The translations under genes and the position numbers were made by a program. This document shows, one piece after another, positions 1 through 64,000 of a stretch of 64,000 nt of DNA (positions are counted from its first letter, which is position 1; each line of letters starts with the position of its first letter). The notes beneath the pieces are model-generated. The model saw only the letters and a list, made by a program, of their open reading frames with translations. It had not been told where the DNA came from and did no database searches. Source of the stretch: Kaistia defluvii (lineage in GTDB: Bacteria > Pseudomonadota > Alphaproteobacteria > Rhizobiales > Kaistiaceae); contig NZ_JAPKNI010000003.1 in the NCBI RefSeq assembly GCF_026343955.1, positions 62,001-126,000 on the forward strand. The letters are read 5' to 3'.

Positions 1-2
1 CC

Positions 3-74
3 GCCATTTCGCTCTTCCTCCTTTCCCGCGCCGCCAGGCGCTACGAGCTTGGCGTGAAGGAACTTGCCCGATGA
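3..74 (+). CDS. ABC transporter permease, C-terminal fragment
   Basis: The first bases read in frame as the last 23 residues of a protein ending ...YELGVKELAR before a TGA that overlaps the ATG of the next permease gene by three bases. A run of small hydrophobic residues followed by an Arg-rich end fits the C-terminus of a HisQ/HisM-type permease. These permeases usually occur as a pair of adjacent genes, so this is inferred to be the partner of the gene at 71. Its start lies outside the window. Confidence 0.6.
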   Translation, partial: AISLFLLSRAARRYELGVKELAR

Positions 75-760
75 GCTGGGATATCATCGTCGAGAATCTC
101 GGCTTCTATGCCCAGGGCGCGAAGCTGACGGTGCTCCTCACCGTCGCCTCGCTCGCCATCTCTTTCGTTCTGGCGATGCCGCTGGCGCTCGGGCGCAATT
201 CGCACAACGCGTTCCTGCGCAATGCGATCGCCCTCTATACGCTGGTGTTTCGCGGCACGCCGCTCCTCGTCCAGCTGTTCCTGATCTATTACGGGCTCGC
301 GCAGTTCGATCTCGTGCGCGAAAGCCTCCTCTGGCCCTGGCTGTCGAGTGCGCTCGTCTGCGTCATCCTGACCTTCGTGCTGAACACGACGGCCTACACG
401 ACGGAGATCTTCGCGGGCAGCCTTCGACATCTGCCGGTGGGGGAGATCGAGGCGGCGCGCGCCTATGGCATGTCGCCCTTCACGCGCGCGCGGCGCATCC
501 TTCTGCCGGCCATGCTGACGCGCTCGCTGACGCTCTATGGCAACGAGACCGTGATGATGCTCCACGCGACGTCGCTCGCCAGCACCGTGACGCTGCTGGA
601 AGTTACCGGCGTCGCCCGCAACATCGCGCTGAACTACTACATCATGTTCGAGCCCTATGTGACGGCGGCCGCCATCTATCTCGTGCTGACGCTCGTGCTC
701 GTCCTGCTTTTCCAGTTCGCCCAGCACCGTTGGGCCGGCTACCTCCAGGCGCGGCTCTGA
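71..760 (+). CDS. Amino-acid/opine ABC transporter permease (HisM/OccM type)
   Basis: 229 residues with several hydrophobic segments. The cytoplasmic EAA-like loop is visible as EIEAARAYGMSPFTRARRIL (about residues 125-145), the site where such permeases touch the ATPase. The region FRGTPLLVQLFLIYYGL (about residues 58-75) is typical of polar amino-acid permeases of the His/Arg/octopine family. It would be one of two inner-membrane permeases importing a basic amino acid or opine. The start overlaps the stop of the upstream permease, indicating translational coupling. The downstream ureohydrolase, citrulline hydrolase and ornithine cyclodeaminase suggest an arginine-, citrulline- or opine-like substrate; that is inference from context. 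Confidence 0.85.
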   Translation: MSWDIIVENLGFYAQGAKLTVLLTVASLAISFVLAMPLALGRNSHNAFLRNAIALYTLVFRGTPLLVQLFLIYYGLAQFDLVRESLLWPWLSSALVCVILTFVLNTTAYTTEIFAGSLRHLPVGEIEAARAYGMSPFTRARRILLPAMLTRSLTLYGNETVMMLHATSLASTVTLLEVTGVARNIALNYYIMFEPYVTAAAIYLVLTLVLVLLFQFAQHRWAGYLQARL

Positions 761-791
761 CCGCGCCTTTTCCAGCAAGGATCATCCTTCC

Positions 792-1751
792 ATGAACCAG
801 AAGCCCGATCTCGGCGCCCTGTTCGGCGCGGGCGAAACCTCGACCTTCCTCGGCCTCGATGCCTGCGACGACCTCGCCACTCTGGACGCGCCGATCGCGA
901 TCCTCGGCGTTCCCTGCGCGACGCCCTACCGCGCCGTCGGTGCCTATTGCCGCAACGCGCCGGACGCGCTGCGCCGCGCGACGGCATCGCTTACGGCCAA
1001 TCTCGAACGCCACGACTTTGACATTGGCGGCCAGGTCTTCCCCGAGCGGCGCCTTCGCGCGGTGGATTGCGGCGACCTTCCCTTCGACGAAGCAGACGGA
1101 GCCGCCAATCGGGACGCGATCCGCGGCGCGGTGCGCGCGATCCTGGAGCGCAACGCTGTTCCGGTGCTGCTCGGTGGCGACGATTCCATCCCGATCCCGA
1201 TGCTTCAGGCGATCGGCGACATGGCCGGGGACCGCAAGTTCACCATTCTCCAGATCGACGCTCATATCGACTGGCGTGAAACGCATATGGACGAGCGCAT
1301 GGGTCTCTCCTCCACCATGCGCCGCGCCTCCGAGATGGCGCATGTCGAGCGCATCGTGCAGGTCGGCGCGCGGGGCATCGGCTCGGCCGCGACGAGCGAC
1401 TATGAGGATGCCGTGAAATGGGGCGTGTCCTTCGTTCCAGCGCGCGAACTCCACCGGTCGGGCGTCCAGAAGGCGCTGGACCTCATTCCCGAGGGAAGCG
1501 ACATCATCGTCTGCGTCGATGCCGACGCGATGGACCCATCCCTGGTTCCGGGCGTCATTGGCCGCTCGCCCGGCGGCCTCTCCTATGACGAAATCACAGA
1601 CCTCATCCGGGGCGCGGCGGCGCGCGGTCGGATCGCGGCGGTCGACTTCGTGGAGTTCATGCCGGAGCGCGACGTCGACGGCATCGGCGCCCTGACCTTC
1701 GCGCGCGTCATCACGACGGCGCTCGGCCTGATCGCCCGCCAGAAGGCCTGA
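792..1751 (+). CDS. Agmatinase/arginase-family ureohydrolase
   Basis: 319 residues. The metal-binding blocks of the family are recognisable: LLGGDDSIPIP near residue 128, DAHIDW near 156-161 and VDADAMDPSLVPG near 240-252. Family members hydrolyse guanidino compounds (arginine, agmatine, guanidinobutyrate) to urea plus an amine at a binuclear metal centre in the cytosol. The first block has GGDDS where the classical signature is GGDHS, so a usual His ligand is Asp here. Cluster context (ornithine cyclodeaminase, CtlX, basic amino-acid transporter) favours a role in arginine or agmatine use, but the substrate cannot be read from sequence. It follows the permease by 31 bases, probably in the same operon. 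Confidence 0.85.
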   Translation: MNQKPDLGALFGAGETSTFLGLDACDDLATLDAPIAILGVPCATPYRAVGAYCRNAPDALRRATASLTANLERHDFDIGGQVFPERRLRAVDCGDLPFDEADGAANRDAIRGAVRAILERNAVPVLLGGDDSIPIPMLQAIGDMAGDRKFTILQIDAHIDWRETHMDERMGLSSTMRRASEMAHVERIVQVGARGIGSAATSDYEDAVKWGVSFVPARELHRSGVQKALDLIPEGSDIIVCVDADAMDPSLVPGVIGRSPGGLSYDEITDLIRGAAARGRIAAVDFVEFMPERDVDGIGALTFARVITTALGLIARQKA

Positions 1752-1777
1752 TCGCCCCTCATCGTCATTGCGCTTGC

Positions 1778-1809
1778 ACGGCCTCCCGCGTATCCGCGCG
1801 GGAGGCCGT
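1778..1809. terminator. Bidirectional intrinsic terminator
   Basis: A perfect 13-bp inverted repeat (arms 1778-1790 and 1797-1809, 6-nt loop) very rich in G/C, followed by TTTC. It lies between the rightward ureohydrolase gene and the leftward lrp-type gene, where convergent transcription must stop. Confidence 0.75.
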
Positions 1810-1816
1810 TTCGCGT

Positions 1817-2242
1817 TCAGACCGAGCTGAGGAGAATGCTCGTCTCACTGTTGAGAATGCCGTCGATCTGGCGGACCTCACGCAAGACGCGGTCGAAATC
1901 GTGCAGCGAGGAAGCGCGGATCTCGGCGATCAGATCCCAGCTTCCATTCGTTGTGTGCAGCGAATGAAGCTCCGGCATGCCGCGCAGGCGCTTGATGATC
2001 GCCGTGGTCGACTTGCCCGCCACCTCGATCATCATCACCGCGCGGATCGCGTTGGCATCATGGTCCTGCCGCACGCGCACTGTGAAGCCGAGCAGCGCGC
2101 CGCTATCCAGAAGTCGGTCGATGCGCGCCTGCACCGTGCCGCGCGTGACGCCCAGAATGTCGGCGAGCTTGGACACGGGGGCGCGTCCGTCACTGCGCAG
2201 GACGTCGATCATCTTTCGATCGAATTCGTCGAGCTGATACAT
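1817..2242 (-). CDS. Lrp/AsnC-family transcriptional regulator
   Basis: 141 residues. The N-terminal part (LDEFDRKMIDVLRSDGRAPV, then VTRGTVQARIDRL) is the AsnC-type winged helix-turn-helix. The C-terminal half is the RAM/AsnC ligand-binding domain (VMMIEVAG ... ELHSLHTTNGSWDLIAEIRA). The start at MYQLDEFD is chosen because the family begins directly before the LD..D motif. Such regulators bind amino acids and control catabolic genes nearby. Divergent orientation to the CtlX and ornithine cyclodeaminase genes makes it the likely regulator of this arginine/citrulline/ornithine cluster; the effector is unknown. Confidence 0.9.
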   Translation of the reverse strand: MYQLDEFDRKMIDVLRSDGRAPVSKLADILGVTRGTVQARIDRLLDSGALLGFTVRVRQDHDANAIRAVMMIEVAGKSTTAIIKRLRGMPELHSLHTTNGSWDLIAEIRASSLHDFDRVLREVRQIDGILNSETSILLSSV

Positions 2243-2270
2243 GCAAAACGTCCGAAACCTACTGACAATC

Positions 2271-2288
2271 TGCGTAGCATAGCACGCA
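2271..2288. promoter_or_regulatory. Candidate operator in the divergent lrp/ctlX promoter region
   Basis: The 136 bases between the divergent regulator and CtlX starts are AT-richer than their surroundings and contain an imperfect palindrome TGCGT-N8-ACGCA followed by a T-run. The motif ACTGACA occurs twice nearby (about 2260 and 2303). This is the natural place for Lrp binding and for both promoters. No exact promoter can be assigned with confidence. Confidence 0.3.
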
Positions 2289-2378
2289 TTTTTTGCCATT
2301 ACTGACATTTCGACCAGCATTTTGCTCGCCTATGCTGGGGTCTTTCCAGCCTACCCCAAGCCTTCTGAATCGAGTGCC

Positions 2379-3329
2379 ATGAGCGGTTTCGCAGCCCAGG
2401 CGCCATCCGGCGTCGTGATGATCCGACCCCACCATTTCACGCCCAATCCCGAGACGGCCGCGGACAACGTCTTCCAGTCGGCGGACGGCTTCCGTACGCG
2501 CGGGGAGATCGCCGAAGCGGCCTTCGACGAGGTAACGCGCATGGCCGGGCGCCTGCGCGAAGCCGGCGTGACCGTCCATCTCTTCGAGGACGAGAGCACC
2601 GCGACGCCGGACTCGGTCTTTCCGAACAACTGGTTCTCGACCCATGCCGGCGGGCATGTCGCGATCTATCCGATGTTCAATCCGAGCCGGCGCCGCGAGC
2701 GCCGCTCCGACGTCATCGAGATGCTGAAGCAGCGCTACCGTGTGCAGGACGTCATCGACTATTCCGGCCTCGAGCCCGACCATGTCTTCCTGGAAGGCAC
2801 GGGTGCGATGGTGTTCGACCATATCGGCCGCATCGCCTATGCGGCGCGCTCGAACCGCACCAACGAGGTCGCGCTGGAACGCTTCTGCACGCATTTCAAC
2901 TTCGAGCCCATGCTGTTCGAAGCCGCCGATGCGAACGGCGCGAAGATCTACCACACCAACGTCATCATGTGCGTCGGCACCGAGATTGCGCTGGTCGGGC
3001 TCGACACGATCGTTGGAGAGGCGCGCCGGGCCGAAATCCGGGCGCGGCTGGAGGAAACCGGTCGCATCGTCGTGCCGCTGAGCCACGCGCAGATCGGCGA
3101 GTTCGCCGGCAATGCGCTCGAACTTCGAGGCAGCAGCGGGCGGTTTCTCGCGATCTCGTCGCGCGCGGCCGCCTCGCTGACGCCGGCGCAGCGCGAAAGC
3201 ATCGAAGCCGTCACGCCGCTGCTGGCCCTCGACGTCCCGACGGTCGAACTCGCGGGCGGGTCGGTGCGCTGCATGCTGGCGGGCATCCATCTCGCCGAGC
3301 GTTCCGGGGCCGCGGCTTCGTTCGCCTGA
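2379..3329 (+). CDS. ctlX: Citrulline utilisation hydrolase CtlX (amidinotransferase superfamily)
   Basis: 316 residues from the ATG at MSGFAAQ. The N-terminal signature VVMIRPHHFTPNPETAADN, the VFPNNWFSTH block and the C-terminal ELAGGSVRCMLAGIHL (catalytic Cys near the end) are typical of the CtlX branch of the arginine deiminase/dimethylargininase superfamily. The conserved His of the fold is plausibly in LEGTGAMVFDHIGRIAYAA. CtlX is associated with conversion of citrulline to ornithine; in this cluster it would feed ornithine cyclodeaminase 25 bases downstream. A farther upstream start would add about 19 residues but loses the family N-terminus. Confidence 0.85.
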   Translation: MSGFAAQAPSGVVMIRPHHFTPNPETAADNVFQSADGFRTRGEIAEAAFDEVTRMAGRLREAGVTVHLFEDESTATPDSVFPNNWFSTHAGGHVAIYPMFNPSRRRERRSDVIEMLKQRYRVQDVIDYSGLEPDHVFLEGTGAMVFDHIGRIAYAARSNRTNEVALERFCTHFNFEPMLFEAADANGAKIYHTNVIMCVGTEIALVGLDTIVGEARRAEIRARLEETGRIVVPLSHAQIGEFAGNALELRGSSGRFLAISSRAAASLTPAQRESIEAVTPLLALDVPTVELAGGSVRCMLAGIHLAERSGAAASFA

Positions 3330-3354
3330 CCGCCTGAAAGTGGAGACGAAAGTC

Positions 3355-4395
3355 ATGACTCCCAAGCTGAACGTCGTTCCCTTCGTGAGCGTCGACCACA
3401 TGATGAAGCTCGTGCTGTCGATCGGCATCGAGCGCTTTCTTCTCGAGCTCTGCGCCTATGTCGAGGACGACTTCCGGCGCTGGGAGAGCTTCGACAAGGT
3501 GGCGCGCGTCGCCGCCCATTCGCCCGACGGGGTCATCGAGTTGATGCCGACGTCCGATGGCGCGGCTTACGGGTTCAAATATGTGAACGGCCACCCGAAG
3601 AACACGCGCGACGGTCGCCAGACCGTGACCGCCTTCGGCGTCCTGGCGGATGTCGCGAACGGCTATCCTGTTCTCTTTACCGAAATGACGATCCTGACCG
3701 CGCTGCGCACCGCCGCCACCTCCGCCGTCGCTGCCCGGCACCTGGCGCCCAAGGGCGCGCGGACCATGGCGATCATCGGCAACGGCGCGCAGGCCGAGTT
3801 CCAGGCCCTTGCGATGAAGGCACTGATCGGCGTCGATCGCCTGCGCCTGTACGACATCGATCGTGCGGCCAGCGAAAAATGCCGACGAAACCTGCGGGGC
3901 TTCGGCTTCGACATTGCGATCTGCGATGGGACGGAGGAGGCGGTACAAGGCGCCGAGATCGTCACCACCGTCACGGCCGACAAGCAGAATGCGACGATCC
4001 TCACCGACAATCTCGTCGGCGCGGGGATCCACATCAACGCGGTCGGCGGCGACTGCCCGGGCAAGACCGAGCTTCAGGCCGCCATTCTGCGACGCGCCGA
4101 CATCTTCGTGGAATACCCGCCGCAGACGCGCATCGAGGGCGAGATCCAGCAACTTTCGCCCGACCATCCGGTCACGGAGCTCTGGCGCGTCATCCTCGGC
4201 GAAGTCCAGGGCCGAACCGATGGACGGCAGATCACCCTTTTCGACTCCGTCGGCTTCGCCACCGAGGACTTCTCGGCCCTTCGCTATGTCCGCGACAAGC
4301 TGGCGGGTACGGCCTTCTACGAAGAGCTCGACCTTCTCGCCGACCCTGACGACCCGCGCGACCTCTTTGGCATGCTGCTGCGCGCAGCCGCGTAA
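3355..4395 (+). CDS. Ornithine cyclodeaminase
   Basis: 346 residues; NAD-dependent conversion of ornithine to proline plus ammonia in the cytosol. The mu-crystallin/OCD fold is visible: the dinucleotide-binding glycine motif IIGNGAQAEFQALA near residues 140-153, the TSDGAAYGFKYVNGHP substrate-side segment near 64-80, and GGDCPGKTEL near 230-240. The ATG at MTPKLNV is preceded by GGAG at a good distance, so it is preferred to an in-frame GTG 15 bases upstream. It is the last enzyme of the cluster; its product proline would enter central metabolism. Confidence 0.93.
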   Translation: MTPKLNVVPFVSVDHMMKLVLSIGIERFLLELCAYVEDDFRRWESFDKVARVAAHSPDGVIELMPTSDGAAYGFKYVNGHPKNTRDGRQTVTAFGVLADVANGYPVLFTEMTILTALRTAATSAVAARHLAPKGARTMAIIGNGAQAEFQALAMKALIGVDRLRLYDIDRAASEKCRRNLRGFGFDIAICDGTEEAVQGAEIVTTVTADKQNATILTDNLVGAGIHINAVGGDCPGKTELQAAILRRADIFVEYPPQTRIEGEIQQLSPDHPVTELWRVILGEVQGRTDGRQITLFDSVGFATEDFSALRYVRDKLAGTAFYEELDLLADPDDPRDLFGMLLRAAA

Positions 4396-4610
4396 GGCTC
4401 CGCTTCCGGATGCTTGCCGGTCTCCACCAGGCAGGGGGACGTCGATCGACCACACCGGCTCGCGTGCCGGCGCGATGGCGTAGTGATGGTACGCACGCAG
4501 ACGGATGCAATGTCATCGAGCGCGGGCTCCCCCGCGGATGACGATGCCAATCACGTGTGACGCGTGGCACGCCGCATTTCCAGCAGCAGCTTAACTCAAA
4601 GCGATAGAAG
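4396..4610. other. Chromosomal intergenic stretch, no gene seen
   Basis: Between the ornithine cyclodeaminase stop and attL no open frame with a ribosome site or recognisable family was found. One short GC hairpin lies near 4521-4535. The end of this stretch would, before phage integration, have lain directly next to the 3' side of the tRNA-Arg(CCT) gene now at 49897. Confidence 0.5.
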
Positions 4611-4626
4611 TGGTGTCCCGGAAGGG
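4611..4626. repeat. attL core (duplicate of tRNA-Arg 3' end)
   Basis: The 16 bases TGGTGTCCCGGAAGGG are identical to 49897-49912, which is the CCA end, acceptor strand and part of the T arm of tRNA-Arg(CCT) on the minus strand. The match ends at the next base. No complete tRNA exists here, so this is the reconstituting end of the element rather than a second gene. Confidence 0.9.
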
Positions 4627-4661
4627 GCCCTGGCAAGTGAATAGGATCAACGGCTTAACCC

Positions 4662-4725
4662 AAAGGTGCGGGGGTTTTGCCCTATTTGATTCCATTGCGG
4701 AATTTCAGATGCTCCCCGCACCTTT
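4662..4725. repeat. Inverted repeat near attL, candidate integrase arm sites
   Basis: AAAGGTGCGGGG at 4662-4673 is repeated as its exact complement CCCCGCACCTTT at 4714-4725. The inner 9-mer AGGTGCGGG also occurs as an inverted pair at the other prophage end (49827-49851). In the excised circle the four copies would flank the core two on each side, as arm-type integrase or excisionase sites do. A terminator role is an alternative. Confidence 0.5.
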
Positions 4726-4762
4726 TGAGCCCCATGTCATACCGTCGCCTGCGCATACCCCT

Positions 4763-4796
4763 CAATGAGACTAGGGGCCGTCTCCTAGTCTCATTG
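4763..4796. terminator. Strong hairpin, possible terminator
   Basis: A perfect 13-bp inverted repeat CAATGAGACTAGG / CCTAGTCTCATTG with an 8-nt loop, followed by ACTTTT. It would insulate the cargo end from the chromosome, or serve as a protein-binding palindrome near attL. Confidence 0.5.
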
Positions 4797-5214
4797 ACTT
4801 TTCTCAAGGTGAGAACATAATGGGAACATCAGCGAGCGAAGGGCAGGAGAACGAGATGGTCCAGAATACTCAGCTGTTGCAGAACGCTTTGGGAATAAAG
4901 TGCGGAGCTGCTGGCTATCAGATTTGCCGAGAGGTTTTGCCGCATTCGAGGTGGTATTCACTCCAACGGGGCGATCAGCCGTAAAAGTGGCTAGTGACGA
5001 GCGGAGGAACGCTCTTGGAGCTGAAGCGACTACCATGTCTGCCAGAGCCTTCGCTTGATGCGCCGTCCGCCAGACCCACTTGCGATGAAAGGTGGGGGTT
5101 TCGGTTTCCGGGGATTGCGGATAGCACGGAAAGACGATACCAGATCGCTCACTGATGACCTGTGGGGTTGGAACTTCGCGAGACGGAGCTCCCCTCCCAC
5201 ACGACCGTCAACAG
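4797..5214. other. Prophage cargo end without a convincing gene
   Basis: An ATG at 4820 opens a 54-codon frame ending at 4984. A neighbouring frame continues without stop to 5058 and reads plausibly (GFAAFEVVFTPTGRSAVKVA), but it has no usable start. This could be a decayed or frameshifted small gene. The rest is upstream sequence of the tRNA gene at 5215. I recognise no family. Confidence 0.35.
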
Positions 5215-5291
5215 GCGCCCGTAGCTCAGCTGGATAGAGCACCAGACTACGAATCTGGGGGTCAGGAGTTCGAATCTCTTCGGGCGCGCCA
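5215..5291 (+). tRNA. tRNA-Arg (anticodon ACG)
   Basis: A complete 77-nt cloverleaf: acceptor GCGCCCG pairing with CGGGCGC, D arm GCTCAGCTGGATAGAGC, anticodon stem CCAGA/TCTGG enclosing CTACGAA (anticodon ACG), T arm with GTTCGAATC, discriminator G and encoded CCA. It lies inside the attL-attR interval and directly before the restriction cassette. ACG (as inosine) reads CGU/CGC/CGA. Whether it is a phage-carried extra copy or the only host copy cannot be judged here. Confidence 0.95.
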
Positions 5292-5405
5292 AAAGTCTTG
5301 CTGTAGGTTCAGTAACCGAGAGCACAGCGCCGTAGCGCCTATTTTTACCCCCCTCGACGACCCAGTTCAAATGAGCTACCGTCACTGAAGTTTGGCGTTG
5401 ACGCT

Positions 5406-5470
5406 GGACGATATCGAATGGGCGGCACACCACCGGCTAGCTGGGCGCACCAGAGGGACGATACCGAATG
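5406..5470 (+). repeat. Direct repeat at the methyltransferase promoter/start
   Basis: GGACGATATCGAATG at 5406-5420 and GGACGATACCGAATG at 5456-5470 differ at one base and lie 50 bases apart. The second copy contains the methyltransferase ATG. A shorter GACGATACC also occurs near 5133. The arrangement resembles operator sites for self-control of a restriction-modification operon. Confidence 0.4.
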
Positions 5471-6592
5471 AATTACGTTATTCCGTCGAATGAAATTCAG
5501 CGCAGAGCCACCCCTGACGGTAGCGATCCTTCGAAGCTTCACATCACGGCACCCTTTTGCAAAAAGCTCTTTGGCGACGCTAGACGCGTACCGCTGCGCA
5601 CCGGGGATGCAGATATTGTCGTTACCTCTCCGCCTTATTGGCTAAAGCGCGATTACGGCGTTACCGACCAAATCGGCCAGGAACCGTCGGCTGACGCGTT
5701 CGTCGCAAGCCTGCTCGAGTGCATGGAGAACTGGAAGACCATCTTGCCGGCATGGGGATCGGTCTTCATAAATATAGGAGATACCTATCATAAGGGATCT
5801 CTGGCAAACACACCTGGCCGGCTCGAGATTGCCGCCCAGGATGCGGGATGGACCGTTCGAAATCGAATCATTTGGGTGAAGGATGCCGGCATGCCAGATC
5901 CAGCCAAGGATCGGCTCAAGAGTCGGCATGAGTACATTATTCATTTCGCTGCAAGACGAAGGAATTATTACTACGATCAGTTCGGCTATGCAGAAAAGTA
6001 CGGTAACGGCACAGGCCCGAGTGACGTTTGGCAGATTGGCCTCAAGCGCGACATGAGCGCGCACTTGGCACCCTATCCTACAGAACTCGTGGAACGCATT
6101 CTGACGCTCGCGTGCCCCGAACAGGTTTGCACTCATTGCGGCAAACCGCGTGAGCGCATAGTCCGTCGCACTTCACAACTTGATACATCAAGACCGCAGG
6201 CGAAGCGTGCGATGGAACTGGCGCAAGAAAAAGGACTGACCGCTCAGCATATCGCCGCGATTCAGGCGACTGGCATCTCGGACGCCGGCAAGGCGATGCG
6301 GGTTCAGACCGGGACGGGAAGAAACTCCGCAACGGTCAAGGTCCTAGCGGCAGAAGCGAAGGCCGCGTTGGGGGGGTACTTTCGAGAGTTCACTTTTGCA
6401 AAGCGCGAGACGGTCGGCTGGACGGACTGCGGCTGTGGCGCGCCCTTCCGGCCAGGCATCGTGCTGGACCCATTCATGGGGACCGGAACGACGCTTCGGG
6501 CAGCCGGGGATATCGGACGGAGCGCTATCGGTGTAGACCTTGCTCAGAAAACTGAGTCTGAAAGGCTTACACAGCGTGGTGGTGGCGACTGA
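5468..6592 (+). CDS. Site-specific DNA methyltransferase (beta-class, N4-C or N6-A)
   Basis: 374 residues. Catalytic motif IV VTSPPYW lies near residues 52-58 and the AdoMet-binding motif I DPFMGTGTT near 333-341, so the order IV ... target region ... I is the beta class. SPPY is most often seen in N4-cytosine enzymes, but N6-adenine members exist. Between them are CPEQVCTHCG and later CGCGAPF, a cysteine pattern suggesting a zinc site. It begins a four-gene same-strand cassette with an McrB-like ATPase and an McrC-like nuclease and would protect host DNA. Codon and base use are clearly more AT-rich than in the phage genes. Confidence 0.9.
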   Translation: MNYVIPSNEIQRRATPDGSDPSKLHITAPFCKKLFGDARRVPLRTGDADIVVTSPPYWLKRDYGVTDQIGQEPSADAFVASLLECMENWKTILPAWGSVFINIGDTYHKGSLANTPGRLEIAAQDAGWTVRNRIIWVKDAGMPDPAKDRLKSRHEYIIHFAARRRNYYYDQFGYAEKYGNGTGPSDVWQIGLKRDMSAHLAPYPTELVERILTLACPEQVCTHCGKPRERIVRRTSQLDTSRPQAKRAMELAQEKGLTAQHIAAIQATGISDAGKAMRVQTGTGRNSATVKVLAAEAKAALGGYFREFTFAKRETVGWTDCGCGAPFRPGIVLDPFMGTGTTLRAAGDIGRSAIGVDLAQKTESERLTQRGGGD

Positions 6593-7202
6593 ACTCAACA
6601 CTTACGTTTTTACGAAGGCAGCGGTTAAGCGATCGATTGACGGCCTCACGCAGCTTCAGATTCACGAGCATTTTGCCGGCTATCTTGCTATTTTGCGGGC
6701 CACCAAACAAAAAGCCCCGTTGCCCGTAAAATCCGCGGACATTACCGCGTTTCACGATCTGTATATGCGGGCAGCAGGGGCGCCCGAAAATGCCCCATAC
6801 GTCCGGCCATTTAAATCGCGGGGGCAGGGCCTCGAAACCTTCAACGCCAATGTTGCGGGTTCTTATGCGCCCAGCTCCCTTCGTTCGAAGGGTAAGCTGA
6901 TAGACGTCATAGAAGTCTCTGGCAGCGGACGTAGTGCCATTTATGGGTTGCGCGCAAATCACGCCGCATTGGCTCTAGGCAGCCTAGTAGCTTCAAAAGT
7001 GCCCATTGTCGCCCTATCGGCCTTTATCTATCGAGACTATGGATTTCATCTATCCCAGCCTCGAGTAGATGCCGTAGTTGCGCTCTTTCGCAAGGAGTTT
7101 GGATTGTCGGCTCAAGACCCGGTTGAGCGAAAGGTCTTTGACACGCTTTTTTTTGACGACAGCGCTGATTATGACTCAGCGGATCTTGAACTGAACGTGT
7201 GA
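6576..7202 (+). CDS. Unknown protein of the restriction cassette
   Basis: About 208 residues; it overlaps the methyltransferase end and is itself overlapped or abutted by the ATPase gene, so the genes are co-translated. I recognise no family. The centre reads KLIDVIEVSGSGRSAIYGLRANHAALALGS; the C-terminus is acidic (FFDDSADYDSADLELNV). There is no membrane segment or signal. The adjacent McrB-like ATPase lacks the N-terminal DNA-recognition domain of classical McrB, so this protein is a candidate for the recognition subunit, comparable in position to the extra subunit of BsuMI-type systems; this is inference. The start is uncertain: three GTG codons stand in a row at 6576-6584. Confidence 0.75.
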   Translation: MVVATELNTYVFTKAAVKRSIDGLTQLQIHEHFAGYLAILRATKQKAPLPVKSADITAFHDLYMRAAGAPENAPYVRPFKSRGQGLETFNANVAGSYAPSSLRSKGKLIDVIEVSGSGRSAIYGLRANHAALALGSLVASKVPIVALSAFIYRDYGFHLSQPRVDAVVALFRKEFGLSAQDPVERKVFDTLFFDDSADYDSADLELNV

Positions 7203-7213
7203 GGCCACCCTTC

Positions 7214-8182
7214 ATGGATAGTGTCACCCGCAACCGAGTGCGCGCCCTCACCCTAGAGGACCTAGGGGTTAAGCCTGCGAGCTCGAGAGGCCAGACAGTC
7301 GGAGAGGCAGAGATCACCGCTCTTCCGGAAAACGACGAGGTGCTCATCGAAGTGCGGGCCGCGTTGAAAATGGGATTTGCCGGTGTCATATTTTCCGGCC
7401 CTCCAGGCACCGGAAAAAGTTGGTATGCAAAGCGTGCCGCGCTAGCGATCTCGGGCGATGTAGACGCCATTCGGATCGTGCAGTTTCACACCTCTTATCA
7501 ATATGAAGACTTCATGGAAGGCTTCAGCCCCCAGGAGGGCGGGGGGTTTCAGTTACAGAAGAAGACATTTCTTTTGCTGTGCGACGACGCATTAGAACAG
7601 CCAGAAACGACTTATGTTCTTTTAATCGACGAAATCAGTAGATGCGACGTGGCACGCGTGTTTGGCGAAGGATTGACATACATAGAATCAGACAAGAGAG
7701 GCCATAGTTTCACTCTATCGTCTGGGAACTCCATGATTATTCCGCCTAATATTGTCATACTGGCAACAATGAACCCATGGGATAAAGGGGTTGATGAACT
7801 CGATGTAGCGTTAGAACGGCGATTTGCCCGCATCGAAATGCCACCAAGCAGCGTAGAGCTGAAACGTATATTATTGCTGAAGCAAGCAGAACCAGAAATA
7901 TCTGCTAAGATTGTCGGATTTTTCGAATTTGTGCAAAGCCTTGATGACGAAATGTTGCACCTCGGCCATGCTTACTTCTTGGGGTGCACCGACGAGCTAA
8001 GCGCGCAACGCGCTTGGAAATTCAGTCTTCTGCCTTTTTTTAAGAAAACATGCCGTCTGGACAGGGTTACTCTTAATAGGATCGTAAAGCATTGGGACGG
8101 TTTGTTTACTCAGGCTAGCTTAGCAGCAGAGCCAACACCGGGCGCTCCGGATCAGGCGCCCGCCGCTGCCGAAGCTACCTAG
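7214..8182 (+). CDS. McrB-like AAA+ ATPase
   Basis: 322 residues. Walker A GPPGTGKS near residue 62, Walker B YVLLIDEISRCDVARVFGE near 135-153, and the sensor region ILATMNPWDKGVDELDVALERRFARIEM, whose MNxxDK pattern characterises McrB-type AAA+ motors of 5-methylcytosine restriction enzymes. Classical McrB has a long N-terminal DNA-binding domain that is absent here: the AAA+ core begins almost at once. The ATG at 7214 follows GAGG at a good distance and is preferred over a GTG overlapping the previous stop. It would assemble as a ring that drives DNA translocation for the McrC-like nuclease encoded next. Confidence 0.9.
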   Translation: MDSVTRNRVRALTLEDLGVKPASSRGQTVGEAEITALPENDEVLIEVRAALKMGFAGVIFSGPPGTGKSWYAKRAALAISGDVDAIRIVQFHTSYQYEDFMEGFSPQEGGGFQLQKKTFLLLCDDALEQPETTYVLLIDEISRCDVARVFGEGLTYIESDKRGHSFTLSSGNSMIIPPNIVILATMNPWDKGVDELDVALERRFARIEMPPSSVELKRILLLKQAEPEISAKIVGFFEFVQSLDDEMLHLGHAYFLGCTDELSAQRAWKFSLLPFFKKTCRLDRVTLNRIVKHWDGLFTQASLAAEPTPGAPDQAPAAAEAT

Positions 8183-8183
8183 G

Positions 8184-9536
8184 ATGCTTGGACTATCCGC
8201 GCTGGAGCAAACTCTCAGTGGTAGCGGTTCAGCCTCACCTTTGCTTCACGAGCGCATCCTCATCAAAGCACTGGAGCATGAGACCGTCCTTCTGCCACCA
8301 ACAGTTGTCCAGGCGGACGGAACCCTCGACGTCTATGACGATGTCCTCAATCGGTTTCGCTTGACCTACCATAAGACCCGCCCTTCAATTCAATGCGGGG
8401 GGTGGGTCGGATATATCCCGATAAATGATAAATACGCCCTCCAGGTTTCGACCCGCGTTCCGGTTGGCAATCTTGAGAGACTTGTCGCGATGGCGGCAGG
8501 GTATGCTCCCTCGGTCCTCCAAAAATACAAGCGCCTGTTCGCATCCACCGGGGATCGCCCAGAGGCTCTGTTTGACATTCTAGCTGACCAATTTCTGCTC
8601 GCGTTCGACCGAATCTGGGAACACGGACTAATTAAAACATACAATCGCGACACCAGGATCAGCGCCAACCCAAGCGGCCGCATCATGCCTTTTGAAACGG
8701 AGTGGCTAACGGCTAGGTCCGGCCGACCGACTGCAAAGTCCTCCAGCTTTCGCCGAACACCAGATTTCGGTCCGAACCGCATGCTGCGGTATGCGTTCGA
8801 GAAGTTATTCGTGCGGAACCTTGGCTTGCCAGACCAGAGCCAGCGGGCTCGCACACTTCAAATACGAACAGCGCTGCTTCGTCTAGGAGACGTGAGACCG
8901 GCATCCGCCTCCGAAGTCACCCCTTTGGCCGTCGCCAGCTATCTTAAGCGATTGCCCGCGCATCATGAGCAATATACCGACGCGCTGATTACGGCATTGC
9001 TGATTGTTTCCGACCGGGGGCTTTCCATACGCCATTCCGGCGGCATAGCTGAACTACCTTCGATTTTGATCGATATGGCGACCGTTTTTGAGAGCTATAT
9101 GCGCCACGTCCTGGGCGAGGGGCTGGCTCGGTATCAAGAGATAGCCGTAAAGGATGGCAACAAGGATGGGGCGACCGGAGCAAAATTGTCGCTATACAAT
9201 TCTGTACCAGCCGGAAGCAGCAATCCGGATGCGACACCAGACATAGTCATCGAAGTGAACGGCCGAACCGCTTTAATAATCGATGCAAAATACAAACCGG
9301 CCCCAAAGTCTCCTGATAGAAATGATGTCAACCAAGCGATCGTCTATGGAGCAAGGTATGATACGCCCAAGGTAATGCTACTTCATGCGGGTCGTCCTTC
9401 AGGGCGAATGTCCGTAGAACTCTGTGGGTCGATCGGCAGATATCAGGTTTACAACGGCATGATGGACCTAAACGCTCCGTCTATCGAGAAGGAAGAAATG
9501 GGATTCGTCGCGGCGGTTCTTAACCTACTGAAGTGA
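8184..9536 (+). CDS. McrC-like restriction nuclease subunit
   Basis: 450 residues starting one base after the ATPase stop. The C-terminal PD-(D/E)xK nuclease core is visible: TPDIVIEV near residue 351 and LIIDAKYK near 363-370 (catalytic D and D-x-K). The N-terminal part (GWVGYIPINDKYALQVSTRV; AGYAPSVLQKY) matches the McrC family. McrC contacts the McrB ring and cuts DNA. With a dedicated methyltransferase upstream the set is more likely a conventional restriction-modification system than a methyl-dependent type IV enzyme. It ends 60 bases before convergent phage lysis genes. Confidence 0.9.
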   Translation: MLGLSALEQTLSGSGSASPLLHERILIKALEHETVLLPPTVVQADGTLDVYDDVLNRFRLTYHKTRPSIQCGGWVGYIPINDKYALQVSTRVPVGNLERLVAMAAGYAPSVLQKYKRLFASTGDRPEALFDILADQFLLAFDRIWEHGLIKTYNRDTRISANPSGRIMPFETEWLTARSGRPTAKSSSFRRTPDFGPNRMLRYAFEKLFVRNLGLPDQSQRARTLQIRTALLRLGDVRPASASEVTPLAVASYLKRLPAHHEQYTDALITALLIVSDRGLSIRHSGGIAELPSILIDMATVFESYMRHVLGEGLARYQEIAVKDGNKDGATGAKLSLYNSVPAGSSNPDATPDIVIEVNGRTALIIDAKYKPAPKSPDRNDVNQAIVYGARYDTPKVMLLHAGRPSGRMSVELCGSIGRYQVYNGMMDLNAPSIEKEEMGFVAAVLNLLK

Positions 9537-9596
9537 AAATGCTCTGCTGGAACATGCCAGGGTTCAGACTTGAAGTGCCTATCGGCAAGGTTAGGC

Positions 9597-9962
9597 CTAC
9601 TTGTTGTGCCCGCTTGGAAGCCGCTTCAGGATCCGCTGCAACTTTGCCTCCGCCTTCTCCTCCGCCCGGCGCTCGATCTCCGCCTCATCGGCCGCGTCGC
9701 GCATCAGGTCGCGGATATCCTCGATCGCCGCGGTGCATGCTCGGAACGCAGTTCCCAGCCCGCGCACCTCTTCGACTAGTTCCTTGATGGGCTTGGTATC
9801 GGCGATCGAGGCGGCCGTGATCACCAGGTCGTCGGTCGGCTGAGCCTTCCCCTTGATGAAATATCCCACGAAGCAGGCAAAAGCGGCGCCGAGCAGACCG
9901 CCGACATAGAGGATCGAGCGAAGCCAGTCGGGCAGCGACGACACATCAGGCATTGCGTCCAT
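9597..9962 (-). CDS. Single-pass membrane protein of the lysis module (holin-like)
   Basis: About 121 residues with one transmembrane helix near the N-terminus (ILYVGGLLGAAFACFVGYFI) and a long charged, Ala/Glu-rich helical C-terminus (EIERRAEEKAEAKLQRILKR) likely to form a coiled coil. It is the last gene of the leftward lysis set and overlaps the preceding gene by 17 bases. Holin or holin-accessory function is inferred only from position and topology. Alternative ATG starts lie at 9953 and 9983. Confidence 0.6.
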   Translation of the reverse strand: MDAMPDVSSLPDWLRSILYVGGLLGAAFACFVGYFIKGKAQPTDDLVITAASIADTKPIKELVEEVRGLGTAFRACTAAIEDIRDLMRDAADEAEIERRAEEKAEAKLQRILKRLPSGHNK

Positions 9963-10410
9963 GTTTCCAGGCCTCGTCTGCATGCCGGGCGTCCGTCGAG
10001 GTCCGGACGATGTTGTAAATGTCGAGCGCGAAAAAGACGGCCGAGGCGGATAGGCCGGTCGCTGTCGTCTCAGTCACCCAAACGGATAGCGACTGGCTGA
10101 GCCAGAAAAAGCAGGACAGGAACGCCATCGCCGCCCGCACATGTGGCGATCGCCGCGACCAGGCCGTATCGGCGAAAGTCCCGTTGATGATCAGTGCCAC
10201 CAGGCGAAGTGCGGCAATGCCGAAGGCCGCGCCGCCCCAGAGCCCTTGCGATCCATGGTCGGCCAGCCACACCCAGGCAGGCCGCTCGAGATAGGCGGGC
10301 GTGAAGATGCAGTTGAGAGCCCATATCATCAGGATCAGCGCGAGCGCCCATTCCGAGGCCCGCGCCGGCAGGTGCTTGGTGATGCCGGTGGCGATGCGCG
10401 CGATGATCAT
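9946..10410 (-). CDS. Multi-pass membrane protein of the lysis module (putative holin)
   Basis: 154 residues with about four hydrophobic segments (ALALILMIWALNCIF, GLWGGAAFGIAALRLVALII, AAMAFLSCFFWLSQSLSVWV and a weaker GLSASAVFFALDIYNIV). The ATG at 10410 overlaps the stop of the spanin-like lipoprotein in ATGA, supporting this start over an upstream one. Located between spanin genes and another small membrane protein, it is a holin candidate; similar multi-pass proteins of unknown role occur at this place in other alphaproteobacterial prophages. Cargo 3' end: short, soluble, charged. Confidence 0.6.
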   Translation of the reverse strand: MIIARIATGITKHLPARASEWALALILMIWALNCIFTPAYLERPAWVWLADHGSQGLWGGAAFGIAALRLVALIINGTFADTAWSRRSPHVRAAMAFLSCFFWLSQSLSVWVTETTATGLSASAVFFALDIYNIVRTSTDARHADEAWKHGRNA

Positions 10411-10616
10411 GGCGACGGTTTCCAGCCGCAATGCTTCTCGCCAAACTCGTTGTGTGCGACGAAGTCCTGTCTCTGCGGCTTGGACAGGGCTTCATAGGCG
10501 CCGGTCGAGATCCGCCAGGACTTCTCTACGAGGCAGAAGTCACCGCCGCCGTGCGTCTGACAGCCAGCGAGAAGCACGGCGGTCCAAATCGGCAGGGCCA
10601 AGAGCGTCAATCTCAT
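10407..10616 (-). CDS. Rz1-like outer-membrane spanin lipoprotein
   Basis: 69 residues starting MRLTLLALPIW with a lipobox LLAGC, so it should be a lipoprotein. The 5' part overlaps the 3' end of the Rz-like gene by 77 bases in another frame, the arrangement known from lambda Rz/Rz1. Rz1 joins Rz to bridge inner and outer membranes and fuse them in the last step of lysis. It is less proline-rich than classical Rz1. It has two further cysteines in the mature part (FCLVEKSW, EKHCGW), which is unusual and could support a disulfide. Confidence 0.65.
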   Translation of the reverse strand: MRLTLLALPIWTAVLLAGCQTHGGGDFCLVEKSWRISTGAYEALSKPQRQDFVAHNEFGEKHCGWKPSP

Positions 10617-10791
10617 TCTCAAGATCCTTTCGGTCTTGGGCGGCAACTTCGTTCTCGTGCGCTTGGGCCGCCCTTTCCTGCGCGCGGCCTATGGCGAGCA
10701 GCTTCAGCACGAAGCCGGCCACGACCAGCACAAAAGCTCCACCGGCCGCGATATAGCGACCGGCGCGTGTGGCGAAGAACCAGGCGATCAC
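10540..10791 (-). CDS. Rz-like inner-membrane spanin
   Basis: 83 residues from a GTG that overlaps the endolysin stop as GTGA. After about 10 residues comes a transmembrane segment (YIAAGGAFVLVVAGFVLKLL) and then a charged coiled-coil-like stretch (AQERAAQAHENEVAAQDRKDLENEI), the architecture of i-spanins. The lipoprotein gene begins within its last third in a different frame, which strongly supports an Rz/Rz1 pair. A longer frame upstream is only the endolysin gene read in a wrong frame. Confidence 0.7.
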   Translation of the reverse strand: MIAWFFATRAGRYIAAGGAFVLVVAGFVLKLLAIGRAQERAAQAHENEVAAQDRKDLENEIDALGPADLDRRASRWLSDARRR

Positions 10792-11450
10792 GACGATGCC
10801 TGCAGGGCCTGGCGAATGAAGTGGAAGGCGGCGACCGCGGCTCCGATGACGATCACCGCTCCGATGGCATAGGCGATAGGACCAGGTCCGTTGGCTGCGG
10901 CGATCACCGTGCCGGCGGCGGTCGCCGCAGGCATCAGGACTGCCGGATTTGTAAGAACATTTGCCTTGGGCGGGGCGGCCGGCACCGAGGCGCTCGAGAC
11001 GAACGCTCCTTTCACCCAGAGGCCGCCCTCGGCATTGCGTCGATTCACCAAGCCGGTGATGCGCTTGCCGTTGTCGTTGACCCACTTCAGCAGCTCGGAC
11101 GGGACGGCGGCATAGTCGCCCCTGTTCAGCTTCTTCAACAGCGTCGAGCCGCGGAACTGCTTCTCGCCGATGTTGAAGACGAAGGAGACGAGCGCGGCGA
11201 ACTGGTTGTCGTTCAGCGACACCTTGACCAGCCGGCTGACGGTCTCTTCCGCTTCCCGAAGATCCTGCTTCAGCAGTTCCTCGGCTTTCGCTTCCGTGAT
11301 GACCGCGCCGGGTCTCACCACATAGTTGCTATCGGACGTGTGGCCGTATCCGATCGTGAGAACCTTGCCGGTATCCAGGTAGGCTTTGGGCTTGAAGCCC
11401 TCGAACCGTTTGACCATGGCGATGCCATCGCCCGAGATCTCGCGCGTCAT
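10788..11450 (-). CDS. Phage endolysin, lysozyme of glycoside hydrolase family 24
   Basis: 220 residues. The T4-type lysozyme start VKRFEGFKPKAYLDTGKVLTIGYGHT shows the catalytic Glu near residue 17 followed by the Asp/Thr pair; downstream FNIGEKQFRGSTLLKKLNRGDY and GLVNRRNAEGGLW are typical of the family. It hydrolyses the glycan strands of peptidoglycan. Unusually for R-type endolysins it has a C-terminal extension with a hydrophobic hairpin (about residues 165-215: NPAVLMPAATAAGTVIAAA and YAIGAVIVIGAAVAAFHF), which may anchor it to the inner membrane until lysis. GGAG precedes the ATG. First gene of the leftward lysis set. Confidence 0.93.
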   Translation of the reverse strand: MTREISGDGIAMVKRFEGFKPKAYLDTGKVLTIGYGHTSDSNYVVRPGAVITEAKAEELLKQDLREAEETVSRLVKVSLNDNQFAALVSFVFNIGEKQFRGSTLLKKLNRGDYAAVPSELLKWVNDNGKRITGLVNRRNAEGGLWVKGAFVSSASVPAAPPKANVLTNPAVLMPAATAAGTVIAAANGPGPIAYAIGAVIVIGAAVAAFHFIRQALQASS

Positions 11451-11507
11451 GTCTTGTCTCCGCGTTGTGAAAAGGTGGTGAGTGGTGAGTGGTGCGTTGC
11501 CGTCAGC

Positions 11508-12389
11508 TCAGGCGCTGGCGAGGCTTTCGAAGAGCGGCATGCCCCGCTGGGGTGACGGCACGCCACGCTCGTTACTGATGATCAACTCGGGGACGGTTTG
11601 CGCCGGCCCGGACGCGATGGAATAGGTCGTCTCGACCCGTTCGATCGCGAAGGCCTCGAAGGCCGCACGCACTTCCGGCGTGTCATTGATCGACAGGATG
11701 AATCCGCCGGCGATCGACCGCAGCTGCGTGGCCAATGTCACGAAATCCTCGGGGCCAAAGACACCCTTGCCGTAATCGTCCTCGGATCCGACATAGGGCG
11801 GATCGAGATAGAACAGCGTCCCCGGCCGGTCATAGCGCGTGATGAAATCGCCATAAGGCAGGCATTCGATTACCACCCCGGCGAGGCGCTCGTGGACCGC
11901 CTCGAGGATCGGACCCAGCTTCGTGACATCGAAGCGGGACGACTGTTCCGGCGACACGCCAAAGTTCCGGCCGCGAACCTTGCCGCCGAAGGCCAGGCGC
12001 TGCAGGTAGAGGAATCGCGCCGCCCGCTCGAGATCCGTCAGGGTCGACGGATCCGTCAGCGCGAGCCGCTCGAACTCCCGCCGGCTGGTGATCTGGTAGC
12101 GCAGCATTTCGAGGAAAGCGACGTAGTGGCGCTGGAGCACCCGAAAGAACCCCGCAACGTCGCCGCTGATGTCATTGATCACCTCCGCCTTAGGTGCCCG
12201 CTCCCGCTTCAGAAAGATGCCGCCCATGCCCACGAACGGCTCGGCATAGGTGACATGCGGGACCGCATCGATCATCGCGACCAGCCTGGCCGCGAGATTG
12301 CGCTTGCCGCCGATATAGCCGGCGACAGGCGAGACCGGCTCAACCGGCCGGAATTCCATTTCCATGGTTCGTTTACTCAGATCGGTCAT
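11508..12389 (-). CDS. DNA adenine N6-methyltransferase (D12/Dam class)
   Basis: About 293 residues. The AdoMet site YAEPFVGMGGIF (about residues 43-54) and catalytic FYLDPPYVGSEDDYGKG (about 190-205) define a D12-class N6-adenine enzyme like Dam; the N-terminal YIGGKRNL is also typical. As an orphan phage methylase it could shield phage DNA from restriction or affect packaging and gene control. It sits between the endolysin and tail fibre genes. The start is not certain; possibilities are a GTG at 12407, ATG at 12389 or ATG at 12365. Confidence 0.9.
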   Translation of the reverse strand: MTDLSKRTMEMEFRPVEPVSPVAGYIGGKRNLAARLVAMIDAVPHVTYAEPFVGMGGIFLKRERAPKAEVINDISGDVAGFFRVLQRHYVAFLEMLRYQITSRREFERLALTDPSTLTDLERAARFLYLQRLAFGGKVRGRNFGVSPEQSSRFDVTKLGPILEAVHERLAGVVIECLPYGDFITRYDRPGTLFYLDPPYVGSEDDYGKGVFGPEDFVTLATQLRSIAGGFILSINDTPEVRAAFEAFAIERVETTYSIASGPAQTVPELIISNERGVPSPQRGMPLFESLASA

Positions 12390-12478
12390 GTTCCGCGGGC
12401 TGTGCACAGCAGCGGCGGACGTGACGTTGAGCTTCTTGGCGTCGTGCGGGGCTTCAGGTGCCCACCTTATCCCGCAGT

Positions 12479-12498
12479 TCGGAGCGTTTGCGCGCTCC
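12479..12498 (-). terminator. Possible hairpin after the tail fibre operon
   Basis: CGGAGCG-TTTGCG-CGCTCCG forms a 7-bp stem in the 130-base gap between the tail-fibre accessory gene and the methylase. No T-run follows on the minus strand, so termination is uncertain. Confidence 0.3.
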
Positions 12499-12521
12499 GG
12501 GCCGTCCGCTCCTTGTGCGGG

Positions 12522-13112
12522 CTAAGGCCAGCGGGTGTCATCCGCATAGTCAGATGGAATATCGGCAGCATCCTTGATCGCCCATGACGAGGCATAGACG
12601 GCCGCGACGAAGGCCAAAGCCTGTTGCCCCAACTCGGCCACCTCCGCCGCGTTCAGCGCATGCATATTGTTGGCAGCGTCTCGGAAAGCTGCCGAGAACG
12701 CGCGATTGTTGAGGGCCGCTATCGTCGCGCCCAGTGCCAGGTTGCCGATGATCCCTTGAGACTTGGCGTCGACCTGGGCGAGGAATGACGCCCCCGACGA
12801 CAGCGCAATCGGAGCACCGGCGGCCAGACGTCGGTCCCGCTCGACGTCGATCGCGCTGGGGTCAATCTTGGCAGGCTGCGTGACGTTCACGAAGCGCACG
12901 ACCCCGGAAACCCGCTGCACACTGGACGACACGACTTCCATGCCGGCAGGGACATCTTCGGCAGGCGCGGGTCGAAACAGCCCGAGGGCGGCTAGCTCTG
13001 CATCAGGCCAAAGCTCGGCGATGTTCTCGGAGTACAGATCCCCGTTGATCCTTTCGGATGCGCTCCACGCGCTGAAAACATTCGGGGACACTTCCTTGAA
13101 GAGCTGGGCCAT
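12522..13112 (-). CDS. Tail fibre accessory protein with DUF4376-like domain
   Basis: 196 residues. The middle and C-terminal part (IDVERDRRLAAGAPI ... FLAQVDAKSQGIIGNLALGA ... NNMHALNAAEVAELGQQALAFVAAVYASSWAIKDA) matches the DUF4376 domain found in proteins at the end of phage tail fibre operons, where they act in fibre assembly or at the tip. The ATG overlaps the stop of the beta-propeller gene by one base, so the two are coupled. Precise role unknown. Confidence 0.75.
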   Translation of the reverse strand: MAQLFKEVSPNVFSAWSASERINGDLYSENIAELWPDAELAALGLFRPAPAEDVPAGMEVVSSSVQRVSGVVRFVNVTQPAKIDPSAIDVERDRRLAAGAPIALSSGASFLAQVDAKSQGIIGNLALGATIAALNNRAFSAAFRDAANNMHALNAAEVAELGQQALAFVAAVYASSWAIKDAADIPSDYADDTRWP

Positions 13113-14143
13113 CAGAACGGACTCCACGAGCATTTAATGGCGTTGCCTGTCGGCAGGGCGGCGGGGTTGGCCAGCTTGACGGGAGAGCCCCCCGTCAGAT
13201 CGTAGATGGTGACGTATGGGGGCGACGAGTGCGCGAGAGCAAGGAACAGATTGTCCTTGGACCACCCAGAACCAGCCACTGTGCCGGTCGGTAAAGTCGC
13301 AGGATTGGAACGACGAACGGGGCTCCCCGTCGACCAATTGTAGATCGCCATGTACGGCGAATTCAGGAAGCCCACCGTCACATCCAGTCCGTCCGGTGAC
13401 CACTCGGCGGACTGGCCATCGGAGCCGGGAAGCGACGACGGGTTGCTCGACTGCACCGGCACACCGGTGATCCAATCGTAGATCAGCATCCATGGCGACT
13501 GGTCGTGGGCGATCACGAGATACCGCCCGTCAGGAGACCAGGTGGCGCCGGATGCGCCGCCGAGAGAGCCTACCGTGGGAGGAACCACCGCCGGGTTTGC
13601 GATCTTCACGGGCGCTCCGGAAGACCAGTCATAGATCGTCACATACGGAGCGACGGCGTGGGCGATGGCCAGATAGCGACCATCAGGAGACCATGCTGCA
13701 GCATTGCCTACACCGGCCGGTAGGGTTGCCGGATTTGCGACCTTCACCGGAGCACCTGAAGCCCAATCGTAGATTGCTAGCCAAGGCGACGTGTTGTGGG
13801 CGACGGCCATGTATCGACCGTTAGGCGACCACGCCACGTATCGTCCGTTACCGCCAGGCAGTGTGGCCGGGTTCGCGATCTTCACCGGCACGCCCGAGCG
13901 CCAGTCATAGATCGTGATGAACGGGGTCGTCGTGTGCGCGATCGCGAGATATCGACCATCGGGCGACCAGCCGGCGCCGCGCCCGTTTCCTGTCGGAAGA
14001 GTGGCGGGGTTGGTCATTTTGATGGGGGAGCCGGTAGACCAGTCGTAGAGTGTGACGAAAGGCGAGGTGGTGTGGGCGACCGCAAGTATGCGTCGGTTCA
14101 ACCTCCACCTGGCAGCGCCAAGAAGCATGCTATCCGAAAGCAT
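13112..14143 (-). CDS. Seven-repeat beta-propeller protein in the tail fibre operon
   Basis: 343 residues made almost entirely of seven repeats of about 45 residues. Each runs RYLAIAH-TxPFITIYDW-xSGxPVKIANPATLP-xGNG-xxAWSPDG, with the WSPDGRYLA block recalling WD40-like (PD40) propellers. Seven blades would close a complete ring. There is no enzyme motif or signal peptide. The gene lies between a tail fibre-type protein and the DUF4376 gene, so a receptor-binding or fibre-tip role is a reasonable inference; a scaffold role is possible. The sixth repeat is the most divergent (LDVTVGFLNSPYMAIYNW). Confidence 0.85.
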   Translation of the reverse strand: MLSDSMLLGAARWRLNRRILAVAHTTSPFVTLYDWSTGSPIKMTNPATLPTGNGRGAGWSPDGRYLAIAHTTTPFITIYDWRSGVPVKIANPATLPGGNGRYVAWSPNGRYMAVAHNTSPWLAIYDWASGAPVKVANPATLPAGVGNAAAWSPDGRYLAIAHAVAPYVTIYDWSSGAPVKIANPAVVPPTVGSLGGASGATWSPDGRYLVIAHDQSPWMLIYDWITGVPVQSSNPSSLPGSDGQSAEWSPDGLDVTVGFLNSPYMAIYNWSTGSPVRRSNPATLPTGTVAGSGWSKDNLFLALAHSSPPYVTIYDLTGGSPVKLANPAALPTGNAIKCSWSPF

Positions 14144-14146
14144 GGG

Positions 14147-14875
14147 TCAAACCCCCACGCTGGAAACACTGTAGTCGACAGTACCGTCCAGGCGCACGTG
14201 ATAGTCGATCCGCCACCGGTCGTTCAGGTTCGGGGGGATAGGCGGCGCGGACGAGGAACCGACCGGGTTGGCGCCGGAGCCGTAGCCGAGCGTCCGCGAC
14301 CCCGATGCATTCTTGCCGGTAATGCAGCCCTTCTGACCGATGGCGGAAGCCATGCCGGAAAAGCTAAGCGTGCCGAGATGGCTGTACGCGGCAATGTCAA
14401 AATCCTGCCCGAGCGTTAGGTCCGCCGTCATCGAGGTGCCTGACTCGATCGGCACCGGCGTGGATCGCTGCGGCGCGGTCCACGTGCGCGCGACGTTCAC
14501 CAAGGATGCAGGCAGCAGCTTGCTCGAAGTCCCTGCCTGGGCTTCGGCCAGCGTGGCGATGCAAGCTTCCGTAAGGACAATCGCCACCTCGGCAGAGCCG
14601 GAAAGGTTGATCGGCGCCGTTGTCCCGGCGCTGTTGTTGATGACGGCCGTGCGGGCCAATACCGTTCCCGCCGAAGCATAGGTGCCGATGCCCGTTTCCC
14701 AGTTCGCTCCGTCCTCGATCAGGTACGGCACCGTGTCGCCATTGGCGACGCCGGCAGCCGCGAAGGTGCGGTAGTAGCCCTTTGCCGCATTCGCCACGGC
14801 AGCGCCGAGCGCAATAGCGCCCGTTCCGGTCGTCGCGGAGTTCACCCGCACCCGGTCTTTCAGTACGAAAGCCAT
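14147..14875 (-). CDS. Tail fibre-type structural protein
   Basis: 242 residues. The N-terminal part (AFVLKDRVRVNSATTGTGAI ... YYRTFAAAGVANGDTVPYLI ... GTYASAGTVLARTAVINNS) is a block I recognise from many alphaproteobacterial phage tail and fibre proteins. The C-terminal part is Gly/Ser-rich and likely the variable tip. AAGGA precedes the ATG at 14875 by seven bases, so this start is preferred to an upstream TTG. It lies three bases from the propeller gene and ten from the repeat protein. Confidence 0.75.
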   Translation of the reverse strand: MAFVLKDRVRVNSATTGTGAIALGAAVANAAKGYYRTFAAAGVANGDTVPYLIEDGANWETGIGTYASAGTVLARTAVINNSAGTTAPINLSGSAEVAIVLTEACIATLAEAQAGTSSKLLPASLVNVARTWTAPQRSTPVPIESGTSMTADLTLGQDFDIAAYSHLGTLSFSGMASAIGQKGCITGKNASGSRTLGYGSGANPVGSSSAPPIPPNLNDRWRIDYHVRLDGTVDYSVSSVGV

Positions 14876-14884
14876 GGTCAATCC

Positions 14885-15766
14885 TTACTGGTAGTTGGTG
14901 CGCCAGGCGCCGGAGCGGCTCATCCAGCTCTGCGTGACGGGCTTCCAGCTTCCGCCCTTGCGGACGAACAGCTTGGCCGGTACGGCGATGCCGCCGCGCT
15001 TGACGAAGTAGAGGCTGCCGCCGATCAGCCCGAGCGCGATTTGCGCCGGCAGAGACAGGACGTCGTTGCCCTGCAGAACGTGGATCTGGCCGAAAGCCGA
15101 ACTGCCGACCGTGGCAGGCATCGAGACGATCGGCTGGCCGAGAAGCGCATGGATTTGCCGGAGGACGGTGCTGCCCACCACGGCCGGAGCGCCGGTGACG
15201 CTCAGTCCGACCAGCGGGACCAACTCCGCCAGCGACGCCGGGCCAATGACGGCGGGGGCGCCCATGACGGGCAAACCCGTCAACAGATGCAATTGGCCGA
15301 GCGTCCCGGCACCGACCATCGCGAGGGCGGACACCAGGCCCGCCCCTGAAAGAGTGTGGATCTGGCCGAGCGCCGCTGTCGCGATCACGGCCGGAGCGCT
15401 AGTGACACTCAGCCCGATAAGGGCCACACCAGCGACACCGAGCGCACCTTGCCCGATCACGGCTTGGGCCGACTCGATCCCGAGCCCAACCAGAGCGTGA
15501 CGCTGGCTAAAACTTCCGAGACCGATCAACGCCGCCGAGGATGCCAGATCAGCGCCATTGAGGGCATGGATCTGACTGAGCGCTCCCGCCCCAATGACGG
15601 CAGAAGCCGATGTGACACCGGCGCCGATAAGCCCGTGGCGCTGGCCGAGCGCTGCCGTAGCGATCTGGGCATTGGCAGAGACAACGCCAACGCCGGAGAG
15701 CGCGACGATGTTGCTCGGCGCCTGTCGGCCAAGCGGGACAGAGCCGAGAGGGGATGATCCGAGCAT
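14885..15766 (-). CDS. Ten-repeat Ala/Gly/Leu-rich tail protein
   Basis: 293 residues. From about residue 18 to 250 the protein consists of ten tandem repeats of about 23 residues with the pattern ALxGxxVxSAxAVIGxGALGQIH, one repeat about every 69 bases. The final 45 residues differ (FVKRGGIAVPAKLFVRKGG) and look like a small beta domain. Alternating small and hydrophobic residues suggest a fibrous beta-helix or stacked solenoid. No named family recognised. Its place among tail fibre genes suggests a shaft or spacer. Repeat number could change by recombination. Confidence 0.8.
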   Translation of the reverse strand: MLGSSPLGSVPLGRQAPSNIVALSGVGVVSANAQIATAALGQRHGLIGAGVTSASAVIGAGALSQIHALNGADLASSAALIGLGSFSQRHALVGLGIESAQAVIGQGALGVAGVALIGLSVTSAPAVIATAALGQIHTLSGAGLVSALAMVGAGTLGQLHLLTGLPVMGAPAVIGPASLAELVPLVGLSVTGAPAVVGSTVLRQIHALLGQPIVSMPATVGSSAFGQIHVLQGNDVLSLPAQIALGLIGGSLYFVKRGGIAVPAKLFVRKGGSWKPVTQSWMSRSGAWRTNYQ

Positions 15767-15786
15767 CTATCCTCGCATGGAGAAGG

Positions 15787-16164
15787 TCAGGCCGGACCGA
15801 GCAGAGAGACGTCCATGGCGGCGAGCGTAAACACATTGCCGGCCGTCACCGGCTGCGATGCTGTCAACGCTTGGGCGACGAGAAGGCGGCTGTTGACGGT
15901 ATCGATGCCGGCCCAGTGCGATGCCGAGCCGGTGGTGGCGATAACGCCGTCGGAGATCGCCGTAGTGGCGACCTTGCGGCCGCCTGCGCGGGCTGCCGGC
16001 GAGCCGAACGCTGCGCCGACGGAGAAGGATTTGCTGCCGAGCGCATTGGTGGCGTTCGCCGCGGTGAAGGTTGCGGGCTCGGCATTGCAGACGGTGATCT
16101 TGTCGGCCTCTGTATCGAGAACGTTCAAGCCGAGATCGAGCACCCGGTCATTCAAATAGGGCAT
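15787..16164 (-). CDS. Conserved phage tail-region protein, function unknown
   Basis: 125 residues beginning MPYLNDRVLDLGLNVLDTEA, a start I associate with small proteins next to fibre genes in Rhizobiales prophages. The body is Ala/Thr/Gly-rich without membrane or enzyme motifs (ANATNALGSKSFSVGAAFGS). It probably forms part of the baseplate or fibre. The flanking genes are on the same strand with short gaps. Confidence 0.7.
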   Translation of the reverse strand: MPYLNDRVLDLGLNVLDTEADKITVCNAEPATFTAANATNALGSKSFSVGAAFGSPAARAGGRKVATTAISDGVIATTGSASHWAGIDTVNSRLLVAQALTASQPVTAGNVFTLAAMDVSLLGPA

Positions 16165-16198
16165 GACATAAGTCTTTCAGGTCGGAAGGAATGGCCGA

Positions 16199-16522
16199 TC
16201 AGGCGGCGGCGATCTCGGTGGCGCGAGTGATGGCAGCGGCTTCATCCGCCGCACCGAAGAAGCTGTCCTCGACCCAACTCTCGTCGACGAGCGCGTAGAC
16301 GTAGAAGCCTTTTGGCGCGAGCCAATCGAGATAGGTCATCGGCTTGCCGGCCTCGATCAGATTGCCCGCAGCGTCGCGTACACCGAGCTGGTAATGCGCG
16401 GCGGTTCTGTCATTCGCGAGCAGCTTCTCCGTCGCCTTGCCAGTCTTTTTGGCAGGGCCACGCTCAACGCGTGCCTTGCCGCCGATTTCGATCAGATCTT
16501 CGTTGATGCGGATCGTTTCCAT
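16199..16522 (-). CDS. Hypothetical tail-region protein
   Basis: 107 residues, mixed charge, beginning METIRINEDLIEIGGKARVE. A central segment (YLDWLAPKGFYVYALVDESW) may form a small beta domain and the end is an Ala-rich helix. No family recognised. It is in the tail fibre operon, 13 bases from the collagen-like fibre gene. Confidence 0.65.
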   Translation of the reverse strand: METIRINEDLIEIGGKARVERGPAKKTGKATEKLLANDRTAAHYQLGVRDAAGNLIEAGKPMTYLDWLAPKGFYVYALVDESWVEDSFFGAADEAAAITRATEIAAA

Positions 16523-16534
16523 GTCCGGTCCTTT

Positions 16535-17143
16535 CTAGGCTGGGACTTTGAGCCAGAGAGCATTTTCCGGCGCGCTGCCGGTGGGGTCGCTCGTGCTGAT
16601 GGTGATGGATGGAACGCCGAGCGCGGCGAGTACGTCGGCGGTGGTGGCGCCAGGTACGCCGGGCGTGCCGGGGGGGCCCTGCATGCTGGTCGGGCCCGCC
16701 CAGTCGCCCGAGGTGGCGCTGGCCTTGATGTAGATCTGGAAGGGCACGACGTCGGTGCGGACGAAGATGAAGCCCTTGGCCGCATCGTCATTGGCCGCGC
16801 GATCGGTCAGCGTGCCCGTGGCGTCGGGATCGAAACCGCGTCCCGCCTCGATCGCCGCGACGATCGCGGTCAGGCGGGTGTTGATCTCCACCGCGGAATG
16901 CCAGCCAACGCCGGTGCGCAGGATCCGATAGTCTTCCTCGTCGGTCAGCATCGTGCCGTTCCAGGGCAGCGCCAGCGTCAGGCTGGTGTTGCTCGGCACC
17001 GTCTCGACCACGGCGAAGCCGTCGCCCTGCATCAGCGTGTCGCCGGGCTTCACCTGGCTCAGGAACGCCGTCAGCGTGCCAGTGACGGCCAAGCCGCCGG
17101 CGGCAACCGAAATGGAGCCGGCGTGATAGGTGCTGTCAGCCAT
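16535..17143 (-). CDS. Tail fibre protein with a short collagen-like stretch
   Basis: 202 residues. A beta-rich N-terminal domain (STYHAGSISVAAGGLAVTGT ... LTLALPWNGTML) is followed by a charged middle and then MQGPPGTPGVPGATTADVL near residues 153-171, a short Gly-X-Y run as often found in phage fibres as a trimerising spacer. The last 30 residues (ITISTSDPTGSAPENALWLK) resemble fibre-tip segments. Probably a trimeric tail fibre or its adaptor. Confidence 0.75.
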   Translation of the reverse strand: MADSTYHAGSISVAAGGLAVTGTLTAFLSQVKPGDTLMQGDGFAVVETVPSNTSLTLALPWNGTMLTDEEDYRILRTGVGWHSAVEINTRLTAIVAAIEAGRGFDPDATGTLTDRAANDDAAKGFIFVRTDVVPFQIYIKASATSGDWAGPTSMQGPPGTPGVPGATTADVLAALGVPSITISTSDPTGSAPENALWLKVPA

Positions 17144-17504
17144 TTAGGAACTCCTCGAGGGCGGCTTCGATGGCCGCCGGATGCGGCGCCGATCGGATGG
17201 CGGATTGCGTGGACTGGCGCCGGGTCTCGATCCCTGTCAGGGCGGCTGCATCGGCCGACGCCTTGGCAACGACGCTCGACGCCAGCTCCGCGACGGGGAG
17301 CCCTTTCGCCACGGCCTCCGCGGTCAACATCGGGGCGCCGCCCTCACCGCCTAGCACCCGCTTCGCCTCGGCCAGTTTCCGCGCCCGGAGCGCCGCGATT
17401 GGTGACGACGTCAGCGGGTGCAGCTGCTCGCCCGCCATCTCATCCAGGCGCGCGAGAGCGCTCGCCCGGAGCGGCTCCAGGTTCTTCGTCAGACGGATTT
17501 TCAA
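17136..17504 (-). CDS. Hypothetical helical tail-region protein
   Basis: 122 residues, mostly Ala/Leu/Arg-rich predicted helix (SALARLDEMAGEQLHPLTSS; AALRARKLAEAKRVL). It overlaps the start of the fibre gene by eight bases. Positions near fibre genes often hold assembly chaperones. No family recognised. Confidence 0.6.
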   Translation of the reverse strand: MKIRLTKNLEPLRASALARLDEMAGEQLHPLTSSPIAALRARKLAEAKRVLGGEGGAPMLTAEAVAKGLPVAELASSVVAKASADAAALTGIETRRQSTQSAIRSAPHPAAIEAALEEFLNG

Positions 17505-17519
17505 GGCGGATGGCTCCGG

Positions 17520-17915
17520 CTAGGTGACCGTGATCTCGGCCGACCAGGGCATGTACGGGAAGCAGTCGAGGGATACCCAATAGGCGGCCGGCATTTCGGC
17601 CGTCAGCTCGAGCATGCCGTCGTCGACCGTCAGGGCCTGGTCATCGATCTGCACGACACATGGCACCGGCAGGCCGGTGATCTTGACCTTGCTGCGCTTA
17701 TCGGCAGGGATCTCTATGCGGTCGATGCGGATATCGGCGACGGGTCGCGGCACGAGCTGGCCTTCGACGACATAGTTGGTCGTCATGGATGCCCGGTCCG
17801 GCACGACCAGGAACGAAAACCCCCGCGTCCGCAGATCGTCGAGGTCGTCGGGGCTGAAAGCACCGCTCACCCCACCTGTGATCCGGCCGTCGTCGTCGTG
17901 ATAGAACAACTGCAT
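17520..17915 (-). CDS. Hypothetical tail-region protein
   Basis: 131 residues with a beta-rich pattern (RGFSFLVVPDRASMTTNYVV; RSKVKITGLPVPCVVQIDDQ) suggesting an immunoglobulin-like or carbohydrate-binding-like sandwich in the C-terminal half. Its start shares one base with the stop of the preceding gene, so the pair is coupled. Function unknown. Confidence 0.6.
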   Translation of the reverse strand: MQLFYHDDDGRITGGVSGAFSPDDLDDLRTRGFSFLVVPDRASMTTNYVVEGQLVPRPVADIRIDRIEIPADKRSKVKITGLPVPCVVQIDDQALTVDDGMLELTAEMPAAYWVSLDCFPYMPWSAEITVT

Positions 17916-18286
17916 CAGGTCATCTCATTGTCAAAGACGTGGTAGGAAAACACCGCGCCGGCCGTGCCATTGTTGATCGTGAAGACGTTGCTGGAACGAC
18001 GATAGGTGACCTCGAACCCCCGCCCCGGCCCCCGAACGCCGTTCGTGCCGTAGAACATGTCGACCAGGATCAGCGGCAGGCCAAGGAACGTCTTCGGCAA
18101 CGGGATATTGGTGTTGCCGGTCGGCAGAGCGGCTGTGATGCCCGACACCAGCGGCCGCAGCCGCTGGGTACCACTGTCGAAGACGAGCCCCTCCGGCGGC
18201 GCCGTATCGACATCAAAGCCGGGCTTGGAGAACTGGATGACGAAGCTCGAGCCGCGCTTGCCAAGATGTCCGCGTTTGGTTGGCAT
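17915..18286 (-). CDS. Tail-region protein with one SKPGFD domain
   Basis: 123 residues beginning MPTKRGHLGKRGSSFVIQFSKPGFDV. The block G-x-RGS-x-x-SKPGFD is repeated twice more in the next upstream gene (ARVSKPGFDA; LYVSRPGFDV), and the C-terminal parts also align loosely (FEVTYRRSSNVFTINN and later). This points to a single-domain paralogue of that two-domain protein. Four bases separate the two genes. Function unknown; the place between the tip protein and fibres suggests a surface component. Confidence 0.7.
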   Translation of the reverse strand: MPTKRGHLGKRGSSFVIQFSKPGFDVDTAPPEGLVFDSGTQRLRPLVSGITAALPTGNTNIPLPKTFLGLPLILVDMFYGTNGVRGPGRGFEVTYRRSSNVFTINNGTAGAVFSYHVFDNEMT

Positions 18287-18289
18287 GGA

Positions 18290-19225
18290 TCAATCCGATG
18301 GCGCGGGGACGTCCAGGACGATGATCGAGACGTTGCCCCAGGCTTCGCTGCCCCATCGCCGGATCCACACCTCTCCCGCGCCTGGTGAAGGCGATGTGAT
18401 GAAGCCGGACATCGGATAGGAAAAGCCCCAGGTGTTCACCTCCTTGTCCGATGGCAGGGTGTAGACCTGGTCGTTCTGGGCGCCATTGAATGTCCCGAAG
18501 AAGAAGATGATCGGGTAATAGCCCTTCCAGCTGTAGTCGAAGCGGATCACCGTGTAGACGTTGTCGGTCGGGCTGTTCGCCACGCCTCTTCGGCTGCTGG
18601 AAGGGGCGAAGGTCGCGTTGATGACCGTGAAGTCGTCGTCCGAACTGAACGCCATCTGGGCCTTGGCGCATGTTCGGACGTCGAAGCCCGGACGTGACAC
18701 GTAGAGGCCATAGTCGGAGCCTCGTTTGCCGATCAACATCCGCGCCAACGGGTGGGGATCGTTGCCGACCATGCCGAGATCCCGCGCCGGAATCTTGAAC
18801 ACCACGGCACAGACATAATGGGCGAAACGAAACTGGCCCGACTGGGCATAGATCACGACGCGGTCGTTATAGGCCTCATAGGTGAGCGAGCCGGTGCCAG
18901 GAGCATTCGGCCCGATGTCCTCGCGCCAGTAGATCGTGCTGCCGTTCGACAGGAAGATCTTCACGCAGGGCACATAGGGCAATGCCGGGAAATACAGGGT
19001 CCGCGGACTCAAATTGGCCGGGCCCGGACTTTGGTTCGCGGTGATGCTGTATATCCTCTCGCTTGCCACAGCATGGATATTGCCGGCGAACGGCCACGCC
19101 GTGTCGAAGTCGAGTTTCTCCCGTGTCAGGTTGGGATCGGAGGCATCAAAGCCCGGCTTGGACACGCGGGCGCGCCAGTCGCCCGGCGATAGCTGACCTG
19201 CGAACAGGCGAGGGTTGAGGGCCAT
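18290..19225 (-). CDS. Tail-region protein with two SKPGFD domains
   Basis: 311 residues composed of two related halves: RARVSKPGFDASDPNL near residue 18 and IGKRGSDYGLYVSRPGFDVR near residue 168. The halves continue with matching segments (IYAQSGQFRFAHYVCAVVF; TVIRFDYSWKGYYPIIFFFG). A third copy forms the next gene downstream. Three copies in two genes show past tandem duplication. The start shares one base with the stop of the tip protein gene. Likely a fibre or tip decoration; unproven. Confidence 0.7.
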   Translation of the reverse strand: MALNPRLFAGQLSPGDWRARVSKPGFDASDPNLTREKLDFDTAWPFAGNIHAVASERIYSITANQSPGPANLSPRTLYFPALPYVPCVKIFLSNGSTIYWREDIGPNAPGTGSLTYEAYNDRVVIYAQSGQFRFAHYVCAVVFKIPARDLGMVGNDPHPLARMLIGKRGSDYGLYVSRPGFDVRTCAKAQMAFSSDDDFTVINATFAPSSSRRGVANSPTDNVYTVIRFDYSWKGYYPIIFFFGTFNGAQNDQVYTLPSDKEVNTWGFSYPMSGFITSPSPGAGEVWIRRWGSEAWGNVSIIVLDVPAPSD

Positions 19226-21720
19226 CAGGGCTCCGAGAAGATCAGGTTTTCGCCGCTGAGATCGAGCTGCAAGACACTGTTCGTGGACCGGATCACGACG
19301 CCGGTCATGTAGACGACACCTCCGACGATCGCGAAGGGGACGACACGGGTGGTACCGTCGCCGATCGAGAACTGGTCGACCAGGAACGTGCAGCGCGACA
19401 CACCGCCGACGATGTCGAGCAGCATGCCGGCTTCCTTCCAGTTCGGCGTGCCAACCGTCCCGGCATTCAGGAAGATCTGGAACCGGACATCGACACCGCT
19501 CGGCGCCGCGGTCGCCGCGAATTTGACGAAGCCGCCGGCTGACATCTGGTCGGCCTTGACGTTGATCGCCGTCACCTGAGACGCAACGGCGGAATCGGCA
19601 GTGGCAAACGCCTGCGTCACCTGCTGGATCGAGGCCTGCAGATCGCCGCGTATGGCCGCACGCTGGATGTAGCCAGCGCCGACACTCTCGGCCCCATCGA
19701 GCGCGATCCGGTCGATCACCTCGTCCAGCTGCCGCTGCAGTTCCTGCATGGAGCCGCGAGCGTCGCCGGTCATCAGCGACAACTCATAGGCTTGCTGCTG
19801 CGTCATCCCCTCCGCGACGTCCGGGGTCAGGACATTGAGCCAGCCCGACCAGGAGGTGTCGCGCGGCGAGCTGGGCCGATAGCGACCGCGGGCCTGATAC
19901 TGGGTGCGGCCCAGGATGTTCTGCGAAATCAGGATTGAGCCCGCATCGTATCGGTCGGTTTCGCTCTGCAGGATGACGGTCCCGTCGACCGCCAGCCGGA
20001 TCTCGAATTGCACACCATCGACGTCGTCGACATTCGGATCCCAGGCGAGCCGGACGCCGGCGCGCTGGCTGCCCTGGTCACCATTGATCGCCACCGGCGT
20101 AGCTGACCAGTCGATGATGATCTGCGAGGCGGGCGGAAGGTTGAGCGTCGGCGCAATGACAATCGGCGTCAGGGCGCCAGGGTTGTAGTCGCTGGGATCG
20201 ACCTCGGTCAGCGTCCAACCGCTGTTGAGGCTCGGCAGATCCTGCACGGCATCAATGCGCCAGAGCTTGTTGGCATAGCGGTTCCGGTCGCTCGACCAGG
20301 ACACGAAGTCGTTCGGCTCGAAGATCGAGCAGTAGGACGGCATGGGCAGGTTGTGACGGCGGAACCGGCGCGATTCATCCCGCGCCGACTTCATCAGCCG
20401 CTGCACCTGCGTCCCGGAGAAGACGAGCGCATAGTCGACATCGACCGCCTGCCGGCGCCCGCCATCGTCCGCCTCGAGCGTCAGCGAGTAGAGCGGCGGC
20501 GCATCCTTCTGCACCCAACCCTCGCCGGGCTCGAGATACTTCGCAGTGACCGCGTTGACGGCTTGGTCAAGCGACGGGAACGGCTCCAACGACTGCTTGT
20601 CCGAGGTCAAAATATCGGCATCGGTGAAGGCGAACACAGCTGATCCAGCAGCGCCGACATGGGGCTTGTAGACCCCTCCGACCTCGGCGAGACGGCCGTT
20701 GCAGGCCTTCATCAGTTCCGACAGGACGTCGGAGGGGAATGCGTCGAGCGTGATTTCGCCGGCGGCGCGGAACTGCTTTTCGGTGCCCGAGCCAATAGCC
20801 GCCACCATGCGGTCGCATTCGTTGGCGGCAGCGGTCGCGACCGAAATCGGCCATTGCGCCGCAGAAACTGTTTGGCCGCCGAAGAACCACTTTCCGTCAT
20901 AGCGGAGGCCGCGACCGATGTTGTATGCTTGAACGACGGGGTTGTCGGAGAAGGTCCAGGTCGTGGGGTCACTCCAACGCTGGGGCCCGTCGCCGCCGGC
21001 CGAACTATCCGCGCGCCAGTCATAGAGCGGGATGCCGTCCACGACGAACTTGTACTGCGGCAGGCCCGACCAGAGCTTGTCGTTGAGCCGCGCAGTCATC
21101 ACGACATAGGCGACACCCTTGCCGACCCGCGTGCTGAGGTAGGGGTGCGCAGAGCCTGCGAACTTCTCCACCATCAGGCTGTCGGCGGTGGTCTGGCGAC
21201 CATCGTAGAAGCGCACCATCAGGTGGTTCTTGTTGTCGTTGCGATATTCGGGGATCGCGATACCGATGCCGCCAGGCGTGGCGTTCGGGTCCCAGGTCAC
21301 CTTTTCGCCGCCAACCCAGATCTCGGCCAGGCCCTGCACCGGAAGATCCGAAAGCGCGATGACCATCGACAGATAAGCGTTCGGGGTGTTGTCGATCTCG
21401 CCCCAGGTGCCGGCATAGACCAGCTTCCCGCCTGTCATGGCGCGACCGAGAATGAAGCTGCGAGGCACGGCGCCGCCGCTCTGCAGCTTGCCGGACATGC
21501 CGCCGACGCCCTGCTGCGGCTTTTTGCCGAACAAGGTCTGCGACAGATAGGACAAGCCGAGCCCGACGGCTAGATTGATGCCGGCGGCGACGACGGTCGC
21601 CAGCGTTCCGGTCAGGCCGATGAAGCCGGCAATGGCGGCGCCGATCGGCAGGGCCTGGGCAGGCTCGATCGCGCCGGCGAAGAACACCAGCGCGGTGATG
21701 ATCAGCATGATGAAGCGCAT
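19225..21720 (-). CDS. Tail tip / host-specificity protein J-like
   Basis: 831 residues. The N-terminus has a signal-like hydrophobic stretch (MLIITALVFFAGAIEPAQAL) and a second hydrophobic region (GFIGLTGTLATVVAAGINL). The middle (LQSGGAVPRSFILGRAMTGG ... VQGLAEIWVGGEKV ... NPVVQAYNIGRGL) is the tip-attachment part shared with lambda J-type and GTA proteins. Residues about 520-640 look like a fibronectin-III domain, and the C-terminus resembles DUF1983 (AVASQVTAINVKADQ). It forms the central tail tip that contacts the receptor. It follows the peptidase-like gene by one base. Confidence 0.88.
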   Translation of the reverse strand: MRFIMLIITALVFFAGAIEPAQALPIGAAIAGFIGLTGTLATVVAAGINLAVGLGLSYLSQTLFGKKPQQGVGGMSGKLQSGGAVPRSFILGRAMTGGKLVYAGTWGEIDNTPNAYLSMVIALSDLPVQGLAEIWVGGEKVTWDPNATPGGIGIAIPEYRNDNKNHLMVRFYDGRQTTADSLMVEKFAGSAHPYLSTRVGKGVAYVVMTARLNDKLWSGLPQYKFVVDGIPLYDWRADSSAGGDGPQRWSDPTTWTFSDNPVVQAYNIGRGLRYDGKWFFGGQTVSAAQWPISVATAAANECDRMVAAIGSGTEKQFRAAGEITLDAFPSDVLSELMKACNGRLAEVGGVYKPHVGAAGSAVFAFTDADILTSDKQSLEPFPSLDQAVNAVTAKYLEPGEGWVQKDAPPLYSLTLEADDGGRRQAVDVDYALVFSGTQVQRLMKSARDESRRFRRHNLPMPSYCSIFEPNDFVSWSSDRNRYANKLWRIDAVQDLPSLNSGWTLTEVDPSDYNPGALTPIVIAPTLNLPPASQIIIDWSATPVAINGDQGSQRAGVRLAWDPNVDDVDGVQFEIRLAVDGTVILQSETDRYDAGSILISQNILGRTQYQARGRYRPSSPRDTSWSGWLNVLTPDVAEGMTQQQAYELSLMTGDARGSMQELQRQLDEVIDRIALDGAESVGAGYIQRAAIRGDLQASIQQVTQAFATADSAVASQVTAINVKADQMSAGGFVKFAATAAPSGVDVRFQIFLNAGTVGTPNWKEAGMLLDIVGGVSRCTFLVDQFSIGDGTTRVVPFAIVGGVVYMTGVVIRSTNSVLQLDLSGENLIFSEP

Positions 21721-21721
21721 G

Positions 21722-22135
21722 TCAGGGAACCCGGAAGGCCTTGGTCACCATGGAGCGATCGACGCTTCCGAGGCCGTCCGGCCGCAGCACGGTCACCCGC
21801 GGGCCGCCATAGACGCCGAGCGACCAGCCTTCGGCCGTCTCGATCGCGGCGATGTCGCCGACGCCGGCACGAACCGGATGGATCTCTTCAAAGAAGCCAG
21901 CGACGACATCCGGCAGATATTGGAAGCCGGCACGGCGGATCGCCTTCATGGCGCCGGCCGCATCTTCATACGCACCGCGGAAGCCGAGGCCGAGATCATG
22001 CCCGGTCATCGCCTTGACGCAGTCGGCCGCGAACAGGGCGCAGTCGCGCTCGCCCCAGCGGAAGGGTTCGCGGCGGGTCGTCTCGATCGCCTCATGCAGG
22101 GCCGGCCGCCAGTCGTCACGACGCTGGATGGTCAT
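21722..22135 (-). CDS. Tail-tip peptidase-like protein (NlpC/P60 position, DUF6950-like)
   Basis: 137 residues. The segment FRWGERDCALFAADCVKAMTG contains the Cys expected of an NlpC/P60-like cysteine peptidase; VGDIAAIETAEGWSLGVYGG could bring the His region, though no clear catalytic His is seen. In siphophages and gene transfer agents this gene lies between the DUF2163-type hub protein and the tip protein, as here, and the product digests peptidoglycan or helps assembly. Its start overlaps the preceding gene's end by four bases. Confidence 0.75.
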   Translation of the reverse strand: MTIQRRDDWRPALHEAIETTRREPFRWGERDCALFAADCVKAMTGHDLGLGFRGAYEDAAGAMKAIRRAGFQYLPDVVAGFFEEIHPVRAGVGDIAAIETAEGWSLGVYGGPRVTVLRPDGLGSVDRSMVTKAFRVP

Positions 22136-22764
22136 GTCTGCTTCACCTTCGCCTGCTTCTTGCCCCAGAACAGCGTCCAGTCGCCGGCAACGCCGGTATC
22201 TCGATAGAAGTCGTCATCCGCCTTGCGCAGGATCTGGCTCTCATGCGAGGCGACGTCTGGGTTCTTGCGGCGCAGTTCCTGCGTGGTTGACGTGCAGGAG
22301 AACGTCACGGTGGAAGCGCCGCCTTCGGCCGCCGTCTCGATCGGCGCCGTGTCCACCTGGCCGAGGAAGCGGCAGCGCGCCGGCGCCACCTGCGCCATCG
22401 TCACCGGGTCGAGATAGACGCGGTGGATCTCGATCGGCGCATTACGCGCGTCATAGGTCCGCACGGCCTCCTGGACGCTGTCATCGATCGCCGACAGCAC
22501 CACCTCGACCTCGCGCACGGAAATGTCGGAGATCAGCGGGATCTCGCCGACGCTGATCAGCGCGTCGCCGAGGAACGACCGCGCCTCCGTCGCGCCGGTG
22601 CGCGGGTTGACGACATTGAAGGCGCCCGGGCCGGCATCCATCCAGAAGCCCAGCGGGACCGGGTTGCCGGTCAGTCGGTTCTTGACCGTCAGGGACACGA
22701 GCGTGCGAGCGACGACGGTGCCGGCCTGAATTGCAGCCAGTTCAGCGGGATCAACATCGCGCAT
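22132..22764 (-). CDS. DUF2163-family baseplate/hub protein
   Basis: 210 residues starting MRDVDPAELAAIQAGTVVAR. The pattern ALISVGEIPLISDISVREVEVVLSAIDD, then ARCRFLGQVDTAPIE, is typical of the DUF2163 hub protein of siphophages and gene transfer agents. A longer upstream extension of the frame is implausible. It normally follows directly on the distal tail gene; here about 800 bases with two other genes are inserted between them. Confidence 0.8.
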   Translation of the reverse strand: MRDVDPAELAAIQAGTVVARTLVSLTVKNRLTGNPVPLGFWMDAGPGAFNVVNPRTGATEARSFLGDALISVGEIPLISDISVREVEVVLSAIDDSVQEAVRTYDARNAPIEIHRVYLDPVTMAQVAPARCRFLGQVDTAPIETAAEGGASTVTFSCTSTTQELRRKNPDVASHESQILRKADDDFYRDTGVAGDWTLFWGKKQAKVKQT

Positions 22765-22816
22765 AGAATCATCCGCCGCCGAAGCAGCGCCTTCAATAAC
22801 CCGGTCGATTGGAAAG

Positions 22817-23179
22817 CTAAGCCTGGGGGGCTGACACTCGAGATTGTCGCCTGATCTTCTCCAACATCGACCCACGGCTGCGCATGGACCAGATGCCCAG
22901 CGCAACAAATACAGCCGACAGAACAATCAAAGCGGGCCCGCCTCCCCACAGAAGAACCTTGCCTTCGGGGCTGAGTTCAGAGCTAAAAGCAGCACTGACC
23001 CAAATGCCTGCACCGATTGAGACACAGCCGGACGCCACGCTAAAGAACACGGTCGCTTGAGTGTTAAGATGAGTCATCATCTCAACTTCCCCCTCGTGCA
23101 TGCCGTAAACTGTCATCGTTCTGGTCATATACAGGTTCTCGACGACAAGCCCCGACTGGGGCTGCACAGACAATGTCAT
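22817..23179 (-). CDS. Two-helix membrane protein, probable moron
   Basis: 120 residues with two transmembrane segments (ATVFFSVASGCVSIGAGIWV and ALIVLSAVFVALGIW) and a short basic cytoplasmic tail (LEKIRRQSRVSAPQA). No family recognised. The ATG overlaps the stop of the gene at 23176 (ATGA), so the two form a unit. The pair interrupts the usual distal-tail to hub order of the tail operon and is more AT-rich than its neighbours. A role in the lysogen's envelope, such as blocking superinfection, is possible but not shown. Confidence 0.65.
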   Translation of the reverse strand: MTLSVQPQSGLVVENLYMTRTMTVYGMHEGEVEMMTHLNTQATVFFSVASGCVSIGAGIWVSAAFSSELSPEGKVLLWGGGPALIVLSAVFVALGIWSMRSRGSMLEKIRRQSRVSAPQA

Positions 23180-23508
23180 GGCAAATCCCCAGCGCTGAAT
23201 GTGAACGACATGGAACGCACGGGATTGTCGCCGATCGAATGAACGACAATTGCGTAAGAGAATGGATTTCCGTTATTGGCGAAGGCACCGATTGATGAAG
23301 TTCCGAGCGGGCTCTGGAAGTTCGACAGGTAGATCTCAAGAACCTTGGCTGATCCAACCTTAATTTCCGTGCCAGGCGGGCCACCGCTCCCAAGGAATAT
23401 CACTCTGACTACAAAGTCCGAGATCGGTATATCTACCTGACTATCGCCTGGGAGCAAAACTAGCGTTCCCGAGCCGATCACCGCGCGACTGCCGATCCGA
23501 ATTGTCAT
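23176..23508 (-). CDS. Small beta-rich protein, partner of the membrane moron
   Basis: 110 residues, no signal peptide or membrane segment, with alternating hydrophobic strands (GTLVLLPGDSQVDIPISDFV; VVRVIFLGSGGPPG; VLEIYLSNFQSPLG). It looks like a small beta-sandwich. No family recognised. Translationally coupled to the two-helix membrane protein downstream. Either part of the tail or a moron; its insertion between conserved tail genes favours the second. Confidence 0.6.
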   Translation of the reverse strand: MTIRIGSRAVIGSGTLVLLPGDSQVDIPISDFVVRVIFLGSGGPPGTEIKVGSAKVLEIYLSNFQSPLGTSSIGAFANNGNPFSYAIVVHSIGDNPVRSMSFTFSAGDLP

Positions 23509-23574
23509 TTATGCCCCCCAAGTTTAGCCGGAGGAGATAGACGATCATGCAATTGCCTGATCAAGCAAGGTACA

Positions 23575-24201
23575 TCACACCACCTGCACCGCTTGCAAGG
23601 ACATCGAGCCGATCAGGCCTTCCGCATTGCCGTTGAAAGACCCCGGCACCAGCCGCATCTCAGCCGCCGGTCGCTTCAGGATAACATCGGCGTTCAAGGC
23701 GGCACCCGGCCGGATATTCGGCACTACCTCGAACACCGACGTGACGCCGCCGCCATTGGCGATCGCAGAGGCGGCGGCAACCCGGTGCAGCGCCCTCCTG
23801 CCGGCGCCGAAGTCGAACGCCAGGGTGTCGCCGCGAGACATCCCATAGCCTGCAGGAAGCCCCTTCAGCGACAGGCTGCGATTGTCCCCGCCCAGACTAT
23901 TGATCTTGACTGCGCTCGCGCCGAGCGCCGACCCATCGGGATCGAGCTTCGGATAGGGCCGGCGCGGATCCCAGGCATAGAAGCTGCCCTTCGCGCCGCC
24001 CATCTGGTCGATCAGCGTCTCGATGTCGAGCAACTGGTCGAGGTTGAGCGTCGAGCACTCGGCCTCCATCGTCCAGAGCGGGGAGCGCAGGTCCGCGACG
24101 CGGATCGTGCCGCCGGCCTGGCCGGAGGTTTCCTGCCCATAGCTGAGACTGAACTTCACGCTGGCGACGACGAGCGTGGCCATCAGGTCCGTGTTCGCCA
24201 T
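23575..24201 (-). CDS. Putative distal tail protein
   Basis: 208 residues. Segments such as SYGQETSGQAGGTIRVADLRSP, YAWDPRRPYPKLDP and the C-terminal GSFNGNAEGLIGSMSLQAVQ are of the kind seen in proteins that follow the tape measure in alphaproteobacterial siphophages, the position of distal tail (Dit) or DUF2460 proteins. It would form the ring joining tail tube and tip. The start shares one base with the tape measure stop. Family placement is from position and general pattern, not a firm motif. Confidence 0.7.
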   Translation of the reverse strand: MANTDLMATLVVASVKFSLSYGQETSGQAGGTIRVADLRSPLWTMEAECSTLNLDQLLDIETLIDQMGGAKGSFYAWDPRRPYPKLDPDGSALGASAVKINSLGGDNRSLSLKGLPAGYGMSRGDTLAFDFGAGRRALHRVAAASAIANGGGVTSVFEVVPNIRPGAALNADVILKRPAAEMRLVPGSFNGNAEGLIGSMSLQAVQVV

Positions 24202-26999
24202 CAGCCGCGCCCCTGGAACTGACCGCGCACCTGCGCCTTGGTGACCAGGCCCGGCAGCTCCGCCTTGATGGCCCGGTCGCGCCGGTCGAGTTCGCTTTTG
24301 AGCTGGGCCAGCGTGTCCTTATCGGCACCGCCCTGGACGATGATCGACGTCGTCGGCGCGAAATGGACGACGTTGCCGCCCTGTCCGCCACCGCCGCCAA
24401 CAGCTTCGATGCCGAGCCGGCCCGCCGACGTGCGCCGCAACGGAACAACCGCCTCGCTGCCATCCTCGCCCATAAGACCGGTGCGTCCGCCTGACATCGG
24501 GAACGTCGTCGGCCCGCTGACAACACCGCCTTTCGCAAATGGAATGACGTTGCCGCCTGAGAAAGCCGCGCCGTTCGCGAACAGGCCGCCGGTAATCGCG
24601 GCTGCGCCGCCTCCGCCAAAAGCACCCATCAGGTTGCCGAACAGACCGCTAATCAGCTGATCCGTGGCCATCTCGATCAGTTTGTCGGCGATTCGGTTGA
24701 GCGCATTGCCAAACGACTCGAGAACCGTCTGACCGTCGCGCAGACCCGAGATGAAGCTGGACGCGAAATCCATCGCCATGCCCTTGCCGATCGACAGCTG
24801 TTCGTTGAGGCGGATCATCTGCGCCTCGGTCGAGTTCAGATCCTCCGGCAAGCCGGCACCGCGAAGCGCCGACGCGACGGTCTGGTCGATCGAGGAGCGT
24901 CCGAGCTGGCGGCGGTCGAACAGCAGATCCTGTTGCAGGCGAGCTTTCGCGACCTGCTCAGCGAGGTCGGCGTACTCGTTGGCGATCTTTTCGATCTCCG
25001 CCCGCATGGGCTCGGAAACCTCGCGCCCCTTGTCGGTCGCGCTCGCCAGAAGCTCCTGCTGCATGCGGTATTTCTCCGCCGCCGCTTCGGCCATGCCGAC
25101 CGTCTGGATCTCGACCTGCAGCTGGCCGATCCTGTCGTTCGCGTTCTTGATCAGGTCGCGGTAGGCGTTGGCCTCCCGCTCGGCCGCCTTGCCGGCTGCA
25201 GCGCCGTAACTGCCGTCGGGGTTGGCGCCGAGATAGTTCGGCTTCGCGCGCGGCAGCGGCACCTTACTGTCGGCGATGCGCTGGCGCGCTTCGTTGGCCA
25301 GGCTGATCGCGGCCGCCCGGTCCGCAGCGCTCGCGGTGCTGCCAATCGCCGTTTCCAGCGCCCTATCGACCTGCTCTAGGTCGGAAAGCTGCGGCAAGGC
25401 GATCTGCGAGATGGTCTTCAGCGCGTTGGCGTAGTTGTCGAGGCTGGTCTGATTTCGGCGCGCCGCAGAGCCGGCGGCATCAAACCCGCCCGTCAGGCCC
25501 ATGAGCGATCCCTGTGCATGGTTGGCCGTGTCGGTGATCTCCATCAGCTTCTTGACGGATTTGCCCAGCGCCTCGTTGGTCGGATCCAGATTGGCCAGAT
25601 TGGCGACCTCCGAACGCAGCTTCCGCACGTCCGGCTGTCCCGAGCGCACGCTTTCGAAGAACCGGTTCAGCGGCCCCTCGAGCGCCTTGAACTGGTCGGC
25701 TATGGCAAAGCCGCCGCCGCTGGCGCCGCGAGCTAGATCTCCGAAACCGATGCGAGCGGCTTCAGCCGTTTTCCGAAGCTGGGTTTCCAGATCAATGCGC
25801 TGGATCCTCGCCAGAGCGTCCGCGACATTCCGGCCCTCGGCTGCGAATGCCTCGAGCTTCGGTGCGGCGTCGCCATAGCTGGCCTTCAGCGTCTGGATCA
25901 CGGTCTGGTGCCGCTTCAGCACATCCTCGAGGCTTTCGGAATCGCCGCGCATCTTCCTGAAGACGAGGCTGGCGGCATAGCCGCCCGCGGCCAGCGCGGC
26001 CATGCCGAGCGTCACCGGCGTGATCATCGACGCCAAGCCCTGGAATGTGCCGACAAGCGCCGTGCGGATCCCTCGATTGCCGAAGATCTGCGAGACCTGG
26101 CCGCTTTGCTGCGCCAGGATCATGAAGGGCGACTGGCCGGTGGCGAGGCCGGTCGCGATATCATTGAGCTGATAGGTGAGGTTCGTCACCTCATGCGCGG
26201 CCAGCTTGCTGGTGCCGCCCATGCGGGTGAGCGAACCGGCGGTGTCGTCATAGCGCGCACGCGCCATCGCCTGCGCCTGCGTCAGCTCGGTGGCGGATAT
26301 GGCGCCGGCATCCGCCAGACGAGAATATTGCGCCAGTTCGTTGTTGAGCTGGTCGAGCGCCGCGCCGAGCGGGTTGAGCTGGGCGCGCAGCTGCGCCGCC
26401 TCCCGCGCCATCCGATCCTCGGCACGGGCGACATCCTCGAACACGGAAGCGCTGTCGCGGGCGGACTTGCCCGTCGTGGCGAAGCTCGTGCTCAGAGCCT
26501 GGTTGAAATTCTGGCCGATCTGCTGCGCCTTCAAAACGGCGACCTGGTCGAGCCGATCCAGCTCGGCCGCGAAGGCTGCCGCGCTGGCGCTGGCCGACGC
26601 GCCCGATTCCTGCGCCCCGATCAGCTGACCGGGCGATACGCTGACGTTCATGGCCCCATGCAGGCGGGCATAGCGCGCCGTCAGCATGTCGATGGCGTTG
26701 GCGGCGCCCTGCGCGTCGATCACGCCCTGCTCTAGCGCCGCATTGATCGTCCGCTGGCCTTTCTCCATCTGCAGCTGGGCGCGATAGTCGAGATCGATCG
26801 ACTGGCGCAGACGGTCATAGGCGCCGGCGGACGACGTCACTTTCTTGGCAACCGTATCGGTAACCGTCGCCAGCGGCCCGGATGACGCGGCCACCTGCTT
26901 CTGGGCCGTGTCGACCAGACGCAGATCAGCCGCGACCTTGTCCAGGCCTTCCGATCGGCCCCGGATCGTCAACTGGCGGATGGCTTCAAGGCTGGCCAT
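24201..26999 (-). CDS. Tail length tape measure protein
   Basis: 932 residues, the longest phage gene, with long Ala/Gln/Glu-rich helical stretches (for example DSASVFEDVARAEDRMAREA and ELDRLDQVAVLKAQQIG) and a central hydrophobic region (GLASMITPVTLGMAALAAGG). The C-terminal part (LFANGAAFSGGNVIPFAKGG, GPTTFPMSGGRTGLMGEDG) is the block shared by prophage tape measures. The protein sets tail length and passes into the host membrane during DNA entry. The ATG at MASLEAIRQL is chosen; a longer start would run deeper into the chaperone gene. Confidence 0.93.
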   Translation of the reverse strand: MASLEAIRQLTIRGRSEGLDKVAADLRLVDTAQKQVAASSGPLATVTDTVAKKVTSSAGAYDRLRQSIDLDYRAQLQMEKGQRTINAALEQGVIDAQGAANAIDMLTARYARLHGAMNVSVSPGQLIGAQESGASASASAAAFAAELDRLDQVAVLKAQQIGQNFNQALSTSFATTGKSARDSASVFEDVARAEDRMAREAAQLRAQLNPLGAALDQLNNELAQYSRLADAGAISATELTQAQAMARARYDDTAGSLTRMGGTSKLAAHEVTNLTYQLNDIATGLATGQSPFMILAQQSGQVSQIFGNRGIRTALVGTFQGLASMITPVTLGMAALAAGGYAASLVFRKMRGDSESLEDVLKRHQTVIQTLKASYGDAAPKLEAFAAEGRNVADALARIQRIDLETQLRKTAEAARIGFGDLARGASGGGFAIADQFKALEGPLNRFFESVRSGQPDVRKLRSEVANLANLDPTNEALGKSVKKLMEITDTANHAQGSLMGLTGGFDAAGSAARRNQTSLDNYANALKTISQIALPQLSDLEQVDRALETAIGSTASAADRAAAISLANEARQRIADSKVPLPRAKPNYLGANPDGSYGAAAGKAAEREANAYRDLIKNANDRIGQLQVEIQTVGMAEAAAEKYRMQQELLASATDKGREVSEPMRAEIEKIANEYADLAEQVAKARLQQDLLFDRRQLGRSSIDQTVASALRGAGLPEDLNSTEAQMIRLNEQLSIGKGMAMDFASSFISGLRDGQTVLESFGNALNRIADKLIEMATDQLISGLFGNLMGAFGGGGAAAITGGLFANGAAFSGGNVIPFAKGGVVSGPTTFPMSGGRTGLMGEDGSEAVVPLRRTSAGRLGIEAVGGGGGQGGNVVHFAPTTSIIVQGGADKDTLAQLKSELDRRDRAIKAELPGLVTKAQVRGQFQGRG

Positions 27000-27743
27000 T
27001 GTCGGGTTTGTCTTTCCGGGCTTGCTCGAGGTGGTCGAGATAGGTGCCATCCATCGCCCGGATCAGGGCAAGGAAGCGCTCGAAGGAGTCCGTGCTGTCG
27101 ATTTGATGGCGGGCGGCGTAGCGATCGACAGCGGTCCAGGGTATCGGCCCGGTGGCAAAGCCCACCGGCCGATCCGTGGTCAGGTGCCAGAAGGCATCCC
27201 AGGCGAAGCGCACGGCTTCGTCTGGATCCTCGCGGTTGGCCAGAAAAGGCAGGTCGGCCATTGGAACGCCGCTGTCATGGGCGGCGGCGGCGATCGCGTC
27301 GGCGTGCGCCCCGTACTGGAGATGCCAGTTCAGGGCCGCTTGGACTTTCCCACGTCGGCGTCGAGATCCGCCTTGCGCCGTTCACTGACGACCGACGCCG
27401 CCCAGATCACACCGTCGTTGAAGGCACGCATGTCGGGGTCGGAGAGGATCGCCAGTACGGCTTCCCGCGAGAACGGCAGCGGCTTGCCGTCGTCGCCTTC
27501 GACCTTTTCCCAGCCCTCGAGCAACGTCTCGACGATCAGGGTGTTCGCCACCTTGTCCTGCTCCGCAGGCTCCTTGCGCAGGTGGCGCGGCAGCGCGGCG
27601 GTAAGCTCGGCCTGGCGACGGCGATAGTCGTCATTGCCGAGGCCGCGCACCAACAGGCGAATGTCGCCAAGGCCGGGGATGTCGCCGACCCAGTCGCCCT
27701 GCTCGAGCTTCGCGGAGTCGATCTTGAGATTTGTAAGTCTCAT
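26986..27743 (-). CDS. Tail assembly chaperone GT-type fusion by -1 frameshift (predicted)
   Basis: If ribosomes slip back one base at GGGAAAG (27345-27351), the 133 codons read from 27743 continue without a stop through VQAALNWHLQYGAHADAIAA directly into the frame that contains MADLPFLANREDPDEA and ends at 26986, giving a protein of about 252 residues. This is how lambda makes gpG-T, which recruits the tail tube to the tape measure. The T part overlaps the tape measure start by 14 bases. The T part could also be made alone from the ATG at 27261. Confidence 0.75.
27330..27743 (-). CDS. Tail assembly chaperone G-type
   Basis: 137 residues, the zero-frame product. It carries an LLVRGLGNDDYRRRQAELTA segment, acidic centre and VIWAASVVSERRKADLDAD end. 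Its place directly downstream (in transcription) of the tail tube gene and before the tape measure is that of lambda gpG. It ends nine codons after the slippery heptamer (...ADVGKSKRP). The ATG at MRLTNLKIDS is preferred over a TTG two codons upstream. Confidence 0.8.
   Translation of the reverse strand: MRLTNLKIDSAKLEQGDWVGDIPGLGDIRLLVRGLGNDDYRRRQAELTAALPRHLRKEPAEQDKVANTLIVETLLEGWEKVEGDDGKPLPFSREAVLAILSDPDMRAFNDGVIWAASVVSERRKADLDADVGKSKRP
27345..27351 (-). promoter_or_regulatory. -1 programmed frameshift slippery site GGGAAAG
   Basis: On the minus strand the zero frame reads GTG GGA AAG, so the heptamer G GGA AAG fits the X XXY YYZ rule exactly and equals the lambda G/T slippery sequence. 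The stop of the zero frame follows 15-20 bases later, and the -1 frame is open into the next gene. Confidence 0.8.
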
Positions 27744-27772
27744 GGGCAAACTTTCTGGGAACCGGAGGGAAG

Positions 27773-28060
27773 ATGCTCAACGCAATATTTGCCATCGCGT
27801 GCATCACGTTGATCGCCTTTTTCTGGGCGAACGGCTGGCGAGAAGGGCGGACTGCTTTTGAAAGGCTGCGGGCAAATCAAAGCGCCACGTCTCAGATTGA
27901 AAAGGAAGCCTGCCGAAGCATCCCCGTCAGGCCTATGCAGATAGAGCGGGATCAGATGGCTCTCGCCGAAAAGATGCACCCGAAGGCAGACGTTCGACCG
28001 CGATCGGCCAACGCTATGGCAAGAACCAGAATCGACCCACGCTCATGGTGTAGCCCTTGA
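27773..28060 (+). CDS. Small membrane protein on the opposite strand, possible moron
   Basis: 95 residues. GGAGGGA precedes the ATG at a good distance. The N-terminus is a clear membrane segment (LNAIFAIACITLIAFFWANG) followed by a charged domain (EGRTAFERLRANQSATSQIE). It fills the gap between the tail tube and chaperone genes but runs against the tail operon, and its last 47 bases overlap the tail tube gene. These points suit an independently transcribed moron. No family recognised; the C-terminal overlap lowers confidence in the exact end. Confidence 0.45.
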   Translation: MLNAIFAIACITLIAFFWANGWREGRTAFERLRANQSATSQIEKEACRSIPVRPMQIERDQMALAEKMHPKADVRPRSANAMARTRIDPRSWCSP

Positions 28061-29489
28061 CGGCATCCATGATCGCGGTGAAGCCGGCCGAAAGCATCAC
28101 GTCGGCATTCTTGCCGGAGACGCCGGGCGAACCGCCCGACAGCTTGATGGACGGGAAATCGAACAGCAGCGCTTCCTTGTTGCCCTCCGGTCGGCCGAGC
28201 CGCATATCGAAGGCAGTCAGCGTGTTGTTGATGACCTTCTGGTAGACCGACGCGTCGCCGAAATAGGTTTCCAGCGTGCCTGTGACCGAGAACTCGCCAT
28301 TGCCGATGCCGACAGCACCGATCGACGCGACGGCGTTCTGGCGGCGCAGGTTGTTGTTGATCTCGAACTGGGCCGACATGACGAAGTTCGGACCGAGAAG
28401 CGACGAGCCGCCGAAGCCGATGCGGCCGACATTCGACGAGGTGTTGAGCACCGGATAGGTCGGCGCCGGGACATCGGTGGCGCCGGCGATCCGCGCCGAT
28501 TGGACCGCTGCATCCGAACCGACATAGGCCTTCGAATAGGTGGCGATCTTCTGGGCGGGGGCGTTGACCGAGAGCCGGTCGAGCGTTTGGCCGCGCAGAT
28601 ATTCGAAGGTCGGCGGGGAGTGGTCGAGGTACTGCCGCTCGATCGTATTCGAGCGCTTGGTCGAGCCGTTGACGAGGAAGTCGCCAGTGTAGATCTCGAT
28701 CAGCTTGCCGGTGCCGGCGTCCGCCGCGAAACCGGCCGGCGTGTTGTCGAGCGCCAGGCGGTTGGCGCTAATGGCCGCGATCCGCGCCCAGCCGTTCGTG
28801 CCGGCGGTGGCGAAGAAGCTGCTCGCCGCCGTGCCGCCGATCAGGATCCATTCGCCGACATGCAGACCGAGCGTGGTAAAGTCGAGAGCCGTCGACGTCA
28901 GTGCGTTCCCGCCGACCGTGACCGCGGCGATATCGGCCGCGGCGCCAGCGAAGCCCACGACGCGGGCCGCAGCACCGACGGGAATCGGCGCCGTCTCGAT
29001 CGTGAAGGTCGCGGCCGGGAACACGATGGTGGTGCCGGTGGCCGAGGTGACCTTTGCCACCTTGTTGTTGGCGGCCGTCGGCAGGCCGGTCAGCAGCACC
29101 AGGTGGTTGGCCTTGAATGGCGTCCCGAGCCCTGCCGCGACGGTCAGCGTGGTGGCCGTGACGTCGGAGATCTCGGTGTCGAGTGTGGCGACCTCGATCG
29201 CCGACTTGCTCGCCCAGGTGCCCTGCAGCGCTTCCTCGAAGTCGTCGTCGACCGAGCGAAACGACAGCTCGCCGCCGATATCGCCGCCGGCCTGCATGCC
29301 GACCAGGATCAGGTCGGTCACCTGCCGGTCCGGCCGGATCTCGGCCGAGGTCTCGGTCTGCGGGCTCGCCGCGAGACCGGACGAGGTCTGGCGGATGCTC
29401 TTGAACGCGGGATTGGCAGGGGTGACGCCGAAGACCGTTTCACGGACCTTGGCGAGGGCAACGCGGTTCGTCGACTGAAGGTCGGCCAT
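28014..29489 (-). CDS. Major tail tube protein
   Basis: 491 residues. Beginning STNRVALAKVRETVFGVTPA and continuing GGDIGGELSFRSVDDDFEEAL, it matches the tail tube family of siphophages. The middle (about residues 105-290) contains an insert of Ala/Thr/Gly-rich, Ig-like repeats (DVTATTLTVAAGLGTPFKAN; DIAAVTVGGNALTSTALDF) likely exposed on the tail surface. The C-terminal GEFSVTGTLETYFGDASVYQ is again conserved tube sequence. It polymerises around the tape measure. About 490 residues is long for a tube protein because of the insert. Confidence 0.88.
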   Translation of the reverse strand: MADLQSTNRVALAKVRETVFGVTPANPAFKSIRQTSSGLAASPQTETSAEIRPDRQVTDLILVGMQAGGDIGGELSFRSVDDDFEEALQGTWASKSAIEVATLDTEISDVTATTLTVAAGLGTPFKANHLVLLTGLPTAANNKVAKVTSATGTTIVFPAATFTIETAPIPVGAAARVVGFAGAAADIAAVTVGGNALTSTALDFTTLGLHVGEWILIGGTAASSFFATAGTNGWARIAAISANRLALDNTPAGFAADAGTGKLIEIYTGDFLVNGSTKRSNTIERQYLDHSPPTFEYLRGQTLDRLSVNAPAQKIATYSKAYVGSDAAVQSARIAGATDVPAPTYPVLNTSSNVGRIGFGGSSLLGPNFVMSAQFEINNNLRRQNAVASIGAVGIGNGEFSVTGTLETYFGDASVYQKVINNTLTAFDMRLGRPEGNKEALLFDFPSIKLSGGSPGVSGKNADVMLSAGFTAIMDAVKGYTMSVGRFWFLP

Positions 29490-29514
29490 GAAACGTCTCC
29501 GTCAGGGAAAGTGG

Positions 29515-29949
29515 TTAGCCGAGCAGGTCGGCCTGGTAGGGAACGGCGATCGAGAGCAGGAGATAGTTGCCGTTGTCGGTGTCGTCCTCGATCGACGGGG
29601 ACGTGGGCGCATAGGTCGTCACGCCCATGAAGTCGGCGCTGGCGCCGAACTGCTTGCTGCGGAACAGCTTCGCCAGCTCGTCGGTCCAGATCAGGGCGAG
29701 CAATCGCCCTTGCATCGTCCGCGGCATCGCCAACACCAGCCGGAAAGCACCTTCCTCCCGGAAGACGTTGGCGCCCGGCGCGCCGACCGTGATCTGGTCA
29801 GACATCGCGACCGGGTACTGGACCGTGAGAAAGGCCGAGGCATCATCCGGCGTGTCGCCATTGTCGTCGGCAAAGCCTCGGACCGGGCAAAGCGTCCAGC
29901 CGGAAGCGAGCCGGGCCTCGACCGCGGCGACCACCTGTTGCATCGGCAT
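29515..29949 (-). CDS. Tail terminator/completion-type protein
   Basis: 144 residues starting MPMQQVVAAVEARLASGWTL, with FLTVQYPVAMSDQITVG and YLLLSIAVPYQAD. The length, alpha-beta pattern and location between connector genes and the tail tube gene fit the tail terminator (lambda gpU-like), which caps the tube and joins it to the head. An upstream extension of the frame overlaps the previous gene and is rejected. Confidence 0.7.
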   Translation of the reverse strand: MPMQQVVAAVEARLASGWTLCPVRGFADDNGDTPDDASAFLTVQYPVAMSDQITVGAPGANVFREEGAFRLVLAMPRTMQGRLLALIWTDELAKLFRSKQFGASADFMGVTTYAPTSPSIEDDTDNGNYLLLSIAVPYQADLLG

Positions 29950-29950
29950 G

Positions 29951-30619
29951 TCAGTGCGTCCTGATAACGATGGCCGGCTGGCGGCGTAGCCATTCGGCCG
30001 GCGACTTACGGCGCTTGTTCCGTCGCGCAAGACGAAGTGCCGTTGCGGTTTTGGCCCACTCGTCAATCATGCCGGCCTGCAGCACGACGGTAGTAAATCT
30101 GATCGATGCGAGATTGGAGAAGCGCCTCGAGGCGATCGCCGCAACTGCATGGAAGACGCCGTCGGGAGCCAAAGGCGAAAGCCCCTGTTCAATCTTGCGG
30201 GCATAGGGAACCGAATTGACGAAGACGTATTCCGATGCCGGCGGCACGGCGGCGCCCGGATCAACCACTGCGCCATCAGCCAAGAACAGGAACGAGCGCG
30301 CATAGCGACCCGTCCGCACCGGCGAGGCCTGCCGGAGCATCGAGCCGATCTGGGCGAAGATATCCTGCAGCATCTCAAACTCGAACACGACGACACCGTC
30401 AGGCCGGACCGTCTCAATCGCGGCGCCCGCCTTGCCGTCGACGAAGGTGTCATGCGGCGGCACCACACCGAGCGCCTGCTGATTGATCCGCTGCGCCTCG
30501 GCAAGTTGCTGCCTCGCGAACGCCGCCAGCTCGATACTGCGAGCCTCCGGCGAAAGCGTCTCGTCGAGCATGACGGCGATGTCACGCTCGATCGAGTCGA
30601 TCCGCGACGAGATCACCAT
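29951..30619 (-). CDS. Head-tail joining (neck-type) protein
   Basis: 222 residues. The helical N-terminus (LAAFARQQLAEAQRINQQAL) is followed by a segment with SPVRTGRYARSFLFLADG, a phrase of the HK97 gp10/neck-type family, and YVFVNSVPYARKIEQGL. It would sit at the head-tail interface. Two bases separate it from the terminator-type gene. Some relatives have been annotated as minor tail proteins. Confidence 0.65.
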   Translation of the reverse strand: MVISSRIDSIERDIAVMLDETLSPEARSIELAAFARQQLAEAQRINQQALGVVPPHDTFVDGKAGAAIETVRPDGVVVFEFEMLQDIFAQIGSMLRQASPVRTGRYARSFLFLADGAVVDPGAAVPPASEYVFVNSVPYARKIEQGLSPLAPDGVFHAVAAIASRRFSNLASIRFTTVVLQAGMIDEWAKTATALRLARRNKRRKSPAEWLRRQPAIVIRTH

Positions 30620-30942
30620 CAGCCGCGCACCTGCAGGTTGATCCGCACGAGCTGGTCCGCGATCAGGATGGGATCGGCGGACTGCACATTCCGCACACGC
30701 CCTCGGATCACGACCTTATCGTTGCGCAGGATGGATTCAACGAAGGGCGTGCCGGCAATCTGGGTCGGCGAAAGGACTACGTTGCTGTCACCCTGCGCGA
30801 TGCCGCCGACAATTTCGTCGGGCCGGAAGTCGCGCACAAAGGCGCGGACGGTGAGTTCCGTGTTGCCGCGGCGCAGCAGCACGGTTTGACCGTGCCTGGA
30901 AATCGTTCGATCCAGAATCGCAATAGCAATTGCGGGCGTCAT
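30619..30942 (-). CDS. Head-tail connector, stopper-like small protein
   Basis: 107 residues, beta-rich (TVLLRRGNTELTVRAFVRDF; NVVLSPTQIAGTPFVESI; KVVIRGRVRNVQSADPILIA). Size and position after the gp6-type adaptor suggest the stopper (head completion) protein. One base overlaps the next gene and four overlap the preceding one, showing tight coupling. Confidence 0.65.
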   Translation of the reverse strand: MTPAIAIAILDRTISRHGQTVLLRRGNTELTVRAFVRDFRPDEIVGGIAQGDSNVVLSPTQIAGTPFVESILRNDKVVIRGRVRNVQSADPILIADQLVRINLQVRG

Positions 30943-31553
30943 ACGCGGGGGATCCTCAAGCCCGACAGGAGGCCATCGATCGCTCGCGTGATCACCGCGC
31001 CCGCCGCCTCGGATACGACGTACTGCGTCGAGCCGACGCCCTCGATCTCTTCCGACCGCAGGAACAGATTCTCAACGCCTGCCGCCTGCAACTGTCGCAC
31101 CGCCAAAACGACGGCCTGGCGGACACGCTCAGGCACAGGACCGGTGCCACCATCGGCCGGGGATCGGCCATCAAAACCCGCACGATAGCGAATGCGCCCG
31201 CATACATGGCTGCGGACCCAGCCGGCGCCCGGCTTGAACGACAGCCCACCGTCGCGCTTTTGATACTCAGTAGGATCTAGGAGGTGTTCCACGCCATCGG
31301 CAGCAGTGTGAGCAACCTCGACGATCTCGATCAGCGGCGGATAGGGCAGCTGCAGATACTCGCGGCCGAAATAGCCCCGCATCTCCAATACCTGCGGACC
31401 AATGGCTCTACGAAGCCAGCCATCAGGGCCGTCAATCTGTTCGGTCGCGGCCTGAATAAGAGCCGCAACCGTCGCGTCATCAGCCGCATGCGGTCCCGGA
31501 ATGTCCGCCGGCGAGAGCAGCGGCGCAGGCGGCGTGATGACGACGACGGTCAT
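30939..31553 (-). CDS. gp6-like head-tail adaptor
   Basis: 204 residues. PHAADDATVAALIQAATEQI, then GWLRRAIGPQVLEMRGY and LPYPPLIEIVEVAHT, are typical of the phage gp6/PhiE125 gp8 adaptor family, which forms a ring under the portal. The protein also has PERVRQAVVLAVRQL, the second conserved helix. Follows a small acidic protein by three bases. Confidence 0.82.
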   Translation of the reverse strand: MTVVVITPPAPLLSPADIPGPHAADDATVAALIQAATEQIDGPDGWLRRAIGPQVLEMRGYFGREYLQLPYPPLIEIVEVAHTAADGVEHLLDPTEYQKRDGGLSFKPGAGWVRSHVCGRIRYRAGFDGRSPADGGTGPVPERVRQAVVLAVRQLQAAGVENLFLRSEEIEGVGSTQYVVSEAAGAVITRAIDGLLSGLRIPRV

Positions 31554-31556
31554 GGT

Positions 31557-31718
31557 TCAGTCCTTCGACTGCTCTTCGAGGTTCTTCGCGACGGCCTCGG
31601 CGCCCGAAAGGGTCGGATCGTTGAAGTCGATGCGGTCCTGATCGCGGACCGGCGCGGCGACATCACTGTCGCCCTTCTGTTCCGCATCGCTTCCAGCGTT
31701 GGGGTCTTTCTTGACCAT
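31557..31718 (-). CDS. Small acidic protein between capsid and adaptor genes
   Basis: 53 residues starting MVKKDPNAGSDAEQKGDSD and ending AVAKNLEEQSKD, strongly charged, without a fold signature. GGAGG stands five bases before the start. The frame ends three bases before the adaptor ATG and keeps the phage codon style. Comparable short acidic proteins often follow capsid genes and may be head decoration or completion factors. Function unknown. Confidence 0.6.
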   Translation of the reverse strand: MVKKDPNAGSDAEQKGDSDVAAPVRDQDRIDFNDPTLSGAEAVAKNLEEQSKD

Positions 31719-31787
31719 CATGGCCTCCATGTTTCGAGGGGAATGGAAGGCGGGCCGGGGTGGCCCGCCATCGTTCGCTGCCTGCGC

Positions 31788-33185
31788 TTAGGAGTTTGCG
31801 GCGACCTTCAGAGCCCGCATCGGCTCCGGATTGAACAGCCCGCCGCCGACACGCTTCGTCGTGTAGAAGTGGACGTAGGGCTTGTTGGTATAGGGGTCGC
31901 GCAGGACACGGATGCCAACCCGATCGACCACCAGGAAGCTCGAACCCATGTCGCCGTAGAGCGCAGCGATGGCGCCAGCGGCGACGGCCGGCATGTCGGG
32001 GATGTCCACGATGGTTTCGCCGCCGAGAGTGGCCGGCTGGCCTGCCGCATAAGACGGCTGCCAGAGATAATTGTTCTGCCCGTCCTTCAGCTTGCGCATT
32101 GCAGCTTGCGAACCGCGAGCGGTGTAGAGCTTGGCATTGGCCCGATATTCGCTGGGCAGCGAATAGAACAGGTCGATAAAGCCATCTGCAGTGAGCAGCG
32201 CCGCCGCGCCGCTGTTGACGACCGGGATCGCGCCCCACGGATGCTTGGCGGCGTTGGCCGCACCCGCGACATAGGTAAGAATGCCGAAGGGCTTGTTGAC
32301 GCCGTTGCCAGACAGGAATGCGATGCCTTCCTGGCGTGCAAACTCGGTATCGACTTCGTCCGCGAGCCACTGCTCGAGGTCGATGGCGGCATCATCAAGC
32401 AGCTGCTGCGAGATAGCCGGGTTTGCGTAGATCTCGCCCGGCGTAAAGTCGAGCTGGCCAAAACCCGGACCAGCCGTCTCAGGCCGGGCGGCGGTCTCAC
32501 CCACCCAGCCGGAAGCAATCGAGCGATCGGTGAACAGCTTCTTGAAGCCGGCCGCCGTGATCGAGATCACGCGAGCATTGGCGCGGATGGGCGACACTTG
32601 CTTGAGCTTGCCGGTGATGGAGCGATCCCACTCGACCGGCGCCAGGTAGCCGCCATCGGCGTCGGTGCCCTTGGTCAGAGCTGCTTCCACCGTGCCCTTG
32701 CGCATATGCGCCTTGAACGCTGCCAGATATTCCGGATCCGGCGGGATATCGCCGATGACGCCGCCACCTGCGGCCTGGGCGGCGATCTTGGCGTTGAGGT
32801 CGTCGATGATCTTCTGGAAGCCGTCAACCGCAGCGTCGATGCGGCCGATCTTCTCGGTCATGACGACGTCATCGACCTTGGCCTTCAGCGCCTTGTCGTT
32901 CTCGGCTTTGAAGGCTTCGAACGCCGAGTGCAGCTCAGCCAGCATCTTCTTCGGGTCATTCACGTCCGCCCGGACGCCCATACTGGTGACCGCCCGCGGC
33001 ACCGGGCGCAGCGCCGTGCCTGCGACGAGGTCCGTCTTCATGGTGCTGGCCGGCAGCATCACGCAGGCCATGATCGGCGCGGTAAGACGGACAAAATGGG
33101 AGGCGAGCGCGACGTCGGGCGAAAACGCATAGACGCAGGCGATCGCCGCGGCAGCGAAAAGCGCCGCGAAAGCAAGGGTTCGCAT
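31788..33185 (-). CDS. HK97-family major capsid protein with hydrophobic N-terminal extension
   Basis: 465 residues. Residues about 75-135 are a charged coiled-coil delta-like scaffold (MLAELHSAFEAFKAENDKAL ... DGFQKIIDDLNAKIAAQ). The HK97 fold then starts near AALTKGTDADGGYLAPVEWD and includes SGWVGETAARPETAGPGFGQ, DEVDTEFARQEGIAFLSGNG and NKPFGILTY. The first 50 residues are hydrophobic and signal-like (LAFAALFAAAAIACVYAF; LTAPIMACVMLPAS), which is unusual. GGAG before the ATG at 33185 supports this start; the internal Met at 33041 has no ribosome site. Confidence 0.93.
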   Translation of the reverse strand: MRTLAFAALFAAAAIACVYAFSPDVALASHFVRLTAPIMACVMLPASTMKTDLVAGTALRPVPRAVTSMGVRADVNDPKKMLAELHSAFEAFKAENDKALKAKVDDVVMTEKIGRIDAAVDGFQKIIDDLNAKIAAQAAGGGVIGDIPPDPEYLAAFKAHMRKGTVEAALTKGTDADGGYLAPVEWDRSITGKLKQVSPIRANARVISITAAGFKKLFTDRSIASGWVGETAARPETAGPGFGQLDFTPGEIYANPAISQQLLDDAAIDLEQWLADEVDTEFARQEGIAFLSGNGVNKPFGILTYVAGAANAAKHPWGAIPVVNSGAAALLTADGFIDLFYSLPSEYRANAKLYTARGSQAAMRKLKDGQNNYLWQPSYAAGQPATLGGETIVDIPDMPAVAAGAIAALYGDMGSSFLVVDRVGIRVLRDPYTNKPYVHFYTTKRVGGGLFNPEPMRALKVAANS

Positions 33186-33211
33186 GAGGGTCTCCAGTGC
33201 GAAGAAAAGGG

Positions 33212-34093
33212 TTAGGTTCGGAAGGCAGAAAGCAGGGCCGAGAGCCCCGACCAGTCGTCGCCAGCGCCCGGCGTGGCGTTCTCAATGGCAGCGCCCGGCG
33301 TGCCCTTGATCTTGTTGATGCGCGCCCGAGCGTCGGTGCGCGACATGCCGGAGCAGCAGAGCTGTAGCTCCATTGCCCGCAATTCGTTGACGCTGCGATC
33401 GCTCGCCTGCGCGTCTTCGTCCACCGTCATCTGATCCGCGGAAAGCAGGGCCTCAGCGAAGCCCCGCTCGATCGCTTGAGATCCCGACATGAAGGTTTCG
33501 GCGTCCATCCATTTCGCGATATCCGCAGCCTTTTGCCCCGACCGCGCTGCATAGAGATCGACCATGGCCTGGTCGAAAGGCGCCAGCCATTCCGCAGTCT
33601 CGGCCATGTCATGCCGGTTGCCGACGGCCATGACCCAGCAATTGTGAATCATCAAGAATGAGGCAGCGCCGATCTCGATTCGGTCACCGGCCATCGCGAT
33701 AATCGAGGCCGCCGACGCCGCCATGCCCATGACCTTGATGGTGATACCCTGCGGGTGCTCGCGCAGGACATTGTAGATCGCGATCCCCTCGAACATGTCG
33801 CCACCCGGCGAATTGATCTGGATCTCGATTGGCCGATCACCGATGGCGCGGAGCTGGGAAGCAACCTTTTTGGCCGTGATACCGCCGCCGGACCAGAAGT
33901 CTTCGCCGACCGTGTCAAACATTGTGATGATGTTGTCACCGCGCTCAATGGCGCGAACGCCAGCCGCGTCTGCTCCCCACTGCTCAAAGACCTGTGGCTT
34001 TGTAAAAGCATGCACGTCCTGACGGACTGGCAACGGCATTGCGCCGGGCCGGGCCATCGCCATGACGCGGCGGCTAGGCATCTTCGTCGTCAT
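33212..34093 (-). CDS. ClpP-like prohead protease
   Basis: 293 residues. EIQINSPGGDMFEGIAIYNVL, the nucleophile Ser in VMGMAASAASIIAMAG and the His in ASFLMIHNCWVMAVGN form the ClpP/S49-type protease core that trims capsid scaffold in HK97-like phages. The C-terminal third is a variable, Ala-rich tail. The ATG at 34093, after AAGGA, overlaps the portal end by 20 bases and is favoured among several in-frame starts. Confidence 0.9.
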   Translation of the reverse strand: MTTKMPSRRVMAMARPGAMPLPVRQDVHAFTKPQVFEQWGADAAGVRAIERGDNIITMFDTVGEDFWSGGGITAKKVASQLRAIGDRPIEIQINSPGGDMFEGIAIYNVLREHPQGITIKVMGMAASAASIIAMAGDRIEIGAASFLMIHNCWVMAVGNRHDMAETAEWLAPFDQAMVDLYAARSGQKAADIAKWMDAETFMSGSQAIERGFAEALLSADQMTVDEDAQASDRSVNELRAMELQLCCSGMSRTDARARINKIKGTPGAAIENATPGAGDDWSGLSALLSAFRT

Positions 34094-35426
34094 CGATTTC
34101 ATCCTTGCGTGCGGAACGCTTGGTGGGTGGCTGCTCTTCTTCTTCCAGCGGCGGGCCGCCGTTGTGGCCGGCCATACTCGACCCGGGATTGAGAACATCC
34201 CCGCCAGCGTCGCGAGGCATGTCGAGCGTGTCGCGAACTTCGTTGGCCTTCATCCAGGCAGGCGATCCGCCGGAACCCAGAGCCTTCGCGAAATAGTCGG
34301 CCTGATCCTTCATCGACCCGCGCAACAGGGCGGCAGGGTTGAACTTGATCGAATAGAGGTCCTGCTCTTCCTCCGTCAGCAGGATGCGCTCGCCCGCCTG
34401 TTGCCAGGCCTCAAACCACGGGCCGAGCGCGAACTGAACGAAGAACCGCCCCAACGCCTCGATGCCCGAACCCCATGAGGTGTCGTCGACCATAAGCAGG
34501 GGCCGAGGAACACCAGTGGCGCGGCCGATTTCCTCGACCTGCATCTTGCGGATATCGGCGAGCTGAGCGTCACGGGCCGTCGTGGATAGGGTTTCGTACT
34601 TCATGCCCTCTTCAAGGATGAAGTTCTTGCCCGCGTTCTCCGCGCCCTCTTTCTCCGCCAAACTGGCTCTCAGGCGCTCAAACGCTGGATCGGACAGCTT
34701 GCCGGGATGCGTCAGCGCCCCGCCGACGAACGTACCATTTTTGAACAGACGCCCGGCGGCCAATTCAGCAGCCAAGGCAAGACCGATCGCCTCTGCCGCC
34801 TGCTTGACCACCGACAACCCCGTCAGTCCATCTACAGACAGGCCTCGCAGATGCAGGATGTCGGATTGCGGGTAGCGTCGCAGACCACCGGTCTTTGGCT
34901 GGTAGTCGTAAACCACCGACCAATCATCCAATTGCTTCAGCTGTACCCGATCTGGATCCAGCGGCACGAGCTGACCGATCTTCGTCTTACCGGTCCGCAC
35001 ATCCACCGATCGGACGACGAGAGCGTATCCGTTGCCCTTCACCAGGGCGCGCAACTGCATGAGGGTGCGAAAGTCGAAGGCGGACTGCCAACCATTGGGA
35101 CGGCGGTGCAGGACGCGGTAGAGCGGGTGTCCTGTCGCCTTCTTTTTGGTCGCTTCGTCTATGAGCTGAAGCGGCAGCATGCCAATCGAGTAGCTGATCA
35201 GGCTGACCGCCCGAAACATCGCTGTGTTCTTGAGCGCCCGGTCAACATTGACCGTGATACCGGTGGCGGACACGTCACCACCAAAACGCATGAACTCCAC
35301 AAGTCGCGGGTCCTCGAGCGTCATATAGCCGGCTGCCTGGGCGAAGGGCGGCGACTGCCGCGTCGCCAACGGCTCACCAGGAGCCGACGCCGCGGCTGCA
35401 GATTGGCGGATGGTTGGCAATCGCAT
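34074..35426 (-). CDS. HK97-family portal protein
   Basis: 450 residues. ALKNTAMFRAVSLISYSIGMLPL, HPLYRVLHRRPNGWQSAFDF, GNGYALVVRS, ILHLRGLSVDGLTGLSVV and GVPRPLLMVDDTSWGSGIEA are family landmarks. Twelve subunits form the vertex ring through which DNA enters and leaves. The acidic end (DEIDDDEDA) overlaps the protease start. It follows the large terminase by ten bases. Confidence 0.95.
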   Translation of the reverse strand: MRLPTIRQSAAAASAPGEPLATRQSPPFAQAAGYMTLEDPRLVEFMRFGGDVSATGITVNVDRALKNTAMFRAVSLISYSIGMLPLQLIDEATKKKATGHPLYRVLHRRPNGWQSAFDFRTLMQLRALVKGNGYALVVRSVDVRTGKTKIGQLVPLDPDRVQLKQLDDWSVVYDYQPKTGGLRRYPQSDILHLRGLSVDGLTGLSVVKQAAEAIGLALAAELAAGRLFKNGTFVGGALTHPGKLSDPAFERLRASLAEKEGAENAGKNFILEEGMKYETLSTTARDAQLADIRKMQVEEIGRATGVPRPLLMVDDTSWGSGIEALGRFFVQFALGPWFEAWQQAGERILLTEEEQDLYSIKFNPAALLRGSMKDQADYFAKALGSGGSPAWMKANEVRDTLDMPRDAGGDVLNPGSSMAGHNGGPPLEEEEQPPTKRSARKDEIDDDEDA

Positions 35427-35436
35427 TGCCGCTCCC

Positions 35437-37113
35437 TCAGATCATTCGGATGCCGTGCGATTCGTAGACCGAAGGTCCACCGCCCGGCTGGAAGGCCATG
35501 CCGAGCGCCATGATCAGCGCGACAATGCCGTCGATCTTCTCGGCCGCCTTCTTTTTCGAAGGTTTGATGTTGCCGGCGTCGTCCTGGACATAGGCCACAT
35601 GGTCAACCTGCCAGCGCATGCAGGGGTGCCCGCCAGCATCAAGAAGGCTGGACAGCGCCAAGCGCTCGAAATCCTTCGACGGCTGGGACATCGACACGAA
35701 GCCTTGACCGAAGAACTCGACCGGCAATCCCTGTTCGGCTAACGCCACGCCTGTCTCATGGCCTTGGAACAGGCGATCGACGGCCAGCTTGCGAACATCG
35801 AAGACTTCACCATCGGCAAGCACCTGAGCCCGGATGGTTGGATAATCGACGCTGTTGCCGTCCGTCGTTCGAATTGCGCCGATTTTCGCCCATGTGTCGT
35901 AGGCGACGCGATCGCGACGAGCTCGAAGCTCGATGTTATCGGCCGGCACCCACAAACGCGGCAGCACCACCCACCGCTCGTCCCCCTCGACAGGAGGAAA
36001 GATCCATACCAAGGCGGTCAGATCGCTTGTCGACGAGAGATCGAGGCCGCCGAAGCAGGTCCGGTCAGTCCGAGCCAGCATCTGCTCTTCGATGACCTTC
36101 CAGCGCTGCTTATCCGGCGCCCCTGCATCCCATCGATCGAGGGGAATCCACCGATCCGCCGTACCGATCCACTGGTTCAAATAGTACCGTTTGAAGTCTG
36201 CCTCGAGGCGCGGCGAGTCTTTCGCCTTAGCGCATTCGTCGCGCAGGAATCGCAACGTGGGCGAGACTCCGAGGTTCGGATTGGCTTTGTACCAAACGGC
36301 CTCATCCTGCCAGTCATCGTCGGGCTCGGCGGCGAAAATAACGACAAGCGTATCGACGGTAGAAACCGCATCCGCACCGCCCTCGGCGCGCTCGATCCTG
36401 CGACTTTCGTCGAACAGAATCTCTCCGTAGCCGCGCCCTTTGAGACCGGCAGTCGACGCCAGCAGTTCGATCGGCTGGTCTCTCGCCGAGGTCGACTGAT
36501 GCAGCGTGTTCAGCAGCTCGCCGTCGCGCCACTCGTGCATTTCGTCGCCGACAGCAACGGATGCGGAGAGGCCATGCTTTCCGACGGCCTTACCCGACAG
36601 CGGAACGAACTTGGCCCGCAGCGACTGGACGAAGAGGGTATCGGCGCCGACCGTGATCTCTCGCATGAGATCCGGCGACAGCGTCGTCATCGTCTTCGCC
36701 TTCTCGAACACGATCCGGGCCTGCGCCTCCGAAGAGGCAAAGGCGTAGGCCTGCCCACCAAACTCTCCGTCGACGAGAAAGAACGCCAGAGCCAACGAGG
36801 CCAGGAATTCGCTCTTGCCGTTCTTGCGGGCAATCCAGAGCAGCAGCCGTCGGTAAAGGCGAAAGCCGTCCTCTAGCTTCCATCCGAACAGCAGGCGAAC
36901 GATGCACGCCTGCCACTTCGTCAGATGGAAGGGCTTCCCGCCCCAACGGCCCTCGGTGTGGCGGAACCACTTGGGCCACATCTCGACCATTCGATCGGCC
37001 AAAGCGCTGTCGAACCAAGCACCAGGCACGGCAGCCGATCGATCCCATTCTCGACCGACGAAGGCGTACTCTTCCGCCTGTTGCACCCATGGCGGACGGA
37101 CGATCGCCGCCAT
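35437..37113 (-). CDS. Terminase large subunit
   Basis: 558 residues. The ATPase part shows a Walker A variant LLWIARKNGKSEF near residue 92 and Walker B VAVGDEMHEW near 187. The nuclease part shows GGLDLSSTSDLTALVWIF near 343 and the C-terminal EKIDGIVALIMALGMA. This is the HK97/Terminase_1 type that packages DNA from cos or pac ends. It is separated by three bases from the small subunit. Confidence 0.95.
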   Translation of the reverse strand: MAAIVRPPWVQQAEEYAFVGREWDRSAAVPGAWFDSALADRMVEMWPKWFRHTEGRWGGKPFHLTKWQACIVRLLFGWKLEDGFRLYRRLLLWIARKNGKSEFLASLALAFFLVDGEFGGQAYAFASSEAQARIVFEKAKTMTTLSPDLMREITVGADTLFVQSLRAKFVPLSGKAVGKHGLSASVAVGDEMHEWRDGELLNTLHQSTSARDQPIELLASTAGLKGRGYGEILFDESRRIERAEGGADAVSTVDTLVVIFAAEPDDDWQDEAVWYKANPNLGVSPTLRFLRDECAKAKDSPRLEADFKRYYLNQWIGTADRWIPLDRWDAGAPDKQRWKVIEEQMLARTDRTCFGGLDLSSTSDLTALVWIFPPVEGDERWVVLPRLWVPADNIELRARRDRVAYDTWAKIGAIRTTDGNSVDYPTIRAQVLADGEVFDVRKLAVDRLFQGHETGVALAEQGLPVEFFGQGFVSMSQPSKDFERLALSSLLDAGGHPCMRWQVDHVAYVQDDAGNIKPSKKKAAEKIDGIVALIMALGMAFQPGGGPSVYESHGIRMI

Positions 37114-37116
37114 GGC

Positions 37117-37728
37117 TCAGTTCGGCATCGATGAATTGCGACGAGCAAAGCCAGCGATGGAATTGGCGTCCGACAACTCTTCGGAGGGCTGTTCCGCGTG
37201 ATCCTTGCCGTGGCCCGGATTGTCGCCGAACAACTGACCTGCCGGCGCACCCGTTCCCACCATCTCTCGGATCAGCTTGTAGCGATCGAGTGGCGTGAAG
37301 CCGAAGCGAACCGAAAGGTCCATGACGATCTTGGCGGCATCGTCACGATGCGCCACGGCCGGGTGATCATGGATGCGGTAGCCGCCGGACGTGGTGCGAA
37401 CGCGCTGCGTTTCACCGTCTTGGGCCAACCGCTTCACCGCCGACCAGAAGCGATCCAGGTAGTAGCAGAACATCGCCATCGAATGTCGGTCGAGGCGGTC
37501 GAGAACATTTCGGCGGCGAAGCTCCGGCACGTACTCGTTCCAGATCTGGACGGCGCCTGCAAACTCGTCGAGGCCGAACAGAAGGGGCGGCGACAAAGCA
37601 TCGGACGAAGCTGGAGGCGCCTCTGCCAGGATCTTGATCCTGTCGTTGATCGACGGCTTGGCCTTCCTGCGTTTGCCCGGATTCCCCTTCTCGTCTTGGG
37701 TTGCGATATCTGGGCGACGTCCACGCAC
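37117..37728 (-). CDS. Terminase small subunit (P27 family)
   Basis: 203 residues from a GTG. The N-terminal RGRRPDIATQDEKGNPGKRR matches the RGRK...GNPGKR start of the P27 small terminase family; LDRLDRHSMAMFCYYLDRFW and the later MDLSVRFGFTPLDRYKL are the conserved helices. It binds the packaging site and loads the large subunit. Confidence 0.88.
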   Translation of the reverse strand: MRGRRPDIATQDEKGNPGKRRKAKPSINDRIKILAEAPPASSDALSPPLLFGLDEFAGAVQIWNEYVPELRRRNVLDRLDRHSMAMFCYYLDRFWSAVKRLAQDGETQRVRTTSGGYRIHDHPAVAHRDDAAKIVMDLSVRFGFTPLDRYKLIREMVGTGAPAGQLFGDNPGHGKDHAEQPSEELSDANSIAGFARRNSSMPN

Positions 37729-37817
37729 CGGCGGTCTCCATAAAAAAAAGTTGCGCCGATTTCTGCGGGGAAAAACAGGTGCCCCCCAAGCGGTCCGGCG
37801 CCCCTTCGCCCCAGACT
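37729..37817. other. Gap between HNH and terS genes, candidate cos region
   Basis: In HK97-like phages with an HNH gene beside the terminase, the cohesive-end site usually lies in or near this gap. It holds an A-run (37742-37749), GGGGAAAAACAGG and a C-rich stretch (37792-37803 and 37826-37836). No cut site can be recognised by eye. Confidence 0.25.
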
Positions 37818-38231
37818 TCAGACCCCCCCACCCCCTCGACGTAGGCTTCGGGTGAGCGCGACAGCGGTTGGGCTGTCGAGGCGAAGGTCACCGACCGAGA
37901 TCTCTCCGCGCCCATGCCTGCTTTCGAGCAGCTGCTTCACCACGTTGTGGTGCCATGTGCAGCACGACTGCCAATTGGCCCGATCCCACATCAGCGCGTC
38001 ATCGCCCCTATGGGGGCGGATATGATCGACGGTTGTTGACGGCTCGACATGGCCAACAGCAAGACAGCCGAGGCAGATCGGATACTCGGCCTTGAACGCC
38101 AGCGCTGCCCGATCCCATGCCGAGGTGTAGCCTCGTTTCCGAGCGCTGCCCCGAAGGTGGTCATAGTCCCGCTTGGCGTTGAGATGAGAGGCGGAACCGG
38201 TCGGTCGAAAGGTCGGCGGGCGCACAGGCAT
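37818..38231 (-). CDS. HNH endonuclease beside the terminase
   Basis: 137 residues. A zinc-binding CLGC near the middle, then TTVDHIRPHRGDDALMWDRA and NWQSCCTWHHNVVKQ form the HNH fold (catalytic His in DHI). HNH proteins next to terminase genes are needed for cos cleavage in several HK97-like phages. The start at MPVRPPTFRP follows AGAGG; a longer frame upstream runs through the hairpin at 38251. Confidence 0.88.
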   Translation of the reverse strand: MPVRPPTFRPTGSASHLNAKRDYDHLRGSARKRGYTSAWDRAALAFKAEYPICLGCLAVGHVEPSTTVDHIRPHRGDDALMWDRANWQSCCTWHHNVVKQLLESRHGRGEISVGDLRLDSPTAVALTRSLRRGGGGV

Positions 38232-38250
38232 CGTACCTCTAGACATGAAA

Positions 38251-38281
38251 AGGCCCGGCCTGCATCTCTGCATCCGGGCCT
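38251..38281 (-). terminator. Terminator-like hairpin upstream of the HNH gene
   Basis: AGGCCCGG and CCGGGCCT (8 bp) enclose a 15-nt loop; on the minus strand TTTTC follows. A related hairpin with the same loop words (TGCA..TCTGCAT) lies at 38881-38907. The two bracket the secreted-protein gene. Confidence 0.6.
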
Positions 38282-38305
38282 GAATTTGTCGGATGGATGG
38301 CGCCT

Positions 38306-38725
38306 TTATTTATGACTAAACTTCGAAGTAATGGCGCTTGTTGTGCAAGCTATCGCTGCGGTCTTTCCTGCGTATTGGGCTATGTTGGTGCCGCAATCCG
38401 CGTAGGCATAAATCGTAAACGCTGTGACGACGGGAACTTGGATTGGACCAGCCTCCGACTGAACGGTTATCTCAGTCTCTTCGACGCCTTGCAGATCACA
38501 TCCATGCTTCTTCGGTGCCCATCCCGAATGAACACCTACTGTGATAGACGACTTCTTAAAAAATCTGTCGTTCGTGGCGCGAAACGTCTTCGATTCTTTG
38601 ATTTCGTCTCCGCTCGGGCTCATGCAGGTGATGTGCCCGAAGTCGGACGTATCGGTGAAGGTGTCATCCGCAGCGATCGCTGCTGTGCTCGTCATGAGGA
38701 ATGCGACTATTGCGTATTTCAGCAT
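38306..38725 (-). CDS. Secreted protein, probable moron
   Basis: 139 residues with a clear signal peptide (MLKYAIVAFLMTSTAAIAA, cleavage likely after AIA). The mature part has five cysteines (HITCMSP, HGCDLQG, YADCGTN, AIACTTS) and a beta-rich pattern, so it is probably periplasmic or secreted with disulfides. AGGAG precedes the ATG. It stands between early and packaging genes and is bounded on both sides by similar terminator-like hairpins, the classical moron layout. No family recognised. Confidence 0.75.
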   Translation of the reverse strand: MLKYAIVAFLMTSTAAIAADDTFTDTSDFGHITCMSPSGDEIKESKTFRATNDRFFKKSSITVGVHSGWAPKKHGCDLQGVEETEITVQSEAGPIQVPVVTAFTIYAYADCGTNIAQYAGKTAAIACTTSAITSKFSHK

Positions 38726-38910
38726 CTCATCTCTCCTACGTCGAGCGGCAGACCCAGCCCAATCCGTCCTGCCCTCGCTTCCGTGACGTAAGACAAACCT
38801 TCAGTTGTGAAAAGAGATAATACCCCCCAACCAGCAGCGATAGCGCAACTAGCTACTGCTGTGCCACCAGACAAACGAAAGCCCGGTCTGCACATCTGCA
38901 TCCGGGCCAT
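38719..38910 (-). CDS. Possible small protein overlapping the moron start
   Basis: A 63-codon frame starting MARMQMCRPGFRLSGGTAVA whose end overlaps the start of the secreted-protein gene. Its first residues resemble those of the reading frame in front of the HNH gene (MQRCRPGLFMSRGT), because both start inside the repeated hairpin. It may be a leader of the moron or simply repeated DNA. Low confidence. Confidence 0.25.
   Translation of the reverse strand: MARMQMCRPGFRLSGGTAVASCAIAAGWGVLSLFTTEGLSYVTEARAGRIGLGLPLDVGEMRC
38881..38907 (-). terminator. Terminator-like hairpin after the NusG-like gene
   Basis: GCCCGG and CCGGGC (6 bp) enclose a 15-nt loop similar to that at 38251; on the minus strand TTTCGTTTG follows. 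It lies in the 290-base gap between the NusG-like gene and the secreted protein. Otherwise that gap holds nothing I recognise. Confidence 0.5.
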
Positions 38911-39018
38911 ACTTCGTCTCTGGTGAAGAACGGTTTGTGCCGTCTTCCGGGGGGACCGACCTCGCTCAGAGCCTAGGGCTGCGATGGTGTTCCAGTCACT
39001 CTCGTCCGCCCCAATTCG

Positions 39019-39708
39019 CTATGCCAGAACCTCGATGTGGTCAAGTGGCATGGAAACCGGCGTGCTGCCGCCGAACACGAACACCTCGCAGATGACAGTC
39101 ACAGGGTCGCCTCCATTGACCACCAGCCCAGCCAAGGATGCAAAGGGACCCGAAACAACCCGGATCTTGGTTCCTGCCTTTGGCTTCAAGGTCTTAGCTG
39201 GCTTTGCCTCATCGAGCGTGCCCCGTTCTTCGATGCCCTTCATGCAGGATATCACGTCGTCGGCCAGCCGCACGACCTCGCTGCTATTGTGCCGAATGAC
39301 CGCCGCGACCCCCGGGATCTCCGTCAGATCCCACCACGTTCCCCGCCGCGGATCGATCGCGACGAACACGTATTGCGGATAGAGCGGCACGCTGATTCGC
39401 TGCAGGGTGGGCTCGGGCTTGCGCCATACCTTGCCCTTGCGCAGCTTCGACTGCGTGCGATCCGCCCGAAGACCCCCTCGCCGCTTCACCGGAACCCATC
39501 GCTGCACCATCGGCCGATAGACCGTATAGCCGCGCCTCTCCAGAGCCATCGTCGCACGGCTGTCGCCGCCCGCCACATAGACGATGTACCAGCCAGAGGA
39601 GCCCGGCACGAACGACGCCTGCGACCGACCATGCACTGCAGGCTCGACGATATCGCCCACCCGCCAGATCTTGTCGTTCATCGTGAGCCTCGCGTTTGCC
39701 ATCGTCAT
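39019..39708 (-). CDS. NusG/RfaH-like transcription (anti)termination factor
   Basis: 229 residues. An NGN domain is visible: GWYIVYVAGGDSRATMALE, RGYTVYRPMVQRWV, then VPLYPQYVFVAIDPRRGTWW and IPGVAAVIRHNSSEVVRL. It is followed by a KOW motif, GTKIRVVSGPFASLAGLVV. Such proteins ride on RNA polymerase and suppress pausing or termination on specific operons. Here the gene is at the end of the early operon, directly before the terminator-bounded moron and the packaging/late genes, suggesting that it lets transcription continue into them. Its start overlaps the replication gene stop (ATGA). Confidence 0.85.
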   Translation of the reverse strand: MTMANARLTMNDKIWRVGDIVEPAVHGRSQASFVPGSSGWYIVYVAGGDSRATMALERRGYTVYRPMVQRWVPVKRRGGLRADRTQSKLRKGKVWRKPEPTLQRISVPLYPQYVFVAIDPRRGTWWDLTEIPGVAAVIRHNSSEVVRLADDVISCMKGIEERGTLDEAKPAKTLKPKAGTKIRVVSGPFASLAGLVVNGGDPVTVICEVFVFGGSTPVSMPLDHIEVLA

Positions 39709-40886
39709 TGTCTTGCCTCTTCGCCTGTCGCCGCCATCCTGTGGCCGTCGCGGCCAGGTGGCCACTCGCTCGGCACCTTGATGAAGGGCATGTGCAGGTC
39801 GTTCGCGTTGAACCGGAACACGAGATCCTTCGACATGCGATCGGCCCAGGCACGGAACTCCGCCGTTACGGCGCCAGCCTGATCGCGCACGGCGATGGTG
39901 ACGAGCGCCGACACCTCGTCTGGCTTCGGTACGGCACCAGCCGGCACGCCAACCCCCTGTCGCGGCTGGGCCCCGATGGGAAAAGCTTGATCGAACATGA
40001 ACTTGACCCGCTCGCCGTTCTTCCAGCGCCGCCAGAAGATGGCCCACCAGAGATCGGTACCAGGCTCGATCGGAAGCAGCGTCCCGCTCGCCGAAACGCT
40101 GCCCGTCTTCGCGGCCAGATCGAGCCACTTGCGCTCTTCGATGAAGGTGAAGAAGCGGCAGTGAGCCTTGTCGATGCGCAGCTTTGCGATGAACACGGGA
40201 ACTGCCGCACTCGCAGCGGCCCGATCCGCCTCGGAGAGCCGCTGCCAGCTCCCATGCGAGCGGACGATGTTGTCGTTGTCTTGCTTCGGCCATTGCCGAA
40301 ACTGAGACATGAACGCCTCATCGGCTCGTGCCGCCTCGGCAAGAGCGGCGCGCTCTGCCCCAGCATCGAGCTTCCTGCGAATTTCCGATCCAGAGCCCAG
40401 AGGCGAGCGCGCATCTCTCTCCAGGTCGTTATTAGAAGGGGTCGTTCTAATGGATGCCGGTTCTGGACCGGCATCCCTATGCCGGTTCTGGGTCGGCATG
40501 GGGGATGCCGGTAAACCGGCATGGGGGTGTGCAGCATCGGTCAAGTCGTCGTCGCTGTCCTCATCCAAATCATTAACGCTATTGATGAATTCGGCCGGGC
40601 GTTTGTCGTCGAGCAGCACACGATATTCATGCGAACGCTTGCCATTGTTCGGATGAAAACGTTCCTGCTGCTGCACGTATCCGCACTCGACGAGGATGGA
40701 AATGGCGGCTTGGATGGTCGATCGGGCGCACTGGAGCTGGGCGGCCATCTTCACCTGGCTGCGTGAGCACCAGCCGCCGCGATCCGTGTGCCGACCGAGG
40801 ATGCAGAGCACCTGCAGAGCCTTGCCCTTCAGGCGCGGATCCGTAGCGGCGTCGCCGTGAATGATCGAATAGCGCGGGCCGCTCAT
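39705..40886 (-). CDS. Replication initiation-type protein with winged helix domain
   Basis: 393 residues. The N-terminal 95 residues form a winged helix (KGKALQVLCILGRHTDRGGW, QVKMAAQLQCARSTIQAAIS, LVECGYVQQQE) like the DNA-binding part of phage replication proteins. An acidic linker follows (DLDEDSDDDLTD), then a Pro/Ala-rich linker encoded by the palindromic repeats at 40454-40522. The C-terminal half includes FWRRWKNGERVKFMFDQAF, reminiscent of replisome-organiser partners. Placement between RHH-type and NusG-like genes fits an O-type initiator. Confidence 0.7.
   Translation of the reverse strand: MSGPRYSIIHGDAATDPRLKGKALQVLCILGRHTDRGGWCSRSQVKMAAQLQCARSTIQAAISILVECGYVQQQERFHPNNGKRSHEYRVLLDDKRPAEFINSVNDLDEDSDDDLTDAAHPHAGLPASPMPTQNRHRDAGPEPASIRTTPSNNDLERDARSPLGSGSEIRRKLDAGAERAALAEAARADEAFMSQFRQWPKQDNDNIVRSHGSWQRLSEADRAAASAAVPVFIAKLRIDKAHCRFFTFIEERKWLDLAAKTGSVSASGTLLPIEPGTDLWWAIFWRRWKNGERVKFMFDQAFPIGAQPRQGVGVPAGAVPKPDEVSALVTIAVRDQAGAVTAEFRAWADRMSKDLVFRFNANDLHMPFIKVPSEWPPGRDGHRMAATGEEARQ
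40454..40522. repeat. Three palindromic iterons inside the replication gene
   Basis: ATGCCGG-N7-CCGGCAT-like palindromes at 40454-40474, 40479-40499 and 40505-40522 (the third with shorter centre GTAAAC). They start about 25 bases apart, so the coding frame is not the same in each copy, and the protein repeats are not conserved. Iterons within the initiator gene mark the lambda origin in gene O; this is a candidate origin. Confidence 0.55.
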
Positions 40887-41188
40887 ACCTGCACCTTTTT
40901 CTGGTCGAGAGCGCTGCGTCCCGGCAGCGGATCACCGAAGAACGCAGCTGTGACGCTCCGTGTCGGTTCGTGCGGCATCATGACGACCTGTCGCCAGCGG
41001 CGCGGGCGCAGTTGCGTGGAAATAGGGCCCGCAGAGCTGCGATCGCTGTCCTCGACCGCATACACGGCAGCATCGGCCTCGATCACAAGGCGCAGGTGCT
41101 CCGGCAGCGAGACATCATGCTCACGCGCCGCCCGGCTCATAAGCCGCCAGGCCCGGTCGCTGATGCGAATCCTCACATCTACCGACAT
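40883..41188 (-). CDS. Small protein with ribbon-helix-helix-like N-terminus
   Basis: 101 residues starting MSVDVRIRISDRAWRLMSRA and AREHDVSLPEHLRLVIEADA, a beta-strand plus two helices as in ribbon-helix-helix DNA binders. The C-terminal half (RPRRWRQVVMMPHEPTRSVT) is basic. It starts next to a divergent promoter and ends overlapping the replication gene by four bases. It could be a regulator of early genes. Family not certain. Confidence 0.6.
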   Translation of the reverse strand: MSVDVRIRISDRAWRLMSRAAREHDVSLPEHLRLVIEADAAVYAVEDSDRSSAGPISTQLRPRRWRQVVMMPHEPTRSVTAAFFGDPLPGRSALDQKKVQV

Positions 41189-41233
41189 GGGACATCCCCC
41201 CATGCAAAATATCGCAATTTGCTATTTTTCCTG

Positions 41234-41262
41234 TTGTCAGCGATATCGCTATTGGCTATAAA
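41234..41262 (+). promoter_or_regulatory. Promoter and palindromic operator of the toxin-antitoxin operon
   Basis: TTGTCA (41234-41239) and TATAAA (41257-41262) with a 17-base spacer. The spacer begins with the perfect palindrome GCGATATCGC (41240-41249). AAGGAG overlaps the end of the -10 box just before the toxin ATG at 41269, so the mRNA leader would be extremely short. The related words ATATCGC and TTGCTAT recur upstream (41210-41225). Confidence 0.6.
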
Positions 41263-41268
41263 GGAGAC

Positions 41269-41511
41269 ATGAAAACGCTCGCTTACACCTCCTACGCCCG
41301 CCGCGCTCTCCGGAAACTCCCGGCAGATGTGCGCGCACAGGTCGAAGCCCGGCTGGCTCGGTTGGCCGAGACGGGTGAAGGCGACGTCAAGAAGCTGGTC
41401 GGCGAAGTCGGCTCCCGCCTGCGGGTCGGCGACTACCGCGTGATCTTTGTCGAAACCGCCGATATGATCGAGGTCCGTGCCCTCGGTCATCGCCGCGAAA
41501 TCTACCGTTGA
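41269..41511 (+). CDS. RelE/ParE-superfamily toxin
   Basis: 80 residues: YTSYARRALRKLPADVRAQV, then LVGEVGSRLRVGDYRVIFVE and EVRALGHRREIYR. The last two blocks (RLRVGDYRVIF; GHRREIYR) are diagnostic for RelE-type toxins, which cleave mRNA at the ribosome, or ParE-type ones, which act on gyrase. Followed after 12 bases by an HTH antitoxin. The pair runs against the surrounding leftward genes and is likely an independent lysogenic cargo. Confidence 0.9.
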   Translation: MKTLAYTSYARRALRKLPADVRAQVEARLARLAETGEGDVKKLVGEVGSRLRVGDYRVIFVETADMIEVRALGHRREIYR

Positions 41512-41523
41512 AAGGAACCCATC

Positions 41524-41904
41524 ATGGGTAAGCCCCACTTCATCAGCGACGAGATCGTCGTCCTGTCCCGTCGCGACTATGACGCCCTGATGGCGCGCTC
41601 CGGCGACGAGGGCGCCGAGGATCGCATGACGGCGACCATTATCGCGGAGAGCGATGCCGCCATTGCAGCCGGTGCGGATATCGCTCTGCCCGAAGATGTC
41701 TGGACGGCGATCGAGGCTGGCGAGACGCCCGTCCGCGCGATCCGCAAGCACCGCGGGATGACCCAGACCGGACTGGCGGCCGCTGCGGGCGTGACGCAGG
41801 GCTACATCGCGGATATCGAGACCGGCAAGAAGGCCGGCTCGACCGAGACGCTCAAGGCCATCGCCCGCGCCCTCGCCGTTCCACTGGACACACTGGTTGA
41901 TTGA
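41524..41904 (+). CDS. XRE-type antitoxin
   Basis: 126 residues. The N-terminal part (SDEIVVLSRRDYDALMARSG) resembles a Phd-like or linker segment; the C-terminal part is an XRE helix-turn-helix (IRKHRGMTQTGLAAAAGVTQ; GYIADIETGKKAGSTETLKA). It would neutralise the upstream toxin and repress the shared promoter at the GCGATATCGC palindrome. Toxin-first gene order is that of higBA-type modules. Confidence 0.9.
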   Translation: MGKPHFISDEIVVLSRRDYDALMARSGDEGAEDRMTATIIAESDAAIAAGADIALPEDVWTAIEAGETPVRAIRKHRGMTQTGLAAAAGVTQGYIADIETGKKAGSTETLKAIARALAVPLDTLVD

Positions 41905-41915
41905 GCGGGCGGCCG

Positions 41916-43157
41916 TCATGCTGACGTCTCCGGCGCTTCCAGGCCCCAGACGTCCCAGCCCGGCCGCGCGCGACGGGCGTTTAATTCGATCTTGGGCAGG
42001 TTCGGATAATAGGCTTCGATCAATTCGGCGAAGATCTCCGGCTTCGCGGAATGCTCGCCGACGGGCGCCTTGATCACGGAGGGCCACTGCTCGCCCATCG
42101 CCGGCGCCGGCACGTTGCCGCGCGTGCCGACGAGCAGCAGCTCGTGCATGTTACGGTTCCAGTAGCCGGTGCTGAGCTTGTCTTTCTCCCAGATGAATTG
42201 GGCTTTGTATTCGAAACCCCAATGTTCCAGGACGCGTAGCGCGGCCTTGATCATGGGCGCGGTCGCCCAAAGGAACAGCACGGAATCGGACGCGGCGATG
42301 TCACCGACAGGACGCAAAACGATGTCGTTGGTTGGCGTCGTCGGATAGTGATTGTCGGCGGCGCGATCCAGGCCGGTTTCGCGGCTGTAGGTCTCGAACT
42401 GCCACTCCGGATCGGCATAGACGACGCCGAACCGCTTGTTCGGCAATGCGCGCTGCTTTCCGGCAAGAGCCGCCTCACGCCGGGCGCGTTTCGCCTTCTT
42501 GTCCGCCGTCTTCGTATCCCGCAGCCGCTTGATCGCTGCGCCGAGAGCGCGCGGGTCAACGCTGTCAACGATGCGCCTCTGCTCGGCCAGCGGCAGCGAG
42601 GCGATGTCCGCCGCTGCCGAGACCGAGATCCGGCCGCCATCGACCGCCGCAACCAGTTCGGCAGCACCATGCGAAAGGACTTCGCGCGCCGTGGTGACGC
42701 TTCGGTCGGAGACATTGGCCACGCGCGCCGCCTCGCCTTGGCTGACTTTCCGCAAATTTGCGGAAGGTTCGGCCAAGTCCGTGCGCTCGCCTTGGCGCAT
42801 CGTGGCGACGCGCGCGGCGACGAGCGCCCGCTGGCTCTGCGAAAGCTGCCGACGATGCAGGTTCTTCGAAATCACATAGGCGAGAGGGTCGCTGCCTCGG
42901 AACTGGCGCGTGTGGATCGTGGCCCCGACGACGAGGGCGGCGCGATAGCGATTGCGCCCGTCAAGGATAGCCCCGTCGAGAAGCTCGATCGGTTCCTGCA
43001 GGCCATTCGCCGCGATGTCGGCCATGAGGTCGTCGAACGCCTCGCCCTCGATCAGCGGAAAGAGATTGGCAAGCGGGTGAAACGGCAGCTGGCCCACCGG
43101 CGTCGGCGCGTCGCCAGGCAGCCAAGACAAGGGCGGTGGAAGAAAGGCGATCGCCAT
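41916..43157 (-). CDS. ParB-like plus MT-A70 adenine methyltransferase fusion
   Basis: 413 residues. Residues about 20-125 form a ParB/Srx domain (IEGEAFDDLMADIAANGLQE, AILDGRNRYRAALVVG). A helical DNA-binding region follows (QGEAARVANVSDRSVTTARE), and residues about 240-400 form an MT-A70 domain with FGVVYADPEWQFE, LFLWATAPMIKAALRVLEHW and NMHELLLVGTRG. The catalytic motif reads DPEW in place of the usual DPPW. The fusion is known from phages and presumably methylates adenines in phage DNA. The start overlaps the DUF2312 gene stop by one base. Confidence 0.88.
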   Translation of the reverse strand: MAIAFLPPPLSWLPGDAPTPVGQLPFHPLANLFPLIEGEAFDDLMADIAANGLQEPIELLDGAILDGRNRYRAALVVGATIHTRQFRGSDPLAYVISKNLHRRQLSQSQRALVAARVATMRQGERTDLAEPSANLRKVSQGEAARVANVSDRSVTTAREVLSHGAAELVAAVDGGRISVSAAADIASLPLAEQRRIVDSVDPRALGAAIKRLRDTKTADKKAKRARREAALAGKQRALPNKRFGVVYADPEWQFETYSRETGLDRAADNHYPTTPTNDIVLRPVGDIAASDSVLFLWATAPMIKAALRVLEHWGFEYKAQFIWEKDKLSTGYWNRNMHELLLVGTRGNVPAPAMGEQWPSVIKAPVGEHSAKPEIFAELIEAYYPNLPKIELNARRARPGWDVWGLEAPETSA

Positions 43158-43489
43158 CAGACCATCCCCAGCGCGTTCTTGTAGAGTTCGAGGATCGCTT
43201 CTTCCTCCTCGCGCTCGTTGGCGTCCTTCTTGCGGAGTGCGACGACCTTGCGCAGAGTCTTGGTGTCGTAGCCGTTGGCCTTGGCCTCGCCGTAGACGGC
43301 CTTGATGTCGTCGGCGATCGCCTTCTTTTCTTCCTCGAGGCGCTCGATCCGCTCGACGATCGAGCGCAGTTGCGCGGCGGCGATACCGTTTATTTGGGGC
43401 TCGCTCTCTTCGGCACCGGGCTTGAGCGCCTTGCCGGGCCGCACGCGGCCGGTCGCATAGGGATCGTAAGTGTCTTCGTGCTCGCTCAC
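43157..43489 (-). CDS. GapR-like DUF2312 DNA-binding protein
   Basis: 110 residues. [40 protein letters not shown] and [13 protein letters not shown] are the hallmark of DUF2312/GapR. Cellular GapR clamps overtwisted DNA and assists topoisomerases and replication in alphaproteobacteria. The phage copy has an extra acidic-basic N-terminal tail of about 30 residues. Here it could aid phage replication or compete with the host protein. Overlaps both neighbours by one to four bases. Confidence 0.9.
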
Positions 43490-43728
43490 GATGCGCCTCC
43501 GAAAAGCTCGCTCTGACCGGCTTCGGCAGGTGGCGTCACCAAGGCTTCCTGCTCGGCCTGCCAGCGCGGGATGGTGACGATCGCCCGCTTGTCTCCGGCC
43601 ATGGCGACGTCGAGATGGACGAGCGCGACCCAGACCGCGTTGCGCCGGTCGCCGTCCCGCGAGAGCTGGACGGCGCGGTCGGAGCGGCCATGCACGAAGA
43701 GATCGAGCGTCAGGACGGGCTCAGCCAC
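43486..43728 (-). CDS. Hypothetical early phage protein
   Basis: 80 residues beginning [20 protein letters not shown]; beta-rich, with [20 protein letters not shown]. Its end (ELFGGAS) overlaps the DUF2312 start as ATGA, and its start overlaps the HD gene by 19 bases. No family recognised. Confidence 0.65.
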
Positions 43729-44393
43729 GGCTCACCTCCCGTGCTGCGAGCCTCGACATTGCGCGGGTGCCAGGCGCGAAGACGAGACATCCATTCACGC
43801 GCAACGTCGTTTCGGTTGCCGCCGCGGAAAAAGTCCCAGCCTTCAAGGCTGCGGATCGGCGCGGCAGTCTCGACATTGTTGGCCCAGCGCTCGGGCGGCG
43901 CGCCCATCAGCTCGTCGCGCTCCCGCCGAAGCATGCGCAGGTCCATGTCGGCGACGATGCCGTGATGATAGGGCGAGAGCGGCCAGGAGAGCCCGAGCCG
44001 TCTATAAATCTCGGCATCCAGCCCGGCCTTCAGGATCTTGAGCGTGCTGCGGATGATGCCGTTGACCGGCCGGCCCAGCCGGTCGATCGCGATCCGGTCG
44101 AGGGCATCGACGAAAGGCAGCGTCGGGTCGCCGATGAAGGCCTCATGCGCATCATGCAGCAGGAAGGCCAGCGCCGCGTCTGTGTCGCCGCCGGTTTCCT
44201 GCAGCACGGCGTCCGCACCCAGATAGGAATGCTGGGCGGTCGAGAATCCTCCACAGTCGAGCCGCGCTGTATGGCCGGCAAAACGGTTGGTCAGCGAAAG
44301 CGGGATGGCGATATCGACCATGATGTCGATCGCCGAGAGATCCGGCCTCGCAAGATCGACGGCGAGGCCGGAGCGCGTCTGCATCCAAGTCAT
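43710..44393 (-). CDS. HD-domain phosphohydrolase (YfbR-like)
   Basis: 227 residues. The HD core reads [19 protein letters not shown] (first His) and [18 protein letters not shown] (HD pair), with a later metal-binding Asp in [11 protein letters not shown]. Relatives are 5'-deoxynucleotidases; phage copies may shape the nucleotide pool during replication. The ATG at 44393 overlaps the stop of the preceding small membrane protein gene (ATGA). Confidence 0.82.
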
Positions 44394-44539
44394 GACTTGA
44401 TCCATTCGATGGTGGTGGAGAGGATTTTCGCCCCGGTCAGGGACACGGCGGTGGCGCCAGTGAGCCAAAGGGCGATCGTGCCGATCACCTTCCAGAGGTG
44501 GTCGCGGCGGGCGTCGAGAGCGGGAGGGTCAACGCGCAT
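44390..44539 (-). CDS. Small single-pass membrane protein
   Basis: 49 residues (MRVDPPALDARRDHLWKVIG...) with one transmembrane helix (VIGTIALWLTGATAVSLTGA). Its start overlaps the end of the CII-like gene and its stop overlaps the HD gene start, so it is embedded in a tightly coupled set. Function unknown. A longer frame upstream lies inside the CII-like gene and is rejected. Confidence 0.6.
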   Translation of the reverse strand: MRVDPPALDARRDHLWKVIGTIALWLTGATAVSLTGAKILSTTIEWIKS

Positions 44540-45026
44540 CTTCGCCCACGACCTTGAGAGCCGAGCCGCCCTTGGCGCTGGCGATGCCGAACCGCAGCCC
44601 AGCTGCCGCGCGCTCCAGCGCACCCGCATTGCGATCGAGGATTTCCAGTTCCGCGCCGGTGATCTTGCCATCGGCTAGGGCTGCGGCGGTCGAGGCCATC
44701 AGCTCGGAGGCGGCGCGCATCGTCTCGGCATAGTGGCCGAGAACGGCGGTGGCGCTGCCCGCCTGCTCGGACGGCCCTTCAAGCCGGCGACCGCCCAGAT
44801 CCGCCATGACGGTCGTCACGAGTGGCAGTCCGCAATCCGCCTCGAGCACCAGGACGGATGGGAGCGGAATGATCGCCTCGTCGGTGGCCGTCTGCCAGCG
44901 CGAGACCTCCGATTTGGAGTTGTGCGAGATCTCGCCGGCGCGAACAACACCACCGCAGGCCTGGACGAGGTCGCGGGTGGCGGATTTCACGCGGTTGAAC
45001 CAGGCGTCGGAAATGGGTCGGGACAT
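44529..45026 (-). CDS. Phage regulatory protein, CII-like
   Basis: 165 residues. The N-terminal AWFNRVKSATRDLVQACGGV and VRAGEISHNSKSEVSRWQTA read as a helix-turn-helix of the phage regulatory CII-like type found in alphaproteobacterial prophages; the C-terminal half is helical and Ala-rich. It would control early gene expression or the lysis-lysogeny choice. The operator-like palindromes at 45045-45089 lie directly in front of it. GAGG precedes the ATG. Confidence 0.7.
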   Translation of the reverse strand: MSRPISDAWFNRVKSATRDLVQACGGVVRAGEISHNSKSEVSRWQTATDEAIIPLPSVLVLEADCGLPLVTTVMADLGGRRLEGPSEQAGSATAVLGHYAETMRAASELMASTAAALADGKITGAELEILDRNAGALERAAAGLRFGIASAKGGSALKVVGEDAR

Positions 45027-45044
45027 GTTCGCCTCGGGCAAAGG

Positions 45045-45125
45045 TTTCCCGGCCCGGGAAAAGCCTTGCAGCTTTCCCAGCGCGGGAACGGTTTCGGTCT
45101 GTCAGAAACGGAGTGTCAGAGACGG
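45045..45125. promoter_or_regulatory. Second operator cluster upstream of the CII-like gene
   Basis: A perfect 17-bp palindrome TTTCCCGGCCCGGGAAA (45045-45061) and a near copy TTTCCCAGCGCGGGAAC (45073-45089) start 28 bases apart. Beyond them a 12-base direct repeat TGTCAGARACGG occurs at 45100-45111 and 45114-45125. The 100 bases are non-coding and clearly built of protein sites distinct from the CI operators. Confidence 0.6.
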
Positions 45126-45126
45126 C

Positions 45127-45366
45127 TCAGGGAGGGCCTCGCCAATGTCGACCGTCCGGGTTCGGATCCTCGCCAAAATGGAGCGGGCGCGACGGAAGGA
45201 GGCGCCGGCCCGCTCCAAGTCTCGGGAGGAAGGAACCTGCGCGCCGGCCAACGGCGCGCAGGGCAGTCACGATCGCCGCACGGGTGAAGCTTCGATCGCT
45301 TGGCGGTCCGGCAATAGCCGGAAAGTCGGAACTCTCGGCAGAGCGGAGCCGATGTTCGATCGTCAT
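45127..45366 (-). CDS. Possible small protein after cro
   Basis: A 79-codon frame (MTIEHRLRSAESSDFPAIAG...) whose ATG overlaps the stop of the Cro-like gene. Codon choice is G/C in the third position as in real genes, but the product is Arg/Pro-rich and I recognise no family. It could equally be untranslated leader. Confidence 0.35.
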   Translation of the reverse strand: MTIEHRLRSAESSDFPAIAGPPSDRSFTRAAIVTALRAVGRRAGSFLPRLGAGRRLLPSRPLHFGEDPNPDGRHWRGPP

Positions 45367-45608
45367 GCCGCGGCCTCTTCAACTACCGGGCGAGCGACGC
45401 CTTCGGGCCAAGCTTGGTCGTCAGGCCAATGTTCGGAAAACCACAGCATCGCTCGCTCAAAGGATCGTGTGTTGATGTCACTTCCCTTTTGAAGCAGCTC
45501 GAACTTGGCACCGTGATTGAAGACGAGCGTCGATATGCGCGCCAGGCTTAGGCCAGTCGCATTGCTGTACGTCATCATAACGCTGGTGAGTTGTTCGAGG
45601 AGGCGCAT
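45363..45608 (-). CDS. Small Cro-position regulator
   Basis: 81 residues. LARISTLVFNHGAKFELLQK and GSDINTRSFERAMLWFSEHW form a compact helical protein known to me from the first leftward gene opposite the repressor in alphaproteobacterial phages. It lies just beyond the three operators and would be the first gene made on induction, the place of cro. DNA binding is inferred. Confidence 0.65.
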   Translation of the reverse strand: MRLLEQLTSVMMTYSNATGLSLARISTLVFNHGAKFELLQKGSDINTRSFERAMLWFSEHWPDDQAWPEGVARPVVEEAAA

Positions 45609-45620
45609 GCCGCATGATTT

Positions 45621-45693
45621 GCGGTTTTAAAACCGTATTGTCAACGGGTTTAGAACCGCTCGCGCCGATAATGCGGTGCGGTTAGAATACCGC
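45621..45693. promoter_or_regulatory. Right-operator-like cluster, three CI sites
   Basis: Three 16-bp sites: GCGGTTTTAAAACCGT (45621-45636), ACGGGTTTAGAACCGC (45644-45659) and GCGGTTAGAATACCGC (45678-45693), all variants of GCGGTTTAAAACCGC. TTGACA for the leftward cro promoter lies between sites 1 and 2 (complement of 45639-45644). TAGAAT inside site 3 could be the -10 box of cI. Confidence 0.8.
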
Positions 45694-45696
45694 ACG

Positions 45697-46401
45697 ATGA
45701 GCAACCAATTGAAAACACGCATCAAAAGCCGGCTTCAGGCGCTCGGCCTGTCTCCGCGCGCGGCTTCCCTTCGTGTTGGAACGAATGCTGACCTCATTCG
45801 AGGCCTCATCCGAGACGACATCGAGCCGAATCCAACCTCGGAGACCGTCAACAAGGTGGCTGCTGCCTTGGAAGTCTCTGCGGAGTGGCTTCTCGGCCTC
45901 GACGACACGGTTCCACCCACCATCCCCCCGCCTGAAAAATCAGAAGTCAGCATTACAAATTTGGAACTTCCCGCGCGACACGCCCTGTTGCAGGATGTGC
46001 CCGTTCTCGGCACCGCGAGAGGATCCGTTATTGATGATTTTCAGGGGTTTATGCTGGAAAACAGTGTCGTCGAATACGCCCGGAGACCGCCTGCAATGGC
46101 AGGGGTGAAGGATCTCTACGCCATCTTCGTCGAGGGTGAATCGATGTTCCCCGCGCATCCCGAAGGCGAGATGCGATTCGTCCATCCGCATCGGCCCTGC
46201 AAAGTCGGCGACACCGTCATTGTGCAGACGCGCCGCCATGACGACGACCCCGGCCAGGCCTATATCAAGGTCCTCAAGAGGCGCACCGCTACAGTCGTGG
46301 TGTTGGAGCAATATCACCCCCCAGCAATCATTGAGATGCCGGCTGAATACGTCTTGAGCATCCACAAAGTTCTCACAATCAACGAACTGTTTGGGGTGTG
46401 A
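45697..46401 (+). CDS. CI-type prophage repressor (HTH plus S24 LexA-like peptidase)
   Basis: 234 residues. The N-terminal helix-turn-helix reads LGLSPRAASLRVGTNADLIR; a linker with the likely self-cleavage region VPVLGTARGSV follows. The S24 peptidase has its nucleophile Ser in EGESMFPAHPEGE near residue 148 and the Lys in AYIKVLKRR near 190. It keeps the prophage silent and should be inactivated by RecA after DNA damage. No Shine-Dalgarno precedes the ATG; the nearest -10-like TAGAAT is about 9 bases upstream, so the message may be leaderless. Confidence 0.92.
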   Translation: MSNQLKTRIKSRLQALGLSPRAASLRVGTNADLIRGLIRDDIEPNPTSETVNKVAAALEVSAEWLLGLDDTVPPTIPPPEKSEVSITNLELPARHALLQDVPVLGTARGSVIDDFQGFMLENSVVEYARRPPAMAGVKDLYAIFVEGESMFPAHPEGEMRFVHPHRPCKVGDTVIVQTRRHDDDPGQAYIKVLKRRTATVVVLEQYHPPAIIEMPAEYVLSIHKVLTINELFGV

Positions 46402-46422
46402 TTCGACGATCCTTGCCGCGAT

Positions 46423-46472
46423 GTGGTTCTTAAACCGCGAATGTTGACACGGTTTAAAAACCGCACTAGCGT
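46423..46472 (+). promoter_or_regulatory. Left-operator-like pair and rightward early promoter
   Basis: Two further CI-type sites, GTGGTTCTTAAACCGC (46423-46438) and ACGGTTTAAAAACCGC (46449-46464). TTGACA at 46444-46449 and TAGCGT at 46467-46472 (17-base spacer, which the second site fills) form a promoter for the operon that ends with integrase; CI binding would block it. Confidence 0.7.
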
Positions 46473-46535
46473 CTATCCATCGGCGCAGGCCCTGTCCTGG
46501 CGCGCCGAACCGAACCCGGTTCCGATGGAGCGACC

Positions 46536-46787
46536 ATGCATTCCCCGAATACCCCGCTGCGTGTCCGCCGCAACAGCCGCAACGAGACCGCCCTTGAGGT
46601 GGCCCGCCGCACGGGCAGCGTGCCGAACCTGATGGCGGCCGAGATGCTCGATCGCGCATCGATCGACGGCAGCTGCAGCGAGGACTTCCTGAAGCTCTGC
46701 GGCTTCACCCAGGGCGAGATCCTGATGTACGGCCCGCAAGCCCGCCAGCTCGCAGAGCGCAAGGCGAACGAACGCATCGCCGCCTGA
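46536..46787 (+). CDS. First protein of the rightward early operon, unknown
   Basis: 83 residues starting MHSPNTPLRVRRNSRNETAL, mixed helical (TALEVARRTGSVPNLMAAEM), with ILMYGPQARQLAERKANERI at the end. GGAGCG precedes the ATG. It is the first gene under the operator-controlled promoter, a position often used for anti-host or antirepressor proteins. No family recognised. Confidence 0.65.
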   Translation: MHSPNTPLRVRRNSRNETALEVARRTGSVPNLMAAEMLDRASIDGSCSEDFLKLCGFTQGEILMYGPQARQLAERKANERIAA

Positions 46788-46854
46788 CACGGATCCTCAG
46801 GCCAGCGCGGCTTCGGCGCCCTCCCCCCAGCCGAAGCCGCGTCGCCGGACGATC

Positions 46855-47001
46855 ATGTCCTTCGACGAGATCCCCATGAAAACCCTTCTGGATACTTTTG
46901 ACGCCGTTCGCGCAAGCGAACGCGACGACTGGCTGGCGCTTGCCTGGACCTTCAGCCTGATCGGCCTTCTTTGCATGCTCGCGCTCGGCTTCGCGCGATG
47001 A
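46855..47001 (+). CDS. Small membrane peptide in the early operon
   Basis: 48 residues (or 41 from the ATG at 46876). The end is a membrane helix (ALAWTFSLIGLLCMLALGFA). The stop overlaps the start of the PAPS-reductase-like gene (ATGA), which supports translation. Function unknown. Confidence 0.5.
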   Translation: MSFDEIPMKTLLDTFDAVRASERDDWLALAWTFSLIGLLCMLALGFAR

Positions 47002-48080
47002 GAGAGATCATCGTCGACAGCTTCGCCGGCGGCAAACATCCCGCGCCGCAGTTCAGGACGGCTCGGCGGGTTCCGACCGGCCGCAACCATCCGCAGCCTT
47101 GGGAGCACGTTGTAAGCGTCTCCGGCGGCAAGGACAGCACAGCGCTTTACTTGCTCGCGATCGAGCGGGGCATGCCGTTTACGGCTGTCTTTGCCGACAC
47201 CGGCCACGAACATCCGGCAACCTATGAATATATCGCCCAGCTGGCCGAGCGCGCCGGCGGTCCGCCTATCTTGACCGTGAAGGCCGATTTCACGGAGGCC
47301 ATGGCTCGAAAGCGAGCGTTCATTCTGGCGAAGTGGCCGGCCGCCGGCGTGCCGATCGATCGCGTCGAGCGCGCAGCGGCGTTGATGAGGCCGACGGGCA
47401 TCCCGTTCCTCGATCTCGTTATGGTCAAGGGCCGCTTTCCAGGGGCGAAGTCCCGCTTCTGCACTGACGAACTCAAGATCGCGCCAATGTGGTTCGGAGT
47501 GCAAAAGCCTGTCCTCGAAGCGGGCCGCAGCCTGATTTCATGGCAGGGCGTGAGAGCGGAAGAAAGCCTTGTCAGGCGGCAAATGCTGCGCTGGCAGCGG
47601 GTCAATCTCGCTCCCTTTTCCCTGCCGAAGCGCGAGCGCGAGGCGGCTTGGGCATTTCGTGCTTACACCTATCGACCGATCCACAGCTGGCTGTTGGCAG
47701 ACGTGTTCGCCATGCATGACCGGCACGGCATCGCGCCTAATCCGCTTTACGCGAGGGGGGCTGAGCGGGTCGGCTGCTGGCCGTGCATCTTCGCCAAGAA
47801 AGACGAGATCCGGCTGATCGCCCAGATTGATCCTTCTGCGATCGATCGCGTCGAAGAATGGGAGAGCATCGCAGGAGGGGTCTCTAAGCGCGGAGCGGCG
47901 ACCTTCTTCTGCGCCACCGATGACCCTCTCTATCACGACGGGGGCACCGTCACGGCGGAGCAGTTTGGCATCAGGGCGCGTGTCGAATGGTCGAAGACGA
48001 CGCGAGGCGGCGTTCAGTACGACCTGATGGCCAGATTTGAGGCCGGCGCATCCTGCCTCGAGGTGGGCCAGTGCGAGTAA
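46998..48080 (+). CDS. PAPS-reductase/ATP-PP-loop family phage protein
   Basis: 360 residues. The PP-loop VVSVSGGKDSTALYLLAIER lies near residue 38 and FADTGHEHPATYEYI near 66, as in PAPS reductases and DndC-like proteins. Cysteines in RFCTDELKIAPM and GCWPCIFAKKDEIR may bind a cluster or zinc. The family activates a substrate with adenylate: in sulfate assimilation, thiolation, or DNA phosphorothioation (DndC). No dndD/E-type partners are seen, so the substrate is open. Copies occur near integrase genes in other alphaproteobacterial phages. Coupled to the preceding small gene. Confidence 0.82.
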   Translation: MREIIVDSFAGGKHPAPQFRTARRVPTGRNHPQPWEHVVSVSGGKDSTALYLLAIERGMPFTAVFADTGHEHPATYEYIAQLAERAGGPPILTVKADFTEAMARKRAFILAKWPAAGVPIDRVERAAALMRPTGIPFLDLVMVKGRFPGAKSRFCTDELKIAPMWFGVQKPVLEAGRSLISWQGVRAEESLVRRQMLRWQRVNLAPFSLPKREREAAWAFRAYTYRPIHSWLLADVFAMHDRHGIAPNPLYARGAERVGCWPCIFAKKDEIRLIAQIDPSAIDRVEEWESIAGGVSKRGAATFFCATDDPLYHDGGTVTAEQFGIRARVEWSKTTRGGVQYDLMARFEAGASCLEVGQCE

Positions 48081-48117
48081 GTCACTCACTTCAAACGCTT
48101 GTCATGGAGGCTGCAGA

Positions 48118-48378
48118 ATGAGCCGGAACTATCTCGTCTGCGAGGGCTGTGTTCAGCCCCTCGACGTCAGCGACCGCTACTATCCAGGCATCGATTGCGT
48201 GCTCTGCATCCGATGCGCCCCGACCTTCATGGATCTGCTCACCGAGCCGACCGCCTTCGTCGAATCGGACGATGACGGGGTGCCGCTCAGCCGAGAGAAG
48301 CGCGAGGCCATGCTCGACGCGCACATCGCCGCCGGCGGCCATCCGCAGGACAGCATGGCGACGAGGGCGGTGGAATGA
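48118..48378 (+). CDS. Small zinc-ribbon-like protein
   Basis: 86 residues. CEGC near residue 8 and CVLCIRC near 27-33 give a treble or ribbon zinc site; the rest is acidic and helical (LSREKREAMLDAHIAAGGHP). GGAGG precedes the ATG. It may bind nucleic acid or a host protein. The stop overlaps the next ATG. Confidence 0.65.
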   Translation: MSRNYLVCEGCVQPLDVSDRYYPGIDCVLCIRCAPTFMDLLTEPTAFVESDDDGVPLSREKREAMLDAHIAAGGHPQDSMATRAVE

Positions 48379-48581
48379 TCCAGCGCCGGTACATTTCGCC
48401 AGCCATGCGCCAGAAGGCGAACGACTTCTTGCACTGGCGCCAGGCCAATGGCGGAGCCGTCCGATGGGATCGCGGTGGCGCGAAGGCCCGCCGGCGCAAC
48501 CGCGACCGCCGCGACGAGATCAACTCGACCGGGCTGGTACCGACGGACACCACCCTGATGAGCGAGGGAGCGTTGGAATGA
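48375..48581 (+). CDS. Small basic protein, unknown
   Basis: 68 residues, rich in Arg (RGGAKARRRNRDRRDEI), beginning MIQRRYISPAMRQKANDFLH. Four-base overlap with the zinc-ribbon gene implies translation. The character fits a nucleic-acid binder; no family recognised. Confidence 0.55.
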   Translation: MIQRRYISPAMRQKANDFLHWRQANGGAVRWDRGGAKARRRNRDRRDEINSTGLVPTDTTLMSEGALE

Positions 48582-48609
48582 GCTACTCGCCCTCGAAGGG
48601 AGAGACGTG

Positions 48610-48789
48610 ATGGGACAGCGAGCCGCAACGTTCACCGAGGTGGATCTCAAACGCGCCATACGCGCCGCGACCAAGGCCGGCTTTGAGGTGAAAGGCGTCG
48701 AGATCACGAGACTGGGCACCATTCGGCTACTGCAAACCGTCACTGAGGAAAAGATCGAGGTTGACGACTTGGAGCCGGTCATCCTGTGA
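48610..48789 (+). CDS. Small protein beside integrase, excisionase position
   Basis: 59 residues: ATFTEVDLKRAIRAATKAGF, then EVKGVEITRLGTIRLLQT. This short type is widespread next to integrase genes in Rhizobiales phages. Excisionases commonly occupy this place, but there is no clear winged helix, so the role is unproven. Ends eight bases before the integrase ATG chosen here. Confidence 0.6.
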   Translation: MGQRAATFTEVDLKRAIRAATKAGFEVKGVEITRLGTIRLLQTVTEEKIEVDDLEPVIL

Positions 48790-48797
48790 TAGGCCCT

Positions 48798-49838
48798 ATG
48801 CCGCGTAAACTGCATGCCCACGTCTATCGAGAGAAGACCCGCCATGGGCGCCCGGTCTGGTACTTCCGCCGTGGAAAGGGCGTTAGAACGCGCCTGCCGG
48901 GTGACTACGACAGCCCGGAGTTCATGGAAGCCTATCACGCTGCGCTGGCGGGAACGGCAGTCCAACGGGCCCGGCCGACGGCGAAGCCGAACACGCTCCG
49001 TTGGCTTGTCGACCGTTACCGGGAATCCTCCGACTTCGTCCGGCTGGCACCGTCTACCAAACGCGTCCGCGAGCGCCTTCTACTGCGGCTTTGCGACGCG
49101 GCCGGCGACACCCTGGTCGAGCGATTGACCCGCGCAGCCATCTTGGCGGGCCGGGAGCGACGCGCCGAGACGCCCGAAGCGGCGAACGCCTTCATCAAGA
49201 CAATGCGCGTGCTGCTCGACTATGCCATGACCGCGAACCTGATCGACAGGAACCCGGCTCGCGATGTGAAGCTGTTCTCCAGCAAGACCGGCGGCATCCA
49301 CACATGGACCGTCGACGAGGTGGCCCGTTACGAAGAGCGGCATCCACTCGGCACCAAAGCCCGGCTTGCGCTCGATATCCTGCTCTACACAGGGCTGAGA
49401 CGGTCGGACGCCGTAGTGCTGGGGCGCCAGCACGTCAGGAACGAGATCCTGAATATCCGTACGAAGAAGACCGGCAAGACCGTGACGCTCCGAATCCTGG
49501 CGCCTCTTCGCGCCTCCCTCGACGCATCAAAGACTGGCGACCTCACCTATCTGATCACCGAGTACGGTAAGGCCTTCACAGCCGACGGATTCGGCAACTG
49601 GTTTCGGGATCGGTGTGCAGAAGCTGGCGTACCTGGTTCGGCGCATGGGCTGCGGAAAGCAGCTGCGACTCGCGCGGCAGAGGCAGGCGCGACGACTTCC
49701 GAGCTGATGGCCATGTTCGGCTGGCAGTCTTCCAAGCAGGCCGAACTGTACACCCGAGCCGCGAACCGAGCCGCCATGGGCGTGCATGCGAGCGACAAGC
49801 TGCAGCAACATAAACAGAACAAAACGCCCGCACCTTAA
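48798..49838 (+). CDS. Tyrosine integrase
   Basis: 346 residues. An Arg-rich N-terminal arm-binding part (HAHVYREKTRHGRPVWYFRR), core-binding helices (FIKTMRVLLDYAMTANLIDR) and a catalytic domain with Arg in LLYTGLRRSDAVVL (about residue 200), Lys in IRTKKTGK, HGLRKAAATRA (about 283), Trp in MFGWQSSKQ and the nucleophile Tyr in ELYTRAANR (about 317). It inserts the phage at the tRNA-Arg(CCT) end 59 bases downstream. A GTG at 48786 overlapping the previous stop is an alternative start. Confidence 0.93.
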   Translation: MPRKLHAHVYREKTRHGRPVWYFRRGKGVRTRLPGDYDSPEFMEAYHAALAGTAVQRARPTAKPNTLRWLVDRYRESSDFVRLAPSTKRVRERLLLRLCDAAGDTLVERLTRAAILAGRERRAETPEAANAFIKTMRVLLDYAMTANLIDRNPARDVKLFSSKTGGIHTWTVDEVARYEERHPLGTKARLALDILLYTGLRRSDAVVLGRQHVRNEILNIRTKKTGKTVTLRILAPLRASLDASKTGDLTYLITEYGKAFTADGFGNWFRDRCAEAGVPGSAHGLRKAAATRAAEAGATTSELMAMFGWQSSKQAELYTRAANRAAMGVHASDKLQQHKQNKTPAP

Positions 49839-49851
49839 TACGAGGTGCGGG
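49827..49851. repeat. Inverted repeat near attR; terminator and/or integrase arm sites
   Basis: CCCGCACCT and AGGTGCGGG (9 bp) enclose a 7-nt loop that contains part of the integrase stop codon. The same words form the inverted repeat at 4662-4725 near attL. No T-run follows, so a recombination-site role is at least as likely as termination. Confidence 0.55.
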
Positions 49852-49896
49852 ATATATCGGGAATTACCCTGCAAAATCAGATACTTGATTTTTGGA

Positions 49897-49973
<77 letters not shown>

Positions 49974-50232
49974 ATCCGCCGCCCTGGGCGGAGACGCGCC
50001 GCCGGACCGGCTTGGCCGGGCGGGTGACATGCTTATGGTCCGATTGGCGCCTCGTTTTCAAGAGCGCGCCGCGGAAATCTGCGACGCAATCCACCCCCCG
50101 GGCCGCGGGCGGCCGCCTCGAGAGCTTAAGCGCCCGTCTTGCGGATTTCCGGATGCGCGGGCAGGGCCTGCATGAGACGATGTCATCGCGTCGCCATCAC
50201 GATGACACAAGGACGGGGGAATCAGGACGCGG

Positions 50233-51144
50233 ATGGGCTCGAAGCGCCGCAGCGGATCGGCATCGGCCGCGCCGGGAGACGCCGGCAGGCGCGGATGGGC
50301 GCTGGCGGCGACCGGGCTTGTCCCCGGGCTTGTCATGGCGGTGTTGGGAACGATGATGGCGGAAGCGACGGGGGCCGAACGGTCCGAAAGGACGGCGGGC
50401 TTGCACGAATGCCGTCTCGTCGATGGCGAGACCGGCCTCGTTGCCAGCGTCGTCGACGGCGACACGCTGGTGCTCGATTCCGGGCTGGAGGTGCGGCTGG
50501 TCGGCATGCAGGCGCCGAAACTGCCGCTCGGCCGGCCGGATTTCACGGCATGGCCGCTGGCGGAGGAAGCGAAGACGGCGCTGGAGCGCATCGCGCTCGG
50601 CCAGGCGGCGCAGTTGCGCTATGGCGGCGCCCGGCGCGACCGCTACGGCCGCGCGCTCGCCCATGTCGAGATCCTGCCGGAGGACGGCGCCCCCCTCTGG
50701 CTGCAGCAGGCGATGGTGGCCGGCGGCCTTGCCCGCGTCTATTCCTTTGCCGACAACCGCCAGTGTGTCGACGCTTTGATGAATGTTGAACGGCAGGCTC
50801 GCAAATCAGGGCTTGGCCTCTGGCCCGATCCATACTACGCCATCCGCCCTGCGACCGATCCCGCACTTGCAACCCGACACGATGTATATGATCTGGTTGA
50901 GGGAAGAGTCGTTTCCGTCGGGGAGCGCGGTCCGATCGCCTATCTGGATTTCGGGCGCGACTGGTCGACGGATTTCACGGCGGTGCTGACGGCCGAAGCC
51001 CTCGCGGCTTTGGCGGAAGACGGCATCGACGTGAAGGCGTTGCGGGGGAAACGGGTAAGACTGAGGGGCTGGATCGAGAGTCACGACGGGCCGAGCTTGC
51101 GGATCACGCATCCCGAGCAGCTCGAACTGTTGGACCAATGGTGA
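50233..51144 (+). CDS. Thermonuclease-like (SNase) exported protein
   Basis: 303 residues. A hydrophobic N-terminal segment (WALAATGLVPGLVMAVLGTM) indicates export or anchoring. The SNase/OB-fold follows: LVASVVDGDTLVLDSGLEVRL, MQAPKLPLG, EAKTALERIALGQAAQLRYG, RDRYGRALAHVEI and GLARVYSF. The usual catalytic Arg-Glu-Arg pattern is only partly kept: the first loop has VRLVGMQAPK in place of the common VRL-GIDAPE. The C-terminal 90 residues form an extra domain (YDLVEGRVVSVGERGPIAYL). Four bases separate it from the M48 gene. Function in the cell unknown. Confidence 0.8.
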   Translation: MGSKRRSGSASAAPGDAGRRGWALAATGLVPGLVMAVLGTMMAEATGAERSERTAGLHECRLVDGETGLVASVVDGDTLVLDSGLEVRLVGMQAPKLPLGRPDFTAWPLAEEAKTALERIALGQAAQLRYGGARRDRYGRALAHVEILPEDGAPLWLQQAMVAGGLARVYSFADNRQCVDALMNVERQARKSGLGLWPDPYYAIRPATDPALATRHDVYDLVEGRVVSVGERGPIAYLDFGRDWSTDFTAVLTAEALAALAEDGIDVKALRGKRVRLRGWIESHDGPSLRITHPEQLELLDQW

Positions 51145-51147
51145 AGA

Positions 51148-52650
51148 ATGACGGCATTCGGTGCCACACGGGATAGGGACCGCTCCGGCTCCCGCGGCGC
51201 GCTTCTCTGGAAGGCGGCGATCATCACGGCGAGCCTGCTGCTCGCCGGCTGCACAACCGTGCTTGAACAGACCTATGGCCCGCCGCAGACGACGGCCGGC
51301 GCCGCCATCCCGCCCCCCGTCGATCCCAAGCAGGCGCGTATTGGCGCGCAGGAGCATCCGCGCATCGTCGCGAGCTTCGGCGGCGTCTATCACGACGACA
51401 AGCTCGAGAAGACCGTGGCGCGCATCGTCGGCCGCATCGTCGCGGCCTCCGACGATCCGTCGCAGTCCTACCGGATCACCATCCTCAACACGCCATCGGT
51501 CAATGCCTTCGCGCTGCCCGGCGGCTATCTCTATGTGACGCGCGGCCTGCTGGCGCTGGCGAATGATTCCTCGGAAGTCGCCGCCGTGATCGCGCACGAG
51601 ATGGGCCACGTCACCGCCAACCACGCCATGCAGCGCCAGAACAAGGCCCGCGCGGCGATGATCGTCAGCCGGGTCGTCACCGACGTCCTGCAGGACGGCG
51701 ACGCCGGCCAGCTGGCGCTCGCCTCGAGCCAGCGCACGCTCGCCGCCTTCTCGCAGCAGCAGGAGCTGGAGGCCGACGCGATCGGCGTGCGCACGATCGG
51801 CAAGGCAGGCTACGACCCCTTCGCCGCCGCGCGGTTCCTCGACCTGATGGGCCGCTTCGCGGCCTACAAATCGGCCGGCAGCGTCCAGGACAAGCGGCCC
51901 GATTTCCTCGCCTCGCATCCGGCGACGCCGCAGCGCGTCGATTTCGCGGTCCGCGCCGCGCGCCAGTTCGGCGCACCAGGCATTGGCGAGGTCGACCGCG
52001 AGCGCTACCTGCAGGGCATCGACGGCATGCTGTTCGGCGACGACCGCTCGCAGGGCTTCGTGCGCGGCAAGAACTTCTACCATCCGACGCTGGGCGTGGC
52101 CTTCACCGTGCCCAACGGCTTCATCCTCGACAACACGACGGATGCCGTGCTGGCGACCGCGCCGGACGGCACGGCCCTGCGCTTCGACGGCGCCAACCTG
52201 CCGGTCGGCACGGCGCTGGCCGATTACATCGCGTCGGGCTGGGTCAACGGGCTCGACCGCAACTCGATCAAGAGCTTCTCGGTCAACGGGCTGGAGGCCG
52301 CCTCGGCGCGCGCCGAGGCCAAGGGCTGGGTGTTCCGCATCGCCGTGATCCGCGTCGGCCCGAGCGCGACCTATCGCTTCATCTTCGCCAACGAGACCGA
52401 CACGCCGGGTCTCGAGCAGTCGACGAACGAGACGGTGCAGAGCTTCCGCAAGCTGTCGCCTCAGGAAGCCGCCGCGCTCAAGCCGCTGCGGGTGCAACTG
52501 GTGACGGTGAAGTCGGGCGATACGGTCGAGAGCCTGGCGCGCCGCATGAACGGCGTCGATCGGCCGGCAGACCTCTTCCGCGTGCTGAACGACATCAAGG
52601 GCAATGCCCTGCCGCCCGCCGGCGACAAGGTCAAGATCATCAGCGATTGA
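51148..52650 (+). CDS. M48-family metalloprotease lipoprotein (BepA/YfgC-like)
   Basis: 500 residues. Signal with lipobox (AAIITASLLLAGCTT), zinc motif HEMGH near residue 149 and the third ligand in QELEADAIGVRTI. The C-terminal 50 residues (LVTVKSGDTVESLARRMNGV) resemble a LysM-type wall-binding unit. Such periplasmic proteases take part in outer-membrane protein quality control. Between them lies a domain of unknown role (about residues 305-450: FYHPTLGVAFTVPNGFIL). Ends before a strong terminator. Confidence 0.9.
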   Translation: MTAFGATRDRDRSGSRGALLWKAAIITASLLLAGCTTVLEQTYGPPQTTAGAAIPPPVDPKQARIGAQEHPRIVASFGGVYHDDKLEKTVARIVGRIVAASDDPSQSYRITILNTPSVNAFALPGGYLYVTRGLLALANDSSEVAAVIAHEMGHVTANHAMQRQNKARAAMIVSRVVTDVLQDGDAGQLALASSQRTLAAFSQQQELEADAIGVRTIGKAGYDPFAAARFLDLMGRFAAYKSAGSVQDKRPDFLASHPATPQRVDFAVRAARQFGAPGIGEVDRERYLQGIDGMLFGDDRSQGFVRGKNFYHPTLGVAFTVPNGFILDNTTDAVLATAPDGTALRFDGANLPVGTALADYIASGWVNGLDRNSIKSFSVNGLEAASARAEAKGWVFRIAVIRVGPSATYRFIFANETDTPGLEQSTNETVQSFRKLSPQEAAALKPLRVQLVTVKSGDTVESLARRMNGVDRPADLFRVLNDIKGNALPPAGDKVKIISD

Positions 52651-52710
52651 AGGCCAGGCGGCGCGAAAGTCGGCTTGGCGCCGTCGTTTTCTGCCAGGCC
52701 AGGCCACAAA

Positions 52711-52734
52711 AAAGGGCGCCCGAAGGCGCCCTTT
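52711..52734. terminator. Bidirectional intrinsic terminator
   Basis: AAAGGGCGCC-CGAA-GGCGCCCTTT, a 10-bp stem with tetraloop, extended by A-run on the left and T-run on the right, between the convergent M48 protease and ilvD genes. Confidence 0.9.
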
Positions 52735-52756
52735 TTACGTTTCAGCCGATAGCGGG

Positions 52757-54613
52757 TCAGACGTCGAAGCGGCTGACGTCGCGAACCGCGCCCTTGTCGG
52801 CGCTGGTCGCCATCGCGGCATAGGCCTTGAGCGCCGTCGTCACATTGCGCTTGCGCGGCTTGACCGGCTTCCAGCCATCCCGCCCGCGCGCGTCCATGGC
52901 GGCGCGACGCGCGGCGAGCTCTTCGTCGGAGATCTTGATGCGCAGGATGCGGTTGGGGATATCGATCTCGATCGTATCGCCTTCCTCGACCAGGCCGATG
53001 GCGCCGCCGGCGGCGGCTTCCGGTGCGACGTGGCCGATGGAAAGGCCCGACGTGCCACCGGAGAAGCGGCCGTCCGTCACCAGCGCACAGGCCTTGCCGA
53101 GGCCGCGCGACTTCAGATAGCTGGTCGGATAGAGCATTTCCTGCATGCCGGGGCCGCCGCGCGGTCCCTCATAGCGGATGATGACGACGTCGCCTTCCTT
53201 GACCTTCTTGTTCAGGATGCCGAGCACGGCGTCGTCCTGGCTTTCGAAGATCACGGCCGGGCCGGTGAACTTGAGGATCGACTCGTCGACGCCGGCGGTC
53301 TTCACCACCGAGCCATTGAGCGCGATGTTGCCCTTCAGGACCGCAAGGCCGCCATCCTTGGAGAAGGCATGCGGCACGTCGCGGATGGCGCCCTTCTCGC
53401 GGTCGAGATCGAGTTCGGTCCAGCGGCGATCCTGGCTGAAGGCCGTCTGGGTCGGCACGCCGCCGGGTGCGGCGCGATAGAATTCACGCACGCTCTCGCT
53501 GTTGGTCTGGCGGATGTCCCAGCGGGCGATCGCCTCGGCAAGAGTCGAGGAATGCACGGTCGGCAGGTCGAGGTTCAACAGGTCGCCGCGCGCCAGTTCG
53601 CCAAGGATGGCCATGATGCCGCCGGCGCGATGGACGTCTTCCATGTGCACGTCCTGCTTGGCCGGGGCGACCTTGCAGAGCACCGGGACGTGACGGGACA
53701 GGCGGTCGATATCGTCGAGGTCAAAGTCGATCTCGCCCTCATGCGCCGCCGCCAGGATGTGCAGCACGGTATTGGTCGAGCCGCCCATGGCGATGTCGAG
53801 CGTCATGGCGTTTTCGAAGGCGCCGAAGGAGGCGACGTTGCGCGGCAGCACGCTCTCGTCGTCCTGCTCGTAATAGCGGCGGGTGATGTCGACGATCTGG
53901 TGACCCGCCTCGACGAACAGACGCTTGCGGTCGGCGTGGGTTGCGAGCGTCGAACCGTTGCCCGGCAGCGACAGGCCGAGCGCCTCGGTCAGGCAGTTCA
54001 TCGAATTGGCGGTGAACATGCCCGAGCAGGAGCCGCAGGTCGGGCAGGCATTCTGCTCGATCAGCGTCACGTCTGCGTCGGACATCGACTCGTCGGCGGC
54101 GGCGACCATGGCGTCGACGAGGTCGAGCGCATGCATCTTGCCGTCGGACAGCACGACCTTGCCGGCTTCCATCGGGCCGCCGGACACGAAGATCGTCGGG
54201 ATGTTGAGGCGCAGCGACGCCATCAGCATGCCCGGGGTGATCTTGTCGCAGTTCGAGATGCAGACCATGGCGTCGGCGCAATGGCCGTTGACCATGTATT
54301 CGACCGAGTCGGCGATGATCTCGCGCGAAGGCAGCGAGTAGAGCATGCCGTCATGGCCCATCGCGATGCCATCATCGACGGCGATAGTGTTGAACTCCTT
54401 GGCGACGCCACCGGCCTTCTCGATCTCGCGCGCCACCAGCTGGCCGAGATCCTTCAGATGGACGTGGCCGGGGACGAACTGCGTGAACGAGTTTACCACC
54501 GCGATGATCGGCTTGCCGAAATCGCCGTCCTTCATGCCGGTGGCGCGCCAAAGGCCGCGCGCGCCGGCCATGTTGCGGCCATGGGTGGTAGTACGGGAAC
54601 GATAGGCGGGCAT
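52757..54613 (-). CDS. ilvD: Dihydroxy-acid dehydratase
   Basis: 618 residues. [20 protein letters not shown] is the conserved N-terminus. Fe-S ligands are in SNCDKITPG and [27 protein letters not shown] and [20 protein letters not shown] are further signatures. The enzyme makes the 2-keto acids of the isoleucine and valine/leucine pathways. GAGG precedes the ATG at 54613; an ATG six codons upstream (54631) with GGGGG is also possible. Long region upstream shared with the divergent terC-type gene. Confidence 0.97.
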
Positions 54614-54873
54614 GTTGACCTCGATCTGCATCGTTTTCCCCCATAAAGGACACCGGCGATCGAGCGGAGCGTTCCGGGGGAAGTGGTAAGAGGTTTTGGT
54701 TGCACCAAAGCGACCGGGATGTCGAGAAAATTTCGCGTTTCGCACCTTGCGCCGGGTTGGGCCGAGTGCCATCTCCTGCAAACGAGCGGGGTCCGGGCCC
54801 CTCTGGCGGTGCGTCGCCCACCGTGATGTCGGACCCTTAAATTTGTTGGCCCGGCGACCAGTGCTCGTGACCC
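54614..54873. other. Divergent promoter region between ilvD and the TerC-family gene
   Basis: 260 bases with no gene. I could not make out a yybP-ykoY (Mn) riboswitch, which often precedes TerC/Alx genes, nor an attenuator for ilvD. Confidence 0.4.
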
Positions 54874-55893
54874 ATGGATATGATTTCGTTTTTCGGCGCC
54901 GAGTTTCTCGGCCAGCCGGCTGCCGTCTGGCTTTTGTTCACCGGCATCGTCGCCTTGCTGCTGGTCCTTGACCTCGGCGTGCTCAATCGCGGCGACCACG
55001 AGATCGGCATTCGCCGCAGCCTCGTGCTTTCCAGCTTCTACATCGGTGTCGCGCTGCTGTTCGGCGCCTGGGTCTGGTACGATCTGGGCGCGGATGCCGG
55101 CATGCTCTACCTGACCGGCTTCGTGGTCGAGAAGAGCCTAGCGCTCGACAACATCTTCGTCATCTCGCTGATCTTTTCCGCCTTCGCCATCCCCCGGGCC
55201 TACCAGCACCGGGTGCTGTTCTGGGGCATTCTCGGCGTTCTGGTGCTGCGCGCCATCATGATCGGCCTGGGCGCGGCGCTGATCTCGTCCTTCGGCTGGA
55301 TCCTGTACATCTTCGGCGCCTTCCTGATCCTCACCGGCATCAAGATGCTTTTCGCCGGCGACGAGCCGATGGATCTGGAGAACAGCCGGATCCTGAAGCT
55401 GGTGCGGCGGATGATCCCCGTCTCGCCCCATCTGGACGGCCACCGCTTCTTCACCCGGGTCCAGCAGGCGGGCGGCAAGGCGCATCTCGTCGCGACGCCG
55501 CTGTTCCTGGCGCTGGTTTCGATCGAGATCGCCGACATCGTGTTCGCGGTCGACAGCGTGCCGGCCGTCTTCGCGATCACGACCGATCCCTACATCGTCT
55601 ACACCTCGAACATCTTCGCCATTCTCGGCCTGCGCGCGCTCTACTTCGCGCTGGCCGCCATGGTGCACCGCTTCCACTATTTGAAATACGCGCTGGCGCT
55701 CGTGCTGGTTCTGGTCGGCGGCAAGATCTTCTGGACCCACCTGGTCGGGCCCGTCGACACGCTGATCTCGCTCGGCTCGACCATCGGCCTGCTCGGCGGC
55801 GGCGTCATTGTCTCGCTCTGGAAGACGCGACGCGACGACCGCGCCGCGCTTCAGGCCGGCGCGAGCGACGTCTCGATCAAGCGGACCCAGTAG
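54874..55893 (+). CDS. TerC/Alx-family integral membrane protein
   Basis: 339 residues with about nine membrane segments. The family motifs [29 protein letters not shown] and [20 protein letters not shown] contain the conserved acidic residues placed in the membrane. TerC/Alx proteins export manganese or related metals and help to metallate exoproteins. The last 43 bases overlap the convergent amidohydrolase gene. Confidence 0.92.
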
Positions 55894-57020
55894 GAAGCGC
55901 CGATCGGCAAGGCGTCGTCATTGAAATCATAGGCCGGGTTGTGCAGCCCGGCCGTGTCGCCATTGCCGATGAAGATGAAGGCGCCGGGGCGCTTCTCCAG
56001 CATGTAGGAGAAGTCCTCGCCGCCCATCATCGGCGCGACCTCGCGATCGACGCGGTCGCCGCCGACGATCTCCGAAGCCACGTCGCCGGCGAAGATGGCG
56101 TTGGCGACGTGGTTCACCGTCACCGGATAATTCCGGTCGTAGTCGACCTCGATGCTGGCGCCATAGGTGGCCCCGATGCCGGCGGCAATCTCGCGGATCC
56201 GCTTCTCGGCGAGATCGCGCATCTCCGGCGTCAGCGTGCGCACGGTGCCGCCCAGATGCGCCGTCTGCGGGATGATGTTATGCGCCTCGCCGGCGTGGAA
56301 CTTGGTCACCGAGACAACCACCGAGTCGAGCGGATCGACCGAGCGGGACACGATGGTCTGCAGGGCCTGCACGAGATGCGAACCGATGACGATCGGATCG
56401 AGGCTCAGATGCGGCTTGGCGGCATGGGCGCCCCGGCCGGCGATGGTGAAATTGAACTCGTCGGTCGCCGCCATGATCGGGCCGGGCCGGATCGCGAACT
56501 TGCCGATGTCGAGACCCGGCATATTGTGCATGCCATAGACCTCGTCGATGCCGAACCTTTCCATCAGCCCGTCCTCGACCATCGCCTTGCCGCCGCCGCC
56601 CCCCTCTTCGGCGGGCTGGAACACGACCACGGCCGTGCCGTCGAAATTGCGCGTCTCGGCCAGGTATTTGGCCGCGCCCAGCAACATCGCGGTATGCCCG
56701 TCATGACCGCAGGCATGCATCTTGCCGGGACTGGTCGAGGCATAGGGCTTGCCGGTGATCTCGGTCAGCGGCAGCGCGTCCATGTCGGCGCGGAGCGCAA
56801 CGGTCCGGCCGCCATCTCCCCGCCTGCCGCGAATGACACCGACCACGCCGGTGCGGCCGAGGCCCGTCACCACTTCGTCGACGCCGAATTCCTGCAACCG
56901 TTCCGCGACCTTGGCCGCGGTACGGTGCACGTCGTAGAGGATTTCCGGATGCTGGTGCAGATCATGTCGCCAGGCGGCGACCTCGTCCTGATACTCGGCC
57001 AGACGATTGATGATCGGCAT
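55851..57020 (-). CDS. M20-family amidohydrolase (hippurate hydrolase-like)
   Basis: 389 residues. WRHDLHQHPEILYDVHRTA, ALRADMDALPLTEITG, KMHACGHDGHTAMLLGAAKY, FQPAEEGGGGGKAMVEDG, MHNMPGLDIGKFA and APMMGGEDFSYMLEKRPGAF are the series of metal and substrate blocks of M20D peptidases. They remove N-acyl groups from amino acids, or open similar amide bonds. Cytosolic. The exact substrate is unknown. Confidence 0.93.
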   Translation of the reverse strand: MPIINRLAEYQDEVAAWRHDLHQHPEILYDVHRTAAKVAERLQEFGVDEVVTGLGRTGVVGVIRGRRGDGGRTVALRADMDALPLTEITGKPYASTSPGKMHACGHDGHTAMLLGAAKYLAETRNFDGTAVVVFQPAEEGGGGGKAMVEDGLMERFGIDEVYGMHNMPGLDIGKFAIRPGPIMAATDEFNFTIAGRGAHAAKPHLSLDPIVIGSHLVQALQTIVSRSVDPLDSVVVSVTKFHAGEAHNIIPQTAHLGGTVRTLTPEMRDLAEKRIREIAAGIGATYGASIEVDYDRNYPVTVNHVANAIFAGDVASEIVGGDRVDREVAPMMGGEDFSYMLEKRPGAFIFIGNGDTAGLHNPAYDFNDDALPIGASYWVRLIETSLAPA

Positions 57021-57108
57021 TCCGGAACTCCGCGAGGTTTACAACACGAAGCCCCACTCTAGCTGCGGCGCAGCAAAAAATCACGATCCGGTTTGCTTTT
57101 CCCTTGCC

Positions 57109-57816
57109 CTAGCCATGCCGGGCGGACGGATCGTCCGGGCCGGACTCGCGCGCCGCGCCGGGATCGCGATGCTCGTGGCCCGGACTGCGGGCGTGGCTCT
57201 CGGACCAGCCATGCGACTGCCGCGACCGTCCTGCCGAGAAGGCATGGCCATGCGCCTCGGCAAATGCCGGGCCATGGCGGTGGAAAGATCCCCTCTCCCC
57301 GGAATGACTCTCGCCATCCGCCGGGTCGAAGCCCCGGGAAAAGGGCTGGCCCGCAAAGCTTTGCCAGAAGCCCGACCACGGATTGTCGTCATCCGGCAGC
57401 GCGTTCTCCGGATCGAACGGCGCCTCGACGCGACGCAGGATCGCCTCCATCTCCGCCAGCCTCGCCTCGACGAGCGGATCGGGGCGGATCCACAAATGGT
57501 CCCCCACCATCTGCGCCGGCATCTGGCGTGTGCCGATATACCAGGCGATGCGGATCAGTTTCGGCTGGCTGCCGGCGGAAACCTCGATCAGAGGCTCCCT
57601 CGCCGCCTCGACCGCAATGATGCGGCCATCCTCCAGCAACAGTCCGTCGCCATCGCGCAGCCCGACCGGCATCGGCAGATCGAGCAGGAACGACACGCCG
57701 CTCTTCGCCGACATGGCAAGGCGACCGCGTCGACGGGCTTCAAAGTCGAGCAGGACCGTATCAGCGACAGCGCCGGTCCAGGAGCCTGCGGGAAGAATGG
57801 TGGTTGCGCGGATCAT
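57109..57816 (-). CDS. ureE: Urease accessory protein UreE (His-rich)
   Basis: 235 residues. FLLDLPMPVGLRDGDGLLLE, DGRIIAVEAAREPLIEV, LIRIAWYIGTRQMPAQM and LWIRPDPLVEARLAEMEA follow UreE. The C-terminal 60 residues are rich in His, Ser and Gly (SFHRHGPAFAEAHGHAF; ARSPGHEHRDPGAA), a nickel-binding tail. UreE delivers nickel to urease. In the usual core motif AWHxGNRH the His residues are altered here (AWYIGTRQ). No other urease gene is in the window. GGAGG precedes the start. Confidence 0.8.
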   Translation of the reverse strand: MIRATTILPAGSWTGAVADTVLLDFEARRRGRLAMSAKSGVSFLLDLPMPVGLRDGDGLLLEDGRIIAVEAAREPLIEVSAGSQPKLIRIAWYIGTRQMPAQMVGDHLWIRPDPLVEARLAEMEAILRRVEAPFDPENALPDDDNPWSGFWQSFAGQPFSRGFDPADGESHSGERGSFHRHGPAFAEAHGHAFSAGRSRQSHGWSESHARSPGHEHRDPGAARESGPDDPSARHG

Positions 57817-58185
57817 GAAGCGCCTCCTCACAATCGTGGTCCGTCCCGGACCGCGACGTCGGTCCGGCGACTTCCTGCATACCGCCCCCCAAAGACCCAT
57901 CGCGGCAATCTAGATCATAACGTAGCGTCAGACCATGGCATACGCACCGGGATCGCCCGCGCCGAGCGTGAATCGGTCGCCAGAAATCGGCAGAACGCCT
58001 CGCGAAATCTGCTTTGGCAGGCTCGACGGCCGAGAGAGATTTCCGCTCTCATTCCAAGGACTTCCGGACCATGCGCGAAATCGGCGGATGCGCCGCTTTG
58101 CCAAGGATGCCCCGGATCGGTTACTCAGGAGCGACGCGCCGGCCTCGTCGGTCCCGCCCCCTTCCCGACACGGACAAAGCCTGAC
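57817..58185. other. Intergenic region before the carboxypeptidase gene
   Basis: 369 bases between the divergent ureE and carboxypeptidase genes. Open frames exist on both strands but have Arg/Pro-rich products and no ribosome site. It should carry both promoters; none is clear enough to place. Confidence 0.4.
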
Positions 58186-59499
58186 ATGCACTTCGTGACC
58201 CGATCGATCGCCCGGTTCCTCTCACTCATCCTGCTGGTGGGCCTTGGCGTGAACGCGGCATCCGCGGTGGAAACGCCCTACATCGTCGCCGACATCGACA
58301 GCGGCAAGGTCCTTGCGGCGCGCAACGCGCACCAGGACTGGTACCCCGCCTCGGTTACCAAGCTGATGAGCGCCTATGTCGTGTTCAAGGCGATCCGGGA
58401 TCGCAGGATCTCGCTGGCGAGCCAGATCGTGGTCTCCCGCCACGCGCTCAACGAGCAGCCGAGCAAGATGGGCTTCAAGGTCGGCACCGTCATCGATCTC
58501 GACAATGCTCTGAAGATGATGCTGGTGCATTCGGCCAATGACATCGCCATGGCGATCGCCGAGACCGTCGGCGGCAGCGAGTCCGGCTTCGTGGCGATGA
58601 TGAACGCCGAAGCGGCGCGGCTCGGCATGACGAACACCCATTTCATCAACCCGAACGGCCTGCCCGGCGAGGGCCAGTTCACCTCGGCGCGCGATCTCGC
58701 CTTGCTGGCACGCGCGCTCTGGATCGAGTTTCCCGAACGGCGCCAGCTCTATGGCATCACCGCGATCCGCTCCGGCAAGCGCGTGCTGAAGTCCGCCAAC
58801 TCGCTGCTCGAGCGCTATCCCGGCTCCAGCGGCATGAAGACCGGCTTCATCTGCGCCTCCGGCTTCAACGTCGTGGCGACCGCCTCGCGCGACGGCCATA
58901 CACTGGTCGCCGTCGTGCTCGGCGCCAGCACCGCCAAGGAGCGCGCCGAGTTGACGGCCCGCCTCATGAACCAGAGCTTCGGCAGCCTGGCGCTCACCGG
59001 CAACCGGCCCACGCTGGCCAGCTTCCGCGGCGCCTCGCCGGTCGAAGGCGCGATCAACATGCGCGACGACATCTGCAATCGCAAGGATCGCGGCGAGCAC
59101 GAGGCGGAGAACGCCGCCGCGCCGAACCTGCCCAGCGCGTTGATGCCCCGGGTCAAGCTGATGGAGCCCGTCGTCGTGTCGACGATCGGCGTGCGCAATC
59201 CGGACGGTTCGATCAAGCCTGCCGCCGTGGCCGAGGCGGAGGACGAAGCCGCCGCCATCGCCGCGGCCGCCGCGAAGCAGGAGAAGAAGCAGAAGGGCAA
59301 GGCCGCCAAGGCCAAGGCCGGGAAAAAGGCCGCCGACAAGAAGACGGTTGCCAAGCCGGTCGCCAAGCCCGCCAGGAAGAGCGACGACAAGCCGGTGAAG
59401 GCCAAGGCGTCCACCAAGCCGAAGATCGAGCTCGGCGTGCCGTTCGATTCGACCGACGTCGCCCCCCTGCCGGATTCGGCGCTCGCCATCTCGCAGTGA
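58186..59499 (+). CDS. D-alanyl-D-alanine carboxypeptidase (PBP5/6 family)
   Basis: 437 residues with a signal peptide (FLSLILLVGLGVNAASA). The penicillin-binding motifs are SVTKL (SxxK, near residue 64), HSANDIA (SxN, near 122) and GMKTGF (KTG, near 222). It trims the terminal D-Ala of peptidoglycan pentapeptides in the periplasm. The C-terminal 110 residues are a low-complexity Ala/Lys-rich basic tail (AAAKQEKKQKGKAAKAKAGK), unusual for the family and probably wall- or membrane-binding. Overlaps the next gene as GTGA. Confidence 0.93.
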   Translation: MHFVTRSIARFLSLILLVGLGVNAASAVETPYIVADIDSGKVLAARNAHQDWYPASVTKLMSAYVVFKAIRDRRISLASQIVVSRHALNEQPSKMGFKVGTVIDLDNALKMMLVHSANDIAMAIAETVGGSESGFVAMMNAEAARLGMTNTHFINPNGLPGEGQFTSARDLALLARALWIEFPERRQLYGITAIRSGKRVLKSANSLLERYPGSSGMKTGFICASGFNVVATASRDGHTLVAVVLGASTAKERAELTARLMNQSFGSLALTGNRPTLASFRGASPVEGAINMRDDICNRKDRGEHEAENAAAPNLPSALMPRVKLMEPVVVSTIGVRNPDGSIKPAAVAEAEDEAAAIAAAAAKQEKKQKGKAAKAKAGKKAADKKTVAKPVAKPARKSDDKPVKAKASTKPKIELGVPFDSTDVAPLPDSALAISQ

Positions 59500-60692
59500 C
59501 GCGCTTGACCCAGGAACCCGCCCAAATCCCCGCCCGCCCCCGCCCGAAGCCGATCCCGCTGACTGTGCTGACCGGCTTCCTCGGCGCCGGCAAGACGACG
59601 CTGCTGAACCGGCTGCTGCGCGATCCGGCACTGGCCGGTACTGCCGTCATCGTCAACGAATTCGGCGAGATCGGGCTCGACCATCTGCTGGTCGGCGAGT
59701 CCGAGGACGGCATCATCGAGCTTTCCTCCGGCTGCCTCTGCTGCACCATTCGCGGCGAACTGGTGACCACGCTCGAGAATCTGCTGCGCGCGCTCGACAA
59801 CCACCGCATCGAACGGCTCGACCGCGTCATCATCGAGACCACCGGGCTGGCCGACCCCGCGCCGGTGCTGCAGAGCGTGCTGCTCCATCCCTACCTGTCG
59901 ATGCGCTACCGTCTCGACGGCGTCGTCACCGTCGTCGATGCCGTCAATGGAGTGCGCACCCTCGACATGTCGGATGAGGCCAACCGGCAGATCGCGGTGG
60001 CGGACCGCATCGTGCTGACCAAGACCGACCTTGCCGAGGCCGATCCGGCGATCCGCGACCGCATCCGCGCTCTCAACCCCGGCGCCGTCCTCCTCGAAGC
60101 GGGGCGTGACGATGTGGCGCCCGCCAATCTGTTCGACACGCAGCCCTTCACGACCGAAGGCAAGATCGCCGACGTCGTCGGCTGGCTGGCGGCCGAAGCG
60201 CATGCCGGTCACGACCACCACCATCACCATCACCATCACCATCACGACCATGGTCACGGGCATGCGTCCCATGCACACCAGCATGCACATGACGTGAACC
60301 GACATGACGCGCGCATCCGCTCCTTCGTCGCCACGCGGGCAACGCCGATCTCCCGCCATGCGCTGGATGATTTTCTCGACCGACTGGCCCGTGAGCATGG
60401 CGCAAGCCTGCTGCGGCTGAAGGGGCTGGTACAGACGACCGACGCGCCCGACCGGCCGCTCGTGGTCCAGGCGGCGCAGACGATCTTCCATCCGCCCGTC
60501 CGGCTTCCCGCCTGGCCGAGCGACGACCGTCGCTCGCGGCTGGTGCTGATCGTGCGCGACATGCCGGAGGCTGCCGAACACGCCCTGATAGGCGCCTTCT
60601 CCGACCTGCCGCAGACCGATATTGCCGATGCGACGACGGTGGCCGACAACCCGCTCGCCATCTCCGGTTTTTCCGGCGTCTTCCGTCTCTAG
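59496..60692 (+). CDS. CobW/ZNG1-family GTP-binding metal chaperone
   Basis: 398 residues from GTG. Walker A TGFLGAGKTTLLNRLL near residue 27, the metal site GCLCC near 79, IETTGLADPAPVL and VLTKTDLAEADP (GTPase NKxD variant TKTD). Between the GTPase and C-terminal CobW_C domain lies a His tract (ten consecutive His plus HGHGHASHAHQHAH, residues about 240-268) encoded by CACCAT repeats. The protein likely supplies zinc or a similar metal to client enzymes. Coupled to the carboxypeptidase gene. Confidence 0.93.
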   Translation: MTRLTQEPAQIPARPRPKPIPLTVLTGFLGAGKTTLLNRLLRDPALAGTAVIVNEFGEIGLDHLLVGESEDGIIELSSGCLCCTIRGELVTTLENLLRALDNHRIERLDRVIIETTGLADPAPVLQSVLLHPYLSMRYRLDGVVTVVDAVNGVRTLDMSDEANRQIAVADRIVLTKTDLAEADPAIRDRIRALNPGAVLLEAGRDDVAPANLFDTQPFTTEGKIADVVGWLAAEAHAGHDHHHHHHHHHHDHGHGHASHAHQHAHDVNRHDARIRSFVATRATPISRHALDDFLDRLAREHGASLLRLKGLVQTTDAPDRPLVVQAAQTIFHPPVRLPAWPSDDRRSRLVLIVRDMPEAAEHALIGAFSDLPQTDIADATTVADNPLAISGFSGVFRL

Positions 60693-60815
60693 GCGGGCTT
60701 TCCCTGCTCGCCATCGGCCATTGCGCGCGACGATGGGACAATCGTTTGGGCCTGAACGGAACCGAATGTAAAAAGCGTCGTTGAGGCCTCAGACGCACCC
60801 CGGAGGAGAGCCAAG

Positions 60816-61082
60816 ATGTCGATGAGATTTGCCGTCGCCGCAGCCATGTCGATCGCGGCCTGCCTGCCGATGATGCCGACCCAGGCCCTGGCTCTTTCGC
60901 AGAACGCGGCGAAGAACATCTGCATCAACAAGGCCGCCGCCAAGCACAATTCCTTGCGCGGCAACGTCCAGGTCAACCGCACCAAAGTGCGCAGCAGCAC
61001 CTATGAATTCGGCCTCGTGATCGATGGGTCCCAGTTCAACTGCATCGTCACCAAGGGCGGCAAGATCCGTTATCTCGGCTAG
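60816..61082 (+). CDS. Small secreted protein, unknown
   Basis: 88 residues with a signal peptide (FAVAAAMSIAACLPMMPTQALA). The mature part (LSQNAAKNICINKAAAKHNS ... GSQFNCIVTKGGKIRYLG) has two cysteines that may pair. GGAGGAGAG precedes the ATG. Similar short periplasmic proteins are common in Hyphomicrobiales. No function known. Confidence 0.75.
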   Translation: MSMRFAVAAAMSIAACLPMMPTQALALSQNAAKNICINKAAAKHNSLRGNVQVNRTKVRSSTYEFGLVIDGSQFNCIVTKGGKIRYLG

Positions 61083-61156
61083 TTTTTTCCCGGCTGACGC
61101 CAGCCGCTCGCTTCGGCACCATGGTCCCGGCCATGCTGGAGCGATTCGGTACGTTC

Positions 61157-61696
61157 ATGCCCAGGATCCTGACGCTTTGTGGCAGCCTGCGCGCCGCCTC
61201 TTCCAATCGTAGCCTGCTGCGTGCGGCCGAAAGGGCCGCGCCGGCTGGAGTCGTTTTCGAGCATTTCGAAGGCTTGGGCGAACTGCCGCATTTCAATCCG
61301 GATGTCGAAGCCGGCCCCCTGCCAGCCCCGGTCGCCGATCTTCGCGCCCGGGTGGAGCTCGCGGACGCGATCCTGATCTCCTGCCCGGAATATGCGCGCG
61401 GAATCCCGGGCTCGTTCAAGAACGGACTGGACTGGCTCGTGGGAGGACCTGAGCTTCCCGGCAAGCCGGTCGCGCTGTTCAATGCCTCGCCGCGCGCGTC
61501 CGATGCGCAGGCGGCGCTTCGACTGGTCCTGACCACCATGTCGGCCCGGGTCGTGGACCAAGCGTGCATCGCGGTCCCCCTGCTTGCCGGGAGCCGCGAG
61601 GCCGAGGCCATCGCAGTCGATCCAGAACTTCGCCCGATCCTCGAGCGAGGTCTCGCGGCACTGCTGGCCGCGATCGAGCCGCCTCAGTCAGACTGA
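61157..61696 (+). CDS. NADPH-dependent FMN reductase
   Basis: 179 residues. RILTLCGSLRAASSNRSLLR is the FMN phosphate-binding start of the flavodoxin-like reductase family; ADAILISCPEYARGIPGSFK and NGLDWLVGGPELPGKPVALF are the other two landmarks. It reduces FMN, quinones or related electron acceptors. An upstream ATG (61133 or 61121) is possible, but the fold begins here. Its end overlaps the convergent TusA-like gene by 13 bases. Confidence 0.87.
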   Translation: MPRILTLCGSLRAASSNRSLLRAAERAAPAGVVFEHFEGLGELPHFNPDVEAGPLPAPVADLRARVELADAILISCPEYARGIPGSFKNGLDWLVGGPELPGKPVALFNASPRASDAQAALRLVLTTMSARVVDQACIAVPLLAGSREAEAIAVDPELRPILERGLAALLAAIEPPQSD

Positions 61697-62001
61697 GCGC
61701 CGGTGGCCCCCCGCTCGATCAGGAATCGCAGGATCAGGCGGCCGCTCTCCTCCAGCCGTTCCTGTCGGATCAAGCGGTGGCCATCCTGCTGGCAAAGATG
61801 CGGGATATCGATCGCCGCCATTGGATCGGTGGCCTCGACCATCAGTCGACTGCCCCGCGCCATCCCGCCGAGCAGTTTGCGCGCTTTCAAGACCGGCAAC
61901 GGACAGGCGATCCCCCGCGCATCGAGCCTGCGATCGGCGCGCCAGAGGGCGCCTTCGTCCGGGGTGGCATGGGCTGCATCATCGGTCATGTCGTTCGGCA
62001 T
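61684..62001 (-). CDS. TusA-family sulfurtransferase-like protein
   Basis: 105 residues. LDARGIACPLPVLKARKLLG carries the CPxP motif with the sulfur-accepting Cys; RLMVEATDPMAAIDIPHLCQ and the late LRFLIERG complete the two-layer fold. TusA-type proteins hand sulfur to tRNA thiolation or molybdenum cofactor routes. A 20-residue N-terminal tail precedes the domain. Confidence 0.88.
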   Translation of the reverse strand: MPNDMTDDAAHATPDEGALWRADRRLDARGIACPLPVLKARKLLGGMARGSRLMVEATDPMAAIDIPHLCQQDGHRLIRQERLEESGRLILRFLIERGATGAQSD

Positions 62002-62119
62002 ATCCTCGGGGATCGGCGGGCTGGCCCGTCTGGACGGGCGAACGCTTTCTTAAAGCAGAAACCGTTACAGAATGCTCGGATCGTCCCGTTTTCCCTTCTC
62101 GGTTCAGGAGTTCCGCCGG

Positions 62120-63559
62120 GTGCGTGTTTCCTTCGTCGGCATGGTAGAGCGCCTCGCGCCGGCTGGGCTGCGCGCCCGTCTGGTCCGCATGGCCGCGATC
62201 GCCGACAGCATCGTCGCCGGCCGCGATGATCGCGCTGTCGCCCAGCGCATGGCCCTGACCGCCTTCACCATCCGCATCCTGTCCGCCGTCATCGCCTATG
62301 CGAGCCAGGTGCTGCTGGCGCGCTGGATGGGCGAATTCGAGTATGGCGTTTACGTCGTCGTCTGGGTCGGCGCCGTGATCATCGGCGGCCTTGCCTGCCT
62401 TGGCATCCAGACCGCGGTGGTGCGCTTCGTGCCGGAATATGCCGCCCGCAACGAACTGGCGCTGTTGCGCGGCATCCTGATCGGCAGCCGCGTGCATGGC
62501 CTCGCCACGGCGACGCTGATCGCTGCCATCGGCCTCATCGGCATCTTCCTGTTCCGCGACAGCATCGCCGGCTACTACGTCATGCCGCTCTATCTCGCGG
62601 CGATCTGCATCCCGATGCTGGCCATCGGCGAGATCCAGGATGGCCTGGCGCGCGGCTTCAACTGGGCCGACCTCGCACTCTGGCCAACCTTCATCATCCG
62701 TCCCGTCCTGATCATCCTCTTCACCTATCTGGCGCTGGAGATGGGCGCGGTCCCGGACGCCACCACGGCGATGACGACGGCGATCCTCGCCACCTACCTG
62801 ACAAGCCTGCTGCAGATGGGCGCACTCGCCTATCGCACGCAAAAGGTCGTGACGCCCGGCGTCCGCCACTACCGCTCCTTTACCTGGATCGCGGTCGCCT
62901 TCCCGATCTTCCTGGTCGAGGGCTTCTTCAACCTCTTGACCAATGTCGACATCCTGATCGTCGGCCAGTTGCGCCCGCCGGAAGAGGTCGCCGTCTATTT
63001 CGCCACGGTGAAGACGCTGGCGCTGGTCCACTTCGTCTATTTCGCCGTCCGCGCCGCCACCATGCAGCGCTTCTCGCAATATTATTCGTCCGGCGACCGC
63101 GTCCGCTTCGAGGCGACGGTGCGGGATTCGCTGCACTGGACGTTCTGGCCTTCGGTCGTCGCCGTTCTCGTTCTGCTGCTCTGCGGCCGCTTCCTGCTGT
63201 CGATGTTCGGCGCCAGTTTCGTCTCCGGCTTCCCGCTGATCTTCATCTTCGCCGCCGGACTGCTGGTGCGCGCCTCGATCGGCCCGGCGGAAAGCATCCT
63301 GACCATGGCGGGCGAACAGCGGATCTGCGCCGCCGTCTATGCGGGGACGTTCCTGGTCAACCTCGTCCTCAACTACACGCTGATCCCGCATTTCGGATTG
63401 GAGGGCGCGGCGATCGCCACCTCTTTGGCGCTCTGCCTGGAAACGCTGGCCGTGTATCTGGCGGTACGCTGGCGGCTGAGACTGCGCTGCTCGATCCTGC
63501 ATGTGCTGGGGTCGCACGGCACCATCCGCCTGACGCCGCGCTCGGAGAGCCAGCCGTGA
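62120..63559 (+). CDS. Polysaccharide/lipid-linked sugar flippase (MOP superfamily)
   Basis: About 479 residues with 12-14 membrane segments. LTAFTIRILSAVIAYASQVL, LLARWMGEFEYGVYVVVWVG and FNLLTNVDILIVGQLRPPEE are typical of Wzx/RfbX-type flippases that move lipid-linked sugars across the inner membrane. The GTG at 62120 follows AGGAG; an ATG at 62072 without a ribosome site and an ATG at 62141 are alternatives. The stop overlaps the acetyltransferase start, so both probably serve an exopolysaccharide or cellulose-like product. Confidence 0.88.
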   Translation: MRVSFVGMVERLAPAGLRARLVRMAAIADSIVAGRDDRAVAQRMALTAFTIRILSAVIAYASQVLLARWMGEFEYGVYVVVWVGAVIIGGLACLGIQTAVVRFVPEYAARNELALLRGILIGSRVHGLATATLIAAIGLIGIFLFRDSIAGYYVMPLYLAAICIPMLAIGEIQDGLARGFNWADLALWPTFIIRPVLIILFTYLALEMGAVPDATTAMTTAILATYLTSLLQMGALAYRTQKVVTPGVRHYRSFTWIAVAFPIFLVEGFFNLLTNVDILIVGQLRPPEEVAVYFATVKTLALVHFVYFAVRAATMQRFSQYYSSGDRVRFEATVRDSLHWTFWPSVVAVLVLLLCGRFLLSMFGASFVSGFPLIFIFAAGLLVRASIGPAESILTMAGEQRICAAVYAGTFLVNLVLNYTLIPHFGLEGAAIATSLALCLETLAVYLAVRWRLRLRCSILHVLGSHGTIRLTPRSESQP

Positions 63560-64000
63560 CGACCCCGTCGGTCGCGGAAGCGCCGACTTCGGCGATGGGG
63601 CCGGTCGCCCGCCCGGCCGAGGACAATCCCTTCTTTAGCGCCGGCATTCTCGGCGCGGCGCAAAAGCATCTCGGCGACCCCACGGTGACGATCGCCGCCA
63701 TTGCCGATGCCAGCGGCGACGTCATCGCCCTGGCGCCGGTCCGCTCCACCCCTCTCGGCCGGCTGATCCCCGCCATGTCGATCTGGGTGCATCCCCATGG
63801 GCCGCTCGGCACCCCGCTTCTCGACGCCGGTGCGATCGACGCCGCGGCGGCCGGCCTGATCGCCGCGATGGATGGCGGGAAGCCGGGACAACGCATTCTC
63901 GAATTCCCCTATCTGCCGCTGGCCGGCCCCGTCGCCGACGCATTGCGACACCAGGCCGAGATCACGGGCCGGCCGATCGCCGTGCTCGGCGCGCACCGCC
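63556..64000 (+). CDS. CelD/BcsL-type GNAT acetyltransferase, N-terminal part
   Basis: The first 148 codons from a GTG overlapping the flippase stop. EDNPFFSAGILGAAQKHLGD and AMSIWVHPHGPLGTPLLDAG match the N-terminal domain of GNAT proteins of the CelD/BcsL group, which modify exopolysaccharides. The catalytic domain would lie beyond the window edge. Confidence 0.7.
   Translation, partial: MTTPSVAEAPTSAMGPVARPAEDNPFFSAGILGAAQKHLGDPTVTIAAIADASGDVIALAPVRSTPLGRLIPAMSIWVHPHGPLGTPLLDAGAIDAAAAGLIAAMDGGKPGQRILEFPYLPLAGPVADALRHQAEITGRPIAVLGAHR

Follow-up and report, generated by a model that had tools for sequence, protein, structure and literature searches.

A prophage-borne, probable McrBC-like restriction-modification cassette of Kaistia defluvii and a candidate methylase-recognition core linked to different effectors

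How could a restriction motor be directed to its target when its own chain has no DNA-binding domain? This question is raised by four genes in the window (the whole stretch of Kaistia defluvii DNA analysed, 64,000 nucleotides), which encode a DNA methyltransferase (M), a protein of no known family (B), a short McrB-type AAA+ protein and an McrC-type nuclease. Most restriction systems have recognition and cutting fixed together in set subunits. McrBC-like restriction-modification (R-M) systems are already known, and what is chiefly new here comes from beyond the window, from loci where B is found together with M and four classes of effectors.

A four-gene cassette in a prophage

The preliminary description of this DNA had placed a methyltransferase and an McrBC-like cassette in a prophage. 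The prophage limits are 4611-49912, set by a 16-bp repeat at the 3' end of a tRNA-Arg(CCT) gene, and the relevant features are the following:

4611-4626, attL, 16-bp direct repeat TGGTGTCCCGGAAGGG, identical to 49897-49912
5468-6592, + strand, M, 374 aa, amino-methyltransferase (N4-C or N6-A) according to PF01555, PADLOC PDLC03316 and motifs
6576-7202, + strand, B, 208 aa, GTG start, no library family, proposed recognition/adaptor subunit
7199-8182, + strand, McrB-type AAA+ protein, 327 aa, GTG start, NxxD motif, without N-terminal DNA-binding domain
7232-7276, + strand, N-terminal peptide NRVRALTLEDLGVKP, AAA+ residues 12-26, held-out score 21.9
8184-9536, + strand, McrC-type PD-(D/E)xK nuclease, 450 aa, PF10117 E 9e-21, TPDIVIE..IIDAK
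48786-49838, + strand, prophage integrase, phrog_1 E 2e-33, adjoining attR
49897-49912, attR, 3' end of the tRNA-Arg(CCT) gene 49897-49973 (- strand)

No third copy of the repeat occurs in the window at up to one mismatch. Nine of the ten ORFs tested within the prophage matched PHROGs families (integrase, repressor, replication initiation, terminase, portal, minor tail, tape measure, tail fibre and endolysin), the one without a family being ORF 9600-9983. With att repeats bracketing it and phage families inside, the prophage setting is confirmed; the cassette start formerly given, 5215, falls in a tRNA-Arg(ACG) gene outside the cassette. The four genes have uninterrupted reading frames on the + strand, and their reported tight packing is borne out by overlaps of 17 bases (M/B) and 4 bases (B/AAA+) and a gap of 1 base (AAA+/McrC). 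Alternative starts are a TTG at 6540 for B, which would give 220 aa, and possibly an ATG at 7214 for the AAA+ protein. The cassette is also AT-richer, as had been noticed (G+C 0.539, against 0.637 in 9600-49800). It contains a single methylase gene (5468-9536); a D12-class methylase is encoded among phage genes at 11508-12407, on the opposite strand to the cassette.

The catalytic motifs found in the window were GPPGTGKS, LLIDEIS, ATMNPWDK (NxxD), TPDIVIE..IIDAK, TSPPYW and DPFMGTGT, and the gene assignments of the preliminary description agree with profile searches. M matched PF01555 (E 4e-35) and PDLC03316 (E 4e-145), with TSPPYW first, DPFMGTGT last and, between them, an insert with Cys pairs at residues 218-328. 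The AAA+ protein matched AAA_5 (E 3e-15), its best PDB match being E. coli McrB (E 7e-37), and the nuclease combines its PF10117 match with the PD-(D/E)xK motif. With its P-loop at residue 67, the AAA+ protein has too short an N-terminus to hold a McrB-type DNA-binding domain. The P-loop was found at residues 59-83 in the 12 McrB-type AAA+ proteins adjoining B (counted from its ATG for the one of locus L067) and at 236-663 in 11 McrB relatives without B.

The 208-residue protein, B, had no match at E ≤0.1 in Pfam, NCBIfam, PADLOC or PHROGs, in line with its description as a protein of no known family. Its AlphaFold model, a check that had been proposed, has a pLDDT of 85 and a weakly winged-helix-like fold. 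The invariant stretch NxNVAGxYAxxSxR begins at the least confident part of this single-chain model (residues 81-100, mean pLDDT about 50), as an interface might look. Overall, the four genes, their motifs and the prophage setting of the preliminary description stand, whereas DNA recognition by B and cleavage keep the status of proposals.

M and B with four classes of effectors

We read 27 loci, from Alphaproteobacteria to haloarchaea, and the B profile was matched in all of them. The neighbourhood survey that had been proposed as a check showed that M immediately precedes B in 24 of the 27; the window has this M-B-effector arrangement. In L048, M lies beyond the effector; L052 has a full-length B with a 150-aa gene upstream in place of M; and the locus of L053 is truncated where its contig ends. 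Downstream of B, four effector classes were found:

NxxD McrB with McrC, 11 of 27 loci
NxD McrB with DUF2357 nuclease, 1 of 27 loci
AAA_21 ATPase with DUF4276 protein, 3 of 27 loci
Cytidine-deaminase-like protein, 12 of 27 loci, in 3 fused to a gyrase propeller

In 11 of the 12 loci measured, the effector gene either overlaps B or starts at most 2 bases after it, the lone exception being L013 (24-base gap). B was present in at least 2 of 297 genomes of the order of Kaistia (single-sequence query, own genome included), at least 1 of 398 of its phylum (the own genome only), at least 10 of 242 of the class of genome G659, and at least 1 of 251, 1 of 198 and 1 of 185 in three further sets, where the match was the centre genome each time.

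The haloarchaeal deaminase-like effectors have the cytidine deaminase superfamily fold and its zinc ligands. Their profile (A3) matched the B. subtilis CDA with E 1e-13, the best Foldseek hit had E 6e-5 and TMt 0.71 (model pLDDT 61), and the His and both Cys of the H...CxxC ligands were found in all seven effectors aligned. A catalytic Glu two residues past the first zinc ligand (HxE/CxE) was not found in these seven, all of which have HxxE instead, aligned one residue off.

Effectors of different classes have in common an N-terminal peptide of about the form [KR]xRxL[ST]x[ED]LG. We scored it in a leave-one-class-out test covering 22 of the 27 effectors, against a background of 1,037 ORFs from which 35 effector-related ORFs had been removed. 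The held-out score exceeded those of all background ORFs in 14 of the 22 and was matched by 1-12 of them in 6; the test fails for L054, where the peptide is weak, and for L013, matched by 41 and 800 background ORFs, respectively. The AAA+ protein of the window scored 21.9, with a background maximum of 12.4. Outside the held-out test, L046, L047, L051 and L067 scored 30-34 with the full matrix, and L005 was unscored. Seven effector-related ATPases encoded without B (B in 0/7) scored at most 5.9. An earlier run, with a 607-ORF background still containing some effectors, agrees. We found no description of this peptide or of the M-B-effector series in the open-licence literature searched.

In M, the central insert is more conserved than the catalytic part in all ten bacterial and phage M outside the window's clade (in one example, 74% against 56%; 3 of the 23 M rows, L048, L052 and L054, were omitted from this comparison), as would be expected if a target or partner were common to these proteins. 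This unusual conservation predicts one common methylation motif from Chloroflexota to Alphaproteobacteria. If true, it would explain why some phages carry the same methylase alone. Close M homologues are encoded by the mycobacteriophages Dulcie (62%) and Parliament (61%), in a phage collection where B had no match.

A proposed modification/recognition core with a docking peptide

On balance, we favour a mobile R-M system in which M and B probably form a core for modification and recognition, with the peptide plugging in the effector, here McrBC. M would methylate one DNA motif, and B, probably with M, would recognise incoming DNA on which this motif is unmodified. About 15-20 residues long, the N-terminal peptide would recruit the short McrB-like motor to the M-B core, standing in for the DNA-binding domain that McrB normally has in the same chain, and McrC would then cleave as in McrBC. 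Peptide docking on B or M, DNA reading by B and cutting of unmethylated DNA are steps that we infer. In related loci, the same core and peptide would serve other effectors.

A rather unlikely alternative is an ordinary R-M system of the LlaI/BsuMI type, with B as third restriction subunit and a peptide inherited with B without any plug-in meaning. In LlaI and BsuMI, the McrB-like subunits are indeed short (337 and 343 aa; PMC1459862), and there are three restriction ORFs in a layout like that of the window, as described in the consulted parts of PMC1459862 and PMC2614495. However, the peptide also occurs in deaminase-like proteins and AAA_21 ATPases, superfamilies other than McrB; LlaI and BsuMI are compared here by their descriptions. 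It is improbable that M and B are one functional unit (B controlling or sharpening the methylase, or being a nuclease) followed by independent defence genes. Such effectors are also listed as stand-alone systems (PADLOC has HEC-01 and PDC-M26 as candidates, and McrBC alone is a system), but independent cargo would not have a common N-terminal peptide absent from seven relatives without B, nor would it be expected so close to B, L013 excepted. Least probable is abortive defence, in which the host is marked by M and McrBC is turned on cell DNA by phages that block M or outpace it: neither the deaminase-like nor the DUF4276 effectors belong to the classical restriction nucleases, and the M genes of Dulcie and Parliament look as if phages pre-empt such systems, but these genes fit classical restriction equally well and the data do not tell the two readings apart.

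Beyond the docking of McrBC on M and B, a broader and more tentative possibility is that M and B are a general self/non-self sensing core in prokaryotic immunity, with interchangeable effectors attached by a short linear peptide, the archaeal deaminase-like branch, in some cases tethered to a gyrase-type, DNA-wrapping propeller, editing or marking unmodified DNA rather than cleaving it. What looks constant is the recognition/modification pair; the weapon varies, and the peptide seems to act as the plug. If this is true, new effectors could be discovered by sequence through the peptide, and the targeting of McrBC-like motors to unmodified DNA would become testable.

Comparison with known systems

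Like McrBC-related Type II R-M systems, the cassette has a methylase in the operon (M overlaps B), an McrB-like AAA+ protein and an McrC-like PD-(D/E)xK nuclease, the combination described for LlaI, BsuMI and LlaJI in the consulted parts of PMC1459862 and PMC2614495. However, the methylase pair given for this type in the parts of PMC2614495 consulted is replaced by one amino-methylase, and the DNA-binding part of LlaJI, as far as described there, is the N-terminus of R1, unlike in the cassette. Type IV McrBC also has AAA+ and nuclease subunits, and among solved structures the best relative of our AAA+ protein is E. coli McrB, but neither an N-terminal modified-base-binding domain nor the absence of a cognate methylase, which characterise that type, applies to the cassette.

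In the CoCoNuT census, NxxD and NxD McrB-type GTPases of methyltransferase-associated branches adjoin DNA methylases; its authors leave these branches for a later paper, and a B subunit or docking peptide was not seen in the parts of PMC11090510 consulted. B may be MTaX1, a domain encoded beside the N4 methylases of CxC/PbeABCD systems in the consulted parts of PMC10853773; the two are likened by description only. Haloarchaeal B loci hold PbeA/PbeC-like genes together with M, whereas the words 'deaminase', 'McrB' and 'McrC' are absent from the main text of that paper. Finally, the effector pair of L014 matches HEC-01A and HEC-01B (E 5e-126 and 7e-131) of the PADLOC candidate HEC-01 (ATPase and DUF4276), but it comes after M-B, and its ATPase has an N-terminal extension that carries the peptide (residues 23-37) outside the region matched by the HEC-01A profile (48-437).

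Prophage setting and gene content

A 16-bp repeat, TGGTGTCCCGGAAGGG, occurs at 4611-4626 and 49897-49912, and even when one mismatch is allowed the window holds no further copy. At 49897-49912 it forms the 3' end of tRNA-Arg(CCT) and adjoins an integrase, and 9 of the 10 ORFs tested between the copies match phage families. Together, these features define an element spanning 4611-49912 with the cassette at its integrase-distal end, in agreement with the cargo position given in the preliminary description. The four same-strand genes described there are all present, overlapping or one base apart, and M, the AAA+ protein and McrC carry their catalytic motifs:

5468-6592, + strand: M, amino-methyltransferase (PF01555 by family search)
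6576-7202, + strand: B, the 208-residue protein first listed as unknown, without a match in four family libraries
7199-8182, + strand: AAA+ protein (AAA_5 by family search), with E. coli McrB as closest solved structure (E 7e-37)
8184-9536, + strand: McrC (PF10117 by family search)

The cassette is indeed AT-richer than the phage (G+C 0.539 vs 0.637 for 9600-49800). The prophage also carries a complete tRNA-Arg(ACG) adjoining the cassette (5215-5291; an identical copy exists elsewhere in the genome, the identical stretch being 81 bp), a further DNA methylase belonging to the D12 N6-adenine class beside the endolysin (11508-12407, - strand; PF02086, E 2e-23) and, in its early region, a PAPS-reductase-domain protein (46971-48080; PF01507, E 5e-23). 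A second four-gene cassette, on an IMG/VR contig (L067), is adjoined by an integrase (PF00589, E 6e-16) and a dihydrouridine synthase gene (PF01207, E 2e-65).

Linkage of B to M and to diverse effectors

Searching a species-level genome collection with a four-row alignment of B yielded 13 loci, and two plasmids, haloarchaeal genomes, one order relative and a viral contig provided others. B matched its profile in all 27 loci examined (the contig of haloarchaeal L052 counted once), and M lies immediately upstream in 24. M is located past the effector in haloarchaeal L048; in L052 a 150-aa gene lies upstream of the full-length B and an M-like gene precedes a second, partial B; the L053 sequence ends within B. 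Both proteins are divergent in locus L054 (M, PF01555, E 2e-46; B profile, E 4e-20). Four effector classes follow B.

Effector classes encoded downstream of B
Class a: McrB (NxxD) and McrC; n = 11 (window, L006, L007, L008, whose sequence stops just past the McrB start, L012, L013, L016, L045, L053, L054, L067)
Class b: NxD-type McrB and DUF2357/PDDEXK_7 nuclease; n = 1 (L009)
Class c: AAA_21 ATPase and DUF4276; n = 3 (L014, whose pair matches PADLOC HEC-01A/B, and L017 and L018, 66-72% identical to it)
Class d: cytidine-deaminase-like protein; n = 12 (haloarchaeal loci)

The class d family matches B. subtilis cytidine deaminase by profile (E 1e-13), and a model built from three sequences (mean pLDDT 61) supports the assignment by fold. 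The domain is fused to a gyrase-A C-terminal beta-propeller in haloarchaeal L048:6987-9083, L050:9078-11138 and L052:2075-4051 (Pfam E 6e-59, 2e-56 and 4e-62, respectively). Since the catalytic Glu is shifted by one residue in 7/7 sequences and Pfam detects the family only once (L052), below cut-off, deaminase activity is left as a candidate. Pbe-like genes lie upstream in L048 (PbeA, PbeC) and L010 (PbeC). Large upstream genes without Pbe-like annotation occur at L051:11218-13365 and L004:418-2475, the latter weakly matching GHKL ATPases (PF13589, E 0.007, below cut-off).

The central insert of M (218-328, with Cys pairs) is probably its target-recognition region. Conservation of the insert exceeds that of the catalytic part in 10/10 sequences from bacteria or phages that fall outside the window's clade (for example, 74% vs 56% in L014), whereas the two are about equal in that clade (four rows) and in archaea (five rows); the insert is invariant at 33 of 111 positions (20 of 23 M rows used). 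Target-recognition regions normally diverge, whereas this one is unusually conserved, which implies that either the target or a partner is shared. Homologues of M occur in mycobacteriophages Dulcie (62%) and Parliament (61%) and a Streptomyces plasmid (60%); the phage gene neighbourhood was examined for Dulcie only. B was found neither by profile in records L055 and L056 nor by query in the phage collection. The close mycobacteriophage homologues without B (L056:3947-5026; Parliament 41452-42456) possibly protect against such systems. We take the TSPPYW motif of M to point to N4-C over N6-A. Because of this motif, and of circularly permuted N4-cytosine methylases described beside such genes in PMC10853773, N4-C is the favoured prediction.

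A shared effector peptide and the McrB N-terminus

Effectors of every class share a similar N-terminal stretch, exemplified by NRVRALTLEDLGVKP (window McrB), NRVRNLTASDLLSSE (L014 ATPase) and GKVRRLSLDDLGIPL (L004 deaminase-like protein). A score matrix trained on three classes was used to score the fourth, covering 22 of 27 effectors, against 1,037 unrelated ORFs from the loci. With training windows picked by eye and several rows near relatives (L010/L011), 14 held-out effectors exceeded all background ORFs; others ranked slightly lower (background ORFs as high: L007, 1; L009, 1; L012, 2; L008, 4; L052, 5; L018, 12), and the test failed for L054 (41) and L013 (800). Seven related ATPases not adjoining B, for none of which the profile found a B, scored at most 5.9 with the full matrix, and the four weakest members did not score above the best control.

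The P-loop lies at residue 59-83 in 12/12 McrB-type proteins beside B (L067 counted from ATG), bearing out, for the window's AAA+ protein, the claim that it lacks an N-terminal DNA-binding domain, and at residue 236-663 in 11 McrB relatives without B (L060, L061, L072-L080). Of 79 plasmid records recovered, nine were examined. L072, L079 and L080 encode an amino-methylase, an McrB keeping its own N-terminus and McrC, a one-chain version of the same logic. B showed no demonstrable homology to the N-terminal domain of either L072 or L079. The simplest reading of these sequences would be that the N-terminal recognition domain was swapped for the peptide plus M-B.

Proposed mechanism and known systems

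In this model, M methylates a DNA motif that M-B would recognise when unmodified; the peptide would recruit the AAA+ ring and McrC would cleave. Searches of the open-licence literature gave no description of either a plug peptide common to the effectors or an M-B-effector series. McrBC-like restriction-modification systems are already known, three-ORF restriction cassettes among them (PMC1459862), methylase-associated McrBC branches have been announced (PMC11090510), and B may be MTaX1 of PMC10853773. The order relative L060 (3-3641), where a C5-methylase gene (PF00145, E 8e-17) precedes an McrB with its own N-terminal part and an McrC-like ORF (assigned by eye), resembles BsuMI/LlaJI.
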